The notes beneath the pieces are model-generated. The model made no database searches. It saw only the letters and a program-made list of their open reading frames with translations, and had not been told where the DNA came from. A stretch of 59,520 nt of DNA from a virus, in the IMG/VR virus record IMGVR_UViG_3300024265_001017, positions 1 to 59,520 of that record; one strand, written 5' to 3'. Of the stretch, positions 1 through 59,520 are shown piece after piece (the first letter of the stretch is position 1; the number at the start of each line of letters is the position of its first letter). Made by a program: the position numbers and the translations under genes.

Positions 1-41
1 CGTGTTGTCTTTTAGCAGTAGACCCGACTTTGGCTGGTTTG

Positions 42-185
42 TTACCTTCTTTGTTTTGGCCTGTCGAGCGCAATAGTAAACGCTTTCTTGGCCTTCGTAC
101 AGAAACGTTTTAGACCCTTGTATGGCGTGTCTCTAACCGTAAGCTCGCCTCTACATGTGAACGGGTCGTATTTTCTTTCGGTCAT
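42..185 (-). CDS. small basic hypothetical protein (47 aa)
   Basis: I do not recognise this protein. It has 47 residues, is Lys/Arg-rich, and ends in RPKQRR. The ATG at 185 is preceded by a GAGGGGGT ribosome site at good spacing; an upstream in-frame ATG at 242 lacks one. It lies downstream of the large gene-free region and points toward the left edge. If the genome is circular, it is followed directly by the small leftward genes at the right edge. Weakly supported as a gene because of its size. Confidence 0.5.
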   Translation of the reverse strand: MTERKYDPFTCRGELTVRDTPYKGLKRFCTKAKKAFTIALDRPKQRR

Positions 186-643
186 GTCATCAACCCCCTC
201 ATTGTTGAAACCGGGCAGTCCCAAGGCCCACAGTTGACCCACTCGCTACCGCCGTCGCGGAATCTGGTAAGCTCCCGTGTGGGGAGGGACTGCAAAATGT
301 TTGAGCTAACAAGCTACCTCCAGGTTTAATCTAGTGATAGCACTTAAAAGCTGCTCTCAGTGTAGTGGGACAGCTACTCCCAAAAGACTGCTCATTGCTT
401 TGTCGCTTACCAACCTAGCAGTTAGGTGTCCCTATTCTGACTGGGACATGTCAGCGTGTCACGTACAAACGCCCTGACACCGCGCCGCGCAACTATTGTA
501 CCCGTCTGTGGTAGTCTCGCCACTTAGACTCTCGGGGTATTTCAACCCCTGCCTCCCAAGCAGACTTACCCTCCAGTAGTATCCAGGCATTGCTTTTACC
601 GGCGTTGCCGAACGCGGGAGCTTGCTAGCTCAAAACATATAGA

Positions 644-707
644 GGCGGCGCAAGGAATCGAACCTTGATTGAGGTCTGGGCGACCCCCTTTGCCAATTTA
701 ACCCGCC
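644..707 (-). tRNA. degenerate tRNA-like element
   Basis: On the minus strand a perfect T arm (CAAGG-TTCGATT-CCTTG) and a 5-bp anticodon-type arm (GGGGT-CGCCCAG-ACCTC) are joined by only 3 nt. The acceptor pairs in its first 5 positions (GGCGG/CCGCC) and mispairs at 6-7. Only about 10 nt are left for a D arm, and position 33 of the loop is G rather than T. The formal anticodon would be CCC (Gly). It may be a decayed tRNA, a tRNA mimic or part of the larger structured RNA. Decoding function is doubtful. Confidence 0.3.
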
Positions 708-1281
708 GAATCCTTGAGTACCTAGTGACCTATAGTTTCTGGTGTCTGTAACACCAGCGAACATGCGGGGCGAAAACCCCTACCACTTCCCTTCCTCAAG
801 GCAAAATCAATTGATAGCTGGCTGAGTTACACGCCGACAGAATCCGGCTCCTCTCCACTCCACATTACCTCACTCGCCACACACGGGGCAAGCTCTGCCC
901 ATCGTTCGGTCTCCGACCCCCATGTCAGAGTCCTACTAGAGAGGGCATCACTTGATACGCATGACACCGAGCTATCAAAACGCGCCGTGGGTACTCGCTC
1001 TCCACTTCCAGAGAGTTTGCCGATGCTCAGGACTTACCTTTGCGCTTTCCTCTTTGCCTGTCATCTTTTCGGGTACTAACTACAGCGCGTAGACCACCAT
1101 GAAACAAACATCTACACCCATGCGGCTTGGTCGTAGCCCGTAGAGGTTAGCATTGCCCTTCCCCACGAAAATGTATAAAATGTCCAAGCAAGCTGCCTAG
1201 CACCTAAACTCAAGGCTTTGAATCCCCATTCACCCGCTATTTAGGATGTTGGGTTGGAGAATCCGCTTGCTCGAAAACGTT

Positions 1282-1365
1282 CTGTCAGGAAACTATGCTC
1301 GAAACGTTGCCGTCCATACGCCGACAACACGACTCGCCGTGATGGGACGAGGAAGTGCCTGACAG
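1282..1365. repeat. 8-bp inverted repeat closing a ~70-nt domain
   Basis: CTGTCAGG at 1282-1289 is the exact reverse complement of CCTGACAG at 1358-1365. The interval carries further short pairings. This is the kind of long-range stem expected in a folded RNA, and it lies centrally in the gene-free region. Confidence 0.55.
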
Positions 1366-2694
1366 TTAAAACTTTTATAAAGTGCTTGGTGGCGCTGCTC
1401 CATCTGCGAGTCCATCTGTGTAATCGGTCTCCGTTCGCATCTTGTTATGCCCAGCAGAGTGCCCGCGTTACCAAGCGGCTTTGTGCTTTTATAATCGAAC
1501 TGACCAGCGGGCCATCGTTGCACAGGTGATGTAATTTTAGGGCGCTTACCTGTTAGAAGACGTTGCCTATTATCCGCTGTTATCAGCTCGAAAGTGATTA
1601 TCAAAAGAGCAAGCGGCCCACAGTAGGTCTTGCGACCCCACCCCGGCGAAAAGTAGCTCACTTCCGCGCTCATAAACTTGGTCGAGCAGATGCTCTAGGT
1701 TACCCACTGTCGGCACCAAATCTTTGCGCTAAGTGCGGGAAACTGCATGGAACCTTCCAAGTCAAAGGGCGGTTACCCTAACCCTCGACCACTTGCCCCT
1801 CAGATAATCAGTTCTAAGCTTCAATAGATAACCCGACTGCCTACCCCGTAGCAGCCGCGGCCAAACCGGACAGCGCATAGGGCAGATTTTGTTTTCAAGG
1901 AAACTCAAGGCACCGCCTATTTCGCTCCGCGGAGCTACTTTGCGGTACTATTGTAGTCTTGCGGTCAATCGCAACACCGTCCAAGCGACCTCACGTTTCC
2001 GACCAGCTTCGTCTGTTTCAACTGCTTGGTGGCCGTTGCTTGGTTGTCGAGCTATCAATTAAAGCTCAGAACTTTTGTTATTGACTAGATTGTTTAGCAG
2101 GCAGTCTCCCGAGGTGCCCGCATCTCTATGTCAGGCATATTTTGTGCGGTATGTCGGTGGTCGCCGTCCTTACGTGTCAGCGGTTCAAAGGCGCTAAACA
2201 CATGTCAGACAATTTTCGGTGGCTTGACGGACTTACTACCTTCGCGCTTTCGCTTGAATGTGGTTGCCGTCTAAACTCTTCGACTTACTCCGCTCTGTTG
2301 CCTTGCTTTCAATGCTACCCTTGCTGCTTCACGGTCACGCTTTCAACGCTCGACCTTGCCCGCGGTGCGACGAATCGCTATCCATTATGACTTTTAAGCC
2401 AGCGGCTCTCTGTTGTAGTGTGACCACACACCGAAAACCTCGGTGCGGTCAGGAACTATCATATGGAGCTTTAGCTGGACTGCGCGAACTATTTACAGCC
2501 AAGAGGCTGCTTGCTAAACTTTCTAGTTTGTAATTCAATCGGCAGGTCAGACTTTCTTGTCAAGCCCTCTACTCAACTTTGAGGGTCTGTCCCTGTCGGG
2601 TCGCTACTAGCTCCCGATTGCCTTCCCACCGTTCCCCGTTTGTCTGGGGCTTTTCCTTCCCTTGAGCTTCTTTGGTTCTCTCTCTCTCGGTACA

Positions 2695-2700
2695 ATTATA
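2695..2700 (-). promoter_or_regulatory. minus-strand -10 box (TATAAT)
   Basis: A consensus TATAAT reads leftward into the gene-free region. No good -35 lies at 17 bp; TTGTAT at 2722-2727 is 21 bp away. It would start the candidate large RNA and possibly the leftward small-gene series. Position relative to the region supports it more than the -35 does. Confidence 0.35.
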
Positions 2701-2801
2701 TCCTATCATATCTGGCCGGGAATACAAGCCGGGCCGTTAGCGCCTGCCGTGCGTATTTTCTCGATTTTTGAAAGATTTTTCGTCTTTTTCGGTAATACCG
2801 T

Positions 2802-2823
2802 GGGGGGTTTTAGTAGTCCCCCC
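2802..2823. terminator. G6/C6 hairpin between divergent units
   Basis: Six G, a 10-nt loop and six C form a strong hairpin. No U-run follows on either strand, so a classical intrinsic terminator is uncertain. It separates the leftward -10 box from the endolysin promoter. Confidence 0.35.
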
Positions 2824-2848
2824 GGTGGTTTAAGTTGTCAAAGTGCGT

Positions 2849-2854
2849 TATAAT
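2849..2854 (+). promoter_or_regulatory. -10 box upstream of the endolysin
   Basis: TATAAT lies about 40 nt before the endolysin ATG, at a sensible distance for a transcript start plus an AGGAGG leader. The -35 region (TGGTTT-like) is poor, so it may need an activator. Confidence 0.4.
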
Positions 2855-2894
2855 GTATGCACTATATATATACCCGCAAAGGAGGGAAAATAAC

Positions 2895-3443
2895 ATGCTT
2901 TACACAAAAAGTTTAGCCAAGGGTGACAAAGGCCCGAGCGTTGCGGATTTACAACGTCGAATTAACCACCATCATTTCAAAGTGGTCGGCCCAGATGACG
3001 GTCACTTTGGGGAGAATACAAAGATTGCCGTGGTACGTTTTCAAGATGCGTTCGGACTCGCACAAGATGGCGTAGTTGGCCCGAAGACCCAGAACAAGCT
3101 TATGGTTGGTGGTCAAGTCTCTGCTCATTTCAACATCTTCCACGATGTTCTTTACAGTCGAGGAAACGGTGACTTGATTCTACGCGGCGAGCTTATTCAC
3201 CGCTTAGAGGTAGTGCGCTCGATACTCGGCAACAAGCCAGTGATTGTAAACTCCTGTTTTAGGGACGAACGCTATAACTACATCATCGGTGGAGCAACCC
3301 GTTCCCAGCACAAGAAAGGAGCGGCTGGCGACATTGTTGTCATTGGTGTCAGTCCTACGGGCGTGGCAAATGCTGGAAGGCAGGCAGGCTTTAAGTTCAT
3401 CCAAGTTTATTCTGGATTTACGCACCTTGACATTCGCGCTTAA
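2895..3443 (+). CDS. endolysin: peptidoglycan-binding domain + M15-type peptidase
   Basis: This 182-residue protein probably cleaves peptide cross-links in host peptidoglycan at lysis. Residues ~8-70 fit a peptidoglycan-binding_1 repeat (GPSVADLQRRI, FGENTKIAVVRFQ, GVVGPKT). The C-terminal half has M15/YcbK-like signatures: NSCFRDERYN, GGATRSQHKKGAAGDI with the zinc His and Asp, and a terminal FTHLDIR with the last His. No signal peptide is visible, so export would need the holin-like protein encoded near 19.1 kb. The start at 2895 has a near-perfect GGAGGG site; an in-frame ATG 60 nt upstream has none. It is the first gene of the rightward block, far from the holin, which is unusual for a lysis cassette. 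Confidence 0.85.
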   Translation: MLYTKSLAKGDKGPSVADLQRRINHHHFKVVGPDDGHFGENTKIAVVRFQDAFGLAQDGVVGPKTQNKLMVGGQVSAHFNIFHDVLYSRGNGDLILRGELIHRLEVVRSILGNKPVIVNSCFRDERYNYIIGGATRSQHKKGAAGDIVVIGVSPTGVANAGRQAGFKFIQVYSGFTHLDIRA

Positions 3444-3541
3444 ATCGTTTATAAACGGGAAGCATCATGTATCGAGAAGGGTTGTGAGCTGGCAGAAGTG
3501 GTGGGTGGGAATGTTTGCAACCAATTGGAAGGGGCAATAGG

Positions 3542-3733
3542 ATGACACTTAAAAAGAAGAGAATAGCAATCCGCGGTTTTAAGCACAAGAAAGTGCCTAG
3601 TCACCCGGTCGGGTGCCGCGGATTTCTGCATCCACTACGGAGCGACCCAGAGCATTATGTGGTTTGTGATTTTTGTCACTGGTTAATAGCTCTGCCGGTA
3701 GCCGAAAAATATGGGTATAGGGGAGAAGTATAA
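3542..3733 (+). CDS. small Cys/His-containing hypothetical protein (63 aa)
   Basis: Function not recognised. The N-terminus is basic (MTLKKKRIAIRGFKHKK). A cluster of Cys and His residues around VVCDFCHW suggests metal binding. The ATG at 3542 follows GGAAGGGGC. An in-frame ATG at 3515 has weaker support. Its stop overlaps the next gene's ATG (TAATG), as in a translationally coupled operon. Confidence 0.6.
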   Translation: MTLKKKRIAIRGFKHKKVPSHPVGCRGFLHPLRSDPEHYVVCDFCHWLIALPVAEKYGYRGEV

Positions 3734-3909
3734 TGGCAAATGACAGACCACAAGATGTACCATTGACATTAGCAGAATCAGCCATTGGGTTGCATGAATT
3801 TTATACATCACTCGTTGATGCTGGTTTTGATGAAGACCAAGCACTATACTTAGTTGCCGAATTGTTGAGTGGTCAAGCGGGAGGCGGCGGGTATGTCGAA
3901 GAGTACTAA
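3733..3909 (+). CDS. small helical phage protein (58 aa)
   Basis: The core LAESAIGLHEFYTSLVDAGF, followed by DEDQALYLVAELL, is amphipathic and helical. It matches the general pattern of short LHE..kSL..AGFt..eAL.L proteins common in phages, whose role is unknown. Start by TAATG overlap with the preceding gene. It overlaps the start of the next gene by 17 nt. Confidence 0.7.
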   Translation: MANDRPQDVPLTLAESAIGLHEFYTSLVDAGFDEDQALYLVAELLSGQAGGGGYVEEY

Positions 3910-4147
3910 GGAGCTGACTCGCTTCAATACTCCCGGCATCGTTCTTTGTATGCCCTACTGTGAAAACCTGTATTTGTGGAACACCGTACTCCAACAGGGC
4001 GAACCGGCGCACGTTCTCTTTCACTATCGCTGCATAAAATGTGGCGCGAACCACTTGGGCGTACTGGATGAATACTTTCTCGGCAAGAGCTGTCGAGAGA
4101 CTACAAGGATGGGGAATAATGAAAATCCACCAAGTTGTACACTGTAA
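3893..4147 (+). CDS. zinc-ribbon-like hypothetical protein (84 aa)
   Basis: Unrecognised. Cysteine pairs (VLCMPYC, YRCIKCG, and a later C) suggest a zinc ribbon. The ATG at 3893 follows GGAGGCGGCGGGT; the in-frame ATG at 3869 has no ribosome site. It overlaps both neighbours, typical of compact phage early regions. Confidence 0.6.
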   Translation: MSKSTKELTRFNTPGIVLCMPYCENLYLWNTVLQQGEPAHVLFHYRCIKCGANHLGVLDEYFLGKSCRETTRMGNNENPPSCTL

Positions 4148-4406
4148 GAAAGACCTCTATGATATCTATATAGGAAGACCCTCTAAGTGGGGCAACCCAT
4201 TCCCGCTTGAGGACGAGAGCCAACGCCTGCTTGTCATTGAGAAGTACAGGCAGTGGGTACTCAGCCAACCGGAACTTGTGGCAGCATTGCCCGAGTTGAG
4301 GGGCAAAGTGCTTGGTTGCTGGTGTGCCCCGCGGCCCTGTCATGGGGATGTGCTTGTTGAGCTTGCAAATCGGGGGAAGAAAAATGATATGTCCGTACTG
4401 CGATAG
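4119..4406 (+). CDS. DUF4326-family protein (95 aa)
   Basis: The pattern YIGRPSKWGNPFPLED...ELRGKVLGCWCAP(R)PCHGDVL is diagnostic of DUF4326, a small domain frequent in phages and of unknown biochemical role. The conserved Cys-rich CWCAPRPCHGD suggests a metal site. The ATG at 4119 follows GGATGGGG, whereas upstream in-frame starts lack a ribosome site. It overlaps the previous frame by 29 nt. Confidence 0.85.
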   Translation: MKIHQVVHCKKDLYDIYIGRPSKWGNPFPLEDESQRLLVIEKYRQWVLSQPELVAALPELRGKVLGCWCAPRPCHGDVLVELANRGKKNDMSVLR

Positions 4407-4488
4407 TGACGACACGGTTGAGATATTTGGTGACTACCGCGGTTGTAATTCTTGCAAAGCCAGTTGGAAACCACTAGATAATACTTGA
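4384..4488 (+). CDS. zinc-ribbon micro-protein (34 aa)
   Basis: MICPYC...GCNSCKASW has two CxxC pairs separated by 14 residues, a minimal zinc ribbon. A GGGGGAAG ribosome site precedes the ATG, and the frame overlaps the end of the DUF4326 gene. Role unknown; could bind nucleic acid or protein. Confidence 0.65.
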   Translation: MICPYCDSDDTVEIFGDYRGCNSCKASWKPLDNT

Positions 4489-4543
4489 CTTTCTTTCTGA
4501 TGGCCTTTACTGTGGCACTCGTAACAAAATCTATGGGGGGGGA

Positions 4544-5569
4544 ATGAAAGTGAGTAGAAACCGAAGACGAAACCAGCCGAGAGTACCCTGGCCCGATGTA
4601 CTTGGTCGCAAACAGGAGAACCCGGCGAGTGCTAGGGACGCTTATGCTGACCTCGGCACGTATGATGTAAGTCTGCGGGACGTTTACGTTGACAGTGGCG
4701 CGGACACAGATGGTTTGGTTAAGTACAAAGCGCCGAATCACCGTGCAATCGTTCGTGGCCCACTAGTGAGTGACGACGACCCAGCAGAACGCATCTTCAA
4801 CGTTGTCGGGAAGAAATACCGCCTGATAACTCCAGACAAAATTGTGAACCTATGGGACGAACACATAGGACGACCAGTTACTAGCATCGGTGCGCTCGAC
4901 CACGGAGAGAGATTCTTCCTGGCGACTCAGTTACCGACCATTAGAGTGGCTGGCGACGATGATAAGGGTATCGAGAATACCTTGGTGCTTGTCAGCCCAA
5001 TGAACGGTCGAGAGGCTATCATCGGAATGCTTGTCCCAGTGCGGCTTGTCTGCATGAATGGCATGGTGACGATGGGTGACGTTGTTGAGGCGTTCACACT
5101 AAAGCACTACCAGAACAACCTCAACCAGTTGCCGGAGTGGTTGGCTGGCGTGTACCAGCGAAACGTAGCGAACCTGGAACGCATGGAGCTTACTTGGAAT
5201 CGCTTAGCTGCTAAGACGGTTTCTAGTCAAGAAGTAAATGATACTCTGGATGTAGCGTTTCCACTGCCCGTTGCTATGCCCGATATGGACTTAGAGGCGC
5301 GGCAGAAACATGAGAGGCGCTGGGATAGCGCTCAGAGCCACCGTAACTTGACCAGAGAGTTCTTTGCTGGACGAGGTTCGGGGATGGACAACAAAGCGAA
5401 CAAGGGCACCGAGTACGGTCTGTATAACTCGATTGTCGAGCTTATAGACTGGGGTGCTGAGAAGAATGAAGGCGCTAAAATGGCTACCGTGCGCTCAGCC
5501 GCAATGGGTATGGCCGCGAAGAAGAAAACCCAAGTACTCAATCACTTGGTAGAGAGGATAGCGGCGTAA
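4544..5569 (+). CDS. DUF932 / phage-plasmid-like protein (341 aa)
   Basis: The length and the run from YKAPNHRAIVRG through VVGKKYRLITPDKIVNLWDE and VRLVCMNGMV fit the DUF932 (TIGR03299-like) family. It is widespread in phages and plasmids and its biochemical role is unknown. It is translated from an ATG after a G8A tract. The stop overlaps the ATG of the following nucleotidase gene (TAATG), suggesting coupling. Family assignment is good; function is open. Confidence 0.75.
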   Translation: MKVSRNRRRNQPRVPWPDVLGRKQENPASARDAYADLGTYDVSLRDVYVDSGADTDGLVKYKAPNHRAIVRGPLVSDDDPAERIFNVVGKKYRLITPDKIVNLWDEHIGRPVTSIGALDHGERFFLATQLPTIRVAGDDDKGIENTLVLVSPMNGREAIIGMLVPVRLVCMNGMVTMGDVVEAFTLKHYQNNLNQLPEWLAGVYQRNVANLERMELTWNRLAAKTVSSQEVNDTLDVAFPLPVAMPDMDLEARQKHERRWDSAQSHRNLTREFFAGRGSGMDNKANKGTEYGLYNSIVELIDWGAEKNEGAKMATVRSAAMGMAAKKKTQVLNHLVERIAA

Positions 5570-6126
5570 TGTTGAACCGAAGACGGTTAGTGGTTGATAT
5601 GGATAACACCCTGTATGCCGCGCCGTTTGCCGAAGCTGTCAGAGTGATGTGGGGAGCGGATGCTCCCCCATCTTCTGAGGTGCCTACTTGGTTGTGGTAC
5701 AAAGACCACGTTAATAAAGAGCAGTGGCGAGAGGCGATTAACTTTGTGCATGATAGGCAGAGCTACTATCCGCCGTTTCCAGGGGCAGTACAGGCATTGA
5801 GAATGGCGAGCAAGCATTTCCATATCATTGTAACTAGCCAACGACCTGAAAACATGAAAACGGGGGTTGATTGGTGGTTAGCTATTAACGGTGTATGGGC
5901 AGATGAAACAAGTATCACCGACAAACCGAAAACGTTCAAACCTGGGGATATCGTGGTAGACGATGCTCCGCACAACATTGTGGAAGCGATTGAGAGCGGC
6001 GCACAAGTAATCTCCTTGGTATACCCCTACAATAGACATACATCGGCGCTAGGAGCTACGCTAGTGAGCGACTGGGCCGGTATTAGAGCAGCATTAAAGG
6101 AAGTGATGGAACGTGACACGAAATAA
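5569..6126 (+). CDS. HAD-superfamily 5'(3')-deoxyribonucleotidase-like protein
   Basis: A 185-residue HAD phosphatase. Motif I is LVVDMDNTLY (both Asp near residues 10-12), motif II is IIVTSQRPEN, and motif III/IV is KPKTFKPGDIVVDDAPHN. It resembles the NT5C family that hydrolyses nucleoside monophosphates. In a phage this would adjust dNMP pools or remove modified nucleotides. A kinase or other phosphatase substrate cannot be excluded. Coupled by start/stop overlap to the DUF932 gene. Confidence 0.8.
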   Translation: MLNRRRLVVDMDNTLYAAPFAEAVRVMWGADAPPSSEVPTWLWYKDHVNKEQWREAINFVHDRQSYYPPFPGAVQALRMASKHFHIIVTSQRPENMKTGVDWWLAINGVWADETSITDKPKTFKPGDIVVDDAPHNIVEAIESGAQVISLVYPYNRHTSALGATLVSDWAGIRAALKEVMERDTK

Positions 6127-6316
6127 TGACCACATCGGCAAATCGGTGGTTGATAATCGAACAATCCGCTATCAGTGTGACCATTGTGACAATAAACCGG
6201 ATACCATAGCGGTTATCATGCGCGGCGGGTACGTTCAAAAGCAGTTATGCTCTAAATGTTACACAGAGCAATACCCGAAAGACCCAATATTTGACAAGGG
6301 GGTTATCAAGCAATGA
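6113..6316 (+). CDS. zinc-ribbon hypothetical protein (67 aa)
   Basis: Starts at a GTG inside the end of the nucleotidase gene (AAGGAAG about 10 nt upstream). It contains YQCDHC and QLCSKCY, two CxxC knuckles about 25 residues apart. No known function. Confidence 0.65.
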   Translation: MTRNNDHIGKSVVDNRTIRYQCDHCDNKPDTIAVIMRGGYVQKQLCSKCYTEQYPKDPIFDKGVIKQ

Positions 6317-6669
6317 GAAGTCGAAGACTATTGATTGGGAAGAAAGCGCCCAATATAGAGGGAGACATTCCCGACTATGAACAAACGTGGTACTGCATAC
6401 CTCTGAGCAGTGATGACACTTTTCCAGACGGTTCAGAGGTTCCCAGCAGAGCCGGTTGGAGCAAATCAAAACCGCCTTACTGGATTAAGCTAGGTGAGGG
6501 TGTAAGCTGGGCGGGAGCAATCACGTTTGGCGCTACTAAGCGCGTTTTGGTAGATGCCGCTAAATCGTTTGGAGCCAAGCGAATCGTTTGGCTTGACAGA
6601 AAAAATAAAACCGCGGTTTCGGAAATTTTCGTAAATACTCGGTCTGAGAAAAAGAGGGGGGTGGCCTAG
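6313..6669 (+). CDS. paralogue A of a duplicated phage protein (118 aa)
   Basis: Unrecognised family. It shares with the protein encoded at 6856-7125 the pattern WYCI, FPDG, WIKLGEGxSW, AITFG and FGAxxxVW in the same order, so the two genes are a duplication. This copy carries an extra basic C-terminal tail. Its ATG overlaps the previous stop (ATGA). The gene between the copies has NUMOD3 motifs. Confidence 0.65.
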   Translation: MRSRRLLIGKKAPNIEGDIPDYEQTWYCIPLSSDDTFPDGSEVPSRAGWSKSKPPYWIKLGEGVSWAGAITFGATKRVLVDAAKSFGAKRIVWLDRKNKTAVSEIFVNTRSEKKRGVA

Positions 6670-6854
6670 TGCCTAGTGGTAACCCAGGAAAGAAGCATAC
6701 GCAAGAACATAATGACAGAGTAGCGGCAGCACATAGGGGTTTGCATCATTCAGAAGAGACCAGGAACAAACTGAGCGAAGCAAACATAAAAACATGGAAG
6801 AAGAAAGTAGCCGATGGCTATGTATCGCCGTTAAAAGGAAGGAGAAAATGTTGA
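6669..6854 (+). CDS. stand-alone NUMOD3-motif protein (61 aa)
   Basis: GKKHTQEHNDRVAAAHRG and HHSEETRNKLSEAN are two tandem NUMOD3-type motifs, the DNA-binding repeats of GIY-YIG and HNH homing endonucleases. No nuclease domain is present. It begins at a GTG overlapping the upstream stop, after an AGGGGGG site. It is probably a remnant of a homing endonuclease or a minimal DNA-binding protein. Its place exactly between two paralogues is notable. Confidence 0.65.
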   Translation: MPSGNPGKKHTQEHNDRVAAAHRGLHHSEETRNKLSEANIKTWKKKVADGYVSPLKGRRKC

Positions 6855-6855
6855 T

Positions 6856-7125
6856 GTGAGAAAAAGATATGATACTGTACAGGACTATGCGGTCAATTGG
6901 TACTGCATTCTACGTGGTGATGGTGAGTTTTTTCCTGATGGGCTACCGACCCCACACTTGAGTCGGAGCGCGTTCAGACGTTCACCAAGGAAGCTTATCT
7001 GGATAAAGCTTGGTGAAGGAAAGAGTTGGCACAACGCAATTACTTTTGGCCCCACAGTTAGTACAACCGTGGAAGCGGCAGAGGACTTTGGTGCCACTGA
7101 TTTGGTATGGTTTGAACCACTGTAA
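6856..7125 (+). CDS. paralogue B of a duplicated phage protein (89 aa)
   Basis: Shares WYCI, FPDG, WIKLGEGKSW, AITFG and FGATDLVW with the protein at 6313-6669. It begins at GTG after AAGGAG. The stop codon lies in the loop of a hairpin that could end transcription. Function unknown. Confidence 0.65.
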   Translation: MRKRYDTVQDYAVNWYCILRGDGEFFPDGLPTPHLSRSAFRRSPRKLIWIKLGEGKSWHNAITFGPTVSTTVEAAEDFGATDLVWFEPL

Positions 7126-7134
7126 CAGGTGGTT
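7115..7134 (+). terminator. hairpin around the stop codon of paralogue B
   Basis: AACCACTG pairs with CAGGTGGTT (one bulged G) around a TAA loop that is the stop codon itself, followed by TACTTTT. The short U-run makes it a modest intrinsic terminator. A new promoter begins immediately after it. Confidence 0.4.
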
Positions 7135-7161
7135 TACTTTTGCTGAGAAGACCGTTATAAT
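7133..7161 (+). promoter_or_regulatory. sigma70-like promoter for the 7188 gene onward
   Basis: TTTACT, 17 bp, TATAAT. The -10 is consensus and the -35 matches 4 of 6. It lies 27 nt before the 7188 start with AAAGGAG between, and immediately downstream of the hairpin. It probably begins the replication transcript. Confidence 0.6.
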
Positions 7162-7187
7162 CGACTGACAAGAACAAAGGAGCCAGA

Positions 7188-7568
7188 GTGAAAAGTGAAG
7201 CAACGAGAGAATGGGAATCGGGTGCCTACCGAGACACCAACGAGGAAAAGTTGGACTATGAGGCGTTCTATAACCCCCTAGTAGTTCGGGAGTTCGCTCG
7301 GTACATGCACAAACACCGCAAACAATCAGACGGCAACCTGCGGGATGGAGACAACTGGCAGGGTCTTTTTGGCTCACCAGAAGAGCATCGAGCCGTTTGC
7401 ATGAAGTCCCTATGGCGGCACTTCCACGATTTGTGGATGTTCCACCGCGGCTATGCTGGAAGGGAAACCATTAAGGAGGCGCTATGCGCCATCTTGTTTA
7501 ACATACAAGCCTATCTCTTCTCCATCCTGGTTGAAGAGGAAGCAGCCAGAAGGGAGGGAATAGAATGA
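7188..7568 (+). CDS. phage protein with dATP/dGTP-diphosphohydrolase-N-like pattern (126 aa)
   Basis: SGAYRDTNEEKLDYEAF, HKHRKQSDGNLRDGDNWQ and HFHDLWMFHRGY follow the RDT..K....pl...a....KH....DNW pattern of a common small phage family. It is related to the N-terminal domain linked to dATP/dGTP diphosphohydrolases (MazZ). The EExxE-type NTP-pyrophosphatase residues are not obvious, so catalysis is unproven. GTG start after AAAGGAG. It opens the replication cluster and overlaps the nuclease gene by 4 nt. Confidence 0.6.
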   Translation: MKSEATREWESGAYRDTNEEKLDYEAFYNPLVVREFARYMHKHRKQSDGNLRDGDNWQGLFGSPEEHRAVCMKSLWRHFHDLWMFHRGYAGRETIKEALCAILFNIQAYLFSILVEEEAARREGIE

Positions 7569-8461
7569 ATAGAATCCTATCGCCAAGTGAGATAAATTGC
7601 TTTACCGATTGCCGGGTCAAGTGGGACTTTGCTTACCGCCAGCACATACGCTTTGATGTTTATGCCAGAGCGCGGTGTCTAGGGTCAGTCGTTCACGCCG
7701 GTCTGGGTGCTTGGTATGCCAGAGAAGGAATGGATGCTTGCTATCAAGCAATGACTGAGGCAGCGGACAGATACGAGATGCCCGGTAAAGACTTAGTGGT
7801 TGCTCAAGGCATCTTCGAGCATTACATTCTCTACTATGCTGATGACCTAGACAAATATGAGCCACTAATTATCGAGACAAAGATTACCGAAGGGTCGGTT
7901 GGTCTCAAGTGTATACCTGACTTGGTGTTTCTTGAGAAGGCGACCGACAGGTACTTTATTTTAGACCACAAAGTCATCACCAACTTGGCTATCGACAAAG
8001 TGTTTGACACCCAGAAGATAGCTATGTACAAGGTGATTGGCAAGCGGTATCCCATCTCGGGTATCATCTTCAATCTGATACGGAGTAAGCTACCGATGAT
8101 TCTTGAACCAATCAAGAACAACACGCGGCTCAAGAAGTTTACGCCTGGTAATACTACAGAGGCAGTCTTCAATAAAGCGCTTAGTATGTATGACTTCCGA
8201 GCGCAAGACTACCCAGAGGCAGTTGAGTTCTTTAAGGAAAACGAAAACCAATTCTTTAAGCGCGTCCCGGTTGACATAACGGTCGAAGAAATGGAAGACT
8301 TTGACCAGCGCTTTGAGCTGATTCAACAAGAGATAGCAAGCGGTATCATCTACGCCAATCGCCAATGGGACTGCGAAAGGTCTTGCGATTACTATGAGAT
8401 GTGCCACACGCTTACAGATAAGAAGGGCAAGCTAGTACTCGATAAGAAAGGGTGGAAGTAA
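7565..8461 (+). CDS. PD-(D/E)XK nuclease, RecB/Cas4-like, with probable Fe-S cluster
   Basis: A 298-residue nuclease. LSPSEINCFTDCRVKW at the N-terminus, GSVVHAG (motif His near 44), a PDLVF acidic residue near 118, FILDHKV (D-x-K) near 133 and the QKIAMY Q-motif (near 149) are the RecB-family active site in order. The C-terminal CERSCDYYEMC, with an N-terminal Cys, could hold a 4Fe-4S cluster as in Cas4/AddB. Likely role is DNA end processing or recombination in replication; a role in host DNA degradation is also possible. Placed before the primase and polymerase. Confidence 0.85.
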   Translation: MNRILSPSEINCFTDCRVKWDFAYRQHIRFDVYARARCLGSVVHAGLGAWYAREGMDACYQAMTEAADRYEMPGKDLVVAQGIFEHYILYYADDLDKYEPLIIETKITEGSVGLKCIPDLVFLEKATDRYFILDHKVITNLAIDKVFDTQKIAMYKVIGKRYPISGIIFNLIRSKLPMILEPIKNNTRLKKFTPGNTTEAVFNKALSMYDFRAQDYPEAVEFFKENENQFFKRVPVDITVEEMEDFDQRFELIQQEIASGIIYANRQWDCERSCDYYEMCHTLTDKKGKLVLDKKGWK

Positions 8462-8551
8462 ATGTTAATCGAAGTCGTTAGGGACGCGGCGGTTATCTTC
8501 ACGTTCATTACTGGCGTATGCTTGCTGTACCACTTTAGCAATAGAATATGA
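8462..8551 (+). CDS. one-helix membrane micro-protein (29 aa)
   Basis: The core AAVIFTFITGVCLLYHF is one hydrophobic helix with few charged residues on either side. The ATG directly follows the previous stop, with AGGGTGG upstream. Role unknown. Confidence 0.45.
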   Translation: MLIEVVRDAAVIFTFITGVCLLYHFSNRI

Positions 8552-8565
8552 AGGGGGGAATCACT

Positions 8566-8772
8566 ATGTTTAAGTACTTTGCGGGGAGAGCTAGCCGTAT
8601 GGACATTCTTGACCTTGCCTTGACCAAGTTTGGGGTTATGGTTGGTGTGTTTGCGCTCGTAGCAGCCTCGGCACCCTTTACGGAGTTCATTCGCGGTTTC
8701 AATCCGATAGTGTTGGCGTTAGTGTCTGTGGCTATTATAGCTAGACCATTAGTTCGATTCTATCGCCGGTAA
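8566..8772 (+). CDS. membrane protein (68 aa)
   Basis: Two hydrophobic stretches (GVMVGVFALVAASAPF and PIVLALVSVAIIA) flank a short loop, and the C-terminus RPLVRFYRR is basic. The ATG at 8566 follows GAAGGGGGG; an in-frame ATG at 8548 lies before that site and is less likely. Could be a small phage membrane or holin-like protein, without proof. Confidence 0.6.
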   Translation: MFKYFAGRASRMDILDLALTKFGVMVGVFALVAASAPFTEFIRGFNPIVLALVSVAIIARPLVRFYRR

Positions 8773-8808
8773 GCAACCGAATACATTCTAAGCAAAGGGG
8801 GAATAAAA

Positions 8809-8970
8809 ATGAGATTCAAAGGCAAAAGAACCTACGGGTTCATCGTCGCTACTGTTCTTGTGGCAGTGATTAGTGTTCTTGACGGAGCGGTAATCATCTC
8901 ACCAGAGATAACGGCAGCGGGAATCGCCTTGCTTGGTGCAATAGCGGTTTATTTCCGTAAGGTAGCCTAA
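8809..8970 (+). CDS. membrane micro-protein (53 aa)
   Basis: Basic start MRFKGKRTYG, then two hydrophobic segments (FIVATVLVAVISVL and ITAAGIALLGAIAVYF). AAAGGGGG precedes the ATG. It lies with the preceding two membrane proteins in a mini-cluster between the nuclease and the SSB-like gene. A holin function is possible but unsupported. Confidence 0.6.
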   Translation: MRFKGKRTYGFIVATVLVAVISVLDGAVIISPEITAAGIALLGAIAVYFRKVA

Positions 8971-8996
8971 CAAACTAAATTTAAGGAGGTAGTAAC

Positions 8997-9476
8997 ATGG
9001 CAGTAACAGAAGAAAGAACTGGTAGATTCGTTATCAAGCGAGTCAAGAATAAAGGCAACGACAACTACCGAACAATCGCCTTTGACGAGGACGACAAACA
9101 GGTAGGCAGCACTTTCGATGAAGAGATAGCCGACAAGCTTGCGGCATACCCAGAGGGTGCGGAGATAACTCTTGAACTTGATAAGAGCGGTCGGTTCTGG
9201 GATATTGTTGGCGCTCGCTTAGCCGATGAGGGAGACCAGAGCGGAGCTAAAGCTGAAAAGGCAGCGCCCAGTGGTGGGAGTAGCAGGCCCACATTCAACA
9301 ACAGGGACATGACCTATTTCATCGGTAGCTCAGCCCGAGTCATAGCGGCTCTTGTCCACGCATCTGAGGACTACAGAGACAAGATAGAGGACGCTACTGA
9401 CCCAGTTGAGGCAATTCATAAGGATATCGTTTTCGGGGCGAAACTCCTTTTCAATGAAGCGAACAAAGGTAGCTAA
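8997..9476 (+). CDS. hypothetical replication-cluster protein (159 aa), SSB-like position
   Basis: No family is recognised with certainty. The first ~75 residues form alternating beta-like segments ending in ITLELDKSGRFWDIVGA, compatible with an OB fold. A flexible Gly/Ser/Ala/Glu linker (residues 80-100) leads to a helical C-terminal half. A perfect AAGGAGGT site and a one-base stop/start overlap with the primase gene suggest high expression. It may be a phage single-stranded-DNA-binding protein or primase partner; this is inference from context. Confidence 0.55.
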   Translation: MAVTEERTGRFVIKRVKNKGNDNYRTIAFDEDDKQVGSTFDEEIADKLAAYPEGAEITLELDKSGRFWDIVGARLADEGDQSGAKAEKAAPSGGSSRPTFNNRDMTYFIGSSARVIAALVHASEDYRDKIEDATDPVEAIHKDIVFGAKLLFNEANKGS

Positions 9477-11431
9477 TGTACCCTGAATTAACTCTCTATA
9501 GAGAGCTTGGTTGGACGGCTTTTCCCCTCGCTAAGAGGGGGAAGCGTCCGACTGGTGACATAAAGTGGAAGTCATTGCAGACAACGGCACCCGACGATGA
9601 CCTATATGACCACTACTGCCGAAAGATTGAGCGCGAGGACATGAACATCGGCCTGGTCACTGGCAAACTTAGCAACCTATATGTGGTAGACTTTGATTAT
9701 GCACATGGCGGAGCAGAGACATTAAAAGAGCTATGTGATGATGGCACCATTGACTTACTCACTACGCCGAGCGTCGATACCCCACACGGCAAGCATGTGT
9801 ACTTTGCATTCCCCGCTGTCGAACTGCGAAACACTGCGGCGCGACTGCCGGGACTAGATACACGCGGCGAGGGCGGTTATGTTGTAGCGCCCCCAAGCAA
9901 GCTAGAGGATGGAGAGTACAGATGGTTTACGCCGTTAGAGGAACCAATCGACCTACCGGAAGTGCCAGTGGCGCTAGTGGAACTGTTAAACAAACCCGCA
10001 GTGGTAGCTGCCACCGGCTCGAACGAGTACGCTCCGCTGCTTGAGGGAGTAAGCGAGGGAGGGCGTAACAATTCAGCAGCTATCTTGGCTGGTCACTTCT
10101 TCAACAAGGGACTGTCTGCCGATGTGGTGCTTACTATCCTAAGAGACTGGAATGGAAGAAACGACCCACCGCTCAAGGAGACAGAGCTTGAGTCAGTGGT
10201 CGCTAACATCAAAGGCAAAGAAGTTGAAAAACGGACAGACAACCACCCCTCGCCTACCCAGTTTGACATACCCGACATACCCATACTGAGTGACTACGTT
10301 GATTTGGCGAGCGGTGCCATCCCCGCGCCGAAGAGTTACCATGTGATGTGTTGCTTGAGCTTGCTGTCCACACTGCTCTCTGAGAACGTGGCCCTATCGC
10401 TCAAGTCCGATTGGTTGTACCCCAATCTATATATTATGCTCTTGGCAGACACTACTTGGACATATAAGACGACAAGCATGAAACGCTCTTTGGCCCTACT
10501 GGACAAGGTGTACCCAGAAGCAGTAATCGGTAGTGGTGGGTCACCCGAAGGACTGTTCTATGCGCTGTCGGAAAGACAGGGAATATCTTCTCTCTTCTTT
10601 AGAGATGAAGCGGTCGGTTTCTTCTACGAGGCAGGCCAGAAGAATTATATGAGCGGGATGCTTGACAGTCTGACAAAGTTCTACGATTGCCAGTCGGAGC
10701 GTCGAGTACTCGCTGGTGACCAACGCCAGAACCAAGTCGTTCGTACTGTACACATTAGAGACCCGCGACTGTCCTTGATGGCAGGCGGCACCCTGACTCG
10801 TTTCTTCGATGTGATTGACGAGGACAAGATAATGGATGGTTTCTTGCCACGCTTCCTCTTCTCAGTTAAGGAAGGGAATGCGAGCAGTCTCCGCCCGTTG
10901 GAGATGGCAGACAATAAGTACACGCGGGACAGTGACATTCTACTCCAAAATATTATGGGCTTGTATCTCAAGGGCAAGCGGCAGATGACAACGACTCAGC
11001 CCGTGTTGGACATGCACCATGAATACATGGTCGAGCTTGTCACTAGCGAGCTTTCCAGATATGGTGGACGAGATTTCGGCGGCGTGTACAACCGGCTGGC
11101 GATAAGTGTCTTAAAGGTAGCCATGATATTGGCTTGTACAGAGGGGAAGCAAAAGGTGACATTGACAAAGAAACATTTACAGAACGCCATCTTGCTTGCC
11201 CAAGAGTGGAAGCAATCGCTAGACTTCATAATCAAAACGGTTGGTAAGCCGAGCAAAGAACGCATGTACGACAAGGTGCTTGGGCATCTTACGGACTGTG
11301 GAGGAACGACTACACGCTCCGCACTGATGAAACTGTTCCACTTGGAGAGCAGAGAGATGACGCGCATCGTTGACACCCTGCTTGACCGAGAGCAGATAGT
11401 TTGTAACGGAAAGCTGGTGAGCATAAGATAA
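9476..11431 (+). CDS. primase-polymerase / DUF3987 replication protein (651 aa)
   Basis: Residues 1-180 fit the bifunctional primase-polymerase domain: VVDFD with D72 and D74, GKHVYF with H107, and DTRGEGGYVVAPPS at 128-141. Residues ~195-250 resemble a primase C-terminal helical domain. Residues ~270-560 match DUF3987-type helicase-like proteins, with an atypical P-loop ADTTWTYKTT (324-333) that lacks the usual glycines and an LFFRDEAVGF Walker-B-like strand (D377/E378). The last ~65 residues look like a winged helix. It probably primes and possibly unwinds DNA at the phage fork. Starts by ATG overlap; ends by TAATG overlap with the polymerase gene. Confidence 0.82.
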   Translation: MYPELTLYRELGWTAFPLAKRGKRPTGDIKWKSLQTTAPDDDLYDHYCRKIEREDMNIGLVTGKLSNLYVVDFDYAHGGAETLKELCDDGTIDLLTTPSVDTPHGKHVYFAFPAVELRNTAARLPGLDTRGEGGYVVAPPSKLEDGEYRWFTPLEEPIDLPEVPVALVELLNKPAVVAATGSNEYAPLLEGVSEGGRNNSAAILAGHFFNKGLSADVVLTILRDWNGRNDPPLKETELESVVANIKGKEVEKRTDNHPSPTQFDIPDIPILSDYVDLASGAIPAPKSYHVMCCLSLLSTLLSENVALSLKSDWLYPNLYIMLLADTTWTYKTTSMKRSLALLDKVYPEAVIGSGGSPEGLFYALSERQGISSLFFRDEAVGFFYEAGQKNYMSGMLDSLTKFYDCQSERRVLAGDQRQNQVVRTVHIRDPRLSLMAGGTLTRFFDVIDEDKIMDGFLPRFLFSVKEGNASSLRPLEMADNKYTRDSDILLQNIMGLYLKGKRQMTTTQPVLDMHHEYMVELVTSELSRYGGRDFGGVYNRLAISVLKVAMILACTEGKQKVTLTKKHLQNAILLAQEWKQSLDFIIKTVGKPSKERMYDKVLGHLTDCGGTTTRSALMKLFHLESREMTRIVDTLLDREQIVCNGKLVSIR

Positions 11432-13689
11432 TGGCTAAGAAGAAAGAGCCTGGTTGCACTGGCTGTTCCTTTCGAGGGAACAAGCGACTACTGCCTATGA
11501 TTGCCGAAGATGACGGCAACGGCATCCCTCTACGGACATTGTTTGTTGGGGAGTCACCCACATGGGACGATATGGAAGCTGGTAAGCTGGGAGAGGAAGA
11601 GCTGTTCAAGCAGATGGTCGAACGGTTCAAAATCTCCCGCTATGCGTTTACCAACGTGGCGCTATGTAACCCACCCAAGGACAAGAAGGCAAAGGTTGCC
11701 GAGGTAGAGAGCTGTTCCATATTTCTCGATGCTTTCATAGAGACCTGGCGACCGAATCAAATAGTCTGCTTGGGCAAGCTTGCTGCCCGAGCGATACTTG
11801 GGAAAGAAGTAGCGGCCCAGAAGATGTATAAGCTCCGCGAGCAGTCGCCCATCAGAATCAACGACAACACAGAGCAAGCGGCGAACGTCTTTGTCACTTA
11901 CAGCCCGAAGGCAGTATACAAGCGCCCGAAACTGATAGACGACTTTGTGGCTGACTTTGACTTTATAATGCACCCGCCTGTCCCTACGTGGATAGACCCA
12001 GCAAGCGAGTTTAAGAAGTCCCGCGCCGAGTGGCTTGCTTGGTATGGTGGATACACAGAGAATGGCGAGACAAGAGGCGATATCTTTCCAGAGGCATTTG
12101 CTGAGCCGTGCGCCCTTGACTTTGAGACAACGGGACTGCATCCGATACGCAACCGGCCAGTCACCATAGCGCTGTCTTGGTGGGCAGAGGAGTCCATTGT
12201 CGTCAACCTACACGACATGACAGACGAGGAGATGGCGCTCACTCTCCAAGAGATAGACGATTTGATAAGGCTGAGTGCTTGCGTTGTCTATCACAATGCA
12301 AAGTTCGATATGAAATTCTTCAAGCAGTGGGGTGGAATCAAACCCCCGCTGGGATGGGATACAAAGCTCGCTGATTACACGTTGACAGGAAACCCAGAGG
12401 CTAGCCGTGGGCTAAAGTATCTAGCGCGTAGAAAGATGTTTGCGCCAGCGTACAATGAGGACATAGTATTCGACGGGACGACACCCATTGAAGACATGGC
12501 AACCTATAATGGACAAGATTCATCAACCACTCTCCAGCTCTATGATATACAGCGCAAGCTCCATCCAGACCTCGACTTGTTGGAACACCTATACGAGTCT
12601 ACCGACATGCTTGTAGACGCTGAGTTGACGGGAGCGCCGGTTAAAGAAGAGTGGCTGGACGAGCGAGCAACCGTGTTGACTGAGGAGACTGACAGGCTCC
12701 AGGCAGAGTTCGATGCCGAAGAATTGAACCCAAATAGTTATAAGCAGATACGCGCATACTTTGATATAAAAGAGTCGGACAAGGAAGCGCTCAAAGAACT
12801 GAAAGACCCAATGGCAGATAAGATTCTCGCATTTCGAGCGAGCGCCAAAGAGCTTAGCACATATGTAACCGGATTCTCAGAGCATATAGTAGACGGTAGA
12901 GTCCATACGGACTACATAGTGCCAGGTACGTTGACTGGCAGGCTCGCATCACGCGGCCCGAACATGCAGAACCTAAAGGCAAGCGACGAGGCAGAGCATG
13001 ACTACCAGGCGGTAGTAGCATCGAACGACCCCAGCAAAAGGGTTGTTCACTTTGACTATAGCCAGGTTGAGATGCGAATAATGGGTATCGAGTCACTAGA
13101 TGAACGCCTGCTCGACGTATTTCAGAGCGGTCGGAGCATTCATGCCGAACTTGCTATCGAGATAAACGGTGAGAACTATACCGACCGCCAGTACACCAAT
13201 GCCAAGTCTGCGAACTTCGGTATCATTTATGGCATCAGTCCGTTCGGACTATCGCATCTTATGAAATCGACAGAAGAGGAAGCAGGCGTGTACTTGAACA
13301 CTTGGTACGACATGTATCCCCAAGTGAGCGTTTGGCAGCGCAAGATTAGAAAGCTGATTAAGGAACAGGGTTACGTTGAGACTCCGTTTGGTCGGCGCAG
13401 GCGCTTTGACCTTGAGGGCTTGGTAGTCAAGCAGTCTACCATTTTCCGAGAGGGAATCAACTTTCCCATCCAGAGTTTTGCTTGTGACGTTTATCTATCG
13501 GCTGCTCTGGCTATCTGGAAAGAGACTGGTGTCTACCCCATCCAACTAGTGCATGACGAGCTTGTCTATGAGTTGGATGTTTACGGGATAGATGATACAA
13601 TGGATTACATTAGCTGGAAGATGCGAAAGGTCGGAGAAGACTTAACTGGCAACGTGATACCTATACCAGCAGAAGTAAAGGGGGCTTGA
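11431..13689 (+). CDS. UDG-like domain fused to family A DNA polymerase (752 aa)
   Basis: Replicative polymerase. Residues ~1-180 resemble family 4/5 uracil-DNA glycosylase (CTGCSF near 9-13, FVGESP near 38-43, NVALCNPP near 75-82), an arrangement known from phage SPO1 polymerase. Exonuclease motifs are intact: ExoI DFET (D230/E232), ExoII HNAKFD (288-293), ExoIII YNGQD (359-363). Polymerase motifs are intact: TGRLASRGPNMQN (502-514), motif A FDYSQVE (541-547), motif B ending NFGIIYG (595-601), motif C VHDE (707-710). In motif B the position of the conserved dNTP-contacting Arg appears to be Tyr588. Whether the UDG domain is catalytic is unclear. Coupled to the primase gene by TAATG. Confidence 0.92.
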   Translation: MAKKKEPGCTGCSFRGNKRLLPMIAEDDGNGIPLRTLFVGESPTWDDMEAGKLGEEELFKQMVERFKISRYAFTNVALCNPPKDKKAKVAEVESCSIFLDAFIETWRPNQIVCLGKLAARAILGKEVAAQKMYKLREQSPIRINDNTEQAANVFVTYSPKAVYKRPKLIDDFVADFDFIMHPPVPTWIDPASEFKKSRAEWLAWYGGYTENGETRGDIFPEAFAEPCALDFETTGLHPIRNRPVTIALSWWAEESIVVNLHDMTDEEMALTLQEIDDLIRLSACVVYHNAKFDMKFFKQWGGIKPPLGWDTKLADYTLTGNPEASRGLKYLARRKMFAPAYNEDIVFDGTTPIEDMATYNGQDSSTTLQLYDIQRKLHPDLDLLEHLYESTDMLVDAELTGAPVKEEWLDERATVLTEETDRLQAEFDAEELNPNSYKQIRAYFDIKESDKEALKELKDPMADKILAFRASAKELSTYVTGFSEHIVDGRVHTDYIVPGTLTGRLASRGPNMQNLKASDEAEHDYQAVVASNDPSKRVVHFDYSQVEMRIMGIESLDERLLDVFQSGRSIHAELAIEINGENYTDRQYTNAKSANFGIIYGISPFGLSHLMKSTEEEAGVYLNTWYDMYPQVSVWQRKIRKLIKEQGYVETPFGRRRRFDLEGLVVKQSTIFREGINFPIQSFACDVYLSAALAIWKETGVYPIQLVHDELVYELDVYGIDDTMDYISWKMRKVGEDLTGNVIPIPAEVKGA

Positions 13690-13763
13690 TGGATATACTA
13701 ATCTATGTAGCGTTTGTAAGTGCCTGCTTATTCTGCGGGTACGCAATGGTAAGAGCTAACTAG
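13689..13763 (+). CDS. possible one-helix membrane peptide (24 aa)
   Basis: MDILIYVAFVSACLFCGYAM is nearly all hydrophobic and would span a membrane once. Its ATG overlaps the polymerase stop (TGATG). Too short for certainty. Confidence 0.35.
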   Translation: MDILIYVAFVSACLFCGYAMVRAN

Positions 13764-13778
13764 GAAGGAGATTGAGCA

Positions 13779-14921
13779 ATGGGCAGGAATGGCAAAGAAG
13801 AAGATGAACGGAAAAATAGATTGATTCGAGAGAACTGGCAGCTTAGCTATACGGAGCTTGCTGAGATAACAGGCCAGAAAGTAGACTCCGTTCGCAAGAT
13901 GTACAGACGAATGGGCTTGCCACCTAAACGAGCAAACCCACAGTACGTGGCAGGCGGACTTTCAATGGACGAGGAAGCGATGAAAAAGTACCTTAAACGT
14001 CCGCGGACTATCGAGGAGGTATGCGACCGCTTCAACATTCCCCCGAAGAAAGTACGGGAGTTCATCGAAGAGTTGAGGGACAACCATCACGTAATAGACG
14101 TTGCCGATGATAGGATATCGCTTGGCAAAGACATTGCCCCCAACTACAAGCCAGTGGTTGTGGACTTCAACAAGTACAAGGAGACTGAGGTGCCGTTTGG
14201 CTTTGTGGCCGATGCTCACATTGGCTCCAAGTACGAACGCTTGGACGTTCTGAATGATATCTATGACCGCTTCCAAGCCGCGGGAGTAACCACTGTCTAC
14301 CAGGGTGGGAACATTATCGACGGTGAGGCCCGATTCAATAAATTCGATATCTATGTTCACGGAGTCAATGACCAAGTGAAGAATCTCATAGAGAAGTATC
14401 CCCAGCGCAAGGGCATTACAACGCGCTTTGTGACGGGTGATGACCATGAGGGCTGGTACGTTCAGCGCGAACACATTAACATCGGTGAAGTCATAGAGTC
14501 GATGGCCAACTCAGTTGGCAGACAAGACCTACATCACTTGGGGTATATGGAAAGAGATATCGCTCTCAAGCAGGGCGATAAGGAGTCCATCATTCGAGTG
14601 ATACATGCTGGTGGCGGCAGCTCCTACGCGCTCAGTTATTCGAGCCAGAAGTATGCCGAGAGTCTACAAGGCGGAGAGAAACCATCCATCATATTGGTTG
14701 GTCACTTTCACAAGTTCGACTATTCCTATCCGCGAGAGATTTACATGATACAGGGCGGTTGCACCGAAGACCAAACCCCCTTCATGCGGAAGAGGAAACT
14801 GCAAGCTATGATAGGCGGAGTCATCTTGTGGGTGAAGCAAGCGGAGAACGGAGTCATTCGCTCAGTCAAAGTCGAGTGGATGCCGTACTACGATAAAAAA
14901 TTCTACGCATACAGGTGGTGA
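13779..14921 (+). CDS. HTH + calcineurin-like metallophosphoesterase (380 aa)
   Basis: The N-terminal ~115 residues are helical, DNA-binding-like (NWQLSYTELAEITGQKVDSV, then RPRTIEEVCDRFNIPPKKVR). The catalytic part starts with FVADAHIGS (DxH), then GGNIIDGE, TGDDHEGW (GNHE equivalent), VIHAGGGSSYA and GHFHKF, all metal-site motifs of the calcineurin-like superfamily. In phages such proteins are usually nucleases or phosphodiesterases near replication genes. AGGAAGGAG precedes the ATG. Confidence 0.82.
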   Translation: MGRNGKEEDERKNRLIRENWQLSYTELAEITGQKVDSVRKMYRRMGLPPKRANPQYVAGGLSMDEEAMKKYLKRPRTIEEVCDRFNIPPKKVREFIEELRDNHHVIDVADDRISLGKDIAPNYKPVVVDFNKYKETEVPFGFVADAHIGSKYERLDVLNDIYDRFQAAGVTTVYQGGNIIDGEARFNKFDIYVHGVNDQVKNLIEKYPQRKGITTRFVTGDDHEGWYVQREHINIGEVIESMANSVGRQDLHHLGYMERDIALKQGDKESIIRVIHAGGGSSYALSYSSQKYAESLQGGEKPSIILVGHFHKFDYSYPREIYMIQGGCTEDQTPFMRKRKLQAMIGGVILWVKQAENGVIRSVKVEWMPYYDKKFYAYRW

Positions 14922-14925
14922 TAAC

Positions 14926-15294
14926 GTGGAAGACCTTAAAAACATACGAGCAGCAAAGATGGGCGTGATACAGTTCAAAGCTTTTAAGTCAGTGCTGCCC
15001 AAAGGCATCGGTCTCTCAGACATTGATGGAGAGCTTGAACGCCACCGCTGGTTTCTTAGACTAGAGAAGAAGAAGGTGGGTAGCGAAGTAAGCGAAGGCC
15101 AGCGTATCTTGTTGGAGCATCTGTCTGACTTACCCGAGTTCACAGTGGTACTCTTTTGGGGGAGCGAGTTCAATCCCAAGAGCGTCGAACACTGGTGCGG
15201 GAGACACCACCGACAAGTGCCATCACTGCTTGACTTCATCGGCAGCTGGTGGCAATGGGCCAACAAACAACCGAACGCCCCGAGGAGGGACTGA
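14926..15294 (+). CDS. putative PD-(D/E)XK-type nuclease (122 aa)
   Basis: GLSDIDGELERHRWFLRLEKK carries the Asp and ExK spacing of small restriction-like nucleases. The following EGQRILLEHL and FTVVLFWG resemble the GQ..LL..L....tv.vv.G pattern of phage VRR-NUC-like nucleases. Begins at GTG. The catalytic assignment is by pattern only. Confidence 0.55.
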   Translation: MEDLKNIRAAKMGVIQFKAFKSVLPKGIGLSDIDGELERHRWFLRLEKKKVGSEVSEGQRILLEHLSDLPEFTVVLFWGSEFNPKSVEHWCGRHHRQVPSLLDFIGSWWQWANKQPNAPRRD

Positions 15295-15296
15295 TT

Positions 15297-15632
15297 GTGA
15301 GACTAGTTTTAGTAGAGTGGGAAGACATAGTGGGGGTTGGCCATCAGGCTATCCCCAAGCATGAGAGTGACTTAAAGCAGTTCGAGCTGGTCAAGCAGAC
15401 GACCGGGTTCTTGATTGAGTTTGCCAACCACTATGTTATAGTGACGGACTACGATGTGACCCATGAGGGAGAAGGGTATTGCCATAATGACTTTACTATT
15501 ATCCCCAAGGGAGCGGTTCGTAACATTAGGGATTTGTACATGACAGAGGCCCACGGCGACCGACCGCTTTATGGGGTTGGGGGTAAGTTTGACAGAGACT
15601 TACCAACCGATGATACGGTGGCGAGGGACTGA
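15297..15632 (+). CDS. hypothetical protein (111 aa)
   Basis: Not recognised. Mostly beta strands (VRLVLVEWEDIVGVG, FLIEFANHYVIVTDYDV, FTIIPKGAV), like a small SH3/OB-type phage protein. The GTG at 15297 follows GGAGG at 8 nt, better than the upstream ATG at 15249 inside the previous gene. Its stop overlaps the next start. Confidence 0.55.
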   Translation: MRLVLVEWEDIVGVGHQAIPKHESDLKQFELVKQTTGFLIEFANHYVIVTDYDVTHEGEGYCHNDFTIIPKGAVRNIRDLYMTEAHGDRPLYGVGGKFDRDLPTDDTVARD

Positions 15633-15898
15633 TGGGCATTAGAAACGTGAATTGTGAGGGACAAGTTACCGCTATGACTTCGAGCTTTCGGATGACAGAC
15701 GAACAGGTCATGGCAGAGTGTGATAAGTACAAGGACAGAAAGGCAGTTGCCGTCTTTCGTAGTGAAGACGCGACGGTCATTGTTGGGATGCTATATCCGA
15801 TAGAAAACGTTGATATAGGCAAGCACGTAAATCCCTACGAAAAAATCGACAGAATGGATGGCTTACCGTCAAGAGATGACGGCTGGCCGGAGGGGTGA
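15632..15898 (+). CDS. hypothetical protein (88 aa)
   Basis: Unrecognised, acidic, no obvious motif or membrane segment. It is in the coupled gene series (ATG overlaps the previous stop) and is followed directly by the SLOG-domain gene. Confidence 0.55.
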   Translation: MGIRNVNCEGQVTAMTSSFRMTDEQVMAECDKYKDRKAVAVFRSEDATVIVGMLYPIENVDIGKHVNPYEKIDRMDGLPSRDDGWPEG

Positions 15899-15904
15899 TA
15901 AGCA

Positions 15905-16279
15905 ATGTTTAGCTTAGCAGTAATAGGTAGTCGGTCATTCAAAGACTACGAGACACTGGAATATGAGATTGACAGAATCTTTCGGCGCAAGAAACTAGAC
16001 AGGCCCGAGCGTAATATGTGCATAGTATCGGGTGGGGCGCGTGGAGCAGACCGCTTAGCAAAGCGCTACGCCGACGAACATCCAGAGGTTGATTACGTCG
16101 AGCATCCTGCCGACTGGCAAAAGCATGGGAAGAAGGCAGGCATGTTGCGGAACTTGGATATCGTCAAAGACTGCCATCAGGTGCTTGCTTTCTGGAACGG
16201 AAAGTCTAAGGGCACCAAGCACACGTTGGGCCTGGCAGAGACACTTGGCAAACCCATCAAGGTGGTGAGATTCCGATGA
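15905..16279 (+). CDS. SLOG-superfamily (DUF2493/YspA-like) nucleotide-binding protein
   Basis: FSLAVIGSRSF at the N-terminus, CIVSGGARGADRLAKRYA and VLAFWNGKSKGTKHTLGLA are the Rossmann-like motifs of the DUF2493 branch of SLOG proteins. These bind nucleotide-derived ligands and include DprA-related folds. In phages the role is unknown; some SLOG proteins act in signalling or defence contexts. 124 residues is normal for the family. Confidence 0.85.
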   Translation: MFSLAVIGSRSFKDYETLEYEIDRIFRRKKLDRPERNMCIVSGGARGADRLAKRYADEHPEVDYVEHPADWQKHGKKAGMLRNLDIVKDCHQVLAFWNGKSKGTKHTLGLAETLGKPIKVVRFR

Positions 16280-16449
16280 CAAAAGAAGAGCTAGAAGCTG
16301 AGAAAAAGAACAGCTTTGACTTAGGTCATGCTGCCGGTTACCAGGCTGGTTACATGCGGGGTTATCTGGATGATAAGATAGACCGCTTATCAGAGGCAGC
16401 AGGGGAATACAAGGAAGCGATAGACAAACTAGCAGAGGAGGGCGAATGA
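16276..16449 (+). CDS. small helical hypothetical protein (57 aa)
   Basis: ATGA overlap with the SLOG gene and a coherent charged, helical sequence (FDLGHAAGYQAGYMRGYLDD, then EAAGEYKEAIDKL). The G-A/Y-rich centre may be a hairpin of helices. Function unknown. Confidence 0.55.
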   Translation: MTKEELEAEKKNSFDLGHAAGYQAGYMRGYLDDKIDRLSEAAGEYKEAIDKLAEEGE

Positions 16450-16766
16450 TGTTTGGATTAAGAAAACGAATACAACAAATCGAGGGCAAGCTTTTCCACG
16501 ATAACTTTAGCAAGCAGGCCGACAAAGCACATGCTTCAATACTTGCCGAGCGCAACCGCATACTGGAAGAGCGTGTACTCCATTTGGAGAAGGCACTTGC
16601 ATGGCATGTAGGCACTAGCATAGAGATTATTCTTGCCGAAGAGAAAATCGTCAAGCTTAAATTAGAAGAGAGTAAGCAAAGACTCGCAGAGAGCGGCGAC
16701 TGTGGAACACCCCAAGAACAAATGGAAGGAATGAGGATTGATGGCCCAGGAACAGAAGTGGAGTGA
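16446..16766 (+). CDS. coiled-coil hypothetical protein (106 aa)
   Basis: Long amphipathic helices (AERNRILEERVLHLEKALAW) indicate a coiled coil. No family is recognised. Starts in a 4-nt overlap with the previous gene and ends beyond the start of the next. Confidence 0.5.
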   Translation: MMFGLRKRIQQIEGKLFHDNFSKQADKAHASILAERNRILEERVLHLEKALAWHVGTSIEIILAEEKIVKLKLEESKQRLAESGDCGTPQEQMEGMRIDGPGTEVE

Positions 16767-16920
16767 GAGTTCGGTTGCCGTTAAGAAATGTTTGTGTCCG
16801 CATGGTGACCAAGATAGGAAGTATGGCAAAGGCAGGCGGCTACATAACCGCACCCAACAAAAGGCAGAGAAGGGCGAGCGTGGTTGGCGCTGTACTGTCT
16901 GCGGGAATGTGAAAAACTGA
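16741..16920 (+). CDS. zinc-ribbon hypothetical protein (59 aa)
   Basis: KKCLCPHGD near the N-terminus and WRCTVCGN at the C-terminus form a split zinc ribbon with basic sequence between them. Likely nucleic-acid or protein binding. The ATG at 16741 follows GAGGATTG. Confidence 0.55.
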   Translation: MAQEQKWSESSVAVKKCLCPHGDQDRKYGKGRRLHNRTQQKAEKGERGWRCTVCGNVKN

Positions 16921-17153
16921 TGTTTAAGAAACCGAGAGAGGCAACAGAGGGGGAGCAGTTACGGGATGCTCTCTCTCTCAAGGACACAAAGATATCGGTC
17001 ATTGCTAAGAACGGCAAACGTTGGACGTTTGTAAACGATACGATGGCTGAGTGTACAGTACAGTTAAGCGCCATCACTGTAACAGAGACACCAAGCAAGA
17101 TGGACGTTATAACGCGCTTCAAACTCGAAGCAAAGAACGGGAGGCTAGGCTGA
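16920..17153 (+). CDS. hypothetical protein (77 aa)
   Basis: Not recognised. MFKKPREATEGEQLRD leads into beta-rich sequence. The ATG at 16920 overlaps the previous TGA, and its own stop overlaps the next ATG, so it sits in a coupled series. Confidence 0.55.
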   Translation: MFKKPREATEGEQLRDALSLKDTKISVIAKNGKRWTFVNDTMAECTVQLSAITVTETPSKMDVITRFKLEAKNGRLG

Positions 17154-17455
17154 TGAAATTACTATTCTGTCCAGAGTGTACCGATGTACGAAAGCTTGAA
17201 CAAGAGCCAGAGATTACCGAATGCAAGTGTGGCAAGAGCTGGGGCTTTTATAAGTCTGATGGCTGGAACGCTGTCATTGCTGGCAAGGGTTTGGCAATCG
17301 GCATAGACAACAATTCGCTTGCTTATGCAAAGAAGCAGCGACTCACAGAAGGCAGTCCAAAGTCCGTTTGGTTGAGTGCCTGGCTGATGGCAGAAGACCA
17401 TGACACGATTGACAATCGAAGAGATACCCCAGTGAAGATAGGGAGGGACGACTGA
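17153..17455 (+). CDS. phage zinc-ribbon protein, LLFCPxC type (100 aa)
   Basis: KLLFCPECTDVRKL, ECKCGKSWGFYKSDGW and AIGIDNNSLAYA reproduce a small protein pattern often seen in phage genomes: an N-terminal zinc ribbon followed by a G-I-D-N-x-S-L segment. Role unknown. TGATG overlap gives the start. Confidence 0.7.
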   Translation: MKLLFCPECTDVRKLEQEPEITECKCGKSWGFYKSDGWNAVIAGKGLAIGIDNNSLAYAKKQRLTEGSPKSVWLSAWLMAEDHDTIDNRRDTPVKIGRDD

Positions 17456-17682
17456 TGAAAGTTGAGTATAAGATACCAGCGAACGGTGGGCATCTTGTCT
17501 ATTGTCCGCACTGTGGTAAGAAAATGGAGCGATACAAAGCAACTGCCGTTATGTACTGCCTAGACTGTCAACGGGGGTTCGCTATCTATCACGGCTCTTC
17601 TACCGGCACCATCGGTATGTACCAGATGACAGAGGTAGAGATGATAGCAGGCGAGCTAGAAAGAATCGAGGCGGGTGACTAA
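17455..17682 (+). CDS. zinc-ribbon hypothetical protein (75 aa)
   Basis: LVYCPHCGKKMERY and MYCLDCQRGF are two zinc knuckles about 20 residues apart. The start overlaps the previous stop. Role unknown. Confidence 0.6.
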   Translation: MKVEYKIPANGGHLVYCPHCGKKMERYKATAVMYCLDCQRGFAIYHGSSTGTIGMYQMTEVEMIAGELERIEAGD

Positions 17683-17945
17683 TGTTTGGAGAGACAAAAG
17701 TACGGTGTGACCAATATAACTGTGAGCATCATGTGACGGGTGGGTTTTGCAGGGCCGAACAAGTAACGCTTGTGGAGGCACCAGGCGGGTTCTGGCTCTC
17801 TTGTCGAATGAAGACGAATGGGAAGAGATGGAAACCAGAGAAAGAACAACACGTATGCGGTAAGCAGGGCTTTGGTGTAGGCCCAGAAGGTCTCTTTGAT
17901 ATTTGCCAAGCGTGTGAAGATGAAAAAAAAGAGGAAGGGTTTTGA
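17682..17945 (+). CDS. cysteine-rich hypothetical protein (87 aa)
   Basis: Seven Cys over 87 residues (VRCDQYNC, GFCRAE, LSCRM, HVCGK, DICQAC). Metal binding is likely. Coupled to its neighbour by TAATG. Confidence 0.6.
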   Translation: MFGETKVRCDQYNCEHHVTGGFCRAEQVTLVEAPGGFWLSCRMKTNGKRWKPEKEQHVCGKQGFGVGPEGLFDICQACEDEKKEEGF

Positions 17946-17946
17946 G

Positions 17947-18345
17947 ATGAAGCAGGGAGCAGCAAACAAGCAAGCGGGGAACAGACTGGAACGACTCGCT
18001 TGCCGATGGGCGCTAGAGAATACAAGCGGTCTACATAAGGCCGTCGAAGAGATAGCCACCCCAACCGGCAGAGTCGGCAACTATGCCAACTTGGAAATAG
18101 ATGGTGTCTTTGTCGAGTACGCTATGGAGTGCAAATCACGTAAGAATCTACCCCAGTGGCTTGTGTATGGCCTCATGGAACAAGCTGTAGCTGCTGCTGA
18201 GCGGTTTCACAACCACCCTCTGCTGGTACTCTATTCCAAAACCCTTAGAAACGATTACAGGACTTGGCACTTGATTCAACCCGAGCGTCACGCGGAGCTT
18301 TTGAAGTGTGAAAAGTACTGCAAACAACAGGGGGTAGTTAAATGA
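17947..18345 (+). CDS. putative Holliday-junction-resolvase-like nuclease (132 aa)
   Basis: KQAGNRLERLACRWAL, LEIDGVFVEYAMECKSRK and VYGLMEQAVAAAE supply the Glu, Asp, ExK and helix Gln/Glu order of PD-(D/E)XK resolvases or related nucleases. It would resolve branched DNA before packaging. The ATG at 17947 is preferred for its conserved start; ATG at 17920 and 17896 are alternatives. Assigned by motif only. Confidence 0.6.
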   Translation: MKQGAANKQAGNRLERLACRWALENTSGLHKAVEEIATPTGRVGNYANLEIDGVFVEYAMECKSRKNLPQWLVYGLMEQAVAAAERFHNHPLLVLYSKTLRNDYRTWHLIQPERHAELLKCEKYCKQQGVVK

Positions 18346-18533
18346 GGTTGTGGTGGATAAGAGCTTTGGCAGGTATTTTTTACGAACGAGGGCAAGAGAT
18401 TAAGCGGCTTAACAAGGAGCTTTCTCAAGCTAAACAAACGATATTTGAACTGGAAGACGACCGAGATTTGATGGTTCGGAAGTTCGATGAAGACTTGGAA
18501 AATGCGATAGACTTCTACGGGGGGAAAGAATGA
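18342..18533 (+). CDS. coiled-coil hypothetical protein (63 aa)
   Basis: Aromatic, basic N-terminus (RLWWIRALAGIFYERG) followed by one long charged helix. Could be membrane-associated. It overlaps both neighbours by 4 nt. Confidence 0.5.
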   Translation: MRLWWIRALAGIFYERGQEIKRLNKELSQAKQTIFELEDDRDLMVRKFDEDLENAIDFYGGKE

Positions 18534-18910
18534 GCGCTCTTAGCTACACGGGCAAACTTAGATTAGTGGGGAGAGATAACGGTCGGTCGTTCTGCTTTAC
18601 AGAGGCAAAGATTAAGCTCTGGATGATTCCCTATCGAGCGGCAGAGGAAGAGAGAATCGACATGTGGCACACGTATCTTAGCGGCCCCCAGCTGGGAGAG
18701 TGGGGTGGCAACTTCATACTGCCTTTTGGTGCTGCTATGCACAAGCACTTAGATAGATACTGGATGGAGACTGACCATCACCGAGGGGATATCTGGCTGA
18801 CAAGCGCTGAGATATTAGATGGGCTTGTAGACGTTGAGTTACGCGGGTCAGGCGACCTTATCTCTATAGATATGGAGAACGAACTTAAAAAGATGCTCTA
18901 TAAACCCTAA
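18530..18910 (+). CDS. hypothetical protein (126 aa), last gene of the rightward block
   Basis: Not recognised; mixed alpha/beta, with a His/Asp cluster (ETDHHRGDIW). Its TAA stop overlaps the TAG stop of the convergent leftward gene, with no room for a separate terminator between the two converging operons. Confidence 0.6.
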   Translation: MSALSYTGKLRLVGRDNGRSFCFTEAKIKLWMIPYRAAEEERIDMWHTYLSGPQLGEWGGNFILPFGAAMHKHLDRYWMETDHHRGDIWLTSAEILDGLVDVELRGSGDLISIDMENELKKMLYKP

Positions 18911-19050
18911 GCGCTTTTTCTCTCTGCGTTGACAGCAAAGTCGAGCATACACAAACCAACTAATAGAGCAAGTGTATCCTCAAATTCTTTTTGGTCTCCA
19001 GTGCCATTGGCGTACATGCTGAGAAGTTTTTCCCGAAGTTCTTGAATCAC
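18907..19050 (-). CDS. small hypothetical protein after the holin (47 aa)
   Basis: Begins at a GTG overlapping the stop of the holin-like gene. The helical sequence MIQELREKLLSMYANGTGDQ continues into a hydrophobic stretch (TLALLVGLCMLDFAV). Possibly a second lysis protein. Its stop overlaps the convergent stop of the rightward block. Confidence 0.5.
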   Translation of the reverse strand: MIQELREKLLSMYANGTGDQKEFEDTLALLVGLCMLDFAVNAERKSA

Positions 19051-19259
19051 TTTATGGCTCCAATCATTAGGTTGACGGTCAGGACTACAGACGACAACAG
19101 AGCGGTAAACAAAGCTCCCATCATCCAGTTACGGAGGCTATCAAGCTTCTGCTCGATATGTGGCAGATGGTTGGTCTTTATCTCAAGGATATCTTTAGCC
19201 ATTTCCTCTTGGTATGTCTCCAAGATGGCGACTCGTTCCTTTACAGTTATCTCAGCCAT
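19047..19259 (-). CDS. XhlA-like holin/haemolysin protein (70 aa)
   Basis: An N-terminal coiled coil (VKERVAILETYQEEMAKDIL, then HIEQKLDSLRNW) is followed by one C-terminal membrane helix (MMGALFTALLSSVVLTVNLMIG), the XhlA arrangement. It would permeabilise the membrane for the endolysin. MAEITVKER at 19259 is chosen over the ORF start at 19334 because the latter runs into the upstream gene and lacks a ribosome site. It lies at the end of the tail operon. Confidence 0.75.
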   Translation of the reverse strand: MAEITVKERVAILETYQEEMAKDILEIKTNHLPHIEQKLDSLRNWMMGALFTALLSSVVLTVNLMIGAIK

Positions 19260-19512
19260 CAGTTGTTTCCTCCTCAACCCTATCTGTGTGACCGTCATGG
19301 TATCCTTTTTCGTATCCCGCGTCAAACCCCTCACCGTGTCCTAATGTGAACCCGTCCTGGCGAGCGGAATCTACCAGCTCAGTCAATTCATCGGATTTTA
19401 AGCTTACGCTTTCCCAAAAAGTGGCTTGCTTAGTTGAAGGCAGTAATTCCGCCGCTGCCGTTATGACTTCATTTAGTACCTCAACTGGTGCTTTTCCGCT
19501 TGCCTTTTCCAT
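19252..19512 (-). CDS. hypothetical protein with Gly/His/Asp-rich C-terminus (86 aa)
   Basis: A helical N-terminal part is followed by GHGEGFDAGYEKGYHDGHTD, a repeat-like low-complexity segment. Good AAAGGAG site. It lies between a collar-like fibre gene and the holin; unknown function. Confidence 0.6.
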   Translation of the reverse strand: MEKASGKAPVEVLNEVITAAAELLPSTKQATFWESVSLKSDELTELVDSARQDGFTLGHGEGFDAGYEKGYHDGHTDRVEEETTDG

Positions 19513-19524
19513 GCTTGCTCTCCT

Positions 19525-20232
19525 TTATGATGTTCTTTGTATAAAGCACAATTCATAATACAGTGGCCGGTTGTTGAATGCTGTACCGCTACCCGTAAAA
19601 CCAACCGTTATAACGTGACTATGGTTACTAGCCGAGCTTGTGGTGTGCGAGTGATTACCACTGCTCATAACGGGGTCACCACCCGACCACTCACTGCTAG
19701 CGCCCTGTCTGGGGCCAGCTCTTGATACTCCCGTAGCGAATGTGGTATCTTTCTTGATTGCATGATTGTGGATTCCTTGGCTGTCTGTAGTGTGGAAGTG
19801 ACCGCCTGTACTGTTACTGCCCCCCGTGTGATTATGAGAGGGCAGATTAGCGGTAACCAGAGTAAGCGCGTGTGTTCCGCCCGTAGTCCCAGGATTCTCT
19901 GAACCACTTGTAGCACAAATAAATCTATCTTGGAGGTTTGGCGTTCCGCCGCTGCCATTGCAGATTGAGAACCCGCTTGGTATGGAGGCATACGTGCCAC
20001 CCCACATGATGATAGCGCCAATAGGCAAACGCCCAAGTTCTATCTCAGTCAACCTATCAGCTACATCTGCTTCACTACCGGCTGGATTGATACCAAGCTC
20101 CGTTTCAATAGCCTCTATTTCATCATAAGCGTCATTAACGTCCGCCGCATCGAGGCTGTATTCATCTATGACGGGCGAGCCGGTATTCACTTGTGGTGTA
20201 AAAGATGTTATACTTCCTGGGAAATCTGCCAT
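19525..20232 (-). CDS. tail-collar-domain fibre protein (235 aa)
   Basis: LPIGAIIMWGGTYASIPSGF (residues ~69-88) and ICNGSGGTPNLQDRFI are hallmarks of the phage tail-collar fold. They are followed by a His-rich domain (LPSHNHTGGSN, GGHFHTTDSQGIHNH, GNHSHTTSSASNHSH) that probably binds metal in a trimeric fibre tip, and NRPLYYELCFIQ at the end. It shares the collar/His-repeat design with the 643-residue upstream protein. AGGAGGAG precedes the ATG; an own promoter is possible. Confidence 0.82.
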   Translation of the reverse strand: MADFPGSITSFTPQVNTGSPVIDEYSLDAADVNDAYDEIEAIETELGINPAGSEADVADRLTEIELGRLPIGAIIMWGGTYASIPSGFSICNGSGGTPNLQDRFICATSGSENPGTTGGTHALTLVTANLPSHNHTGGSNSTGGHFHTTDSQGIHNHAIKKDTTFATGVSRAGPRQGASSEWSGGDPVMSSGNHSHTTSSASNHSHVITVGFTGSGTAFNNRPLYYELCFIQRTS

Positions 20233-20254
20233 CTGTTTCTCCTCCTAATCATTT

Positions 20255-20260
20255 ATTATA
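20255..20260 (-). promoter_or_regulatory. extended -10 promoter before the collar gene
   Basis: TGG-TATAAT is an extended -10 in the intergenic gap. The -35 (GGAAAC at 17 bp) is poor. It would give separate expression of the last tail and lysis genes. Confidence 0.45.
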
Positions 20261-20266
20261 CCACAT

Positions 20267-22198
20267 TTAAGCGGTTCGTTTCCACATGTAGACAACTACA
20301 TACGGTTGCAAGTTGGTATGAGCATCCCCACTACCTGTCGTTTGATTGACAGCTGCGGTCGTTTGGTTGCCCGCTGTTTCTGCTTGGTTGGTGGGTGTTG
20401 CATTTGTGATAGTTATACCCACGGTGTTTGTTCTAACATCGTTGGTAAGTCCTGTAGCTGCCCAAGTCAATTTATACTGACTACCACCACTATTTAGCGA
20501 TAAGTATTTACCGTTTCCACTATAAACGACTGCCGTGTGTTGGTGAGCAGTGTTCGCATGGGTATGCGCGTTTTGCGTATGGTTATGGCTGTTCTGAGTA
20601 TGACCATGTGCATCTTGCGTATGCCCGTGTGTAGCTAGCTCTGCGATTGACAGAGCGTGTTCTTTGACACCACCAGTATCCGATAAGTCATCAAAGTCTG
20701 TATCACCGCCAGCATCCAGGCCAATCAAAACTTTTCCCTGACCAAAGGCTGTCCAAGTACCAAACCCAAGCATTGCTGGGTCAGATGGATTAGTGGCAAC
20801 CCCCGCGTTGATATAGATAGAGCCTACGGGGTAAGCAGCCTCTCGGTGCATTGATTCGTCTGATGTGTGGTCAAGAAAATCAAAGAGTGATATATTCCAG
20901 GGCTGGATAACGGCTCCCTCTTGGAGCAGTATAGCATCGAGCCAGAACTTGCCGACTGTTGGCGAGGCAGCTTGCCCAATAAGCACCTCTATGTCCACCT
21001 CAGTAGCAGCGCCCGTATTGAACGTGGTTGTTATCTCCCTTGCCCATGTCTCATTTGACCCCCATAGCATCTCAGAGGTTACTTTTTCAGTCACACCGTC
21101 CATCACTCGAATGATAGTTCCGCGCTCGCCGTCGCCTGCTTCTGAACCCTCGCCATACTCAGTAGCATCACCATACTCTATACCCGAGCCAAACATGGGG
21201 TCACTACCAAGCTTGTCACTCCGCCAATAGAATGACAGTGCATAGTCGGTGTTCGGTTGGACGGCCACTGTTTGAGTGGTTTTGGCATCGGTTGAAGAGT
21301 CGTGATAACAATATAAACAGCGTGTGCCGTAGCGGTGTTGGGTGTCGTCAGTTGTTATATTAGCAGGCGTAGACCCAGCTTTTGTCCAGTAGGAGGGGTC
21401 ACTGGTTCCAATATCCAAGCGCTCAAAAGAAGAGTTGACGATAGGGTTATTCGAGCCGGGCATAACGCCCCTGATAATACCATCAGCAACCAGACCATCT
21501 TTGTCAATTATAACGGCCTCGTCTTTGTCACGTATCTCAAGCGCTCCCTTTATAATCTTGATAAGCTTACCGTCTGGGTCGTCAGCGTCTATTATAACCT
21601 GCTTCGAGCCATCGACTGAGGAGGTAACTGATATTCCGTTGGAATCAAGCACTGTGTTATTACTCTGACTTTTGATGGTTACTTCATCAGCATCTAAGAT
21701 ACCGGCACTTATTTTTCCAGCTTCGAGAAAAGCAATGTAATCGCCTGACACGCTGGGTGGCACTCCGTAAAGAGAAGTCACCATACCATTTTCTATGACA
21801 ACAACCTCACCCTCTGTTTCATCTCTGGTGCCGTCCTCTATCAAAGACCACACCCCACTGCTAACTGGGACTTCAATGTCTCCACTACCGGGCAAGAATG
21901 TGGTTGCCATCTTTACTTCCACTAGTGGGTATAGCTGGACTATGTTTTCATCTATCGTATAGTCATTGACAAGCTCCACACCAAGCTCTAAGTAAGGCTC
22001 CACAAACTCGTCGGTGTCAAAGACTGTAATGTAGGGAGTCACTTCTCTATCCTCTGACCATATGGTTCCTATTGATAATACTCCCTCGTCACCAAAAATG
22101 GAAATATCATCCACATACAGTTGTAGTCCGTCTGTATAGTTTTGCGATAGCTCGCTTCCTATAATTTGGGTCGAGACATTAACAAGCACTCCGTTCAT
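20267..22198 (-). CDS. tail fibre/baseplate protein with carbohydrate-binding-like and collar domains (643 aa)
   Basis: The N-terminal ~230 residues are beta-rich. Residues ~250-440 look like a carbohydrate-binding module (NPIVNSSFERLD, TRCLYCYHDSS, YALSFYWRSD). Residues ~458-520 are collar-like (AYPVGSIYINAG, LDAGGDTDFDDLSDTGG). Then a His-repeat tract (HGHTQDAHGHTQNSHNHTQN) leads to NLQPYVVVYMWKRTA, a typical collar end. It is a strong candidate receptor-binding fibre. Its start overlaps the stop of the hub protein gene by TAATG. Confidence 0.78.
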   Translation of the reverse strand: MNGVLVNVSTQIIGSELSQNYTDGLQLYVDDISIFGDEGVLSIGTIWSEDREVTPYITVFDTDEFVEPYLELGVELVNDYTIDENIVQLYPLVEVKMATTFLPGSGDIEVPVSSGVWSLIEDGTRDETEGEVVVIENGMVTSLYGVPPSVSGDYIAFLEAGKISAGILDADEVTIKSQSNNTVLDSNGISVTSSVDGSKQVIIDADDPDGKLIKIIKGALEIRDKDEAVIIDKDGLVADGIIRGVMPGSNNPIVNSSFERLDIGTSDPSYWTKAGSTPANITTDDTQHRYGTRCLYCYHDSSTDAKTTQTVAVQPNTDYALSFYWRSDKLGSDPMFGSGIEYGDATEYGEGSEAGDGERGTIIRVMDGVTEKVTSEMLWGSNETWAREITTTFNTGAATEVDIEVLIGQAASPTVGKFWLDAILLQEGAVIQPWNISLFDFLDHTSDESMHREAAYPVGSIYINAGVATNPSDPAMLGFGTWTAFGQGKVLIGLDAGGDTDFDDLSDTGGVKEHALSIAELATHGHTQDAHGHTQNSHNHTQNAHTHANTAHQHTAVVYSGNGKYLSLNSGGSQYKLTWAATGLTNDVRTNTVGITITNATPTNQAETAGNQTTAAVNQTTGSGDAHTNLQPYVVVYMWKRTA

Positions 22199-23472
22199 TA
22201 GCGTTTCACCTTCCTTGCTCCCAGATTCAGTAAGCGGTGTGCTTTCCTTTTCCGGCTAGAGGTTATTGACTGTGCTGCATCTGTGGTTAATGGGATAGTA
22301 AATGCTTTTGCCGGGACAGTGTAGTATTCGTCGCCACCGGGATTAGCAACCTGTATGTAGTCTCCCACTTCCAGGCGCGGCTCTGTAAACGTATCAACCG
22401 ATATTGTAAGCTCGGCTACCTGCTTGTCCTTTAAGAGTTTTTTTGCTAGAGCATCGGCAGCTTTTTTGCTTGTAGCCTCACTCTCCGAAAATTCCTCACA
22501 TATGAGCCACTTCAAATCTTCTGGTCTGTAAGGAGCATAAGCGGTAGCTTCTCCCCTTATCTGTGCTTTACCTTCTGGCTGAGCGCCCCATACAACAATT
22601 CGATTAACAAAGTTTGTCAGCTCCGCAATCGTTTCTGGCAGTCCAATAACATTAGCCTCACTCTTTGTGAACTTAGCAACTGGTGAATAGGACTGCTTAT
22701 GAAGATGGAATCGAAAATTGGAATCGAAACGAGCAACATATCCGCCTGCCCCGTTCGCCAAACGTTTGATGGCTTGCCAAGGGGTAATTACTATACCCTC
22801 TTTACGACCGGCATTATCTTCTATAATTTCTGACCCATAGTAAAAGGGCTTTAATAGCTGTCCAGGGGTCGTTTGTACTTCTGGCGTATGTGGGCCTGTC
22901 TCGCCTGGATGGGGCCATGTGTACTGGTCTCCTGACCCCCAAAGCTCATAGTCATAGTTGTTAAGGATTTGTCGTACACCCGTCGAGTGCTTGGCACCCC
23001 TCTGGATTTTCATAACAACCCCTAGTGGATACATATAGCGCTGCTCGAAACCAAAAGCGGTTATTGTGACTATAGACGAGTCTTGTTCTGACTTTCGTAT
23101 GCTTCCCGGTACAACAAGCCCAGCGAATACCGGAATAGATATCCAGCCGCCGTCTTGATGGTCATAAGCATCTGAGTCTAGTTCTTTCACGTATATCTCA
23201 TAGAACGCTTGATAAAGGTCATTTAGCCAGAGGTCTCCCGGTGAGAGAGTGGTCTTTGGCCTGACAATTGTAATCTCTAAACGTCTGTGGGGGTCGCTGT
23301 CTACATCTACAGTAACCAAGCCCGTGATTAACTCTGTCCATTTCTCTTTGACTTGTCCCGTAATTCCATCGTAGACCATCACGCGGGGGCGCATCAGTTG
23401 ATTTGGGGCAATCAGAGCAGCATCCAGACTGTCCATTATATAGTCATCGTATTGTCGGGATAGGTTTATCAC
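22198..23472 (-). CDS. tail baseplate/hub protein, Gp37-like (424 aa)
   Basis: RPRVMVYDGITG, ITGLVTVDVDSDPHRRLEITI and LEVGDYIQVANP are the features of tail proteins related to the gp27-like hub fold (siphovirus ReqiPepy6 Gp37-like). These connect the tube to the fibres. Order tape measure - distal tail - hub - fibre supports it. Overlaps both neighbours. Confidence 0.7.
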   Translation of the reverse strand: MINLSRQYDDYIMDSLDAALIAPNQLMRPRVMVYDGITGQVKEKWTELITGLVTVDVDSDPHRRLEITIVRPKTTLSPGDLWLNDLYQAFYEIYVKELDSDAYDHQDGGWISIPVFAGLVVPGSIRKSEQDSSIVTITAFGFEQRYMYPLGVVMKIQRGAKHSTGVRQILNNYDYELWGSGDQYTWPHPGETGPHTPEVQTTPGQLLKPFYYGSEIIEDNAGRKEGIVITPWQAIKRLANGAGGYVARFDSNFRFHLHKQSYSPVAKFTKSEANVIGLPETIAELTNFVNRIVVWGAQPEGKAQIRGEATAYAPYRPEDLKWLICEEFSESEATSKKAADALAKKLLKDKQVAELTISVDTFTEPRLEVGDYIQVANPGGDEYYTVPAKAFTIPLTTDAAQSITSSRKRKAHRLLNLGARKVKR

Positions 23473-25859
23473 TTCGGCCAGCCTACTTCATAGAGAGTGA
23501 CCTGTACTTCATAATAGCGTCTGCCGTGTAGCTCTTTAATCTCTGACAGTTTCGGGTTCTTACCAAGTGCCACTCTAGTAATCATACCCTTAGAGGATGA
23601 CAAAGAGCAGATAAGGTTTCGTTTAATCATCTGTTCCAGTGCTTTAATCAGCCCCTCTTCGGCTCTTATGTAGGCGCTTATCGTTATCTTTTTAGCTACT
23701 GTGGGAGTACGGACAACGCTAAACTGTCCACCGAACGGATGATAAAAGGGTTCTCCCAGTTCGTCATATTCTATGTCCGCTACGGTCACATGTTTAGTAA
23801 ACGGTATTATCAGATTGTGGTCTTCCTCTGCCATGAGCCAATAGCCTTCGGTTGGTACGTTGATAGTCTCAATCATGCCCTGAATGTTGGCATAAAAGTA
23901 GTCTATGTCTACATCGTCTGTATCGTTGCCCGAATAGAAGACCAAGCTAACGCCTGTATCGTCTGTAATCTCCGCCTCGAAAGAATAGGACGACCACTCC
24001 TCTGTTAGCGCTAAGTCAGTATAGCCATATATGGTTCCTGGGGCACCTGTCATTCGGATGACTGCTTGAGCAACCCGGTTGCCTTCCCGCGACCTAGCGC
24101 GTACATACGCCTTAAACGTAGTGCCGACTTGCACTGCATTGAGGGGCTGTATAATATAACAATGCCCTTGGTGACTACCACCGTTGGTGATGTTTTGTCG
24201 CATATAATACCCGCCGACTGCACCATACTCTTTCTCGCGTGTCAAGGTACAGGCTGCTCCCCCAGTTAGCTCAAGCACCCAGACAGCATCGTAGGGTTGT
24301 TGGTTCATGTAGGGGTTTTGTGTCCTACCAGACGAGCTTTTATTATTGACGACCGCATGAATAGCGTACTCACTTGTGACACCGCCAGGTGCTAAGTCGT
24401 ACATATGATAAGCAGCTCCGCCATACCAAGCACCGAAGTCAGAGGGTGGCCCACTATCTATCAAGCGCCAGTCAGTGTCATCATAGTCGTGGTCTTTTCG
24501 ATAGATTTTGAATCTATCTGGCGCTGCTAGTTTATCCCATTCCAAGTGAACAATGGGTGCGTTACCATGCTCTGATACTTGAGAGGGCGTTTCTTGTGTC
24601 AACGTCAGGTCGGTCACGGGTGTTATAGTGAGGTCTGGATTGATACGCCACTCGTTTCTATCAAAAGAATATGCCGGGTCAAAGGCATCAATGTCCCGTT
24701 CCATAGAATCATAACAACGCACAATTTGGACATAGGTTTGACCAATGACAAGCGCATCGTCGGGCACCTGTACAAAAGCATTGGCAGATGTAACAATGCC
24801 TGTACCCCAACCATCTACCCACTTGTTAAGTGAGTTGCTGTAGTATGGGGGTACAAACTTGCCTTCTGCTACATTGTATCTAGCAACCGTTACCCAGTAC
24901 TTCGTTTGAAGACCGCCCTCACCGGGGATGTAGTCCCAAGTAAGCAAGGGGCTAACATCGGACGTAGTATCGCCTGCTACGTGAGTAATAGTTATGTCTG
25001 CTTTGGTAGCTATGCGAAACTCTATAGTATTCGACCAGGGACTTCTTATACCACTACCACTTAGAAAGTTGACACGCCAATAGTATGTTTTATCACTATC
25101 CAGGGCAGCGAACTCTGCGCCGGGTCTGTAGTCAATACGTTTCGGCCAAGTGCCTCCAGTATAGTCAGGCACAACACTTACATCTCGAATAGATGGGGAG
25201 AACTGAGCATTCTCCGCAACCTGTATCCTGATACCAGCTACCTCTTTCCCACCCGAGCTAGCGGTAAATCTTGGCTTGGTTAGCGAGCGAGTATCGGATG
25301 GCGCTAAGTTAAACGGGGCAGATGGTTCCACGCCCCACTCCCAATACATTCTCGGAAGTCTCGGCACTGATGTTCCGATATCGTACTCACTGAAAAAATA
25401 TAGATTGGCAGCGTTGATATTTGTATAGATACGAAACCCATAGTACTTCCAACCATAAGCAGCCGCTATGTCGAACATTGGCCCTAAATCGAACTCATGG
25501 TTATAGCCCTCTTGTTGGCCTGTTATGGCAAAGGACATTAAGGCAGATGCTTCCCCACGAACGTTCGGTGCTGTATTCCAAGTAACCCCCGGCTCTTGAA
25601 ACGGAGCAGCAAGCATTTGGAAGTAGATATTGCCAGAGTTAGTCCAAGCGCCCTTCTGAGTAAGACGGCAAATAGCTGTTACTACTTTGTTGTCGGGGTT
25701 GGCAGTGCCAGCTGGCCTTGTTGGGCGCAGATAGATAAAAGCATGATAGCCTGTAGTGTCCCTCATTTGGAGGTATTTGCGTTGATTCAAATTTGTGTTG
25801 GGCCACTCTTGCCTAACACATGTATCAATAGTTATATTTGACCAACCAGCTCGTTGCAT
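23469..25859 (-). CDS. minor tail protein with DNRLRE-like and fibronectin-type domains (796 aa)
   Basis: Residues ~10-170 resemble a DNRLRE-type beta domain (TIDTCVRQEWPNTNLNQRKY, FIYLRPTRP, GVTWNTAPNV). The middle has several FN3/Ig-like segments (APSDTRSLTKPRFTAS, YYWRVNFLSG, LTWDYIPGEGG, VHLEWDKLAAPDRFKIYRK) and one carbohydrate-binding-like part. The C-terminus resembles distal-tail proteins. Position just after the tape measure suits a Dit-like or upper baseplate protein with adhesion domains. Confidence 0.7.
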   Translation of the reverse strand: MQRAGWSNITIDTCVRQEWPNTNLNQRKYLQMRDTTGYHAFIYLRPTRPAGTANPDNKVVTAICRLTQKGAWTNSGNIYFQMLAAPFQEPGVTWNTAPNVRGEASALMSFAITGQQEGYNHEFDLGPMFDIAAAYGWKYYGFRIYTNINAANLYFFSEYDIGTSVPRLPRMYWEWGVEPSAPFNLAPSDTRSLTKPRFTASSGGKEVAGIRIQVAENAQFSPSIRDVSVVPDYTGGTWPKRIDYRPGAEFAALDSDKTYYWRVNFLSGSGIRSPWSNTIEFRIATKADITITHVAGDTTSDVSPLLTWDYIPGEGGLQTKYWVTVARYNVAEGKFVPPYYSNSLNKWVDGWGTGIVTSANAFVQVPDDALVIGQTYVQIVRCYDSMERDIDAFDPAYSFDRNEWRINPDLTITPVTDLTLTQETPSQVSEHGNAPIVHLEWDKLAAPDRFKIYRKDHDYDDTDWRLIDSGPPSDFGAWYGGAAYHMYDLAPGGVTSEYAIHAVVNNKSSSGRTQNPYMNQQPYDAVWVLELTGGAACTLTREKEYGAVGGYYMRQNITNGGSHQGHCYIIQPLNAVQVGTTFKAYVRARSREGNRVAQAVIRMTGAPGTIYGYTDLALTEEWSSYSFEAEITDDTGVSLVFYSGNDTDDVDIDYFYANIQGMIETINVPTEGYWLMAEEDHNLIIPFTKHVTVADIEYDELGEPFYHPFGGQFSVVRTPTVAKKITISAYIRAEEGLIKALEQMIKRNLICSLSSSKGMITRVALGKNPKLSEIKELHGRRYYEVQVTLYEVGWPK

Positions 25860-28800
25860 TACTTAGCACTCCATTCATCTACGGCTATCGTTTTCTCAAC
25901 GTGCTTGTGTATTCCCTCGTCAACCACTTCTACGATACCATCTCTCAAGTTTGTAATCTTGAACGTGGTGCCTACTGGCATGGCAACCGTTACATTCTGT
26001 TGTTTATTATACGCTACTCCGGCACCTTGAGCAACCTCCCCAAGCGGCCTCGCTATGCCCGAGAACCAACGATTTTGTTGCATGGTCAGAACACGCTCGC
26101 CAGCATGAAGAGTAGCCGATACTGCGCCACCACCAGCATACCAGTTCTGCCTATCGTGAGCAGCAAGCGCGTTTGTTGCGTTGCCGTAGCGTTCGGTAAT
26201 GTATCTAAACCCACCCTCTAATTGTTGTTGAAATGTACTTTGACGACCTGCCGGTAGATACTTGCCTGGCCCCCAGTGCATATCTAGGAACTGAAACAAT
26301 CCCCAAGCAGTAGAGGTCGGGTTCTGAGCTTGTGGGTTGAAGTTCGATTCCCGTCTAATCAACTCATGGAGTGGAGCAAGCTGAGCGCCACCCTGTCCTC
26401 TAGCCGAGAAGTAAGCAGCAATTTGACCCCAAACATCTCCACCAGCTCCGCCACCAGGCGGCGGTTTAGGAGCCGCTAACTGTCTGATAAAGTCAGAGAT
26501 AGACCGTAGGGCAAAGTGTACGTGGTTAAAGTGATTACCGCCAACGTTTGTTTTCCACAGTGCTTGCCCGTGGGGAGTGTTCAAGACACCCGTGAATGGA
26601 GCATCTGCACCACCCAAGAGCTGAGAGACTTTAGCAGAAACCGCATCACTACCAGGAGCAATATCAATCGCTATTCCCTTGCCGTGGTCTCTCGGGTCGC
26701 CTGGTCGGAAACCAGAAGTGATTGAGTGACCACCACCTACCTGTGCCATTATCCATGCGAACAGTGCTTGCATAAGGGGTTGGCCTGGAACCAAATCGAC
26801 ACCAGCAAGTTGTCCACCGCCCCCTGGTGGCGCTGCCGGGCCTCCTGGTGCTTTCGGTTTCAAGTAGTTAGAAAGGGCATCGTATAATCCAGCTGAGTTA
26901 CTTATCCCCAGAAAGGAATCCAAAAATTCCCAGCGTTTGTGTTCGTTCATAAAGCTCAAGAGGTTCTGAGCAAAGCCCTTCATGCCCCCAAAGTTAGCTT
27001 CCATAATTCCCATCACTTGGTCGAACGACAAGCCCTTGAGCAGACCCCTAATCATCTGGGAGCCAATGTTTTCAAACTCTTTCGACGGTGACTTAATACC
27101 CAAGCGGTTCTTGACTGCGTTGATAAGTTTGGTAGCAAGCACTCGACCAGCATCCCCCATGTAGCCAGCGTTTAGCTTGAGTACGTTGGCAGCGTGTTTT
27201 GGCCAGCCTTTTAACCAAGAGGAGAGACCCATGACTTTTTTGGTCACGTTGTTTTTCATCTTAGTAAATTCTGGAACGAGCGCGTGTGATATATGCCGTG
27301 CTTTTTGTGAAAGCATAGCCTTCCGTTGCATACGTGGCACTCTTGCCAACCACTTGTTGAACTGTTTGAATATCTTGATAACCTGACGAGGGAGTGCCAG
27401 CACTATCTTGGTATCTTCTCTTACCATAGCTTTGAAGTGTTCCCGCATTATTTCACGGACGCGAGGCATGTCTAGCCCTTCAAGCAGGCCGACCCGCATG
27501 TTTACACCCATCCCACGGAAGACACTAGACGGTGACTTGATTCCCAGTTTCTTCTTGATGGAGTTAATGACAGCGCCACCAAATTGTTGAGCGCTCTTCT
27601 TGGCTCCCTTATTCAGTCCTTGCTTGAATCCACGCCCAGCATTACGACCAGCTTTCTTACCCTCTTTGCCGGTGCCTTTTGCGCCTTTCTTGAAACCCTT
27701 CTTCAAACCCCTACCAGCGTCACCGCCTGACTTTTCAGAACCAGACTTGCCACGATTGATAAATCCCCTTATCATGCCATCGGCAAGCTTTCGTCCTGCT
27801 TCCCACATATTGCGAACGTTCTTGAGTATAGTGTTTTTGAACCAACGCGGTATGTTGGCCAAGTAGTTATCGCTGAAATTCGTTACAACGTTCTTAAAGT
27901 TACGAACCGATGCCCGTACCGGCTCGATAAACATGTTTCTTATAAAGTGAGCGTTCAATAACATCATTGCTTTGTAGAACTCAGGGATGCCGGACAGCCA
28001 TCTACCAAGCGCCAAGTGAGCATTTTGGGTAGCGCGAACATGTGCATCCCAAGCTGGTTTTAAGCAAGTGACAATTGGTGCCGAATTGCTCTTCATAGCG
28101 AATGCTTGCTTAGCAGGAACACCCGATAGATAGCCTATGATACCGCCCTGTATTCTGCGAGTCTCAGACGCTTGCTTATTATGCCCTCGTTTGACCTCTT
28201 CTGTGTGCGCTCGGTGTGAGCGTCTTAGTATCGCACCAATCAAACCACCCTGAACGTTTGTTTCTTGAACGTCTTTAGTTCTGGCACGTTTACGAATACC
28301 ACCCATAGTCCGCTGGTGTTGCTTCTCGTCCGACTGCTCTTGCCGGTGTTGTTGTCTTCGACCTCTAGCGATAATCGCCCCAGCAAAGCCTTTCTTCTTA
28401 ACTTCTTCCTCAAAGCCCATCCTGTAGGCCATGCCAGCGTCTTTTCCGCCCTTTGCTTCAAGCGCTTTCGTCTTTTTATTACTGTCTTCAAACATGCGGT
28501 ATTTCTTTTTTTGGCCCTTTTTGTTCTCGTCGTTGTCTGACTGTGCAAACGCTTTACCAGCTGCCTTGCCCCCTTTAGCGCTCTTCTTCTCGCCCTCGTC
28601 CATAAACTCGTCCATCATAGCCATTTGGCCTTCCATCATGGCTTGGAGTATACTGGCAATTTGACGACCGCTATTCATAACCATATCCTTCATAGCGCCG
28701 CCTATCTCATTGGCACCGTCTGATATGTTTTTGACTCCCTCTGCCATAAGAGCCGCGTTGCCTGTAAAGAACCCGCGCATGATTTGAGCGACACCATAGA

Positions 28801-30385
28801 TGACTTTACCCAGACCGATAAATGTTTTAATGATAGCCGTGATGATATTTATAAGGAGAATGAGAACGATAGCCAGGGCACCAAACGCACCCAGCAAAAT
28901 CATTCCAACGATAATTGCCAGCTTCTTGAGAGCTGGTATAAGCATCGGTTTCAGAATAGCCCATAGCTCACCAAAGGCTTTTTTCAGCGTTTTGAAGAGT
29001 TCCGCCAGAGCGCCGATTACAGGTTGGAAGACTTTCGCAAACTTGTCCCAGTGTTTGATAACGACATAGATAGCAGCAGCGACCGCCAGAATGATTAGAA
29101 GAATCAACCCAAAGGCAACGCCCATACTGATACCCGCGGCGTAAGACAATGCGGCAGTCTTTAGAAATACAAATTGGTATATCGCAGCAATGCCACCCGC
29201 TATCTGTCCGTACTTGAGAATAGCAAAGTTGCCGAGCCAGCCGAGTATTGTTGTCAAGGGGCCAACAAGGGCAATTAAAACTAGCATTGTGCCTATGGCT
29301 GCTAAGACGGGGCGCGGTACTTTGTCCATCGAGTCAGCCCATTTATCTGTGTAGTTGGCTGCTTTCTCTAGCACTGGTAATATAATGTCCTCAAATGCGT
29401 AAATGAATATCTTGCCGATTGGCTCAAAGAGACCAAGTATCTTCTTGCCGAGCATCTTGAAGCGGTCACTGAGCTGCATCGTAGCATCTGCCGTCTTCTT
29501 GACTGTCCCACCAGATTTCTCTAGCTTCTTCTCCCACTTATCTAAGTCAAACGTGCCCTGTCTGATAGCGCCAGCCAGTTTCGGCCCAGCTTCACGACCG
29601 AAGATTTCGATAGCAACTTTAGTAGCCGCCATCTTGTTTGGAGCTTCTTTAATTTGTTTGACGAATGCCCGTAAGCCAGCTTCTCCAGTTTTGAACCCTT
29701 CCTCAGAAGCTTTGGCAACCGCCATGCGGAGAGCGTCCGTTGTGTCTTCTGCTCGAAGACCAGCCGACTCAAAGGAGGCAAAGAGAGCAATTTGTTGTTT
29801 GGTGTTGAACCCGAGCTGTTTTAACATCTCGCTGTTGTTTGATAAGTGACCAATCAGTTGCTCAAGTGGGATACCGGACTTCTGGGCAGCATACGCCAAC
29901 ATGTCCATAGCTTCCGCTTGTTTCTTACCCTTGATTGCGTTTTGTTGAAACCACATACCAAGCTCTCGGGATACTGCCACAGGGTCAGCACCCATGATAC
30001 GTGAGAAATCAAGCACTTTCTTGGTCATTCGGTCAGCGGCCTTGCCGGTGGCATCAAACCTTTGTTCGACGTTAATCAAAACACCCGCGACAACTTCCGA
30101 GTCTTCGGGTACATCACGCCATACTTTACGGAAACGGACTTGTAACTTCTCAAGTGCCTTGCCAGTAATACCAAGCTGTCGAGCGACAAGCATGTAGCCC
30201 TTACCAATCTCAGCTGCCGCTTTGTAGCCAATGGCTCCAGCAACAGCAATCGGTAGAGTTACGTTCTTAGTCATGGCAATGCCCAAGGCAGTCATTTTGT
30301 TGCCAACCTTGGTCATTTGAGTCATAAACGTGCTATCTCTAGCTATGATATCGACCCATAGGGTTCCTAAATGTGCATCAGGCAC
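25859..30385 (-). CDS. tail tape measure protein with two cell-wall hydrolase domains (1508 aa)
   Basis: The longest gene of the tail operon. It sets tail length. The N-terminal ~330 residues are the TP901-like tape-measure domain, residues ~370-560 contain membrane-like helices, and the middle is helical and Lys-rich with repeated SINAVKNRLGIKSPS-type segments. Residues ~1195-1300 look like an ARB_07466/M15-type peptidase (SGFRPGD, HGKGIAIDI, HFNHVHFAL). Residues ~1315-1415 look like a lytic transglycosylase (LIRRESNFNPQAQNP with Glu ~1346, WGLFQF). These would open peptidoglycan during entry. GTG start close after the chaperone gene. Confidence 0.92.
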   Translation of the reverse strand: MPDAHLGTLWVDIIARDSTFMTQMTKVGNKMTALGIAMTKNVTLPIAVAGAIGYKAAAEIGKGYMLVARQLGITGKALEKLQVRFRKVWRDVPEDSEVVAGVLINVEQRFDATGKAADRMTKKVLDFSRIMGADPVAVSRELGMWFQQNAIKGKKQAEAMDMLAYAAQKSGIPLEQLIGHLSNNSEMLKQLGFNTKQQIALFASFESAGLRAEDTTDALRMAVAKASEEGFKTGEAGLRAFVKQIKEAPNKMAATKVAIEIFGREAGPKLAGAIRQGTFDLDKWEKKLEKSGGTVKKTADATMQLSDRFKMLGKKILGLFEPIGKIFIYAFEDIILPVLEKAANYTDKWADSMDKVPRPVLAAIGTMLVLIALVGPLTTILGWLGNFAILKYGQIAGGIAAIYQFVFLKTAALSYAAGISMGVAFGLILLIILAVAAAIYVVIKHWDKFAKVFQPVIGALAELFKTLKKAFGELWAILKPMLIPALKKLAIIVGMILLGAFGALAIVLILLINIITAIIKTFIGLGKVIYGVAQIMRGFFTGNAALMAEGVKNISDGANEIGGAMKDMVMNSGRQIASILQAMMEGQMAMMDEFMDEGEKKSAKGGKAAGKAFAQSDNDENKKGQKKKYRMFEDSNKKTKALEAKGGKDAGMAYRMGFEEEVKKKGFAGAIIARGRRQQHRQEQSDEKQHQRTMGGIRKRARTKDVQETNVQGGLIGAILRRSHRAHTEEVKRGHNKQASETRRIQGGIIGYLSGVPAKQAFAMKSNSAPIVTCLKPAWDAHVRATQNAHLALGRWLSGIPEFYKAMMLLNAHFIRNMFIEPVRASVRNFKNVVTNFSDNYLANIPRWFKNTILKNVRNMWEAGRKLADGMIRGFINRGKSGSEKSGGDAGRGLKKGFKKGAKGTGKEGKKAGRNAGRGFKQGLNKGAKKSAQQFGGAVINSIKKKLGIKSPSSVFRGMGVNMRVGLLEGLDMPRVREIMREHFKAMVREDTKIVLALPRQVIKIFKQFNKWLARVPRMQRKAMLSQKARHISHALVPEFTKMKNNVTKKVMGLSSWLKGWPKHAANVLKLNAGYMGDAGRVLATKLINAVKNRLGIKSPSKEFENIGSQMIRGLLKGLSFDQVMGIMEANFGGMKGFAQNLLSFMNEHKRWEFLDSFLGISNSAGLYDALSNYLKPKAPGGPAAPPGGGGQLAGVDLVPGQPLMQALFAWIMAQVGGGHSITSGFRPGDPRDHGKGIAIDIAPGSDAVSAKVSQLLGGADAPFTGVLNTPHGQALWKTNVGGNHFNHVHFALRSISDFIRQLAAPKPPPGGGAGGDVWGQIAAYFSARGQGGAQLAPLHELIRRESNFNPQAQNPTSTAWGLFQFLDMHWGPGKYLPAGRQSTFQQQLEGGFRYITERYGNATNALAAHDRQNWYAGGGAVSATLHAGERVLTMQQNRWFSGIARPLGEVAQGAGVAYNKQQNVTVAMPVGTTFKITNLRDGIVEVVDEGIHKHVEKTIAVDEWSAK

Positions 30386-30773
30386 TTTCTAAATCCGCCT
30401 CCTCCTTTTCTTTTTTCTTCTTGGCTGCTTGAAAGTCTGCCAACTTAGCAACCTCATTTAACATAGACGCTTTGGACATTGGCCCAGTGCTTGCGCCTTC
30501 TTTTCCCTTACCCATGAGCTTGTCCAAGTCGAGCATCTTATCGCTCTTGTATTGAACAGCTGCCCAAGTAGCGCCAATTGCTAGCAAGGGCAGCGTGTGT
30601 TCTTCTTCAAACTTCATGGCTGCGGAAAGAGCTATGTCGATTTCCCGATAACTCGCCTCCCAAAAATCCTGCTCTGTCTTCTCGCACAAAATCATGTAGT
30701 TGTGCCGAATATACGACCAGTTTAGCCCTTCTTCTTGGGTGGCTGGTGGTCTTTGGGAGCCTTTGGGTTTTTT
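30378..30773 (-). CDS. tail assembly chaperone frameshift extension (gpT-like part)
   Basis: This frame has no good ribosome site of its own. It is open from the A6C slippery site in the upstream gene through its own ATG at 30695 to the stop. A -1 slip at A AAA AAC joins the upstream protein to PKGSQRPPATQEEGLNW and then MILCEKTEQDFWEASYREID, giving a gpG-gpGT pair as in lambda-like tails. The product would bind the tape measure and recruit tail-tube subunits. The start given is the slippery site, not an initiation codon. Confidence 0.8.
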   Translation of the reverse strand, partial: KKPKGSQRPPATQEEGLNWSYIRHNYMILCEKTEQDFWEASYREIDIALSAAMKFEEEHTLPLLAIGATWAAVQYKSDKMLDLDKLMGKGKEGASTGPMSKASMLNEVAKLADFQAAKKKKEKEEADLESA

Positions 30774-31096
30774 CCGTCATCTCCTTCGGGCATTGCAATA
30801 TCCATAGCTTTAGCGATAGCGTCTTGAAACTCAGACAAGTTCTCGACGGTAAACATACCGCCAACCGTGGCCTCAGTAATCTCTGGATGGTTGGCTTTTA
30901 AGCCAACGAACAATACCTTACGGAGCTTTCCAATCGCTCCCTTCGGGTTCTCTTCAAAGTTGAAAGCATCTTCGATATTCTCGTAAGCGTCTTCCAACTC
31001 ACAAAGCGCATTGAGGTCATAACGGAGATAAAAGATTTCTTCATCAACCGTTATCTCAACGCTTTTTTTCCGCAGTTTTGCTAGCTTGTCAGCCAT
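30722..31096 (-). CDS. tail assembly chaperone (gpG-like, 124 aa)
   Basis: ITVDEEIFYLRYDLNALCELED and GKLRKVLFVGLKANHPEITEATVGGM match gpG-like tail assembly chaperones (TAC family). It is located between tail tube and tape measure. Codons GGA AAA AAC in its last part form a canonical -1 slippery heptamer in the proper phase. AAAAGGAG precedes the ATG. Confidence 0.82.
   Translation of the reverse strand: MADKLAKLRKKSVEITVDEEIFYLRYDLNALCELEDAYENIEDAFNFEENPKGAIGKLRKVLFVGLKANHPEITEATVGGMFTVENLSEFQDAIAKAMDIAMPEGDDGKNPKAPKDHQPPKKKG
30767..30773 (-). promoter_or_regulatory. -1 programmed frameshift site (A AAA AAC)
   Basis: On the minus strand the heptamer AAAAAAC is in the phase X XXY YYZ relative to the gpG-like frame (G GA|A AAA AAC). 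The -1 frame stays open into the next ORF. This is the standard arrangement of tail chaperone recoding. Confidence 0.8.
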
Positions 31097-31119
31097 GATA
31101 GTCTCCTTTTAGTTGTCAA

Positions 31120-31521
31120 TTAGGACAGTACTGTGTCAAATGTTAGCTCGCCACTAATCTTTAAGGTAAAGCTTACCTCTGCCTTGTCATCGAACGGCAG
31201 AGAAACCTTAAAGGCAGTCAGGATACCGCTACCAGAAAAACCGTAGCCTTGTGGTGTCTGAACTGCAAATGTGGACAAGACTGTATCGCTAGAAATCGCA
31301 TCAATGACCTCTGCCATACCCGCATCACCGGGAACATAATTGCCTTCACAGTCAATCTCTCCAGCTTCAATCAAGCCTGGCAGAAATTCTTTCCAATAGC
31401 TAGAGTCGTGACTGGTAATGTCAATGTCGTCGCGCTTACACGCTGGGCCATCAATCTTCGTCAACTCTGCAACCGGAGTACCGTTCAGCGAAAAAGTAGT
31501 TCCTATTGCTACGAATGCCAT
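31120..31521 (-). CDS. major tail (tube) protein (133 aa)
   Basis: FVAIGTTFSLNGTPVAELTKIDGP, then DITSHDSSYWKEFLPGLIEAGEIDCEG and YGFSGSGILTAFKVSLPFDDKAEVSFTLKISGE, is a short TP901-1/lambda V-like tail tube protein. The second ATG (31521) is preferred because AAAGGA lies at proper distance from it and almost touches the first. It has its own promoter upstream, fitting high expression. Confidence 0.85.
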   Translation of the reverse strand: MAFVAIGTTFSLNGTPVAELTKIDGPACKRDDIDITSHDSSYWKEFLPGLIEAGEIDCEGNYVPGDAGMAEVIDAISSDTVLSTFAVQTPQGYGFSGSGILTAFKVSLPFDDKAEVSFTLKISGELTFDTVLS

Positions 31522-31561
31522 GTCTATCATTCCTTTCTTTCAAGTACTCGTTCACTTGGTA

Positions 31562-31590
31562 ATTATACTATAAATAGGAGGCAGAGTCCA
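31562..31590 (-). promoter_or_regulatory. promoter of the major tail protein
   Basis: TGGACT, 17 bp, TATAAT. The -10 is perfect; the -35 equals that of another intra-operon promoter near 40.7 kb. About 40 nt upstream of the tail tube start. Confidence 0.6.
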
Positions 31591-31593
31591 CTT

Positions 31594-32010
31594 TTAGTCT
31601 TGCACCATCACTTTGTAGTCAGCGCTAAGTCCCTGGACTTCTTCTCCCTCTTCCAATTGGAGCCTGCCAATGCCACGTATCCTTTTGACAAACAGGTTGG
31701 TATATCCTGTGATGGAAAATGTTTGCCGATGGAGCAGGTCATCAAGTAGGCTGTATATGTCATAGGCGGTTGATATCTTGAACGTGTGAACATTTATCTG
31801 AAATATAGCGTCATCTTGGCGGGTATCATAGGTGTCGTCCGCAGATATACTTAGCGGATAATAGCAGATATAGGGAGGAACCGCATCTTCGGGTGCCGTG
31901 TATGCAAAAATAGCTGGCTTGGTTTCATAGGTAGCGAGCGTAGCAGCCAACGTAACATCGGCAGCTATGTGGGTCTCCAAGCCCCACTCTATTTGTTTTA
32001 GGTCACTCAC
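31594..32010 (-). CDS. tail completion/terminator protein, DUF3168-like (138 aa)
   Basis: The pattern PPYICYYPLSISADDTYDTR, then IFQINVHTFKISTAYDIYSLLD, and LQLEEGEEVQGLSADYKVMV fits the DUF3168/tail terminator fold that caps the tail tube at the head end. It overlaps the gp10-like gene by 4 nt. Position in the canonical connector order supports it. Confidence 0.78.
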   Translation of the reverse strand: MSDLKQIEWGLETHIAADVTLAATLATYETKPAIFAYTAPEDAVPPYICYYPLSISADDTYDTRQDDAIFQINVHTFKISTAYDIYSLLDDLLHRQTFSITGYTNLFVKRIRGIGRLQLEEGEEVQGLSADYKVMVQD

Positions 32011-32408
32011 TTGCCTTTACCTCCAGCCATTATTCTCCAAAGTATCGGTTGTATTCTGTCTATCGTCACACGCATAAAGGGTCGTGGCTCCATCTTGCTT
32101 GTTCCATATTCAAGTTTGGGAGCATAGTCTTTGTCAGTGCCAACAACCGCCGTTAGAAACATACCAATTTTGATAACGGTATGCGTTATGCTTGCCCGTA
32201 GGTCGCCTGTCCAAACAGAAGGTGCTTGACCAGGCGCGGAAGAGCGGTGGCTCCCATAAAGATGCCCACCACCGGGCATACTGAGCGCCATCTTCACAGC
32301 AGTCTCAGCAAACGCTCCTGCATCTTCCAAGCGGCTACTAAGCTGTTTCTCTAGGTCTACTCGAAAGATAGCCATGCTCGCATAGTCGTGTTGCCACCGA
32401 GTACTCAT
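32007..32408 (-). CDS. HK97 gp10-like minor tail/connector protein (133 aa)
   Basis: SSAPGQAPSVWTGDLRASI, VVGTDKDYAPKLEYGTSKMEPRPFM is diagnostic of HK97 gp10-family neck proteins. Located between head closure and tail terminator as expected. Confidence 0.88.
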   Translation of the reverse strand: MSTRWQHDYASMAIFRVDLEKQLSSRLEDAGAFAETAVKMALSMPGGGHLYGSHRSSAPGQAPSVWTGDLRASITHTVIKIGMFLTAVVGTDKDYAPKLEYGTSKMEPRPFMRVTIDRIQPILWRIMAGGKGK

Positions 32409-32737
32409 AAGCTTACCTCTCCCTTGAAGTCTTCCAACACATCAACCTCGTAGATAGTACGACCGCCAAGTCCCACTCGCGGGGTCGGTGTATACTGCAA
32501 GTGGTAGGCAACCCCGTTAATCGCCAGAACGTCCCGAGCAGTCAAAGCAACGGGGAAGGTCTCGAAAGTTACCCTAGCTCGCCTGATTGCTTTCTTTCTG
32601 TCAGCGCTCATTTGCTCATTGCCTGTAAACTTAATATGACAGTACAAAGTCCCAGCGCTTGCCCACACGGGGTTTGATTCCCCATGTTCAAAGCTCTGAG
32701 TCTTTTGGTAGACTGTTATGCTGCTATTAAAAAGCAT
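32405..32737 (-). CDS. head closure / head-tail adaptor protein (110 aa)
   Basis: NSSITVYQKTQSFEHGESNP, RARVTFETFPVALTARDVL and VAYHLQYTPTPRVGLGGRTI resemble SPP1 gp16-like head closure proteins. It overlaps the next gene by 4 nt. Confidence 0.75.
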   Translation of the reverse strand: MLFNSSITVYQKTQSFEHGESNPVWASAGTLYCHIKFTGNEQMSADRKKAIRRARVTFETFPVALTARDVLAINGVAYHLQYTPTPRVGLGGRTIYEVDVLEDFKGEVSL

Positions 32738-32748
32738 CTAACCATCCC

Positions 32749-33615
32749 TTAGAAGTCTGATAGTACATCAAGCAAGCCCTGGAGCAGTGTGCGAACGTTG
32801 CTTGGTAGGTCTTTCGTCATTTCGTATGCCTGGGATACCTCGTCTATAGCTTCCTTCTTTACAGACGCACCTCTCTGGAAGAAGATATCGCCCAACCAAG
32901 TCAGCTCTGCCAACTTGATTCGCTCGACAATCTCGGCATAGTCCTCACGGAGAGAGAATCCGCTAGTGTATGTAACCAGATAACGCTTGACCCCTTCCGG
33001 CCACGTATCGCCTTCTCGTAGATAGAGAATTTGGCCGGTTGTCGGAATGAGTCGGTACAGTTCGGCGCTTAGTGTCTCGCTCCAGATATCGTCGGTGACA
33101 ACAATCTCGTCGCCTGACTCTTCACTGACCGGCACTCGGGGCAATCTCAAAGACTCTCTGCCCCCGTCAAGATAAACGCTTGTTTCTTGGGCCACTATGT
33201 AGTTGCTCAAGTTCTCTTTAATGGTTGCCTCTATCCCTGACAACATAGCGTGAATAAGTGAATCCTCGTCTGTGCCTGAAACTCTGAGATAGTCCTTGGC
33301 AACCGTAAGCTCAACCAACGGGGCTGTAGCCAACGCAGTCAGCACCAAGAATGTGTCTTCAACCGTACTCTCGATTGCTCCACCACCCGTGAATTGGCAA
33401 GCATACGTTCCTGCCGTAGCTAGGGTAATGTCAATGTAGTATTGACCAACCGCATCTTTGACCAGCTCAACGTCTTCCCCGTACACAAAAGCAACGGCAG
33501 CTGCTTGGTCAACTCGATAGCCAAAATCTACTGTCGTTGGGTCAGCAAGGTCTCCGCCATCGTCGCGGAACTCTGCCGATATCCGTATCACCTGTCCTGT
33601 AAAGTAAGTATCCAT
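32749..33615 (-). CDS. gp6-like head-tail connector with N-terminal beta domain (288 aa)
   Basis: Residues ~95-288 (LVELTVAKDYLRVSGTDEDS, LIHAMLSGIEATI, VTYTSGFS, RIKLAELTWLGDIFFQRG) fit the gp6/YqbG connector family that sits under the portal. The first ~95 residues form an extra Ig-like beta domain (FTGQVIRISAEFRDDGGDLA, GQYYIDITLATAGTYACQF) not usual in the family, possibly exposed on the neck. GGAGGAG site. Confidence 0.78.
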   Translation of the reverse strand: MDTYFTGQVIRISAEFRDDGGDLADPTTVDFGYRVDQAAAVAFVYGEDVELVKDAVGQYYIDITLATAGTYACQFTGGGAIESTVEDTFLVLTALATAPLVELTVAKDYLRVSGTDEDSLIHAMLSGIEATIKENLSNYIVAQETSVYLDGGRESLRLPRVPVSEESGDEIVVTDDIWSETLSAELYRLIPTTGQILYLREGDTWPEGVKRYLVTYTSGFSLREDYAEIVERIKLAELTWLGDIFFQRGASVKKEAIDEVSQAYEMTKDLPSNVRTLLQGLLDVLSDF

Positions 33616-33621
33616 TTCTCC

Positions 33622-33651
33622 TCCATTATAGCTGTATTATGTCTCGGTGTC
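33622..33651 (-). promoter_or_regulatory. possible promoter before the connector gene
   Basis: TAGACA, 17 bp, TATAAT reads leftward, but the -10 ends only a few bases before the GGAGGAG site, leaving almost no leader. It could be fortuitous. Confidence 0.25.
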
Positions 33652-33657
33652 TATCTA

Positions 33658-36600
33658 TCAGTCGTCGGGTAGGATTATGATAGATGACCCCGGCGTAGTA
33701 CGCTCGCTCGTTCCACTACCGGCTGTGCTATGCCCGTGGCTTTCACTGCCTGGCTGTGATTTCGTAATAGTCTGGTCTCCCTGTTGTCGGTATGGTGTTT
33801 TATCAAGCGTTGCTATGGCAGTTGAAATACCTGCCGTTATTGCTGCACAAGCTATCTTGGCTGTCAGTAAGCAAGCAACGGAACAGGCACCGTTTGACGA
33901 ACCGGACAGTTTTCTTTGGGTTTTGCAAACTGCTTCCGCAGTACTAGCTCCAACCGATAAACCGCTGAGTTTTCGGGTTATGTTTATTAAAGCATCTGTG
34001 GTCGATGCACCATTGACAACCCCAGTAAGCCCTATTGTCAACTTAAAGGATGCTTCCGCTGTCGAAGTTCCAGCACTTGCGCCTGCCAGTTGTCCAAGAA
34101 GGTCAAGCAATCCCGCTACCGTAGCGACACCATTAGACGCGCCACTCAGCTCCATTGTAAGCTTGATTAAAGCTCCCGCCGTACTCTCCCCACTACTGTT
34201 ACCCTCAAAGAGCCTCAGCAAGCTCAGTATGCTCACTCCTGCGGTGCTTACACCGTCCGTACTACCCGCTAATAGTGTTCTTGTCTCAATTAGGGCACCT
34301 ACAGTAGACACACCCGCGCTGGCACCATCAAAAGTTGCCTGGTTTTTTATAGAGGCGGCGGCGCTTGAACTACCGCTAGTCGCTCCGACTAGTTCTGTTC
34401 TGGACTCCAAATCACAGGAGACAATGGAAGTACCATTCGCCGCTCCAACGAGTTTTCGGAGTACGTTAATGCGCGAACCCGCATTGCTCCAACCGTCAGA
34501 ACTGCCCACAAGACCTCTGAGTCGCTCAATAAGAGAACCAGCAGTGGAAGTACCAGCACCAGCCCCACTTAAACCTCTTAGAACGCCTAAGAGCGCTCCC
34601 ACAGTAGAGAGTCCGTCAGCTTGACCGGCCAAAGTCATCGACAATTCTATAAGTACTGCTCCAGTACTGCTACCCGTTGACAGCCCACCCAACAACGTAG
34701 TGGATTCCCAGTCACAAGAAACGGCTGATGTACCATTACTGACACCCGCTAGCTCAGTTCTCGTTTCGATGCTTGCTTCTGCCGTTGATAAGCCATCACT
34801 AGTTCCAACTAGCTCTGTTCTTGTTTCAATAGCAGCACCCACGGTCGAGTTACCATCTGCTTGTCCACGTATTGCATGGGTCTGAGTTAAGGAAGCTCCA
34901 GCCGTAGAACTGCCGTCCGACTGACCACTCAAAGCGTGGGTCTGGGTCATTAAAGCTCCGGCTGTCGAGCTACCGTCCGACTGCATAGCCATATCAACGT
35001 CATCAAGAAAGTACTGGATATCTAAATGCAGGGTTGAATGGCGTATGTTAGCGCCAAACGTATAACCACCAACACCAATCGCCTCTAGGGGATTCGGGCC
35101 GTCACCGTTAATATCATCAATCGTCCACTTTAAGCCGGTGTCTGGGTTGATGGTTATATCATGTATATCGCTAGTGTAGCCATCAGGCGCTATAACGTGG
35201 TCGTGTGATGTGTACCACGTACCGTTGACTTTAATTAGCGTATTGGCAACGGTATCGCCAACAAAGGCCCTTGCTATATGGTGGTCTTCCACATGATGCA
35301 AGCGGGTGTTTGAACGTATATCTATATCTGCTATATCAAAATAGATAAACTCAGGGTCATTGCTTGAAGTCTGGATTATATAGCTAGCGTCTTCATCCCC
35401 GCCTTCTTCTAACTCGTCTAGCTTCGACCAGTAGTTGCTTGGTGGGGTAGGTTGCCCAAAATTAAAGTGGCCGGTGTTGCTAATGTCGGCAATCGGGACG
35501 ACTCGTAGTATCATCAAGCGACCGACTTCTACTGCCATACCAGCGGTCGAAGTTCCGTCAGAAGCGCCTGCAAACTTCATGCTCAATTCGATAGACGCGC
35601 CAGCGGTAGAACTACCGTCTGCTTGTCCCGTGAGTCCAATGATGGGGTGCATGGTTACGCCAGCCGTAGATGTGCCAGCACTAGCCATTGTTAATATAGT
35701 CCGTGATTCCCAATCGCAAGAGGCCGTGGAAGTTCCGTTCGATTGACCGCCAAGCTCTGTCCGGGTTTCAAGAGAAGCACCAACAGTTGAGCCACCGTCA
35801 CTTGCTCCGCTTACTTCGGTGCGCGTTTCTATAGATGCGCTTGCTGTAGAAAGTCCGTCTGTTGCCCCAGCGAATGTTCGTAGTATGTTAATGAGCGAAT
35901 CCGTGGTGCAAGAACCGTGAGCATACCCATCTAAGGGCATTAACAGCTCAAGGAGCGACCCAGCTGTAGCTACGCCGTCTGTTGCGGCGACAAGTTCCAT
36001 CAGCAATTTAGTCAATGCCGTGGCTGTAGACACTCCATCACTGCCAGCTGTCCAAGTTTTTGTTATATTGGCAATAGCCGTTGCCATTGAGATGCCGTTA
36101 GTGGCACCAACCAGTTCCATGTTCAATTTGAAGCTTGCTCCCGCTAGAGCCACACCGTCTGAGGAACCGCTGAACGTCATAGACAGTTTTATCGGTGTGT
36201 CGGCAGCTTCACTAGTGCCATCCGCTGCCCCACTAAAGGGCATTGACAAATGCACATGTCCATTAGCCGTGCATGTTCCAGCTGAGCTAGCAACCATTGG
36301 TTGAGTAGCAGCCAACAAAGCTCCAGCTGTTGAACCACCAGCAGTTACACCCGCTACTTCCGTTGTTGATTCAAGAGAGGCCCCGGCTGTTGAGCCACCA
36401 GCAGAACTCATAGTACCCAAGTCAGCTACGGTTAGATAGTTAATGGTTACCCACAGTTGGGTAACCCGAATCCCATGATTATCAACGCGCAAAGTGTTAC
36501 CAATTCCCTCAACTGGGTTGTCGCCTGTACCCTTAACGTCCGCTGTCACCCAAGCTAAGCCGGTATTTGGGTTTAGAGTCAGCGTTCTCGTTTTGTATTG

Positions 36601-36936
36601 ATAAGCGGTTCCAGTTATCGTGGTGCTATCTGCATACTTAGTGCCATTTACTTTTATAGACAAACGGGGTCTACTTGTACTAGAACCAGATGGCTCTAGT
36701 CTAACCCATTGATGAATTACTATGTTAGTAACCGAAGCTCCATCAGGCAACGCGCTTATACCCGAGAAACCGTAGTAGCAGTCACGTTCTTGTCCGTAAC
36801 CATCTGAGCGCACGTAGGTAGTATCATCGTCTTTTGTTGTCTCGTCAACACATGCCCACTCGGGAGAGTCACCGTTCGCTGTAAGACCCGCATGTACCAA
36901 CACGTTGCTTGTTGGTCGTACTAGTAATTCACCCAT
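33658..36936 (-). CDS. giant Ser/Thr-rich repeat protein, putative head/neck fibre (1092 aa)
   Basis: Residues ~1-165 and ~480-670 are homologous beta domains (IKVNGTKY / IKVNGTWY, then LNPNTGLAWVTADVKGTGDNP / INPDTGLKWTIDDINGDGPNP). Each is followed by tandem 20-residue repeats with consensus SDGxSTAGAsIe.....LaGa: about 15 copies after the first and about 20 after the second. The regular period suggests a beta-solenoid or fibre. Its place between a decoration-like gene and the connector, beside sugar-transfer genes, suggests an exposed, perhaps O-glycosylated virion fibre. No catalytic motif. The antisense frame is also open over 975 nt, an effect of the repeats. Confidence 0.75.
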   Translation of the reverse strand: MGELLVRPTSNVLVHAGLTANGDSPEWACVDETTKDDDTTYVRSDGYGQERDCYYGFSGISALPDGASVTNIVIHQWVRLEPSGSSTSRPRLSIKVNGTKYADSTTITGTAYQYKTRTLTLNPNTGLAWVTADVKGTGDNPVEGIGNTLRVDNHGIRVTQLWVTINYLTVADLGTMSSAGGSTAGASLESTTEVAGVTAGGSTAGALLAATQPMVASSAGTCTANGHVHLSMPFSGAADGTSEAADTPIKLSMTFSGSSDGVALAGASFKLNMELVGATNGISMATAIANITKTWTAGSDGVSTATALTKLLMELVAATDGVATAGSLLELLMPLDGYAHGSCTTDSLINILRTFAGATDGLSTASASIETRTEVSGASDGGSTVGASLETRTELGGQSNGTSTASCDWESRTILTMASAGTSTAGVTMHPIIGLTGQADGSSTAGASIELSMKFAGASDGTSTAGMAVEVGRLMILRVVPIADISNTGHFNFGQPTPPSNYWSKLDELEEGGDEDASYIIQTSSNDPEFIYFDIADIDIRSNTRLHHVEDHHIARAFVGDTVANTLIKVNGTWYTSHDHVIAPDGYTSDIHDITINPDTGLKWTIDDINGDGPNPLEAIGVGGYTFGANIRHSTLHLDIQYFLDDVDMAMQSDGSSTAGALMTQTHALSGQSDGSSTAGASLTQTHAIRGQADGNSTVGAAIETRTELVGTSDGLSTAEASIETRTELAGVSNGTSAVSCDWESTTLLGGLSTGSSTGAVLIELSMTLAGQADGLSTVGALLGVLRGLSGAGAGTSTAGSLIERLRGLVGSSDGWSNAGSRINVLRKLVGAANGTSIVSCDLESRTELVGATSGSSSAAASIKNQATFDGASAGVSTVGALIETRTLLAGSTDGVSTAGVSILSLLRLFEGNSSGESTAGALIKLTMELSGASNGVATVAGLLDLLGQLAGASAGTSTAEASFKLTIGLTGVVNGASTTDALINITRKLSGLSVGASTAEAVCKTQRKLSGSSNGACSVACLLTAKIACAAITAGISTAIATLDKTPYRQQGDQTITKSQPGSESHGHSTAGSGTSERTTPGSSIIILPDD

Positions 36937-36964
36937 TTATCTCACCCCCTTAAAGTAGTATAGA

Positions 36965-36988
36965 GGGCAGGCTATGGGATGCCCGCCC
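36965..36988 (-). terminator. hairpin between decoration-like and repeat-protein genes
   Basis: GGGCGGG/CCTGCCC stem (one G-U) with a 10-nt loop in the leftward transcript, followed by TCTATACTACTTT. Could attenuate or protect the transcript end. Confidence 0.4.
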
Positions 36989-37020
36989 CCTAGTAGATTG
37001 CTGAGTCTCTAGCTAGAAAC

Positions 37021-37416
37021 TTAGTCCTCTGTAATGTCGAGGTCACCCGCAGGAATCTTAGCAGTATCGCCATCATTGATGGTCTTACTAGCTGAGAGGT
37101 CGCCCCAATAGAGCATGTTACCGACAGTCTCAGCGTCCATCAGTGCAAACGCTACGACTTCACCCCAAGAACCTGTTGCCTCTGGGAAGGTAATATCCGC
37201 CGCATTCTCTGTAGCGTTACCAGCAGAAGTCCAACCAGCACCTTGAGCAACGGATACTCTACCATATGAGCCACCAGTACACTCTGTACCCGTAGTTGAA
37301 TCGGTCGGCGCGACAGTGTACAACGCCACCCACAACGGGTCGGGAGCTGTATAGGCAGTCTCAAAAAGATGTGCAATAACCTTGTTCTCATAGAAGTCCG
37401 ATTTTGAACCAGCCAT
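37021..37416 (-). CDS. small virion decoration/fibre-like protein (131 aa)
   Basis: FYENKVIAHLFETAYTAPDP followed by LWVALYTVAPTDSTTGTEC and GGSYGRVSV is a pattern common in phage structural genes next to the capsid (s..yEn..ldh.....t....wvaLyt..Pt....E..g..Y.R). Usually annotated as a tail or head fibre/decoration protein. It has a strong AAGGAGG site and a hairpin after it. Confidence 0.65.
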   Translation of the reverse strand: MAGSKSDFYENKVIAHLFETAYTAPDPLWVALYTVAPTDSTTGTECTGGSYGRVSVAQGAGWTSAGNATENAADITFPEATGSWGEVVAFALMDAETVGNMLYWGDLSASKTINDGDTAKIPAGDLDITED

Positions 37417-37419
37417 GAT

Positions 37420-38850
37420 TTATTCCTCCTTTTTGTCTTCGATTTTCTCAATCAGTGCCAACGTAGTAGTCAACACTTTGAGTTCGTCTTTCTTCGTTTT
37501 CTTCTTGCCTTTGCCCTTCTTCTTGGGCTTTGGCTTAGTTGTTTTCTTAACGTCCGTATCCTTAAAAGCCTCTTTGAAACTACCTTTCTTCTTTTCGTCA
37601 ACTAAAGGCTTGGTTTCTATCTTAGCGGCTTTCTTTGCTTTCTTCTCGACACGTTTCTTGATTGTCTCTTTTACAAGCTCTTCCTTTGGAATCAAGCCAA
37701 GACGGACAGCCTCAGTCTTTGGAATCCGCCTGCCTCTGCCATACAATAGACGACCGTTCTCTATCACCGGCTTAGTCAGTCGATACCAGAGCTTATTTTG
37801 GTCTTGCATGTCATCCTCTCCCTTCTCAACTGTTATCGGTTTCGCTTTCTGTGCCTTGAGTGCCGTGGCAATGACTTTCTCAATTATCGAGAGGTCATTC
37901 TCCATCACCTGCTCAAAGCGTAAACCGGGTGGAAAACTCGGGAGTTGAATCTTCTCCAAAGTAGACCGCTTAGTGTTTGGAACAGTAATACCCCAGCCAC
38001 CTTCAACGTATATTTTAGCACAGTTCCCTGCATGAAGTCCAATTGTGGGAATGCCAGCGGCTAGATAATCCCATGTCTTGTTAGGTCGGCAATACTGGGT
38101 GTATGCGAATTGCCTAGCGTTCACGTTGTCTTTGGCATACGCTTGTAAGCCAGCGGTGTATTGACTCATTTCTTGAAGCAAGTCTTCGTAGGGTATCCAA
38201 CCGTGTGCAATTATACCCTCAGGCTTAGCAAGTTCCCGTACAGTAGAATACTGGTTCTTGCTTCCATAGATATGCACTGTCCAACCTGCTTTCACAAAAG
38301 CTTGGAAAATACTTCGATAGTTTCTGTAGCCATAGTTACCGCCACCAGTTCTAACAAGCCCACCAGCATAGACTAAGTTCTTGTCTCCAGGGTACTTGGG
38401 CTTTGGATGCCAAGCGAGCATCTGCTTGAGTGGGCGGAGATGAACAACCCCCACATTATCCATTTTGTAGTGCATGTCTTCTCGGAGATATTTCAAGTGG
38501 TCTTCACTAGTGAATATAACACCGGCTGCGTTTTCGCACATCTCTTTTTCAATCGCCAACTGTCGAACATTGAGCTTGGTTCGTAGGCTGTGAACGTCTT
38601 GCTCGATTAAAACGTAGGGGATGCCATACATCCGTGGCAGTTGGTAGTATTTTAACCAATCACCACGGCAGAAGATAAGCTCTGGCTTGAGCTTTTGAAC
38701 GTCTTCCTTCCAATCTTGAATCACCCCAACTGCTCTTGGCGAGCGTAGGGTGACTCCACCGTATCGAGCCTGTAAAAGCGTAAAGTACTTATGGGCAGAA
38801 CCAACCGCCCAACTGTGTTGCTGTAGATAGCAAAAAACGGGGTCATGCAC
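37420..38850 (-). CDS. GT4/GT1-like glycosyltransferase with Lys-rich C-terminal extension (476 aa)
   Basis: Residues ~1-330 form a two-Rossmann glycosyltransferase (LKPELIFCRGDWLKYY, NLVYAGGLVRTGG, VHIYGSKNQY, then CRPNKTWDYLAAGIPTIGLH, the donor-binding region). From ~348 the sequence changes to MQDQNKLWYRLTKPVIENGR and a very Lys-rich tail unlike a glycosyltransferase. Met348 (37809) has its own GAGAGG site, so a separate ~129-residue protein may also be made in frame. It probably transfers the sugar made by the adjacent epimerase/dehydrogenase to a virion or host component. Confidence 0.72.
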   Translation of the reverse strand: MHDPVFCYLQQHSWAVGSAHKYFTLLQARYGGVTLRSPRAVGVIQDWKEDVQKLKPELIFCRGDWLKYYQLPRMYGIPYVLIEQDVHSLRTKLNVRQLAIEKEMCENAAGVIFTSEDHLKYLREDMHYKMDNVGVVHLRPLKQMLAWHPKPKYPGDKNLVYAGGLVRTGGGNYGYRNYRSIFQAFVKAGWTVHIYGSKNQYSTVRELAKPEGIIAHGWIPYEDLLQEMSQYTAGLQAYAKDNVNARQFAYTQYCRPNKTWDYLAAGIPTIGLHAGNCAKIYVEGGWGITVPNTKRSTLEKIQLPSFPPGLRFEQVMENDLSIIEKVIATALKAQKAKPITVEKGEDDMQDQNKLWYRLTKPVIENGRLLYGRGRRIPKTEAVRLGLIPKEELVKETIKKRVEKKAKKAAKIETKPLVDEKKKGSFKEAFKDTDVKKTTKPKPKKKGKGKKKTKKDELKVLTTTLALIEKIEDKKEE

Positions 38851-39892
38851 GATTCAGCACCTCGGCTATTTTTTCTCCAGCGTGACCATCACCGTAAGGG
38901 TTCTTGGCAGTGGCAGCGTTGATATAGTGGATGGGGCTTGTCAGGAGCATTCGCGCTACCTCGACCATCTTGTTAGCGTCTGGTGCAAGAAAGGCTCCGC
39001 CAGTAAGTCCTTCGGGACGTTCGGTTTTCTCTCTGAGTACAATGACTGGCTTGTTTAGTGCGGGAGCTTCCTCTTGCAATCCCCCGCTGTCCGTCATTAC
39101 CATATAGCACCTAGCAAGTTCCTTTAGGAACTCTAGGTAGTGCATAGGTTCGAGCAGGTCAATCCCCTGCTTGCCCTCTAATTCGTGCTTGAGTTGCTGT
39201 CCGGTAGCGTTCGGATGTGTCAGCACCCTAAACGTTTTCTCTGGAAACTCCCTGGCAAGCTTGAGGATACCGGCAGAATACATGCCAACCGGCGCGTTCC
39301 TTCTATGGAGCGTCACCAAAACAGTAGGGTCGAGAGTATGCTTGGGGGCCAACTCATTGACAGCATCAATGACTGTGTTGCCAGTTATGTGAATTTCGTT
39401 GGCATCTCCGTAAGGCATCAAGCGTCTTAGGTTGGCCGCTGCTTGCTTCGTCGGAGCAAAGTGTAGATTGGCTACTGAGGAAATAAACATGCGGTAGACT
39501 TCTTCGGGCCATGGCTCGTATCTACAGAATGACCGCAAGCCTGCCTCTACGTGAGCAATCGGGACTCCCTGGTGAAACGCAACCATGGCTGTAGCGTAAG
39601 CTGTCGCCGTGTCGCCCTGTACTATCACGCGCTCGGGATTGCAGAACTCGATAATCCAAGACATGTAACAGATAATGGCATCTACTGTAGTGAGCAGCCG
39701 TTGGCCTGGCTTCATAAGGTTAAGCTCTGTGTCGGGAGTCATCAAGCTTTTGTCCAGCAGCTCTTTGTGCTGCCCTGTACAGACCACGTACTTATCTTCG
39801 GTTGCTCTCACAACTGGGTACAACTTGATAAGCTCTGGCCGTGTTCCATAAACGAATAGGTTCTTTCCCTTCATGGGTTTTTTGGTAGTCAT
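38843..39892 (-). CDS. wecB: UDP-N-acetylglucosamine 2-epimerase
   Basis: The complete motif set of the non-hydrolysing epimerase is present: VYGTRPELIK, VQGDTATAYA, AHVEAGLRSF, TGNTVIDAVNEL, VTLHRRNAP, then TDSGGLQEEAPALNKPVIVL, EKTERPEGL and NPYGDGHAGEKI. It interconverts UDP-GlcNAc and UDP-ManNAc in the cytoplasm. 349 residues is near normal length. Overlaps the glycosyltransferase and dehydrogenase-like genes by a few nt, so all three are co-translated. Confidence 0.9.
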   Translation of the reverse strand: MTTKKPMKGKNLFVYGTRPELIKLYPVVRATEDKYVVCTGQHKELLDKSLMTPDTELNLMKPGQRLLTTVDAIICYMSWIIEFCNPERVIVQGDTATAYATAMVAFHQGVPIAHVEAGLRSFCRYEPWPEEVYRMFISSVANLHFAPTKQAAANLRRLMPYGDANEIHITGNTVIDAVNELAPKHTLDPTVLVTLHRRNAPVGMYSAGILKLAREFPEKTFRVLTHPNATGQQLKHELEGKQGIDLLEPMHYLEFLKELARCYMVMTDSGGLQEEAPALNKPVIVLREKTERPEGLTGGAFLAPDANKMVEVARMLLTSPIHYINAATAKNPYGDGHAGEKIAEVLNRA

Positions 39893-40653
39893 CTTGTTTT
39901 GGGACAGTCAGTAAGCAGTTTGTCGTTTATCTTCTTAGCTGCCGTCAGCAACCCACGACCGATATCTGATTGTAACAAGATATCCAGGTCTTTCGGCAAG
40001 CACTTTCCACCGCCGCCCCTTCCTCCTTTATTAAATATTTCCATATATTTTCCGCTGTTGAATTTGTTGGCTCTTTGGGGAGCGATTACCTTGCTGTAGT
40101 CTATCTCCCGTTTCTCACAGAGGTCATACAGCTCATTGAAAAATACAAGCTTGATAAGGGGGTAGACATTCGATACAAGCTTAATCAGCTCAGCCTCTTT
40201 CGGCTCCACAAAGTAGCGTGGGCCTTCTAAGTTTGTAAAGAGAATCGTGTTGGCATAGCGGGAATATTCGTCATCGACTGCGCCAAAGACTATGTGGTCT
40301 GGTCTCAGAAAGTCACTGAGCGGCGAGTCTTCCCGTAAGAACTCGGGCATGAATACTATCTTCACGCCGGGATACATACTCTGTAACTGCTCGGTCTCTC
40401 CAACTTCGATAGTCGTCTTGATAATGACAAGCTTACCAACCATCTTTTCGATAAGCGTCCCATCACTAACTCGGCCATCTTTGTCATTAACACAATAGAA
40501 CAGCACATCCGCGTCCCGTACTGATTGACTGTCAGGAGATGCAACGAACCCCTTGTAGGGGTCATGGATTGTGAAGTCTGTGTGACCAAGCGCTTCGAGA
40601 CCATCATGGAGAGTGCTACCTACCATGCCGTGTCCCTGGATAAGAATTTTCAT
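39889..40653 (-). CDS. UDP-sugar dehydrogenase-like protein lacking the C-terminal domain (254 aa)
   Basis: Similar to the UDP-glucose/GDP-mannose dehydrogenase family (UDP-ManNAc dehydrogenase is the expected partner of the epimerase). The N-terminal Rossmann fold starts MKILIQGHGMVG (GxGxxG), EAELIKLVSNVYP has the catalytic Lys, and GGRGGGGKCLPKDLDIL carries the catalytic Cys. The usual ~130-residue C-terminal UDP-binding domain is missing. It may be active as a reduced enzyme, work with another subunit or have a changed substrate. Confidence 0.75.
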   Translation of the reverse strand: MKILIQGHGMVGSTLHDGLEALGHTDFTIHDPYKGFVASPDSQSVRDADVLFYCVNDKDGRVSDGTLIEKMVGKLVIIKTTIEVGETEQLQSMYPGVKIVFMPEFLREDSPLSDFLRPDHIVFGAVDDEYSRYANTILFTNLEGPRYFVEPKEAELIKLVSNVYPLIKLVFFNELYDLCEKREIDYSKVIAPQRANKFNSGKYMEIFNKGGRGGGGKCLPKDLDILLQSDIGRGLLTAAKKINDKLLTDCPKTR

Positions 40654-40689
40654 GTTATCGCCTATCTTTGGTTGGGTACATTACTGTTG

Positions 40690-40718
40690 ATTATACCTTA
40701 CGACCAGGCGGAAGTCCA
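40690..40718 (-). promoter_or_regulatory. promoter of the dehydrogenase-epimerase-transferase genes
   Basis: TGGACT, 17 bp, TATAAT, the same -35 and spacing as the tail tube promoter. The -10 overlaps the stop of the preceding glycosyltransferase gene. Confidence 0.6.
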
Positions 40719-41428
40719 CAGAGACTCCGAACGTAAGGGTGCATCTCAATTTTCTTGCCCTTGCTTGCTGTCGTGATTGTGCTGCATCTGTTCAAAACCC
40801 AGTTGCTCTTGTGAATCACCTGTACCCACTCCCGACTCTCAAGGATGGTAAGCGGATAGTATCTCCACATCCAGGTATGGTTGCGCTCATAGACGTTCCG
40901 TAGGTCGCCTGCCCTCGAAACGAGCGTTGTGAAGGGGGATGTGCATTCTTCGTGATGAACCGTATCCTCGTAGAATGTTTTGTTGCGAACATCCAAGCGA
41001 TAGCCCAAGAACTCATAGAGTCCCGGCTCGGTCGCTAGTTCCTGCATATGCTCAATGTAGGTCGGCATCATTATATCGTCGTTATCTATACGAGTCATCA
41101 AAATCAACTCGTCCTCGTTTGCGGTATTTCTGATGAAGTCCATGTAAGCGGTTGTCATTGTAGTGGGCAGAGGAGCGTCACAATCTTCCCCAAAGAATTT
41201 AGCGCCTGGTACATCGACTTCGGGGTTGCCCAGAATCAACCAGCGGAAGTCTTGACACGTTTGTCCCAGAATAGAGGGCTTGGTAAACTGATTGAACAGC
41301 TCTATTCGGTGTTTCACATAGCCTTTTGGCCCCAGCTTAGCTCGGCCAAGAAAGTTTTGCTTGCCCTTTGCATTAGCGGCTTTTAGGTCTGGGCTGTAGT
41401 GAAACCGGGTGACAATGAAGTGCCTCAT
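40691..41428 (-). CDS. rhamnosyltransferase-like glycosyltransferase (245 aa)
   Basis: FIVTRFHYSPDLKA at the N-terminus, QTCQDFRWLILGNPE, then ILMTRIDNDDIMMPTYIEHM with the DxD-type metal motif (near 114-118), match the putative rhamnosyl transferase family. It transfers a sugar from a nucleotide donor; actual sugar unknown. Overlaps the methyltransferase gene by 4 nt. Confidence 0.75.
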   Translation of the reverse strand: MRHFIVTRFHYSPDLKAANAKGKQNFLGRAKLGPKGYVKHRIELFNQFTKPSILGQTCQDFRWLILGNPEVDVPGAKFFGEDCDAPLPTTMTTAYMDFIRNTANEDELILMTRIDNDDIMMPTYIEHMQELATEPGLYEFLGYRLDVRNKTFYEDTVHHEECTSPFTTLVSRAGDLRNVYERNHTWMWRYYPLTILESREWVQVIHKSNWVLNRCSTITTASKGKKIEMHPYVRSLCGLPPGRKV

Positions 41429-42003
41429 ACCAATACAACGCCAAAATTCACAGACGGGTGGAGGTACTTAACTTCAAACTTCTCAAAGTCGCCCTCAAGC
41501 TCGTCCCAGAATCTACGCATACCTGTCTTAACGCCGACTGGGTACTCTTCCAACCAAACGTCATCGAACAGCATAATGCCACCCTTTTTCATCTTGGGCA
41601 ACCAAGCGTGTGTATCTGACTTTACATCTTCATACAGGTGGTTGGCATCTATGAAGCAGATATCAACCGTGCCGTCTTCGACTTGTGCCGCGTACTCTGT
41701 AGCGTCACAAATCACACCCTCGACGTTATGGGCAAACAAGCGGTCTTCTATCTTTTGCGTTCGCTTGATATCGACGGTGATGATTCGCGCATCTTTTGTG
41801 CCGTGGCGGAAGTGTAACGCGCCGACACCCTGGTTGGTTCCCAACTCGACAATCAACTCTGGGTGAGTCTGTTGGCCGAGATGGACGAAAAGCTTGTAGT
41901 AGTGAAAAGAGTTTGGTCGCCTGATAAGGTCTCTGAGAACCTTCGGGCGCTCGTCTACTGTCTTTGTCAGCTCCACAAGCTCCATAAATCGTTCTCTGTC
42001 CAT
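41425..42003 (-). CDS. class I SAM-dependent methyltransferase (192 aa)
   Basis: LIVELGTNQGVGALHF is the SAM-binding motif I; ARIITVDIK, VEGVICDATEYA, DICFIDANHLYEDVKSD and GGIMLFDDVW follow in Methyltransf_24/TylF-like order. Such enzymes commonly O-methylate sugars or related metabolites. Its place at the head of the sugar genes suggests methylation of the transferred glycan. AAGGAG precedes the ATG. Confidence 0.8.
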   Translation of the reverse strand: MDRERFMELVELTKTVDERPKVLRDLIRRPNSFHYYKLFVHLGQQTHPELIVELGTNQGVGALHFRHGTKDARIITVDIKRTQKIEDRLFAHNVEGVICDATEYAAQVEDGTVDICFIDANHLYEDVKSDTHAWLPKMKKGGIMLFDDVWLEEYPVGVKTGMRRFWDELEGDFEKFEVKYLHPSVNFGVVLV

Positions 42004-42025
42004 ATTCTCTCCTTAGAAAGAGAGA

Positions 42026-42041
42026 GGCGGGTTACCCCGCC
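42026..42041 (-). terminator. GC-rich GNRA hairpin after the capsid gene
   Basis: GGCGGG-GTAA-CCCGCC is a perfect 6-bp stem with a GNRA loop, followed by TCTCTCTTTCT. It probably reduces read-through from the highly expressed capsid gene into the sugar module. Confidence 0.6.
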
Positions 42042-42091
42042 CCCCTTATGCGTAACTACAACGGTCTTTACACGTTGCCTCGGTTTTCAAC

Positions 42092-43438
42092 TTAGCTTGC
42101 GGCATCTTCTGTCTTGATGTCGATGAAAGCAGCCGGTCTCCAAACTATGAGCGCCAAACGTTTCTCAGCTCGGACTCGCTTATAGTTCGTTATGAAGTCG
42201 TCATTGGCATAACCAATTTCGATGTTCGTGCCGGTGCGGTCAAAGATTGCCGCGCCCATCTTGAAAGCGCCTACTAAGCAATGACGTTCGCCAGTGCCAG
42301 CGGGACTTGCAACAGCTACGGTCTCTACTACAGGGAGTCGCCATACTCTTGTACCCCCACCAGCCGGAACGGTTACCCACAGGTAGCGTTTGTCAGTGCC
42401 CTTCAACAGCTCGATTTCCTCAAAGTCTAGCGGGTGGAGAACCACACCGGAAGCTTCGAGAAACTCAAGTTCGACATTTGTACGTGACCGACGAATCTTG
42501 TCAAGCAAGGTATCGTCCGTATCGTCACCGCGAACGGCGTGGATAGCGGTCGCATAGTCTTGAATACCGACTGTGTTAAGAATGCCGGTCAAGTCATTGC
42601 TCGCACCAGTTCCCCAGAGCAGCTGGTCTTCCTCCTCTTTGTCCAGTCCATAGGACAGGCGGGAGTCGATTGCCAACTGTAGCTGCGGCGCATCTTCCAT
42701 CATCTTGTTAGAAACTCGGATGTAATGGGCGATTTGCTTCACAACAGCGGTCTTCTCTTCGTACCGAATGTCAGACTTCGGCTTGGTAGCCTCGCCTTGG
42801 AAAACTTCGGGTACGCCAGCGGCCTGGCTGTCAAATGTCTCTTCCAGGTACTCGATTGTGTCACTGCCTGTCCCACCAACGGTGAGCAGACCGCGAACAC
42901 GGAGCGGACGGTCTTCCTCTCGGATGATTTCGCCAACTCGGTCGTTGCGAATCAGGTCACCAGCAATTGATGTCGTAACATCAGAGGCTTTAATCTCCTC
43001 AAGCTGGCTCTTTGTAATCGCAACAAGCCCATCCTTGGCTTCCATCTTTGTCATCGGCGAGGAGCCTTGAAAGCTCTGCCTCTTCCCGTCTGCATACTCT
43101 TTCGCAAGGGTGTACATACGACCGATTGTGATGTGACCAACTATGGGGTCGTCTTTAATCTCTTCCTCTTCGCCCTCTGCGGGATTCTTCGGCTCTTTGC
43201 CCTCTTTGTGAGGGACGCGCATATCTAGCTTGCGGGTATGCTCGTCGATGCCAAGCAACTTCTCGTACCGCTTGACCTCTACCTGCATATCCTCAGCCTC
43301 TACACAGAGCTTATCAACAGCATCAGCTTTCGCCTCTGGCATTGCCTTCCCACTAAACTCGTCCATTATCACCTTGGCCTCGTCAGCCGCCTTGGTAATG
43401 TCCTTGTTCAGAGCGTCAATTTTCTCTTTGTAATCCAT
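42092..43438 (-). CDS. HK97-family major capsid protein (448 aa)
   Basis: The first ~115 residues are a coiled-coil delta/scaffold domain (DYKEKIDALNKDITKAADEA). The HK97 fold follows, with typical segments DVTTSIAGDLIRNDRVGEII, VAHYIRVSNKMMEDAPQLQLA-type spine helix, GTGASNDLTGILNT and FKMGAAIFDRTG. The prohead protease gene directly upstream should remove the delta domain. Together with the GNRA hairpin after it, it forms an expression peak. Confidence 0.92.
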   Translation of the reverse strand: MDYKEKIDALNKDITKAADEAKVIMDEFSGKAMPEAKADAVDKLCVEAEDMQVEVKRYEKLLGIDEHTRKLDMRVPHKEGKEPKNPAEGEEEEIKDDPIVGHITIGRMYTLAKEYADGKRQSFQGSSPMTKMEAKDGLVAITKSQLEEIKASDVTTSIAGDLIRNDRVGEIIREEDRPLRVRGLLTVGGTGSDTIEYLEETFDSQAAGVPEVFQGEATKPKSDIRYEEKTAVVKQIAHYIRVSNKMMEDAPQLQLAIDSRLSYGLDKEEEDQLLWGTGASNDLTGILNTVGIQDYATAIHAVRGDDTDDTLLDKIRRSRTNVELEFLEASGVVLHPLDFEEIELLKGTDKRYLWVTVPAGGGTRVWRLPVVETVAVASPAGTGERHCLVGAFKMGAAIFDRTGTNIEIGYANDDFITNYKRVRAEKRLALIVWRPAAFIDIKTEDAAS

Positions 43439-43461
43439 TAGGTTTTTGCACTCCTTTCTTG

Positions 43462-44391
43462 TTATCTCAACCTGTCAATTCGTAGGTTGGTTACCCTTTC
43501 AGTCAGAGCAATTTGTTTCTCCTCTTCGCGGGTTCCTTCGGATTCAGACGGGACGGCTTCGGATTTGGTTTCTTTCTCCTCTTCCTCGCCGTGTGCCTGC
43601 GCTCCTTCAAGAAGTGCATTTAGCGGTTCGTTCGCCCTGATTATAAACTCATTGTCGTTGCCTGTCAACTTAGCGTCTTCCAGACCTAAGAGAGTCGATA
43701 GTGCGCCCTTGTAATCGTCAAGTGCCTTCTGGAGTAGCGGTGCCTTCTCTTCAACCGAATCATCTTTAAGGATGTCGGCGAGCGTTTCGTTGAACGTCTG
43801 ATTCGATTTCCAGAGCGCATCCTGCGCGGTCTCCTCGTTAAGAGTCGCCCCGTAGGTTAAGCCCTTAATCTCTGCGCCTGCTTTCTCGGCTTGCTCTTTC
43901 ACGCTCAGAGCGTCAATGGTGGCTCTATCGTTCATCCCCCAAATAACAGCGCTTACTTCCATCAGTTTCACCTCCTCAAGAACACGTACAACCTTTTCAT
44001 CAATTTCTTCAAAATGTTGTTGGACTGCTATGTAGCCTACGGACAGCGCATCAATCACGCCGTCCTGAATTTTTGTCAGTAAATCGGTGCCGTCTGCCGT
44101 GTCGCTTACAAAGATACGAACCACAAGCTTGTCTTCCAGTTCGTAAGCTGCCATGATTTTTCCTAGCACATACTTGGTGCTTGGTATCCCTGGATACTTG
44201 TAGGGGTGGGCATCTAAGAACTTGACCTTGCCTGCTTTGACTGCCCCACCTATCGAACGCTTAAACGCACCAGGCGCGAAAACGTCACCACCGTTATCTA
44301 CGTTCCCAATACCAGCAGCAACTGCATCGAAGGTTCTCTGTTTACCGTCGAATGCTTTAATCTCTAATTCAGTTTGTATGTAGTCAAGCAT
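43462..44391 (-). CDS. prohead protease, HK97/S78-like (309 aa)
   Basis: FDAVAAGIGNVDNGGDVFAPGAF, VKFLDAHPYKYPG (catalytic His), VIDALSVGYIAV (catalytic Ser) and KLMEVSAVIWGMND follow the U35/S78 maturation protease. The C-terminal ~130 residues are an acidic helical extension that may act as scaffold. Starts: GTG at 44400 or ATG at 44391; the ATG has the better spacing. Confidence 0.88.
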   Translation of the reverse strand: MLDYIQTELEIKAFDGKQRTFDAVAAGIGNVDNGGDVFAPGAFKRSIGGAVKAGKVKFLDAHPYKYPGIPSTKYVLGKIMAAYELEDKLVVRIFVSDTADGTDLLTKIQDGVIDALSVGYIAVQQHFEEIDEKVVRVLEEVKLMEVSAVIWGMNDRATIDALSVKEQAEKAGAEIKGLTYGATLNEETAQDALWKSNQTFNETLADILKDDSVEEKAPLLQKALDDYKGALSTLLGLEDAKLTGNDNEFIIRANEPLNALLEGAQAHGEEEEKETKSEAVPSESEGTREEEKQIALTERVTNLRIDRLR

Positions 44392-44435
44392 ATAGTTCAC
44401 CCGTTTCGTATTTTATCATAGCTGGCGGTTATTGT

Positions 44436-44615
44436 CTATTCTTCTGCCTGCTCAAACGTAATTCCACCATCCCCTTTTATGGGTTTCGTGTGGTCGGCTC
44501 CCTCAAAGTAAATCTCCTGTGGTATCCCTTCTGGAAAAGCTTCACACGTTCTGGGAGTCGTTGGCAAGTGGTGGAAATGCTTGCACTCTAAACATTTGGG
44601 CGGTAGAGTCATCAT
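44436..44615 (-). CDS. small conserved phage head-region protein (59 aa)
   Basis: LPPKCLECKHFHH...RTCEAFPEGIPQEI...GADHTKPIKGDGGITFE is a well-known small pattern in phage head gene clusters: two Cys pairs and the AFP.GIP..I......H..P..GD.Gi.f signature. Role unknown. Starts inside the MuF gene's end. Confidence 0.75.
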   Translation of the reverse strand: MMTLPPKCLECKHFHHLPTTPRTCEAFPEGIPQEIYFEGADHTKPIKGDGGITFEQAEE

Positions 44616-46213
44616 GGTATCAAGCCTCCTGCTTGTAGTACAAATTTCAGTTCTCGCATGTCTTTTCTGCTTTCATCAAAACCCTGTTCGTGGAATTTAG
44701 TAAACAGTTCCGCAAAATATTCATTATGGTTTCTTGTGGCGTAGTCACTTATAACTTTCTCTCCTGGTTGTCTTAGATTAGTGTAATCAATCCCCTGGTT
44801 CTCTAGGTACGTGTGAACCACATGCCCGAACTCATGGGTAGCTGCTTCATCAGCATTCCTTATGGTCGTATACCCATCTCTATACGCTTTGGCATATTCC
44901 CTATCTAATTTGGCCCGTGTAAAGTTGCTATTAAAGCGTATGGCCTCTTTGCTTCCTGTCGGATAGGTTTCTGCCACATTGTTGCTATACTTTAGCGCGA
45001 ACTTTTCATCTTTAACCAGTGTAAGCAGCTTGGTGGGTTCTGGGTACGCTTCCGCTATGCTGCCAAACTTATCTACCCATGCTGCTTTGCTGGCTGCATC
45101 TGAAAATGTAAAGACGGTTGGTTCTGCTACTGCTTTCGATGATAAGGAGACCAGACTACCAGAGTCACCAGCTAAAAGACGAATGCTGACATTGCCTGCT
45201 CCTTGGGCATCAGGCAACCAAGTGTGGAGGTCACCATATGCAAGCTGTCCTACCTCTCCGGCCCAGTTTTCGGCAGTTGGGACAGAGGTTCCCATGTCTT
45301 TCAAGAAAACGCTCATTCTGTCTCCGTAACGCCGTATGGTTATTTCGGCGGTTCCATTTTCAACCGTTCGAGTGATTACCGTGTCTCTAAGCCCATTCCT
45401 CATGTGACTAAACTCTCTGGCAGGGTCTAGCTCGCCAAACATACCCATTACTTCGTTTATGCCATCCGCGCTCTTTTTGCCCGACTTCACGGTCATATAA
45501 CTTCGCTCGTCAACCATGCTGCCAGGAACTCCGCCGATAGTACAACGGCATCTCGGGTGGATGGGTGGCGCTGGCATAGACATGTAGCCGTTTTTGAATG
45601 TCTCAGTAGCCGTATTAAGGCTGTCTCCTTTAGCAAGAAAGGTATCCTTGAGTCTATAGACCTGTTCGTGTATAGCCAAGCAAGTACCACAAGCGTCTGG
45701 GGCGGCTATAAACTGCTTATAATCAACACCGCCCTTCTTCAAGACTTCAAGCGAACCCATGTTGGCTGCTCTAAGTGTCTCGGTACGTGCTACCATCTCT
45801 GCTCTGTCAGCGCCCCAATCGGCAAACCGCTCTTCCAAGAGCTTTCGAGTCTCTTTAACTGGCCGACCGTTCTTGATTCCGTCTGTGATGACCTCTCTTA
45901 CGGTTTCCACGGAGTTCTCTGCTATCTCCCCTGCGAGGGCGGATGTGTGTTCACTAGCGAACTTCACAGCCTCGTCATTTGTCAATCCAAAAGATGTGCC
46001 CACCACTGAGCGCGTTCCCTCTGCACCTTCTTTGATTACGTCCGTGATGTTGGCCTGCATATTGCGCTTGACTATCTGCTCTATATGCGGTCGGAGTTTA
46101 CGAATGCCAGTGATTTGTGCTTTGATATCGTAGCCCTTGATTCCCTCTTGGTTCAAATAAAGGCGAAACTCCTCTGCCATCTCGCCAAACATGTGAGCAG
46201 CTGCCGCTGTCAT
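44612..46213 (-). CDS. MuF-like minor head protein with C-terminal zinc-metalloprotease motif (533 aa)
   Basis: The N-terminal ~230 residues fit the Mu F/SPP1 gp7 head-morphogenesis domain (GADRAEMVARTETLRAANMG, DACGTCLAIHEQVY, IHPRCRCTIGG). After a linker, a distinct C-terminal domain has EAATHEFGHVVHTYLENQG, an HExxH zinc site, and NHNEYFAELFTKFHEQG, which can supply the third ligand. It may be an ejected effector or a processing protease. The reading frame is open upstream of the ATG to the portal's A9 run, and the ATG has only a poor ribosome site, so the mature product may be a portal fusion. Confidence 0.82.
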   Translation of the reverse strand: MTAAAAHMFGEMAEEFRLYLNQEGIKGYDIKAQITGIRKLRPHIEQIVKRNMQANITDVIKEGAEGTRSVVGTSFGLTNDEAVKFASEHTSALAGEIAENSVETVREVITDGIKNGRPVKETRKLLEERFADWGADRAEMVARTETLRAANMGSLEVLKKGGVDYKQFIAAPDACGTCLAIHEQVYRLKDTFLAKGDSLNTATETFKNGYMSMPAPPIHPRCRCTIGGVPGSMVDERSYMTVKSGKKSADGINEVMGMFGELDPAREFSHMRNGLRDTVITRTVENGTAEITIRRYGDRMSVFLKDMGTSVPTAENWAGEVGQLAYGDLHTWLPDAQGAGNVSIRLLAGDSGSLVSLSSKAVAEPTVFTFSDAASKAAWVDKFGSIAEAYPEPTKLLTLVKDEKFALKYSNNVAETYPTGSKEAIRFNSNFTRAKLDREYAKAYRDGYTTIRNADEAATHEFGHVVHTYLENQGIDYTNLRQPGEKVISDYATRNHNEYFAELFTKFHEQGFDESRKDMRELKFVLQAGGLIP

Positions 46214-46299
46214 AACCTTAACGTGGGTCTCTTCATTATTGACTAGTTTCTCAAGCAGGAGTTTTCTTTGCTCGATAGTGGGGATAGAGTCCAGTGCCT

Positions 46300-47745
46300 T
46301 TATTTCAGTTTTTTTTTACTTAGGCTCCGCGAGGCATCGGAATCATCGTCATCAACATAGTCGCCGTCTATGCTAGTTTTCGCTTCCTGTTCTGGTTTGG
46401 GGGCCGCTTTCTTAGGGCCAGTGTCAGCTTCGGCTGTCTTTCCGCCATCTTCTAGGTTCTGTGATTTCTTGACACCCGCCTCTATTTCTTGTACCCGTGG
46501 TTGCATCTCGCCGGTCTCAAGGTTAGCTGCCACTTTGTTGGCATCTATAAAGACAGCACCGTTCGATTCTTTCTTATAACCCAGCTTGAGCCGCTTCTCG
46601 ATAAGTGAGAGAGAATCCGCTTGGCGTATCCTGTCCCAAAGTGCTTGCTCGGACTCTTGGAGAGCTTTAATCTGTGAAGTATCGAACCTAGCTCTCAAGT
46701 TCCCTTTGGTATATCCGAAGTCTAGAAGCAACGCACCGCCGAGTTTGTCTGCTATCATTTGCCACTCGGGGGCGATTGTGTTTTCATACATGTATTCCCG
46801 TGCTTCTCTGACATTGGTAAACGTCGAGCGGTCGAGGCCGACCTTGGCCCCAACGACAATGGCTGGTACGTGGAGAGCCAAGCAAATACGACTCTCTACA
46901 ATAGCGGCCAAGTTACCAACCTCTAAATCTTTCATCGTCATAGAGGTCTGTTCCCACTTCATGCCGTGCGAAAGAACCATCGGGAGACCAGCGCGTATCG
47001 CGCCGACATAACGACTCGCCATTTTGTCTTCCATAATCGCTCGCTCTTCTGGGTTGAGCTTCTTGTCGGTAACAAAACAACCACTAGTGACTGCCATGTT
47101 CAAGAGCAGCTGCTTGGTAAACGTCCCAAGTTCGCTGTCTGCATCAATGCGCTTGGCAGCTGCTACCAGTGGAGATATTCCATAGTAGTCATCCGCTGGG
47201 TCGATATATAACAGATGGACTACATCCTCTACTGGAAGTGGGTATTCTACGGAATCAACCGTGTATATGTAGTGGGAGATGAAGGTTGTAGCGCTTGGAA
47301 CGATTTTGACTAGGTGGGGTTGCATTGTCCAGAGTTCTCGCACCCTGCCACTTGTGTCTCTAACTTTGCGAACAAAAGCGTTGCCGGTAAGTGCTAGGTG
47401 TTGCTCAATAGTCTCAAGCAGTTCGGCCTCGTCGCGGAATGCGTTTGGGTTTCGCATCAAAAGTTCGACGGGGTTGTCTTCATCCCATTCATCCGCTTTT
47501 TCGTCAAATATTTTAAGAGGAGCCTCCTTGAGTGCCCGGCTCCTTTCATCCATACAAGAGTGTACAAGCTCGTTGCCTCGGTAGGCCCATTTTGTGATAG
47601 AGAGAAAGTCTACTCGGAGACTCTTTGCTTGCCCATCTCTGGTATTTGATAACGGAATTGACAAACCCCCAGGATTTTGCAGCCTGGTGGCTTTGGTTTC
47701 TTTCTTTCGATTGAACCTCTTATTAACTTTGTCAAGAAGGCCCAC
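46300..47745 (-). CDS. portal protein, HK97 family (481 aa)
   Basis: LVHSCMDERSRALKEAPLKI, QHLALTGNAFVRKVRD, LWTMQPHLVKIVPS, VVHLLYIDPADDYYGISPL and VVGAKVGLDRSTFTNVREAR are standard phage_portal signatures. It forms the dodecameric DNA gate. GTG start after AAAGGAG. The C-terminal ~70 residues are acidic and end in an AAA-rich stretch (9 A) where a -1 slip would join the MuF frame. Confidence 0.92.
   Translation of the reverse strand: MGLLDKVNKRFNRKKETKATRLQNPGGLSIPLSNTRDGQAKSLRVDFLSITKWAYRGNELVHSCMDERSRALKEAPLKIFDEKADEWDEDNPVELLMRNPNAFRDEAELLETIEQHLALTGNAFVRKVRDTSGRVRELWTMQPHLVKIVPSATTFISHYIYTVDSVEYPLPVEDVVHLLYIDPADDYYGISPLVAAAKRIDADSELGTFTKQLLLNMAVTSGCFVTDKKLNPEERAIMEDKMASRYVGAIRAGLPMVLSHGMKWEQTSMTMKDLEVGNLAAIVESRICLALHVPAIVVGAKVGLDRSTFTNVREAREYMYENTIAPEWQMIADKLGGALLLDFGYTKGNLRARFDTSQIKALQESEQALWDRIRQADSLSLIEKRLKLGYKKESNGAVFIDANKVAANLETGEMQPRVQEIEAGVKKSQNLEDGGKTAEADTGPKKAAPKPEQEAKTSIDGDYVDDDDSDASRSLSKKKLK
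46309..46317 (-). promoter_or_regulatory. A9 run, possible -1 frameshift site portal to MuF
   Basis: Codons AGT AAA AAA AAA CTG AAA TAA end the portal frame. A -1 slip in the A9 run reads ACT GAA ATA AAG and continues without stop into the MuF-like frame. Could be recoding or a homopolymer sequencing/assembly error. Confidence 0.5.
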
Positions 47746-47815
47746 TTGGACAGCTCCTTTATAGTCATATCACTAAGCGTAAGTATATCACAAATACTTG
47801 TCGCCTGTCTATTGG

Positions 47816-47889
47816 GCCACATGCAGGCATCGAACCTGCGACCTTCCGCTTACAAGGCGGATGCTCTGCCGGGTCTGAGCTAATGTGGC
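47816..47889 (-). tRNA. tRNA-Thr (UGU)
   Basis: Full cloverleaf: acceptor GCCACAT/ATGTGGC, D arm GCTC...GAGC, anticodon arm TCCGC-CTTGTAA-GCGGA with TGT, T arm GCAGG-TTCGATG-CCTGC. No CCA is encoded. It lies between portal and terminase genes. Confidence 0.88.
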
Positions 47890-47954
47890 ACAATGCTTGG
47901 TAGCCGCTTCGCCAACTTTCCCCTGGAGGATAGGCGCGTGTACCAAGCACTTGT
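47890..47954 (-). other. hairpin spacer between tRNAs
   Basis: A 9-bp perfect inverted repeat TGCTTGGTA/TACCAAGCA encloses inner pairings (CGCC/GGCG and TCCT/GGGA). It is acceptor-stem-sized but has no T loop. It may be a processing element, a decayed tRNA or a small RNA. Confidence 0.45.
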
Positions 47955-48024
47955 TCTAGGTGCTGGGGTCGAACCAACGTTACCGGATTCAAAGTCCAGC
48001 GTCCTACCATTAGACGAACCTAGA
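47955..48024 (-). tRNA. tRNA-Gln (UUG)
   Basis: 70 nt: acceptor TCTAGGT/ACCTAGA, D arm GTCT...GGAC, anticodon arm CTGGA-CTTTGAA-TCCGG with TTG, T arm GTTGG-TTCGACC-CCAGC. Discriminator A; CCA not encoded. Confidence 0.85.
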
Positions 48025-48031
48025 ATATAGC

Positions 48032-48098
48032 GAGCCTGGAAGGGATTGAACCCTCTGCTGGAATTTTGGAGACTCCTGCCCGGCCCACCAACAGACTC
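48032..48098 (-). tRNA. tRNA-Trp (CCA) with reduced D arm
   Basis: Acceptor GAGTCTG/CAGGCTC (one G-U), anticodon arm GGAGT-CTCCAAA-ATTCC giving CCA, T arm GAGGG-TTCAATC-CCTTC. Only 12 nt remain for the D arm (67 nt in total) and they do not form a proper stem. Confidence 0.6.
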
Positions 48099-48396
48099 AT
48101 TTCTTTTTCTTCTTCTTCTTGTGTACAGTACGGTGACAATTGGCGCAAACAGGGATGCACTTCTTTAACTCTGCATGAAGTGCCTTATCGCTCGTACTAG
48201 TAGCGACATATAAAGCGTGGGGCCGTGATGCTGGTTTCGGCGTGTGATGAAAGTCGCAACACTCCGGTCGTCCCTTAAACGAGAAATTACAAATCTTACA
48301 CTTGAGCGTTTCCTTGTAGTTCGTGAGCCAGCGTCTTCGCCCTTGCTTAGCTCTTCGCCGTCCTACAACGTCTTGGGTAGGTTTCTTCTTACCCAT
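48097..48396 (-). CDS. HNH endonuclease (99 aa)
   Basis: CKICNFSFKGRPECCDFHH and LKKCIPVCANCHRTVH give the paired zinc knuckles and the HH/N/H residues of a small HNH nuclease. Near the terminase, such proteins can assist genome cleavage in packaging; it could also be a mobile HNH. The C-terminus is a run of Lys (poly-A). Ends at the tRNA cluster. Confidence 0.8.
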   Translation of the reverse strand: MGKKKPTQDVVGRRRAKQGRRRWLTNYKETLKCKICNFSFKGRPECCDFHHTPKPASRPHALYVATSTSDKALHAELKKCIPVCANCHRTVHKKKKKKK

Positions 48397-48408
48397 ACCT
48401 CCCCTTTC

Positions 48409-48603
48409 TTAAACCATTGTTTTTATGCCCTCTATGCAAGCTTCACAAAGATAGAGCGCTCCCATCGGGCCTTCGATTTTGTGAATGGCTATTCGACTTA
48501 CCTGCTTGTTGCCTCCACAGGCTGTACACTTCTCGCCTACTGTTATTCGTTGAGCGCCCGCTTGTGGTAAAACCGACTTGAGCCATGCTATGTACCAGTT
48601 CAT
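48409..48603 (-). CDS. zinc-ribbon hypothetical protein (64 aa)
   Basis: KCTACGGNKQ and LYLCEACIEG form a zinc ribbon. AAGGAGG before the ATG. Placed between terminase and HNH; it may help packaging. Role unknown. Confidence 0.65.
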   Translation of the reverse strand: MNWYIAWLKSVLPQAGAQRITVGEKCTACGGNKQVSRIAIHKIEGPMGALYLCEACIEGIKTMV

Positions 48604-48614
48604 TGTAAACCTCC

Positions 48615-50129
48615 TTAGTTAGCTGGATACCAATAGTCTATCTGTTCATTAGCGACTTCCTTTGGCTGTCTCTTTGAGCCGCCTGGCACTATTATATCAT
48701 TAACTGCGGTCATGTTGTCAATCGGCGCGTAGACCAGCATTAAGCCGTCAGCCTTATCGGGAGAGCGCCCAATCTCTTTCTTTATCTGGTCTTTCTTTAG
48801 CACCCTCACCTTGCCGTTGATAATGTTGTACTTGGTAGCGCATAACTCCTCTTTTGTTTCCTCGTCAATGTTCGCGGCTATCTTGTCGTTCACGTAAATT
48901 TTTCTGAGATGCCAGTAGAACTCCGACCGCTGATTGGCACAGTCGTCATCCCCACTCTTTCCGTTCCCTGTATACTCGAAGACGTTGAGCTTTTTCTGTA
49001 TCCGTAACATATCGGCAACTCCCGCTCCAATACCAACCGCATCTACAGCGACCGGGGCTGAGGGGTCAACTCTGCGTATAATATCTCCAGCCCATTCGGT
49101 CAAACTCACCAAGTCAAATTTATGGAACTCTTTTGTAATCTCTAGTCGCTCGCCGCGGCGGTATCTCAGAATTGAGCTATCGCGTCCCAGCCGTGCAACG
49201 TCAAGCCCCCACTGATTTGTGCCGTGTGTCGAGCCGTTCCTCTTCTGAGCTTGTATGATTTTGTCAAGGGGGATAAGGGAATCGACCGCGCCGGTCGGGA
49301 ACTCACCAAATACCTTGGCTATGAAGAGGGGATTGCTCTCTCCGCCCCACTCGATGTACTTTCTACCGACCCATGCTGGGTGAATGAGCGCCGGGAAGGG
49401 CACTTTCTTACCTTCGAGCTTGCCTTCCCAGTCTCCAGTCCGTATATCGTCCATTGTTATACCCATCTCCAGAAAGTTCGGGGTATCGAACGCGCTGATT
49501 GTGAATTTTTTGAAGTGAGCCATTTCATGTGAGTGGAAGAAGTAGCCGGTAAGTGAATCTGGGTTGGATATCAGTAGCATCCTCGAATGCTCACCAGTCA
49601 TCAGTGTGGAGAGCGCATCAAAGACGGGCATTGGGATACCGGCAGCTTCATCGGCAACCAAGAGAAAGTTCAAAGAGTGGAATCCCTGAAAGTTTATCTC
49701 GTCATCCGATGCAAACCCCAGCGCAAAGTGGTCAGGGGCGATTTTAAGCCCTTTAGTAAGCACCCGCCATATCCAAGGGTAGGGTGGATTCGCTTTAGCG
49801 AACTGTGTATTGATTTCAGCCCACAATAAATTCTCTATCTGATTATTAGTTGTTGCCGTTGTCATAACTTTGGAGGGAACGTAGCCCTGGAGGAAAAGCA
49901 GAACAACGGTCGCCGCGAGAAATGTCTTACCGCTCGCGTGACAGGACTTTACGGTTACAAAGGGGTTATTGAAACAAGCTTCTATAATCTCTTGTTGGAT
50001 TTGCCAGTACTTATACGGAAAGCGGGTCTCTGCATACTGAACCGGCGTTTGTCTACATGCCCTGCGGTTCAACAGTTCCCGCTTATACTCCGTTATCTTT
50101 TGCTGTTTTTGTTTTTCACTCAGATTCAT
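48615..50129 (-). CDS. terL: terminase large subunit (504 aa)
   Basis: DNA-packaging motor. TVKSCHASGKTFLAA is the Walker A, FLLVADEAAGI the Walker B with catalytic Glu, MTTATTNNQIENLLW the adenine/coupling region. The C-terminal RNase-H-like nuclease has GLDVARLGRDSSI and APVAVDAVGIGAGVAD acidic residues. Length is normal. It overlaps the small subunit gene by 14 nt. Confidence 0.93.
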   Translation of the reverse strand: MNLSEKQKQQKITEYKRELLNRRACRQTPVQYAETRFPYKYWQIQQEIIEACFNNPFVTVKSCHASGKTFLAATVVLLFLQGYVPSKVMTTATTNNQIENLLWAEINTQFAKANPPYPWIWRVLTKGLKIAPDHFALGFASDDEINFQGFHSLNFLLVADEAAGIPMPVFDALSTLMTGEHSRMLLISNPDSLTGYFFHSHEMAHFKKFTISAFDTPNFLEMGITMDDIRTGDWEGKLEGKKVPFPALIHPAWVGRKYIEWGGESNPLFIAKVFGEFPTGAVDSLIPLDKIIQAQKRNGSTHGTNQWGLDVARLGRDSSILRYRRGERLEITKEFHKFDLVSLTEWAGDIIRRVDPSAPVAVDAVGIGAGVADMLRIQKKLNVFEYTGNGKSGDDDCANQRSEFYWHLRKIYVNDKIAANIDEETKEELCATKYNIINGKVRVLKKDQIKKEIGRSPDKADGLMLVYAPIDNMTAVNDIIVPGGSKRQPKEVANEQIDYWYPAN

Positions 50130-50538
50130 CGTCGTCGCTCCTGAACTGTGAGCAGTCGATACCCTCTGCTTCCAACATGTTCATAATTTCGTCGTCGGTG
50201 GCCTCTGCCTTCCGCTTATCGTCTATAGCAATGTTCTGGTCAACCTTGAAGTTACGGGTATCTTTCCAGTCCTCGGGATAGCGATTCTGTAGATAATACA
50301 TGATAGCAAATCGGTCGCCCTCGACAGCCAGAGTAGCTAAGCGAGACTCAATAGCGAGTCGAGCGTTCGCCTCCGCGTCTTCGACCGCCTTCCTGAACTT
50401 CGGGACACCTTTCATCCAGTCGTAAAATGTTCGCCGTCCGATTCCTGCCGCTCCGAACGCGGCTGAGCGCGTACACCCAGCTGCCAGCGGAGTAGTGATA
50501 GCTTCTTGTACTTGCGGTGTGAGCTTATAGGGAACCAT
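50116..50538 (-). CDS. terS: terminase small subunit-like protein (140 aa)
   Basis: An N-terminal helix-turn-helix (TRSAAFGAAGIGRRTFYDWM) is followed by ALA-rich helices and MYYLQNRYPEDWKDTRN, a pattern typical of small terminases that recognise the packaging site. Start is uncertain: ATG 50538, GTG 50550 with AAGGG, or more upstream. It is the first gene after a strong promoter. Confidence 0.8.
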   Translation of the reverse strand: MVPYKLTPQVQEAITTPLAAGCTRSAAFGAAGIGRRTFYDWMKGVPKFRKAVEDAEANARLAIESRLATLAVEGDRFAIMYYLQNRYPEDWKDTRNFKVDQNIAIDDKRKAEATDDEIMNMLEAEGIDCSQFRSDDDESE

Positions 50539-50674
50539 GCACAAGGCCACAGTAGCCCTTGCGTTGGACAGACACGTTATGCTTGCTTTTAAGTTCATAG
50601 AGCGTCCAGGTCGGAACCGCACCGCCTCACTTAGCTGGAAACCAAGCTGCTGCTATTAGCTAGACGCGAATACT

Positions 50675-50703
50675 ATTATATCACTTGCCACCCTTACTAT
50701 CAA
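50675..50703 (-). promoter_or_regulatory. strong late promoter for the terminase/structural operon
   Basis: TTGATA, 17 bp, extended TGA-TATAAT. The -35 matches 5 of 6 consensus bases. It lies in the last codons of the mom-like gene and points at terS. Confidence 0.75.
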
Positions 50704-51463
50704 TCTTCCGCTTCGGATACTCAACGGTGAGCGGTTTCACGTATGTCATAATCCGCTCCCGCTCCTTGCCAGTCGCAAGAACATAAACGTACCGCCACTT
50801 GGGGTTGGTTCGGTTCTCCTTCCAACCGGCTGCAAGGAACTTTTGCCGTAGTTGGCTCCACGATAGGTTCGGGCATTTGTTAATCTTCGTGTCGTGTATA
50901 ATCTTCTGGTCGTAAATTTTGCCGTTTGGATGTATGAGCTGAGTGGTACGCCCGCCCTTCCCTATACAAATCCAATTGGTCGCTTGATATAGGGTTCCTA
51001 TTTCGCCTGCATCGGTGTCCGAGTAGGCTATCGCTATTTTGCGGCCTTTCTTTTTCTCCATCTTCAATGAGTAAGAAATGAGCTTGCTTCCCGTGCCCTT
51101 CGGTGTCCAATGGGTACATGCACCGCGGGCAAGGTAGGCCATCTCTCGCTGGTCAACCCCCAATTGCTCCGCTACCCGGTTCCCAGCCGGGCTACCAAAG
51201 CAGCAAACACCACCGCAGTAGTACTTATCGAAGAATATACCGTAGTATGTACGGCAAATAGGTAGTGTACCAAGCCATTCGTAGTGCAAAATGATTTTCT
51301 GGGCCACTTTACGGGTGGTCTGCCTCACTTTCGCTGATTTAAGGTGAGGTTCACCGCTTGGACGGGGGGCAACGTCCGCTTTCGACGGGTCTGCGGCGAT
51401 TTGCTCCCGTATTTGGCGCTGATACGCCTTATTTGACGCTTTCTCCCTAAAAGTCTGTCCCAT
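50681..51463 (-). CDS. Mom-like DNA-modification protein (260 aa)
   Basis: YYGIFFDKYYCGGVCCFGSP, VDQREMAYLARGACTHW, KIAIAYSDTDAGEIGTLYQA and TTQLIHPNGKIYDQK align in order with phage Mu Mom (GNAT fold), which turns adenine into a carbamoylmethyl derivative and blocks many restriction enzymes. About 70 extra N-terminal residues are basic. Mu Mom needs tight control; here the gene follows a ParB-like gene by TAATG overlap. Confidence 0.8.
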   Translation of the reverse strand: MGQTFREKASNKAYQRQIREQIAADPSKADVAPRPSGEPHLKSAKVRQTTRKVAQKIILHYEWLGTLPICRTYYGIFFDKYYCGGVCCFGSPAGNRVAEQLGVDQREMAYLARGACTHWTPKGTGSKLISYSLKMEKKKGRKIAIAYSDTDAGEIGTLYQATNWICIGKGGRTTQLIHPNGKIYDQKIIHDTKINKCPNLSWSQLRQKFLAAGWKENRTNPKWRYVYVLATGKERERIMTYVKPLTVEYPKRKIDSKGGK

Positions 51464-52011
51464 TAGCCGATATCCGCCTCTATTTCATACTTTTCGAGCA
51501 ATTCAAAGAGGTCTTCCCGTACAGCGTCAAAGTCAGCGACCGCAAATGTAAGAATCACCGAGTCGTCCGGTGAGGGTTCGGCCCCACCACCAGGCAACAT
51601 GCTCTGGTTGAACTGGGCAGTGAGCTTTTGTATCTCCTTCGTGTCAAAGCCCGTCACCTCTACATCCGGCAGCTTCACCTCAAGCTCTGTAAGCAAGTCT
51701 GTGAGTTTCGGGATATCCCAGCCGCCCCCTATCTTGTTTAGAGCGAGGTTGAGTGCCTTCTCCTTCTCCACTGTCAGGCTAACGATACTAACGGTCACTA
51801 CCTCGTCGCCCCGAGCCTGCAATATCTTGAGGCGTTGGTGACCGCCCACAAGGTTGCCGGTCTTCTCGTTCCAGATTAGAGGCTCAACCAAGTCGAACTC
51901 TTCCAGTGACTTCACCAACTTGTCGTAGTCTGGGTCACCAGGCTGTAGGTCTTTGCGCGGGTTGTACTCCGCTGGATTGATTAGACCGATTGAAATATCC
52001 TTTATCTCCAC
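51463..52011 (-). CDS. ParB/Srx-domain protein (182 aa)
   Basis: LINPAEYNPRKDLQPGD followed by LVEPLIWNEKTGNLVGGHQR and ALNLALNKIGGGWD is the ParB-type nuclease/CTPase fold. In phages and conjugative elements this domain is often linked to DNA modification genes. Here it is directly coupled to the mom-like gene. No methylase domain is fused. GTG start with AGGAGG. Confidence 0.82.
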   Translation of the reverse strand: MEIKDISIGLINPAEYNPRKDLQPGDPDYDKLVKSLEEFDLVEPLIWNEKTGNLVGGHQRLKILQARGDEVVTVSIVSLTVEKEKALNLALNKIGGGWDIPKLTDLLTELEVKLPDVEVTGFDTKEIQKLTAQFNQSMLPGGGAEPSPDDSVILTFAVADFDAVREDLFELLEKYEIEADIG

Positions 52012-52190
52012 TGCTTTTCCTCCTCCAATAGACTTAATAGCTTAGCGTAGGTAACTCCCCTGATTGGTGTGCGCCCACAAATAGTGCATTTCACCGTATA
52101 CATGTGCTGGATAGGCGTGTCATCGAGACACATGTGGTTGGTTACCTCTTTACAGCCCTTACAATAGTAGTTATCCGCAAAATTACTCAT
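52002..52190 (-). CDS. zinc-ribbon hypothetical protein (62 aa)
   Basis: YYCKGCKEVTNH and VKCTICGRTP pair as a zinc ribbon. The ATG at 52190 overlaps the previous gene. Unknown role. Confidence 0.65.
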   Translation of the reverse strand: MSNFADNYYCKGCKEVTNHMCLDDTPIQHMYTVKCTICGRTPIRGVTYAKLLSLLEEEKQWR

Positions 52191-52503
52191 TTTCCGCTCG
52201 CTTCCTTGCAAAAAAGACTTTTATCCACTCAGAATGTGCTTTTCTGCCAATTTCATCAGCTTTTATGTTTTCATAGAATATTACCGAACCATGTAGGCGC
52301 TCTGTCACGGTATCGAACTCTTTCCAACCGTCTTTGGGTGCGACCTCTATAAGAGCTAGGTTGCCGTTGTCGTCTAAAATGTAGCAATCAGCCCAGCCTT
52401 CATCAGAATCAAAGCCAAAACAGCGGTTACTTACGTCGTTACCGTTGACTATTACGGTAAATGTCTTTCCCTGTTCTCTTGCTTCTCTCACGCTCGACCG
52501 CAT
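52183..52503 (-). CDS. hypothetical protein (106 aa)
   Basis: Unrecognised. Beta-rich part (FTVIVNGNDVSNRCFGF, ADCYILDDNGNLALIEVAP) then helices. Start overlaps the previous stop by TAATG with GAGAGGATA before it. Confidence 0.6.
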   Translation of the reverse strand: MRSSVREAREQGKTFTVIVNGNDVSNRCFGFDSDEGWADCYILDDNGNLALIEVAPKDGWKEFDTVTERLHGSVIFYENIKADEIGRKAHSEWIKVFFARKRAENE

Positions 52504-52655
52504 TATCTTATCCTCTCAACCGCAGTAGCCAAAGCAACCAAGTCTTTGACTCCTTTTGGATTTTCCAGATGGTCGTTTATCTGCTTAGCAAGTTTCAGCC
52601 TTGCTATCTCAATTTCCTCATTTGCCGTTGTCTCTTTTTCCTCGTCGTGTTTCAT
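52503..52655 (-). CDS. small helical protein (50 aa)
   Basis: Charged helical sequence (HDEEKETTANEEIEIARLKL). GGAGG lies before the ATG at 52655; an upstream ATG at 52709 with GAGGAG would add 18 residues. Unknown. Confidence 0.5.
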   Translation of the reverse strand: MKHDEEKETTANEEIEIARLKLAKQINDHLENPKGVKDLVALATAVERIR

Positions 52656-52701
52656 CTTAACTCCTCCAGTCGAAAAAGTGTTTGTACCGTAAAAACCGCC
52701 T

Positions 52702-52911
52702 TTAGCCATTGCTTCTTAGCTCCTCCTTGAACTCCTTTGCTAGCGCTCCTATCTTCTGGCAGCATTTTCTTACTTTCTCTGTTGGACAGCCACCGCACCC
52801 TTCGACCAGCTCACAAAAGATAAAAGTCTCAAGCCGATGCTTGTTTACTGTTACCGTGACTTGCTCTTCTGGTATTACCTCCGCTGGTTTCAGTTGTCGA
52901 TAGTCTAACAC
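52702..52911 (-). CDS. cysteine-rich small protein (69 aa)
   Basis: FCELVEGCGGCPTEKVRKCC gives five Cys within 20 residues. GTG start after AGGAGG. Role unknown; metal binding is likely. Confidence 0.6.
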   Translation of the reverse strand: MLDYRQLKPAEVIPEEQVTVTVNKHRLETFIFCELVEGCGGCPTEKVRKCCQKIGALAKEFKEELRSNG

Positions 52912-52920
52912 GCTTCCTCC

Positions 52921-53115
52921 TCAGTGGTAAGGGCATAGTCGCCGTTTGAATAATTTCACTAACCAAAAGCAATCGTTTTTCAGTGGGCAGTTTTGACAGT
53001 TGACTTCCACAATATAGAACACCGGGTCGTCGGGTTTGGCATCGACTCTGCACTTATTACGAAAATCAACATAGATTAACTCGCCCATGTTATCTGTTGC
53101 ATTCTCAGTAGCCAT
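52921..53115 (-). CDS. cysteine-rich small protein (64 aa)
   Basis: NCQNCPLKNDCFWLVKLFK ends with RRLCPYH: CxxC, C and C could hold a metal. The ATG at 53115 follows GGAGGGAAG; the longer ORF start at 53172 lies within the upstream gene. Confidence 0.6.
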   Translation of the reverse strand: MATENATDNMGELIYVDFRNKCRVDAKPDDPVFYIVEVNCQNCPLKNDCFWLVKLFKRRLCPYH

Positions 53116-53722
53116 CAGGTTTCTTCCCTCCATACAAAATAAATATTGAGTCGGCCAGCTTGTTCTGTACAATGCCCAGCTCTTCGGTCAGGTCACAGAC
53201 CGTTTCCCAGCTGTTGCTTTCCTTGCGTTCTATTTCAAGTATCCGGTCGGCCATCTTCTCTGCGAGCTTTATCATGCTACTCATATTGTCAGCTGCTTTG
53301 CGCTGATTCGATTCGAGTATTTCTAGCCGCTCTTCATAGCCACCGAATGGAAAATGAATGCCAGCCTTGTTGTCAACTAGAGGGTTGTTTAGAATCCTTG
53401 TAGTCAACGGCAGTGGATACGGGCCGCGCATCATTTCAGTGTGGTCATGCTGCGGCCAGTCAACACCGTCACCAGGCGTTAGGGGGGTGGGGGTCGGTTC
53501 TTCTGCACCAGCCAAAATATCATCCGACCGCATCGTGGTGCCGAAAGGTCTCAAGCGATTTTCCGAACCCGCTCGGGCCTGCGTAGGTTGCGATTGCTTG
53601 CGTGTGTCAGTGCGTAGAAACTTCGTTGACCTCTTGACAGCATGGGCAAGCAGGATAGCACATCCCACCAGCCCTACAGAGCCGATTATCAAAACTGGCA
53701 TGTATAACCCGTCAATCAGCAT
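53105..53722 (-). CDS. membrane-anchored coiled-coil protein (205 aa)
   Basis: An N-terminal membrane helix (YMPVLIIGSVGLVGCAILLA), a polar Pro-rich linker, then a C-terminal coiled coil (EERLEILESNQRKAADNMSS and onward). Possibly an early host-takeover or superinfection protein; inference only. ATG at 53722 preferred over 53734 for spacing from GGGAG. Confidence 0.6.
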   Translation of the reverse strand: MLIDGLYMPVLIIGSVGLVGCAILLAHAVKRSTKFLRTDTRKQSQPTQARAGSENRLRPFGTTMRSDDILAGAEEPTPTPLTPGDGVDWPQHDHTEMMRGPYPLPLTTRILNNPLVDNKAGIHFPFGGYEERLEILESNQRKAADNMSSMIKLAEKMADRILEIERKESNSWETVCDLTEELGIVQNKLADSIFILYGGKKPDGY

Positions 53723-53933
53723 TACTCGACCCATCTCCCTCTGTACGTGCTACCCGGCCACTAGCAAAGGTCGTCGCACCGCCGTTGGTGTGACCGTTGG
53801 CGCTGCTTCGATAGTCGATGCGCTCATACCTTATGAGGTTCATTGGCACATCGTAAGCCATAGCCACTCGGCGTAGGTAAGCCACCCGGCTCTCGGTTGG
53901 CGTGTCATGTACTGGCATCAGTGTATCAGTCAT
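53712..53933 (-). CDS. hypothetical protein (73 aa)
   Basis: Starts in an ATGACTGA overlap with the upstream gene. The N-terminal part is helical (SRVAYLRRVAMAYDVPMNLI) and the remainder is polar. Unrecognised. Confidence 0.5.
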   Translation of the reverse strand: MTDTLMPVHDTPTESRVAYLRRVAMAYDVPMNLIRYERIDYRSSANGHTNGGATTFASGRVARTEGDGSSNAD

Positions 53934-54204
53934 CTAGTCTGTCCTTCCCATCTATGTACGCATCCAGCTGCCCACTAGCCTCCAGCTTCCGGTACTGCTC
54001 GTCCGTCAGCTGTAGCATAGACACATCAGCATCTATGCCCAGTAGCTCCGCGAACGCTTGGCTTGCTGCCAATGCACATGCACTAGTGTACTCACTCAAT
54101 AGCTCTGTGAACTCAGTGATTGCTCGCTCGCTGTTCGTGTACGCTGCGTACTCTTCTATCAGCTTGTCATGTAGTGCCACCACACGGTCAGTATTGTCCG
54201 CCAC
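53926..54204 (-). CDS. helical hypothetical protein (92 aa)
   Basis: GTG start with AAAGGAG about 10 nt upstream, the first gene after the 54.25-kb promoter. All-helical acidic sequence. Unrecognised. Confidence 0.6.
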   Translation of the reverse strand: MADNTDRVVALHDKLIEEYAAYTNSERAITEFTELLSEYTSACALAASQAFAELLGIDADVSMLQLTDEQYRKLEASGQLDAYIDGKDRLDD

Positions 54205-54250
54205 TATGCTCAGCTCCTTTATAAGATGTGCGCGTTGTGCGCGTCTACAC

Positions 54251-54280
54251 AGTATAGCACCCAGATACCCAGCTGGTCAA
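54251..54280 (-). promoter_or_regulatory. sigma70-like promoter, leftward
   Basis: TTGACC, 18 bp, TATACT, matching 5 of 6 consensus bases in both boxes. It lies 46 nt before the 54204 start and drives the ParB/Mom-containing series. Confidence 0.7.
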
Positions 54281-54494
54281 CATGGCCCACTACCCACTGG
54301 GCACCCATACCCTACGGGCAACCATACGGCTGGGTACATAGCTGGCTGGTCTTCATGCCCGGCCACCCATTCCAATACAGCATATGTTGGCCTGCACTGC
54401 TCCACCCATACTGGTAAGTACCTGGCTAGGTAGTAGTACGATAGCATAGCTATCTACTTCCCAGATAGTGTACTGTACTGCGTACACGTATCAG
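54281..54494. other. non-coding stretch upstream of the 54.25-kb promoter
   Basis: No gene with a ribosome site on either strand. On the minus strand it is full of TGGGT/GGGTA words (for example GGGTATGGGTGCCCAGTGGGTAG) and has GTAC-rich sequence at the far end. It could hold repeated protein-binding sites or a short RNA; I see no clean tandem repeat. Confidence 0.4.
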
Positions 54495-54683
54495 CTACCA
54501 TTCATGGTCATCTCCCATTGGGTACTCGTCCTTGTATACTGTATCGTCAAGCTCTGGCCTACACTGATATGTGGCACAGTGCGCCCGACCAGCGTATCCC
54601 ATAATCATCTTTACATCCTCTGCCGTACACTCACCAACCACACACTTGGTACAGTAGCACTCTTCACACCAGATAGTAGTCAT
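54495..54683 (-). CDS. cysteine-rich small protein (62 aa)
   Basis: IWCEECYCTKCVVGEC and AHCATYQC provide seven Cys, likely metal-binding. Its ATG overlaps the previous TGA. Confidence 0.6.
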   Translation of the reverse strand: MTTIWCEECYCTKCVVGECTAEDVKMIMGYAGRAHCATYQCRPELDDTVYKDEYPMGDDHEW

Positions 54684-54844
54684 CAGTAATCCCACTCCCC
54701 ATACATATCTGGCACTGCATCCTCTGGCTCATATATCTCACAGTAATGCCCAACATCCATATCATGCACTATGCTTATCTCTTCGGTAGCACACCAACTG
54801 TCAACGTTGTTGGCACAGTCAGTCAGTTCACAACGTACTTTCAT
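54683..54844 (-). CDS. DUF1540-like cysteine protein (53 aa)
   Basis: VRCELTDCANNVDSWCATEE...HYCEIYE follows the C....C.......C.A..I.I.......C..y pattern of DUF1540-like small proteins. GGGGAG precedes the ATG. Similar to the product of the next upstream gene. Confidence 0.6.
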   Translation of the reverse strand: MKVRCELTDCANNVDSWCATEEISIVHDMDVGHYCEIYEPEDAVPDMYGEWDY

Positions 54845-55083
54845 CGACAAGTCTCCCCGAAACTATCAGCCCAATTCTCTTCCGCGAATAGGTCATCGTC
54901 ATCACTGTCATCCCCATCGTACCAATCGTCCCGATGCTCGTATGTATCACAGACAAGCTCGTTCGTATCGTCCAGTCTCTTCTCTACCTCTAAGCTAATA
55001 CGCAGAGCTATACAGCGGCCACTCTTCCAATGAGTACACGTATATTCTCCGCATGATACTATCGTCCTTGGCTCGCCTATCAT
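54841..55083 (-). CDS. DUF1540-like cysteine protein with acidic tail (80 aa)
   Basis: VSCGEYTCTHWKSGRCIALR...LVCDTYEHR shares the Cys pattern of its neighbour, followed by an Asp-rich tail. The ATG at 55083 has GAAGGGGAAG; an ORF start at 55113 lies inside the previous gene. Confidence 0.6.
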   Translation of the reverse strand: MIGEPRTIVSCGEYTCTHWKSGRCIALRISLEVEKRLDDTNELVCDTYEHRDDWYDGDDSDDDDLFAEENWADSFGETCR

Positions 55084-55295
55084 GTCTTCCCCTTCCGTAT
55101 GCAAGCGCGGCACTTGTGTCCGTCTTCTCTCCCGAACTGTCCAGCATCAGTGACATGCCAACCAGCTGCTTCTATCGCATCCCGTAGTGGGTTACCAACC
55201 ACAGGATTGAGCTGTCTCGAATAGAACTTTAGACTGCTGGCACAGGGGTCACAATACACAATAAGCAAGTCCCTGTTCTGCTTCGCATCAATCAT
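55080..55295 (-). CDS. zinc-ribbon hypothetical protein (71 aa)
   Basis: VYCDPCASSL and HKCRACIRKG are zinc knuckles about 45 residues apart. GGAGGAG before the ATG at 55295. It resembles a two-knuckle phage protein with a helix between them. Unknown role. Confidence 0.6.
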   Translation of the reverse strand: MIDAKQNRDLLIVYCDPCASSLKFYSRQLNPVVGNPLRDAIEAAGWHVTDAGQFGREDGHKCRACIRKGKT

Positions 55296-55605
55296 TATCT
55301 TTCTCCTCCTCACAACATGTATCCTCCTTAGAGATAGCTTTGCATTGCTCGTCCGCTGCATGTCTACATGCTCCCACGTACATGTCAATGGCTCTATCTA
55401 CTCTGTCCTCCAAGAACCCATAGTCTCGTTGCGCTTGTATGCTGGTATATGTACGCCAACAATCAAAGCACACTCGCTCAGTATCCAACTGGGGTGTTCT
55501 GCAATTGTCACTCTGGAAATCCCCTGGTGGACAGCCAAGCCCATCATCCACTGCATGTTCAAACAATACTCTAAAGGCACGTTCGTTCAATGCGTTCCAC
55601 ATCAT
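55288..55605 (-). CDS. hypothetical protein (105 aa)
   Basis: Helical, with Cys at VCFDCWR, ACRHAADEQC and TCC. ATG overlaps the stop of an upstream membrane micro-protein. Unrecognised. Confidence 0.5.
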   Translation of the reverse strand: MMWNALNERAFRVLFEHAVDDGLGCPPGDFQSDNCRTPQLDTERVCFDCWRTYTSIQAQRDYGFLEDRVDRAIDMYVGACRHAADEQCKAISKEDTCCEEEKDND

Positions 55606-55685
55606 AGCTTAATCAACACCCGAGCAGCACAACAAGCAACAAAACCCGCAACTATCCACGCCAGCAATACTATCCACACACTCAT
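55602..55685 (-). CDS. possible membrane micro-protein (27 aa)
   Basis: SVWIVLLAWIVAGFVACCAA is one hydrophobic helix; start and stop overlap both neighbours (ATGA). Short, so tentative. Confidence 0.4.
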   Translation of the reverse strand: MSVWIVLLAWIVAGFVACCAARVLIKL

Positions 55686-55894
55686 ATGCGTTCGTTGTCC
55701 TCTCTGCATCTCTCGGCAGTAGTCATCTGACCACGACGATTCGCATTGATTGATTCGCTCTGCTCAAGAGCATACAGGCGATTCATAATATCCTCGAACT
55801 CGTCAACAATCACATCCACTAGCTCTTCCACATCAACGTCACCGTCCGAGTTGTAGTGAATAGCCTCGTTAATTCTCTCGGCAAAATCACTCAA
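55682..55894 (-). CDS. acidic helical hypothetical protein (70 aa)
   Basis: TTG start overlapping the previous stop (TTGA). Sequence acidic, helical (VEELVDVIVDEFEDIMNRLY). Unrecognised. Confidence 0.5.
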   Translation of the reverse strand: MSDFAERINEAIHYNSDGDVDVEELVDVIVDEFEDIMNRLYALEQSESINANRRGQMTTAERCREDNERI

Positions 55895-56238
55895 GATATC
55901 CAGTCACCCTCTTCGTTGCGCCTTTTGTACTCACCATCAGGCTCATGCTCGCGGTCGTAGTTATCAGCCAACATCATGGCGTAATTGCTAGCGTCAAGGA
56001 AGTGTTTGCGTACAAACTCAGTGCTTGCTCCGCCTTCGATACCTTTACGCCCATTGTCCATATGACTGTACATCTTTTCAAGCAAGTAGGAGGCAGTACA
56101 CCCTTCCCATCCGCCTCTATCTTGATTCTCGTCCAGTCTACCCAACAGACCGTCCATCCATCTAGTCAACACAAGAACTGGGCGCATCATTGGATATTTC
56201 TTAGCATCTTTCAACAGGTCATCTCTTAAACCAGCCAA
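55891..56238 (-). CDS. MazG-like phage protein, degenerate (115 aa)
   Basis: GGWEGCTASYLLEKMYSHMD and FLDASNYAMMLADNYDRE follow the W..cs...Ll..l......DvaNfaMMiaD pattern of phage MazG-like proteins, but the EExxE metal residues are not kept. The TTG at 56238 is preferred because GAGGGGAG precedes it. Confidence 0.55.
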   Translation of the reverse strand: MAGLRDDLLKDAKKYPMMRPVLVLTRWMDGLLGRLDENQDRGGWEGCTASYLLEKMYSHMDNGRKGIEGGASTEFVRKHFLDASNYAMMLADNYDREHEPDGEYKRRNEEGDWIS

Positions 56239-56289
56239 CGCTATCTCTCCCCTCAAGATATGTCCCTTGGGACATTCATTTACAGACTT

Positions 56290-56571
56290 TCACAATCTGT
56301 CTGCATCCATCCTCAATAGTATCTCCGCTACCTTATCACGCCCAGCTTTATGTTTCAAGTACTCTTCCAGACGATGCTCAACTTGCCAACAGTTGTTGCA
56401 TCTCTTCGACACACTGGACGTATTGTTTCCGCATATCTCACAAGCGGTTTGATAAGGCTCTCTCCTTGGAAGCTTGCGATTCAAAGCTTCCTGCGCCTGA
56501 GAAAGTGAACTGCCTTTCTCACAGTCTGGCTTACCAACCAGCGTCAAATACTCTTTACCCTTCGCCATCAT
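56290..56571 (-). CDS. zinc-ribbon hypothetical protein (93 aa)
   Basis: ACEICGNNTSSVSKRCNNCW is a CxxC-x10-CxxC ribbon followed by a helical tail. AGAGGATA before the tandem ATGs. Unrecognised. Confidence 0.6.
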   Translation of the reverse strand: MMAKGKEYLTLVGKPDCEKGSSLSQAQEALNRKLPRREPYQTACEICGNNTSSVSKRCNNCWQVEHRLEEYLKHKAGRDKVAEILLRMDADRL

Positions 56572-56968
56572 TATCCTCTACTATCTGCCTAAAGTTCACA
56601 GTCTCAGAGTACCAACCATTCGACTCCCCGTACCAACGAATTGTCACATGATGGTGCATGGTAGATAACTTGTAAAACGTCCAAGTACTCGACTCACCTT
56701 CACCCTCGTCAGTAGCCATCTCAGCAAACAGCAACTCACTACCGAGCAAAGCACTCAAAGCCTCAGAACCCTCACCAGCACTGCCAACGATATCCTCAAT
56801 AGATACACCCTCGCAACAGTCCTGCACATGATACATCAAGAAACGCTCGCCATCCATAGTAACGAACTCAATCTCGTCAGCACCATCACTATCTTGACCG
56901 ACCCTAATCTCCGCCAACGTCTTGCCATGCAAGTTCTCGAATGGAACTTCGTTGTTAAAACCAAACAC
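56555..56968 (-). CDS. conserved phage protein, QDCCE...WYGESNGWYS type (137 aa)
   Basis: LHGKTLAEIRVG, YHVQDCCEGVSIEDIVGSAG, STWTFYKLSTMHHHVTIRWYG and SNGWYSETVNF are typical of a small beta-rich family frequent in phages (DUF7448-like), role unknown. GTG start with GGGGAGGG. Confidence 0.7.
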   Translation of the reverse strand: MFGFNNEVPFENLHGKTLAEIRVGQDSDGADEIEFVTMDGERFLMYHVQDCCEGVSIEDIVGSAGEGSEALSALLGSELLFAEMATDEGEGESSTWTFYKLSTMHHHVTIRWYGESNGWYSETVNFRQIVEDNDGEG

Positions 56969-56970
56969 CC

Positions 56971-57069
56971 TTATCCCTCCCCTTTATATAATAGTGCAAC
57001 AGTGCTAAGCGCTCCCACGCCAACCACAATTCCGATTGCAAAGCCTACAAAGAACTCTACCCAAACCAC
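56971..57069 (-). CDS. membrane micro-protein (32 aa)
   Basis: GTG start after GGAGGTGAT. FFVGFAIGIVVGVGALSTVALLY is one glycine-rich membrane helix. It lies immediately before the 56968 start. Confidence 0.5.
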   Translation of the reverse strand: MVWVEFFVGFAIGIVVGVGALSTVALLYKGEG

Positions 57070-57164
57070 GTTGATATCACCTCCAACGTCAATATAAACA
57101 AATACCACGTTGCTCCCAACGCTATCATCATGGCAACATACAAACCAAACAGATTAGCATTCAT
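57057..57164 (-). CDS. membrane micro-protein (35 aa)
   Basis: A strong GGAGGAG site precedes the ATG. The helix LYVAMMIALGATWYLFILTL spans a membrane. It overlaps the next micro-protein gene, and the two could form a pair. Confidence 0.55.
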   Translation of the reverse strand: MNANLFGLYVAMMIALGATWYLFILTLEVISTWFG

Positions 57165-57167
57165 CTA

Positions 57168-57533
57168 TTAGTACTCCTCCGTTCTATGTCGTCCACAACT
57201 TGAACATCTAAAGTACCGCTTGTCATCTCCTCTTGTAGTAACGTCATACTCGTCCAAATGGTTACATACCTCTATATTCTTGATAGTCTCAAGAACCCTA
57301 CTCGAACGCTGCCTAATATCTTCCACCAACTCAGAGATTCTGAAATAATCATTACAGTTCTGAGAATCAGCTCTACCAAGCTTCCTGTTACCTAAAGGAC
57401 AATCATCACACTCTTCGTAATAAGTACAAAGGTCACATGGTCGATGGACAGCACTAGACAAATCAATTAACATAGCGGAAACATGCTCCCACTTCGTTGT
57501 CGCTTTCTGTACCGCTTCCTCTTTCGTCAGCAT
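57168..57533 (-). CDS. cysteine-rich hypothetical protein (121 aa)
   Basis: CDLCTYYEECDDCPLGNRK in the N-terminal half and FRCSSCGRHR at the end suggest two metal sites. Its ATG overlaps the previous stop. Unknown. Confidence 0.6.
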   Translation of the reverse strand: MLTKEEAVQKATTKWEHVSAMLIDLSSAVHRPCDLCTYYEECDDCPLGNRKLGRADSQNCNDYFRISELVEDIRQRSSRVLETIKNIEVCNHLDEYDVTTRGDDKRYFRCSSCGRHRTEEY

Positions 57534-57997
57534 TCGTCAATCAACCTCTCTTCTTCTTCCTCAGTCAATAGTAACTGGTCTGGAATCTTTAGAAACTTAG
57601 CGACCACTTCTATGTTCTTCATCTCAACAGGCTCAACGTGTGAGGCCATATCAATTCCGAACACAACACGGCTTGCCACACGGCGTTCGCGCCTCTTAGC
57701 GCGTTGCTCCTTCATGTCATCATTATGTTTCACTTTCCCCATAGCCCTCTTCCGTACCTTCGCTGAGAGCGTATCGAGAGCGCGGCACAAAGCTAAGTTG
57801 TCACCAACATAGTCATCGTTTCTATCGCTACGTGTACGCTTGGCAACACCCTCTGCAATGATTTCCTCACTGACAAAACAAGACTCATGCGGAGACCGAT
57901 GCCATCTACCTATCTCTAAAGAGACACGGCAAAAGCTATGGCCTGCACAAGTGAACTGCTCGACTTGGATTGGTTCTGCATCATATTTATTCTGCAT
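57527..57997 (-). CDS. conserved-type phage protein with FVSEEIIAEGVAKRT segment (156 aa)
   Basis: FTCAGHSFCRVSLEIGRWHR, SCFVSEEIIAEGVAKRT and YVGDNLALCRALDTLSAKV recall a hypothetical protein found in several phage genomes. Basic middle. The ATG at 57997 follows GGGGGGTG. Function unknown. Confidence 0.6.
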   Translation of the reverse strand: MQNKYDAEPIQVEQFTCAGHSFCRVSLEIGRWHRSPHESCFVSEEIIAEGVAKRTRSDRNDDYVGDNLALCRALDTLSAKVRKRAMGKVKHNDDMKEQRAKRRERRVASRVVFGIDMASHVEPVEMKNIEVVAKFLKIPDQLLLTEEEEERLIDEC

Positions 57998-58047
57998 TGC
58001 TGCACCCCCCAACGTTTCGATGTAACAGCCACAGTGAACGTGGTTGC

Positions 58048-58146
58048 TTACCGAGTACATAGTGTCACCAGCACAATTAGAAAACCGATGTACAGCAAAG
58101 CAACTGCTATATACTCAGCACCATCTCTATACCTAAATCCTTTCAT
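58048..58146 (-). CDS. membrane micro-protein (32 aa)
   Basis: YIAVALLYIGFLIVLVTLC is a membrane helix after a basic start. AGGA lies 8 nt before the ATG. It is the first gene downstream of the 58.2-kb repeats. Confidence 0.5.
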   Translation of the reverse strand: MKGFRYRDGAEYIAVALLYIGFLIVLVTLCTR

Positions 58147-58190
58147 ACGTGCATCCTATCACATTGTTACGTTTTTTGCACCATAAAAAA

Positions 58191-58231
58191 CTAACTATTA
58201 GATAGATTTGTGAACTGCCAAATCGTATCCA
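58191..58231. repeat. direct repeat copy 1 (control region)
   Basis: CTAACTA...TTGTGAACTGCCAA-A-TCGTAT-C-CA. It recurs with few changes at 58369-58408. On the minus strand it contains TTGGCA and TAGTTA 18 bp apart, so it may be a promoter or operator. Confidence 0.55.
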
Positions 58232-58239
58232 TTACTGGC

Positions 58240-58267
58240 ATAATACAACAATCAAGCACCTGCACAA
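58240..58267 (-). promoter_or_regulatory. possible promoter between the direct repeats
   Basis: TTGTGC, 16 bp, TATTAT reading leftward toward the 58146 gene. Both boxes deviate from consensus. Confidence 0.3.
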
Positions 58268-58368
58268 TATATCGAATGCTCTGCACGTTAAGTCCACGAT
58301 ATTTGCCTGTTCCCCCCTGTCCCTTTCGGTAGCTTGTCTGGTGAGTTACGCTTTGTCATCACACAAAG

Positions 58369-58408
58369 CTAACTAAGAATAGGCTTGTGAACTGCCAAGT
58401 CGTATTCA
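58369..58408. repeat. direct repeat copy 2 (control region)
   Basis: CTAACTA...CTTGTGAACTGCCAA-G-TCGTAT-T-CA, 178 bp from copy 1. In the minus direction TTGGCA and TAGTTA are 17 bp apart here. Confidence 0.55.
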
Positions 58409-58439
58409 AAGCGACAATAAAGTCGCGCTCTAAAATGAT

Positions 58440-58698
58440 TAGTGTAATGCGTACTGTAATCTGAGAACAACCGTTCTCAACTATAGATATCCGTGACCAG
58501 ATGTGTTTAAGGGGAAGTAGTCGCTACGCTGTTTCTCTCTGGTAGCGCGTAAGCTCGAAACGAGCTTGCTATCTCTTTAGGACATGATTGTCCTTCCTTG
58601 GAACCCTGCGGCCAGTGCTTCCTCCGGCATTCTGGTCAAGCAGTACAATGTGGGATTGCTAGCTAAGCATAACAGGACTCAACCCTCAGTGTCAAGGG
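58440..58698. other. non-coding hairpin-containing stretch
   Basis: Contains CGCTAC/GTAGCG (58522-58547) and a 7-bp AAGCTCG/CGAGCTT stem with AAA loop (58551-58567). No gene has a ribosome site here. Could hold the terminator of the genes at 58.7-59.5 kb or a small RNA. Confidence 0.4.
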
Positions 58699-58902
58699 TC
58701 AGCTATTTGGGTGTCCCTCCTCATAAGCATCATAGCCACGCGGCTCTGCCGCAGGCTTGCTTGCTCTAGCATACGTTCCACAGTGCGGACAGAGCCATCG
58801 ACCCCAGTGACCACGCGCTACTGTGAAGGGTATGCCACCAGCCTTATTCTCTATCCAGTGTGCAACTGCAATCACTTTGCCATGCTTCGGGCAGTATCTC
58901 AT
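58699..58902 (-). CDS. zinc-ribbon hypothetical protein (67 aa)
   Basis: MRYCPKHGKVI and WLCPHCGTYA give a Cys/His metal site. GGAGG before the ATG at 58902. Overlaps the upstream gene's end. Confidence 0.6.
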   Translation of the reverse strand: MRYCPKHGKVIAVAHWIENKAGGIPFTVARGHWGRWLCPHCGTYARASKPAAEPRGYDAYEEGHPNS

Positions 58903-59099
58903 AACGTTTTCCTCCAACACTTTTTATGAGCAAGTACATACTCTGGTTCATCTAGGTAGTTATCCCAACCCATACCTTGTGGTGCTTGGTAACTGTCTAC
59001 CTTTCTCCAATCAGGGTAATGGGGTAGAAACTGTCCACAAACATAGCATCGGTATTCAGCCCAAAAAGCTTTTAGCTCAGCTTCCCGCATAGGTGCCAT
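58899..59099 (-). CDS. small Cys-containing protein (66 aa)
   Basis: YRCYVCGQFLPHYPDW and VLAHKKCW suggest a zinc site (C, C, H, C). Start overlaps the previous stop by TAATG. Unknown role. Confidence 0.6.
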   Translation of the reverse strand: MAPMREAELKAFWAEYRCYVCGQFLPHYPDWRKVDSYQAPQGMGWDNYLDEPEYVLAHKKCWRKTL

Positions 59100-59257
59100 T
59101 ACTCTCCCCCCTTACAGTTTTGTGACTCTTTGTAACCAATGTAACACATAAGGCAAGACACCTTACAGTCAAAGCACTTGCAATCGTCGCAAACGTCACA
59201 CTCTATGCCACAACAGTAATGCTCGGGCGAACAGCAGACTTTCGCTTCCTTAGTCAT
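59099..59257 (-). CDS. very cysteine-rich protein (52 aa, 11 Cys)
   Basis: CCSPEHYCCGIECDVCDDC followed by KCFDCKVSCLMC: 11 Cys of 52 residues, unusual even among the neighbours. AAAGGAA site; overlaps the upstream gene by ATGA. Metal cluster or disulfide-rich protein; no family recognised. Confidence 0.6.
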   Translation of the reverse strand: MTKEAKVCCSPEHYCCGIECDVCDDCKCFDCKVSCLMCYIGYKESQNCKGGE

Positions 59258-59430
59258 TTTGATTCCTTTCTAACCACGTAGGTTACTGCTTCTTTGTATT
59301 CTCCGCACCACATAGCTCCGCCTACCTCTGCGTGTCTGTCGTGATTAGGCCCAAACACGGGTGGGTAGCGACGACAAAATATGATAATAGTGCGCTTGCT
59401 AAATCGGCAACTATCACAGTTCTCAACCAT
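59254..59430 (-). CDS. phage CxxCRF...CRRYPP...WCGEY small protein (58 aa)
   Basis: CDSCRFSKRT, FCRRYPPVFGPN and MWCGEYKE match a common small phage protein with four conserved Cys, probably a zinc-binding fold, role unknown. Start overlaps the upstream stop. Confidence 0.7.
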   Translation of the reverse strand: MVENCDSCRFSKRTIIIFCRRYPPVFGPNHDRHAEVGGAMWCGEYKEAVTYVVRKESK

Positions 59431-59515
59431 GAAGACTCACCACAAGCCAAACAATGCACCATACAATGCTGGCGCTCCAAGCACCCCAGAAAAGGCCGTC
59501 CCACTTAGTTTTCAT
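59423..59515 (-). CDS. membrane micro-protein (30 aa)
   Basis: MKTKWDGLFWGAWSASIVWC continues IVWLVVSL: one aromatic-rich membrane helix. ATG 5 bases from the window edge, so its ribosome site would lie across the circular junction. Overlaps the next gene by 8 nt. Confidence 0.5.
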   Translation of the reverse strand: MKTKWDGLFWGAWSASIVWCIVWLVVSLHG

Positions 59516-59520
59516 AATCT

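Follow-up and report, generated by a model that had tools for sequence, protein, structure and literature searches.

The gene-free stretch and its flanks

The window analysed here is an entire IMG/VR virus record of 59,520 bases, and its genes for TerL, portal, capsid, DNA polymerase A and primase identify it as the genome of a tailed phage. Genes fill ~90% of this genome and are arranged in two blocks, with an endolysin, a DUF932 protein, primase and polymerase encoded in a rightward block at ~2.9–19 kb, and structural proteins and many small genes in a leftward block at ~58–19.5 kb. Provided that the contig ends join, these blocks diverge at a gene-free stretch that spans positions 243–2834 and is by far the largest gene-free gap in this phage. 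Directly downstream of it in the leftward direction is a small ORF of 66 amino acids at 42–242(−), the sole coding-like frame there, and on its other side is the first rightward gene, an endolysin (PG_binding_1 + Peptidase_M15_3) at 2895–3443(+) with a strong Shine-Dalgarno sequence. The best TerL matches among named phages have ~33% identity (Methanosarcinales-associated vir525). Searching IMG/VR with TerL recovered closer relatives, with one contig (L009) representing the same virus between about 20 and 52 kb, and another five to six at 63–79%. Elsewhere in the window, a Mom-like DNA modification protein (50681–51463(−)) is encoded beside a weak ParB-N-like protein (51463–52011(−)), and the former suggests that the phage probably modifies its own DNA.

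An earlier note had described positions 242–2690 as a region free of genes, a description that we confirm with the bounds better placed at 243–2834. Between the 66-residue ORF and the endolysin we found no ORF with the codon usage of the phage and no short coding-like ORFs. The longest internal ORF, 126 amino acids at 1293–1673(−), is about the length expected by chance at this G+C content. The six read-through frames of the stretch had no matches in PHROGs or Pfam, and we therefore rejected a pseudogene or recoded gene. The leftward strand of the gap is purine-rich (55%), as are the genes in the leftward block, and the GC skew switches at the gap. At the entry of the putative leftward transcript there is, as the earlier note had stated, a TATAAT-like −10 element at 2697–2702(−). 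It has no recognisable −35 element or TTGACA-like partner, the promoter listing likewise has no entry at this position, and neither a good promoter nor an intrinsic terminator was found to bound a leftward RNA. Between the gap and the endolysin lies a GC-rich 9-bp inverted repeat (GTGGGGGG TTTTAGTAGT CCCCCCGG) at 2795–2830, near a TATAAT at about 2850(+).

Folding statistics and predicted domains

Local folding in 150-nt windows does not distinguish the stretch from the rest of the genome, whereas longer windows do set about 1.4–2.7 kb apart from it. The strand from 243 to 2690 as a whole folds 44 kcal/mol below its shuffles (z −3.3), which corresponds to −1.81 kcal/mol per 100 nt, while six further genome pieces range from +0.6 to −1.15, and both strands fold about equally well relative to their own shuffles. 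The best-structured part, a candidate RNA core at 1411–2690(−), has an MFE z-score of −3.6; it lies 2.85 kcal/mol per 100 nt below shuffles, compared with −0.49 ± 0.99 in controls, and below 24 of 24 same-size control pieces from the genome, with p-values that are optimistic because this core was picked after the first scans. When two proven lncRNAs of phage K were subjected to the same fold test they gave z-scores of −1.3 and −4.9, and the folding excess of the core is moderate and of the size seen in these RNAs. The middle of the stretch, 750–1400(−), is a possible linker with no folding signal (z +0.5), and in total about half of the stretch is without such a signal.

On inspection, all of the hairpins and stems that the earlier note had listed are present. 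They include a GCAA tetraloop hairpin (GGUC-GCAA-GACC, 1637–1626), a UUCG hairpin (GCGA-UUCG-UCGC, 2378–2367) with an A-U closure, so that it is not the extra-stable C(UUCG)G, a perfect 7-bp hairpin (CTGGTGT-CTGTA-ACACCAG, 739–757; z −2.8 for 730–790), an interrupted stem at 2422–2450, and, within the possible linker, an 8-bp stem formed by CTGTCAGG and CCTGACAG (1282–1289/1358–1365). The presence of one GNRA loop, one UUCG loop and one hairpin of at least 7 bp is near expectation, as a shuffled sequence contains on average 0.43, 0.05 and 0.88 of these, respectively. Hairpins of at least 5 bp number 20 in the stretch, compared with 11.3 ± 3.2 in shuffles, none of 60 of which reaches 20, and a mean of 12.6 and maximum of 20 in other pieces of the genome. 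The description of the region as hairpin-rich therefore holds for the excess of hairpins of at least 5 bp and the folding in ~1.4–2.7 kb, but the enrichment is only moderate and is uneven, with 750–1400 contributing no signal.

Single-sequence folding suggests that the core consists of four domains in a row, each closed by a helix of 16–27 bp, with almost no sequence between them. Predicted domain I, at 2084–2527(−), has a 24-bp closing helix with small internal loops (2527–2500 × 2111–2084) and pair probabilities of 0.96–1.00. Domain II, at 1810–2073(−), would be closed by 16 + 11 bp (2073–2046 × 1837–1810), domain III, at 1596–1809(−), by 7 + 15 bp (1809–1787 × 1618–1596) with the GCAA hairpin inside it, and domain IV, at 1495–1591(−), by 10 + 6 bp (1591–1574 × 1510–1495). 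The 16 contiguous base pairs of domain II are reached in none of 40 shuffles and in 2 of 40 coding pieces, and the long helices in these controls extend up to 15 and up to 17 bp, respectively. A 3′ domain is predicted at 300–634(−) with a 16-bp closing helix (634–619 × 315–300). The 634–619 arm of this helix could alternatively pair with 280–264, and the best inverted repeat is equalled in 10% of shuffles. Overall, the evidence for structure is suggestive, with part of it gathered after the subregion had been chosen.

A tRNA-like element and tag-less mini-tmRNAs

The element at 643–707(−) has a 5-bp acceptor (GGCGG/CCGCC) with two mismatches, a D-loop-like sequence AAUUGGCAAA (also given as AAUUGGCA) without a D stem, and a perfect 5-bp T arm (CAAGG-UUCGAUU-CCUUG), and it looks like a damaged tRNA. 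It was rejected as a true tRNA, as ARAGORN did not call it and the tRNA model scored it at 14.1 bits, compared with a gathering score of 29; the mascRNA model gave 22.6 bits. Thus, the tRNA-like arms that had been reported at 644–707 exist but are weak. The proposed proximity to tRNAs is weak: the two real tRNAs of the phage, tRNA-Gln and tRNA-Thr at 47.8–48.0 kb, are ~12–14 kb away even on a circular contig, and the stretch itself contains only this degenerate element. A mini-tmRNA model matched 640–722 with 24.5 bits (E 5e-5 in 3 kb), while true members score 66–87 bits. GGAUUCG at 713–707 and the T arm are present, but the tmRNA-type acceptor is absent, with no GGGG...CUCC and no G3-U70 pair, and on the basis of this acceptor and the score we rejected the element as a mini-tmRNA. 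Two readings fit it, a decayed gene and a tRNA-like module within the putative larger RNA. A second D-stem-less tRNA-like element adjoins tRNA-Gln and tRNA-Thr at 48098–48032(−), with a 7-bp acceptor (GAGUCUG/CAGGCUC) and a T arm of GAGGG-UUCAAUC-CCUUC. This element occupies the site of the mini-tmRNA in relatives, and the mini-tmRNA model gives no match to it.

Two relatives of the phage (L011/L100 and L012/L101) carry RNAs of 78–82 nt beside TerL and tRNAs, at L100 6026–5949(−) and L101 3081–3162(+). These RNAs pass the Rfam tmRNA threshold although they comprise just the tRNA-like domain and lack the mRNA and pseudoknot domain. A pattern built on them matched 31 viral contigs (L223–L252 and L012), with RNAs of ~63–93 nt, and there are weak matches in named Streptomyces phages. 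The 23 RNAs that were aligned share GGGG...GG(N)UUCGA...GGUUCGAUUCC-type T arm...CUCCA, and their G3-U70 pair is invariant. Their covariation is strong, with a score of 0.578 compared with 0.131 in shuffles, with 108 double changes compared with 34. RNAs of this kind are already known from mycobacteriophage DS6A, which carries a sequence that is little more than a tmRNA tRNA-like domain (PMC4131195, PMC11915505), and a molecule similar to it inhibits tmRNA, with SmpB titration as a possible mechanism (PMC4131195; PMC11915505). The element at 707–643 resembles the DS6A type in lacking a D stem and keeping a perfect T arm, and differs from it in the missing tmRNA acceptor and the low score. The breadth of mini-tmRNAs in phages appears to be undescribed in the literature that we considered. 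Their recurrence in many phage contigs widens the DS6A precedent, is a firmer result than the large-RNA candidate, and makes the blocking of trans-translation by a phage decoy RNA a directly testable idea.

Relation to known phage RNAs and explanations for the stretch

GOLLD is a large noncoding RNA found in phages and prophages, with a structured part and a linker that may hold tRNAs, and ROOL is a phage RNA of unknown function that is large and built of several domains (PMC12286853). The earlier note had linked the stretch to these families, and membership did not hold up. Covariance models for GOLLD (RF02032, conserved 3′ region) and ROOL (RF03087) had no match at E ≤ 10 or at the gathering score, in the case of GOLLD across the whole record, and positions 1–3000 had no match to either family at E ≤ 5; the control genomes were also unmatched by the ROOL model. 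Judged by these models, membership is excluded but an RNA of the same kind is not, because the phage K lncRNAs also have no GOLLD or ROOL match. In place of the tRNAs that the GOLLD linker may hold, the stretch contains the degenerate tRNA-like element, and it has no true tRNA inside or beside it. The ICP1 gp139–gp140 transcript and lnc001 and lnc002 of phage K, for which abundant transcription is proven (PMC7567579, PMC9241854), come from orphan ORF-free spaces of about 0.6–1.2 kb. The present stretch is also orphan and ORF-free, and its folding excess is similar to that of the phage K RNAs, but it is at least twice as long, has no detectable sequence relation to them, and would produce a transcript that is so far putative.

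No homologue of the stretch was found by blastn against phages and plasmids, in relatives fetched from IMG/VR, in host-type genomes, or in 398 genomes of one bacterial phylum. Searches with the endolysin, DUF932 protein, DNA polymerase and designed motifs found no close relatives of the rightward block, and no equivalent gap of more than 0.6 kb is present in the distant relatives vir525 and G009–G012. Three candidate matches were set aside: a group II intron at 2394–2182(−) (12 bits, E 2.4) and SNORD35, both of which are chance matches, and 16S-like words noticed by eye (AGCAGCCGCGG at 1849–1859), which have no rRNA match in Rfam.

The explanation that we favour, with a probability of roughly 45%, is that the stretch encodes an orphan large structured noncoding RNA that would be transcribed leftward and head the leftward operon. 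In this model, a promoter near 2.70 kb that heads the leftward gene block would drive transcription through a compact core (2690–1411) of consecutive domains, each with a long closing helix. A little-structured linker would follow, and then a 3′ part made up of the tRNA-like element and the helix-closed domain at 634–300. The RNA could act as a stable scaffold or assembly during infection, as is thought for GOLLD, ROOL and the phage K lncRNAs, with the tRNA-like part serving as a handle for processing or for the ribosome or tRNA enzymes. The absence of genes, the folding excess, the tRNA-like element and the leftward purine bias are observed in the window, while transcription, the domain layout from a single-sequence fold and each of these functional steps are inferred. 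Counting against this explanation are the lack of homologues, the ordinary local folding, the similar folding of both strands, the long helices in control sequences, the absence of good transcript boundaries, and the compact gene array that the nearest-reaching relative (L097) shows instead.

A possible, though unlikely, alternative is that the stretch is a decayed tract, in which small leftward genes and a gene of the tRNA- or tmRNA-like type have lost their function and await deletion. The contigs of the close relatives found with TerL stop before the stretch, and the one that reaches nearest (L097) has, beyond the last gene that it has in common with the window, about 20 small leftward genes in a compact array over ~4 kb, followed by ~0.2 kb and the contig end. 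Such genes could be the source of a decayed tract, which would also fit the damaged appearance of the tRNA-like element and the lack of folding signal in about half of the stretch. However, the six read-through frames contain no recognisable gene remnant, folding better than shuffles is not expected of decay, and phages usually lose dead DNA quickly. Among the small phage genes of L097 there is also an SBF superfamily transporter (9427–10425(−), ACR3-like by eye), possibly an arsenite-efflux cargo gene, and before its first leftward gene, at the contig end, a three-way-junction hairpin structure is predicted by eye at 11950–12013.

It is also unlikely that the stretch is non-transcribed control DNA, with divergent promoters and a replication origin or packaging site. 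Its position where the gene blocks diverge, the GC-skew switch, and the combination of an A+T-rich promoter-like block with the 9-bp GC-rich inverted repeat within 2.69–2.87 kb would suit this role, but 2.4 kb far exceeds the needs of such sites, and we found no iterons or tandem arrays in the stretch and no A+T-rich unwinding region within 243–2690. A set of independent small RNAs or very short genes in place of a single RNA could account for the unstructured middle that divides the structured parts, and the tRNA-like element could then be transcribed separately; this arrangement is very improbable given the lack of coding-like short ORFs and of any known small-RNA family at the gathering score in the stretch. 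An assembly chimera, with the left end of the contig derived from another genome, can be dismissed almost entirely: the stretch is at a contig end, has no relative, and is not covered by the near-identical contig L009, but its tetranucleotide distance (0.26) is within the range of other pieces (0.205 ± 0.035, maximum 0.337), the strand skew continues smoothly, and the orientation of the flanking ORFs fits.

GOLLD and ROOL assemble into cages of unknown purpose, and to our knowledge few independent classes of large phage RNA have been recognised. A large noncoding RNA at this locus might be the first representative of a new class of large (1.3–2.4 kb), ornate phage RNAs, with serial long-helix domains and a tmRNA- or tRNA-like 3′ module, that exceeds the usual length of GOLLD and ROOL and is unrelated to them, although we consider this stronger proposal doubtful. 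At present the stretch is a single unconfirmed candidate. If the proposal is true, the stretch would represent a third class, unrelated to GOLLD and ROOL and with a built-in tRNA-like module, which would allow the features common to such RNAs to be compared.
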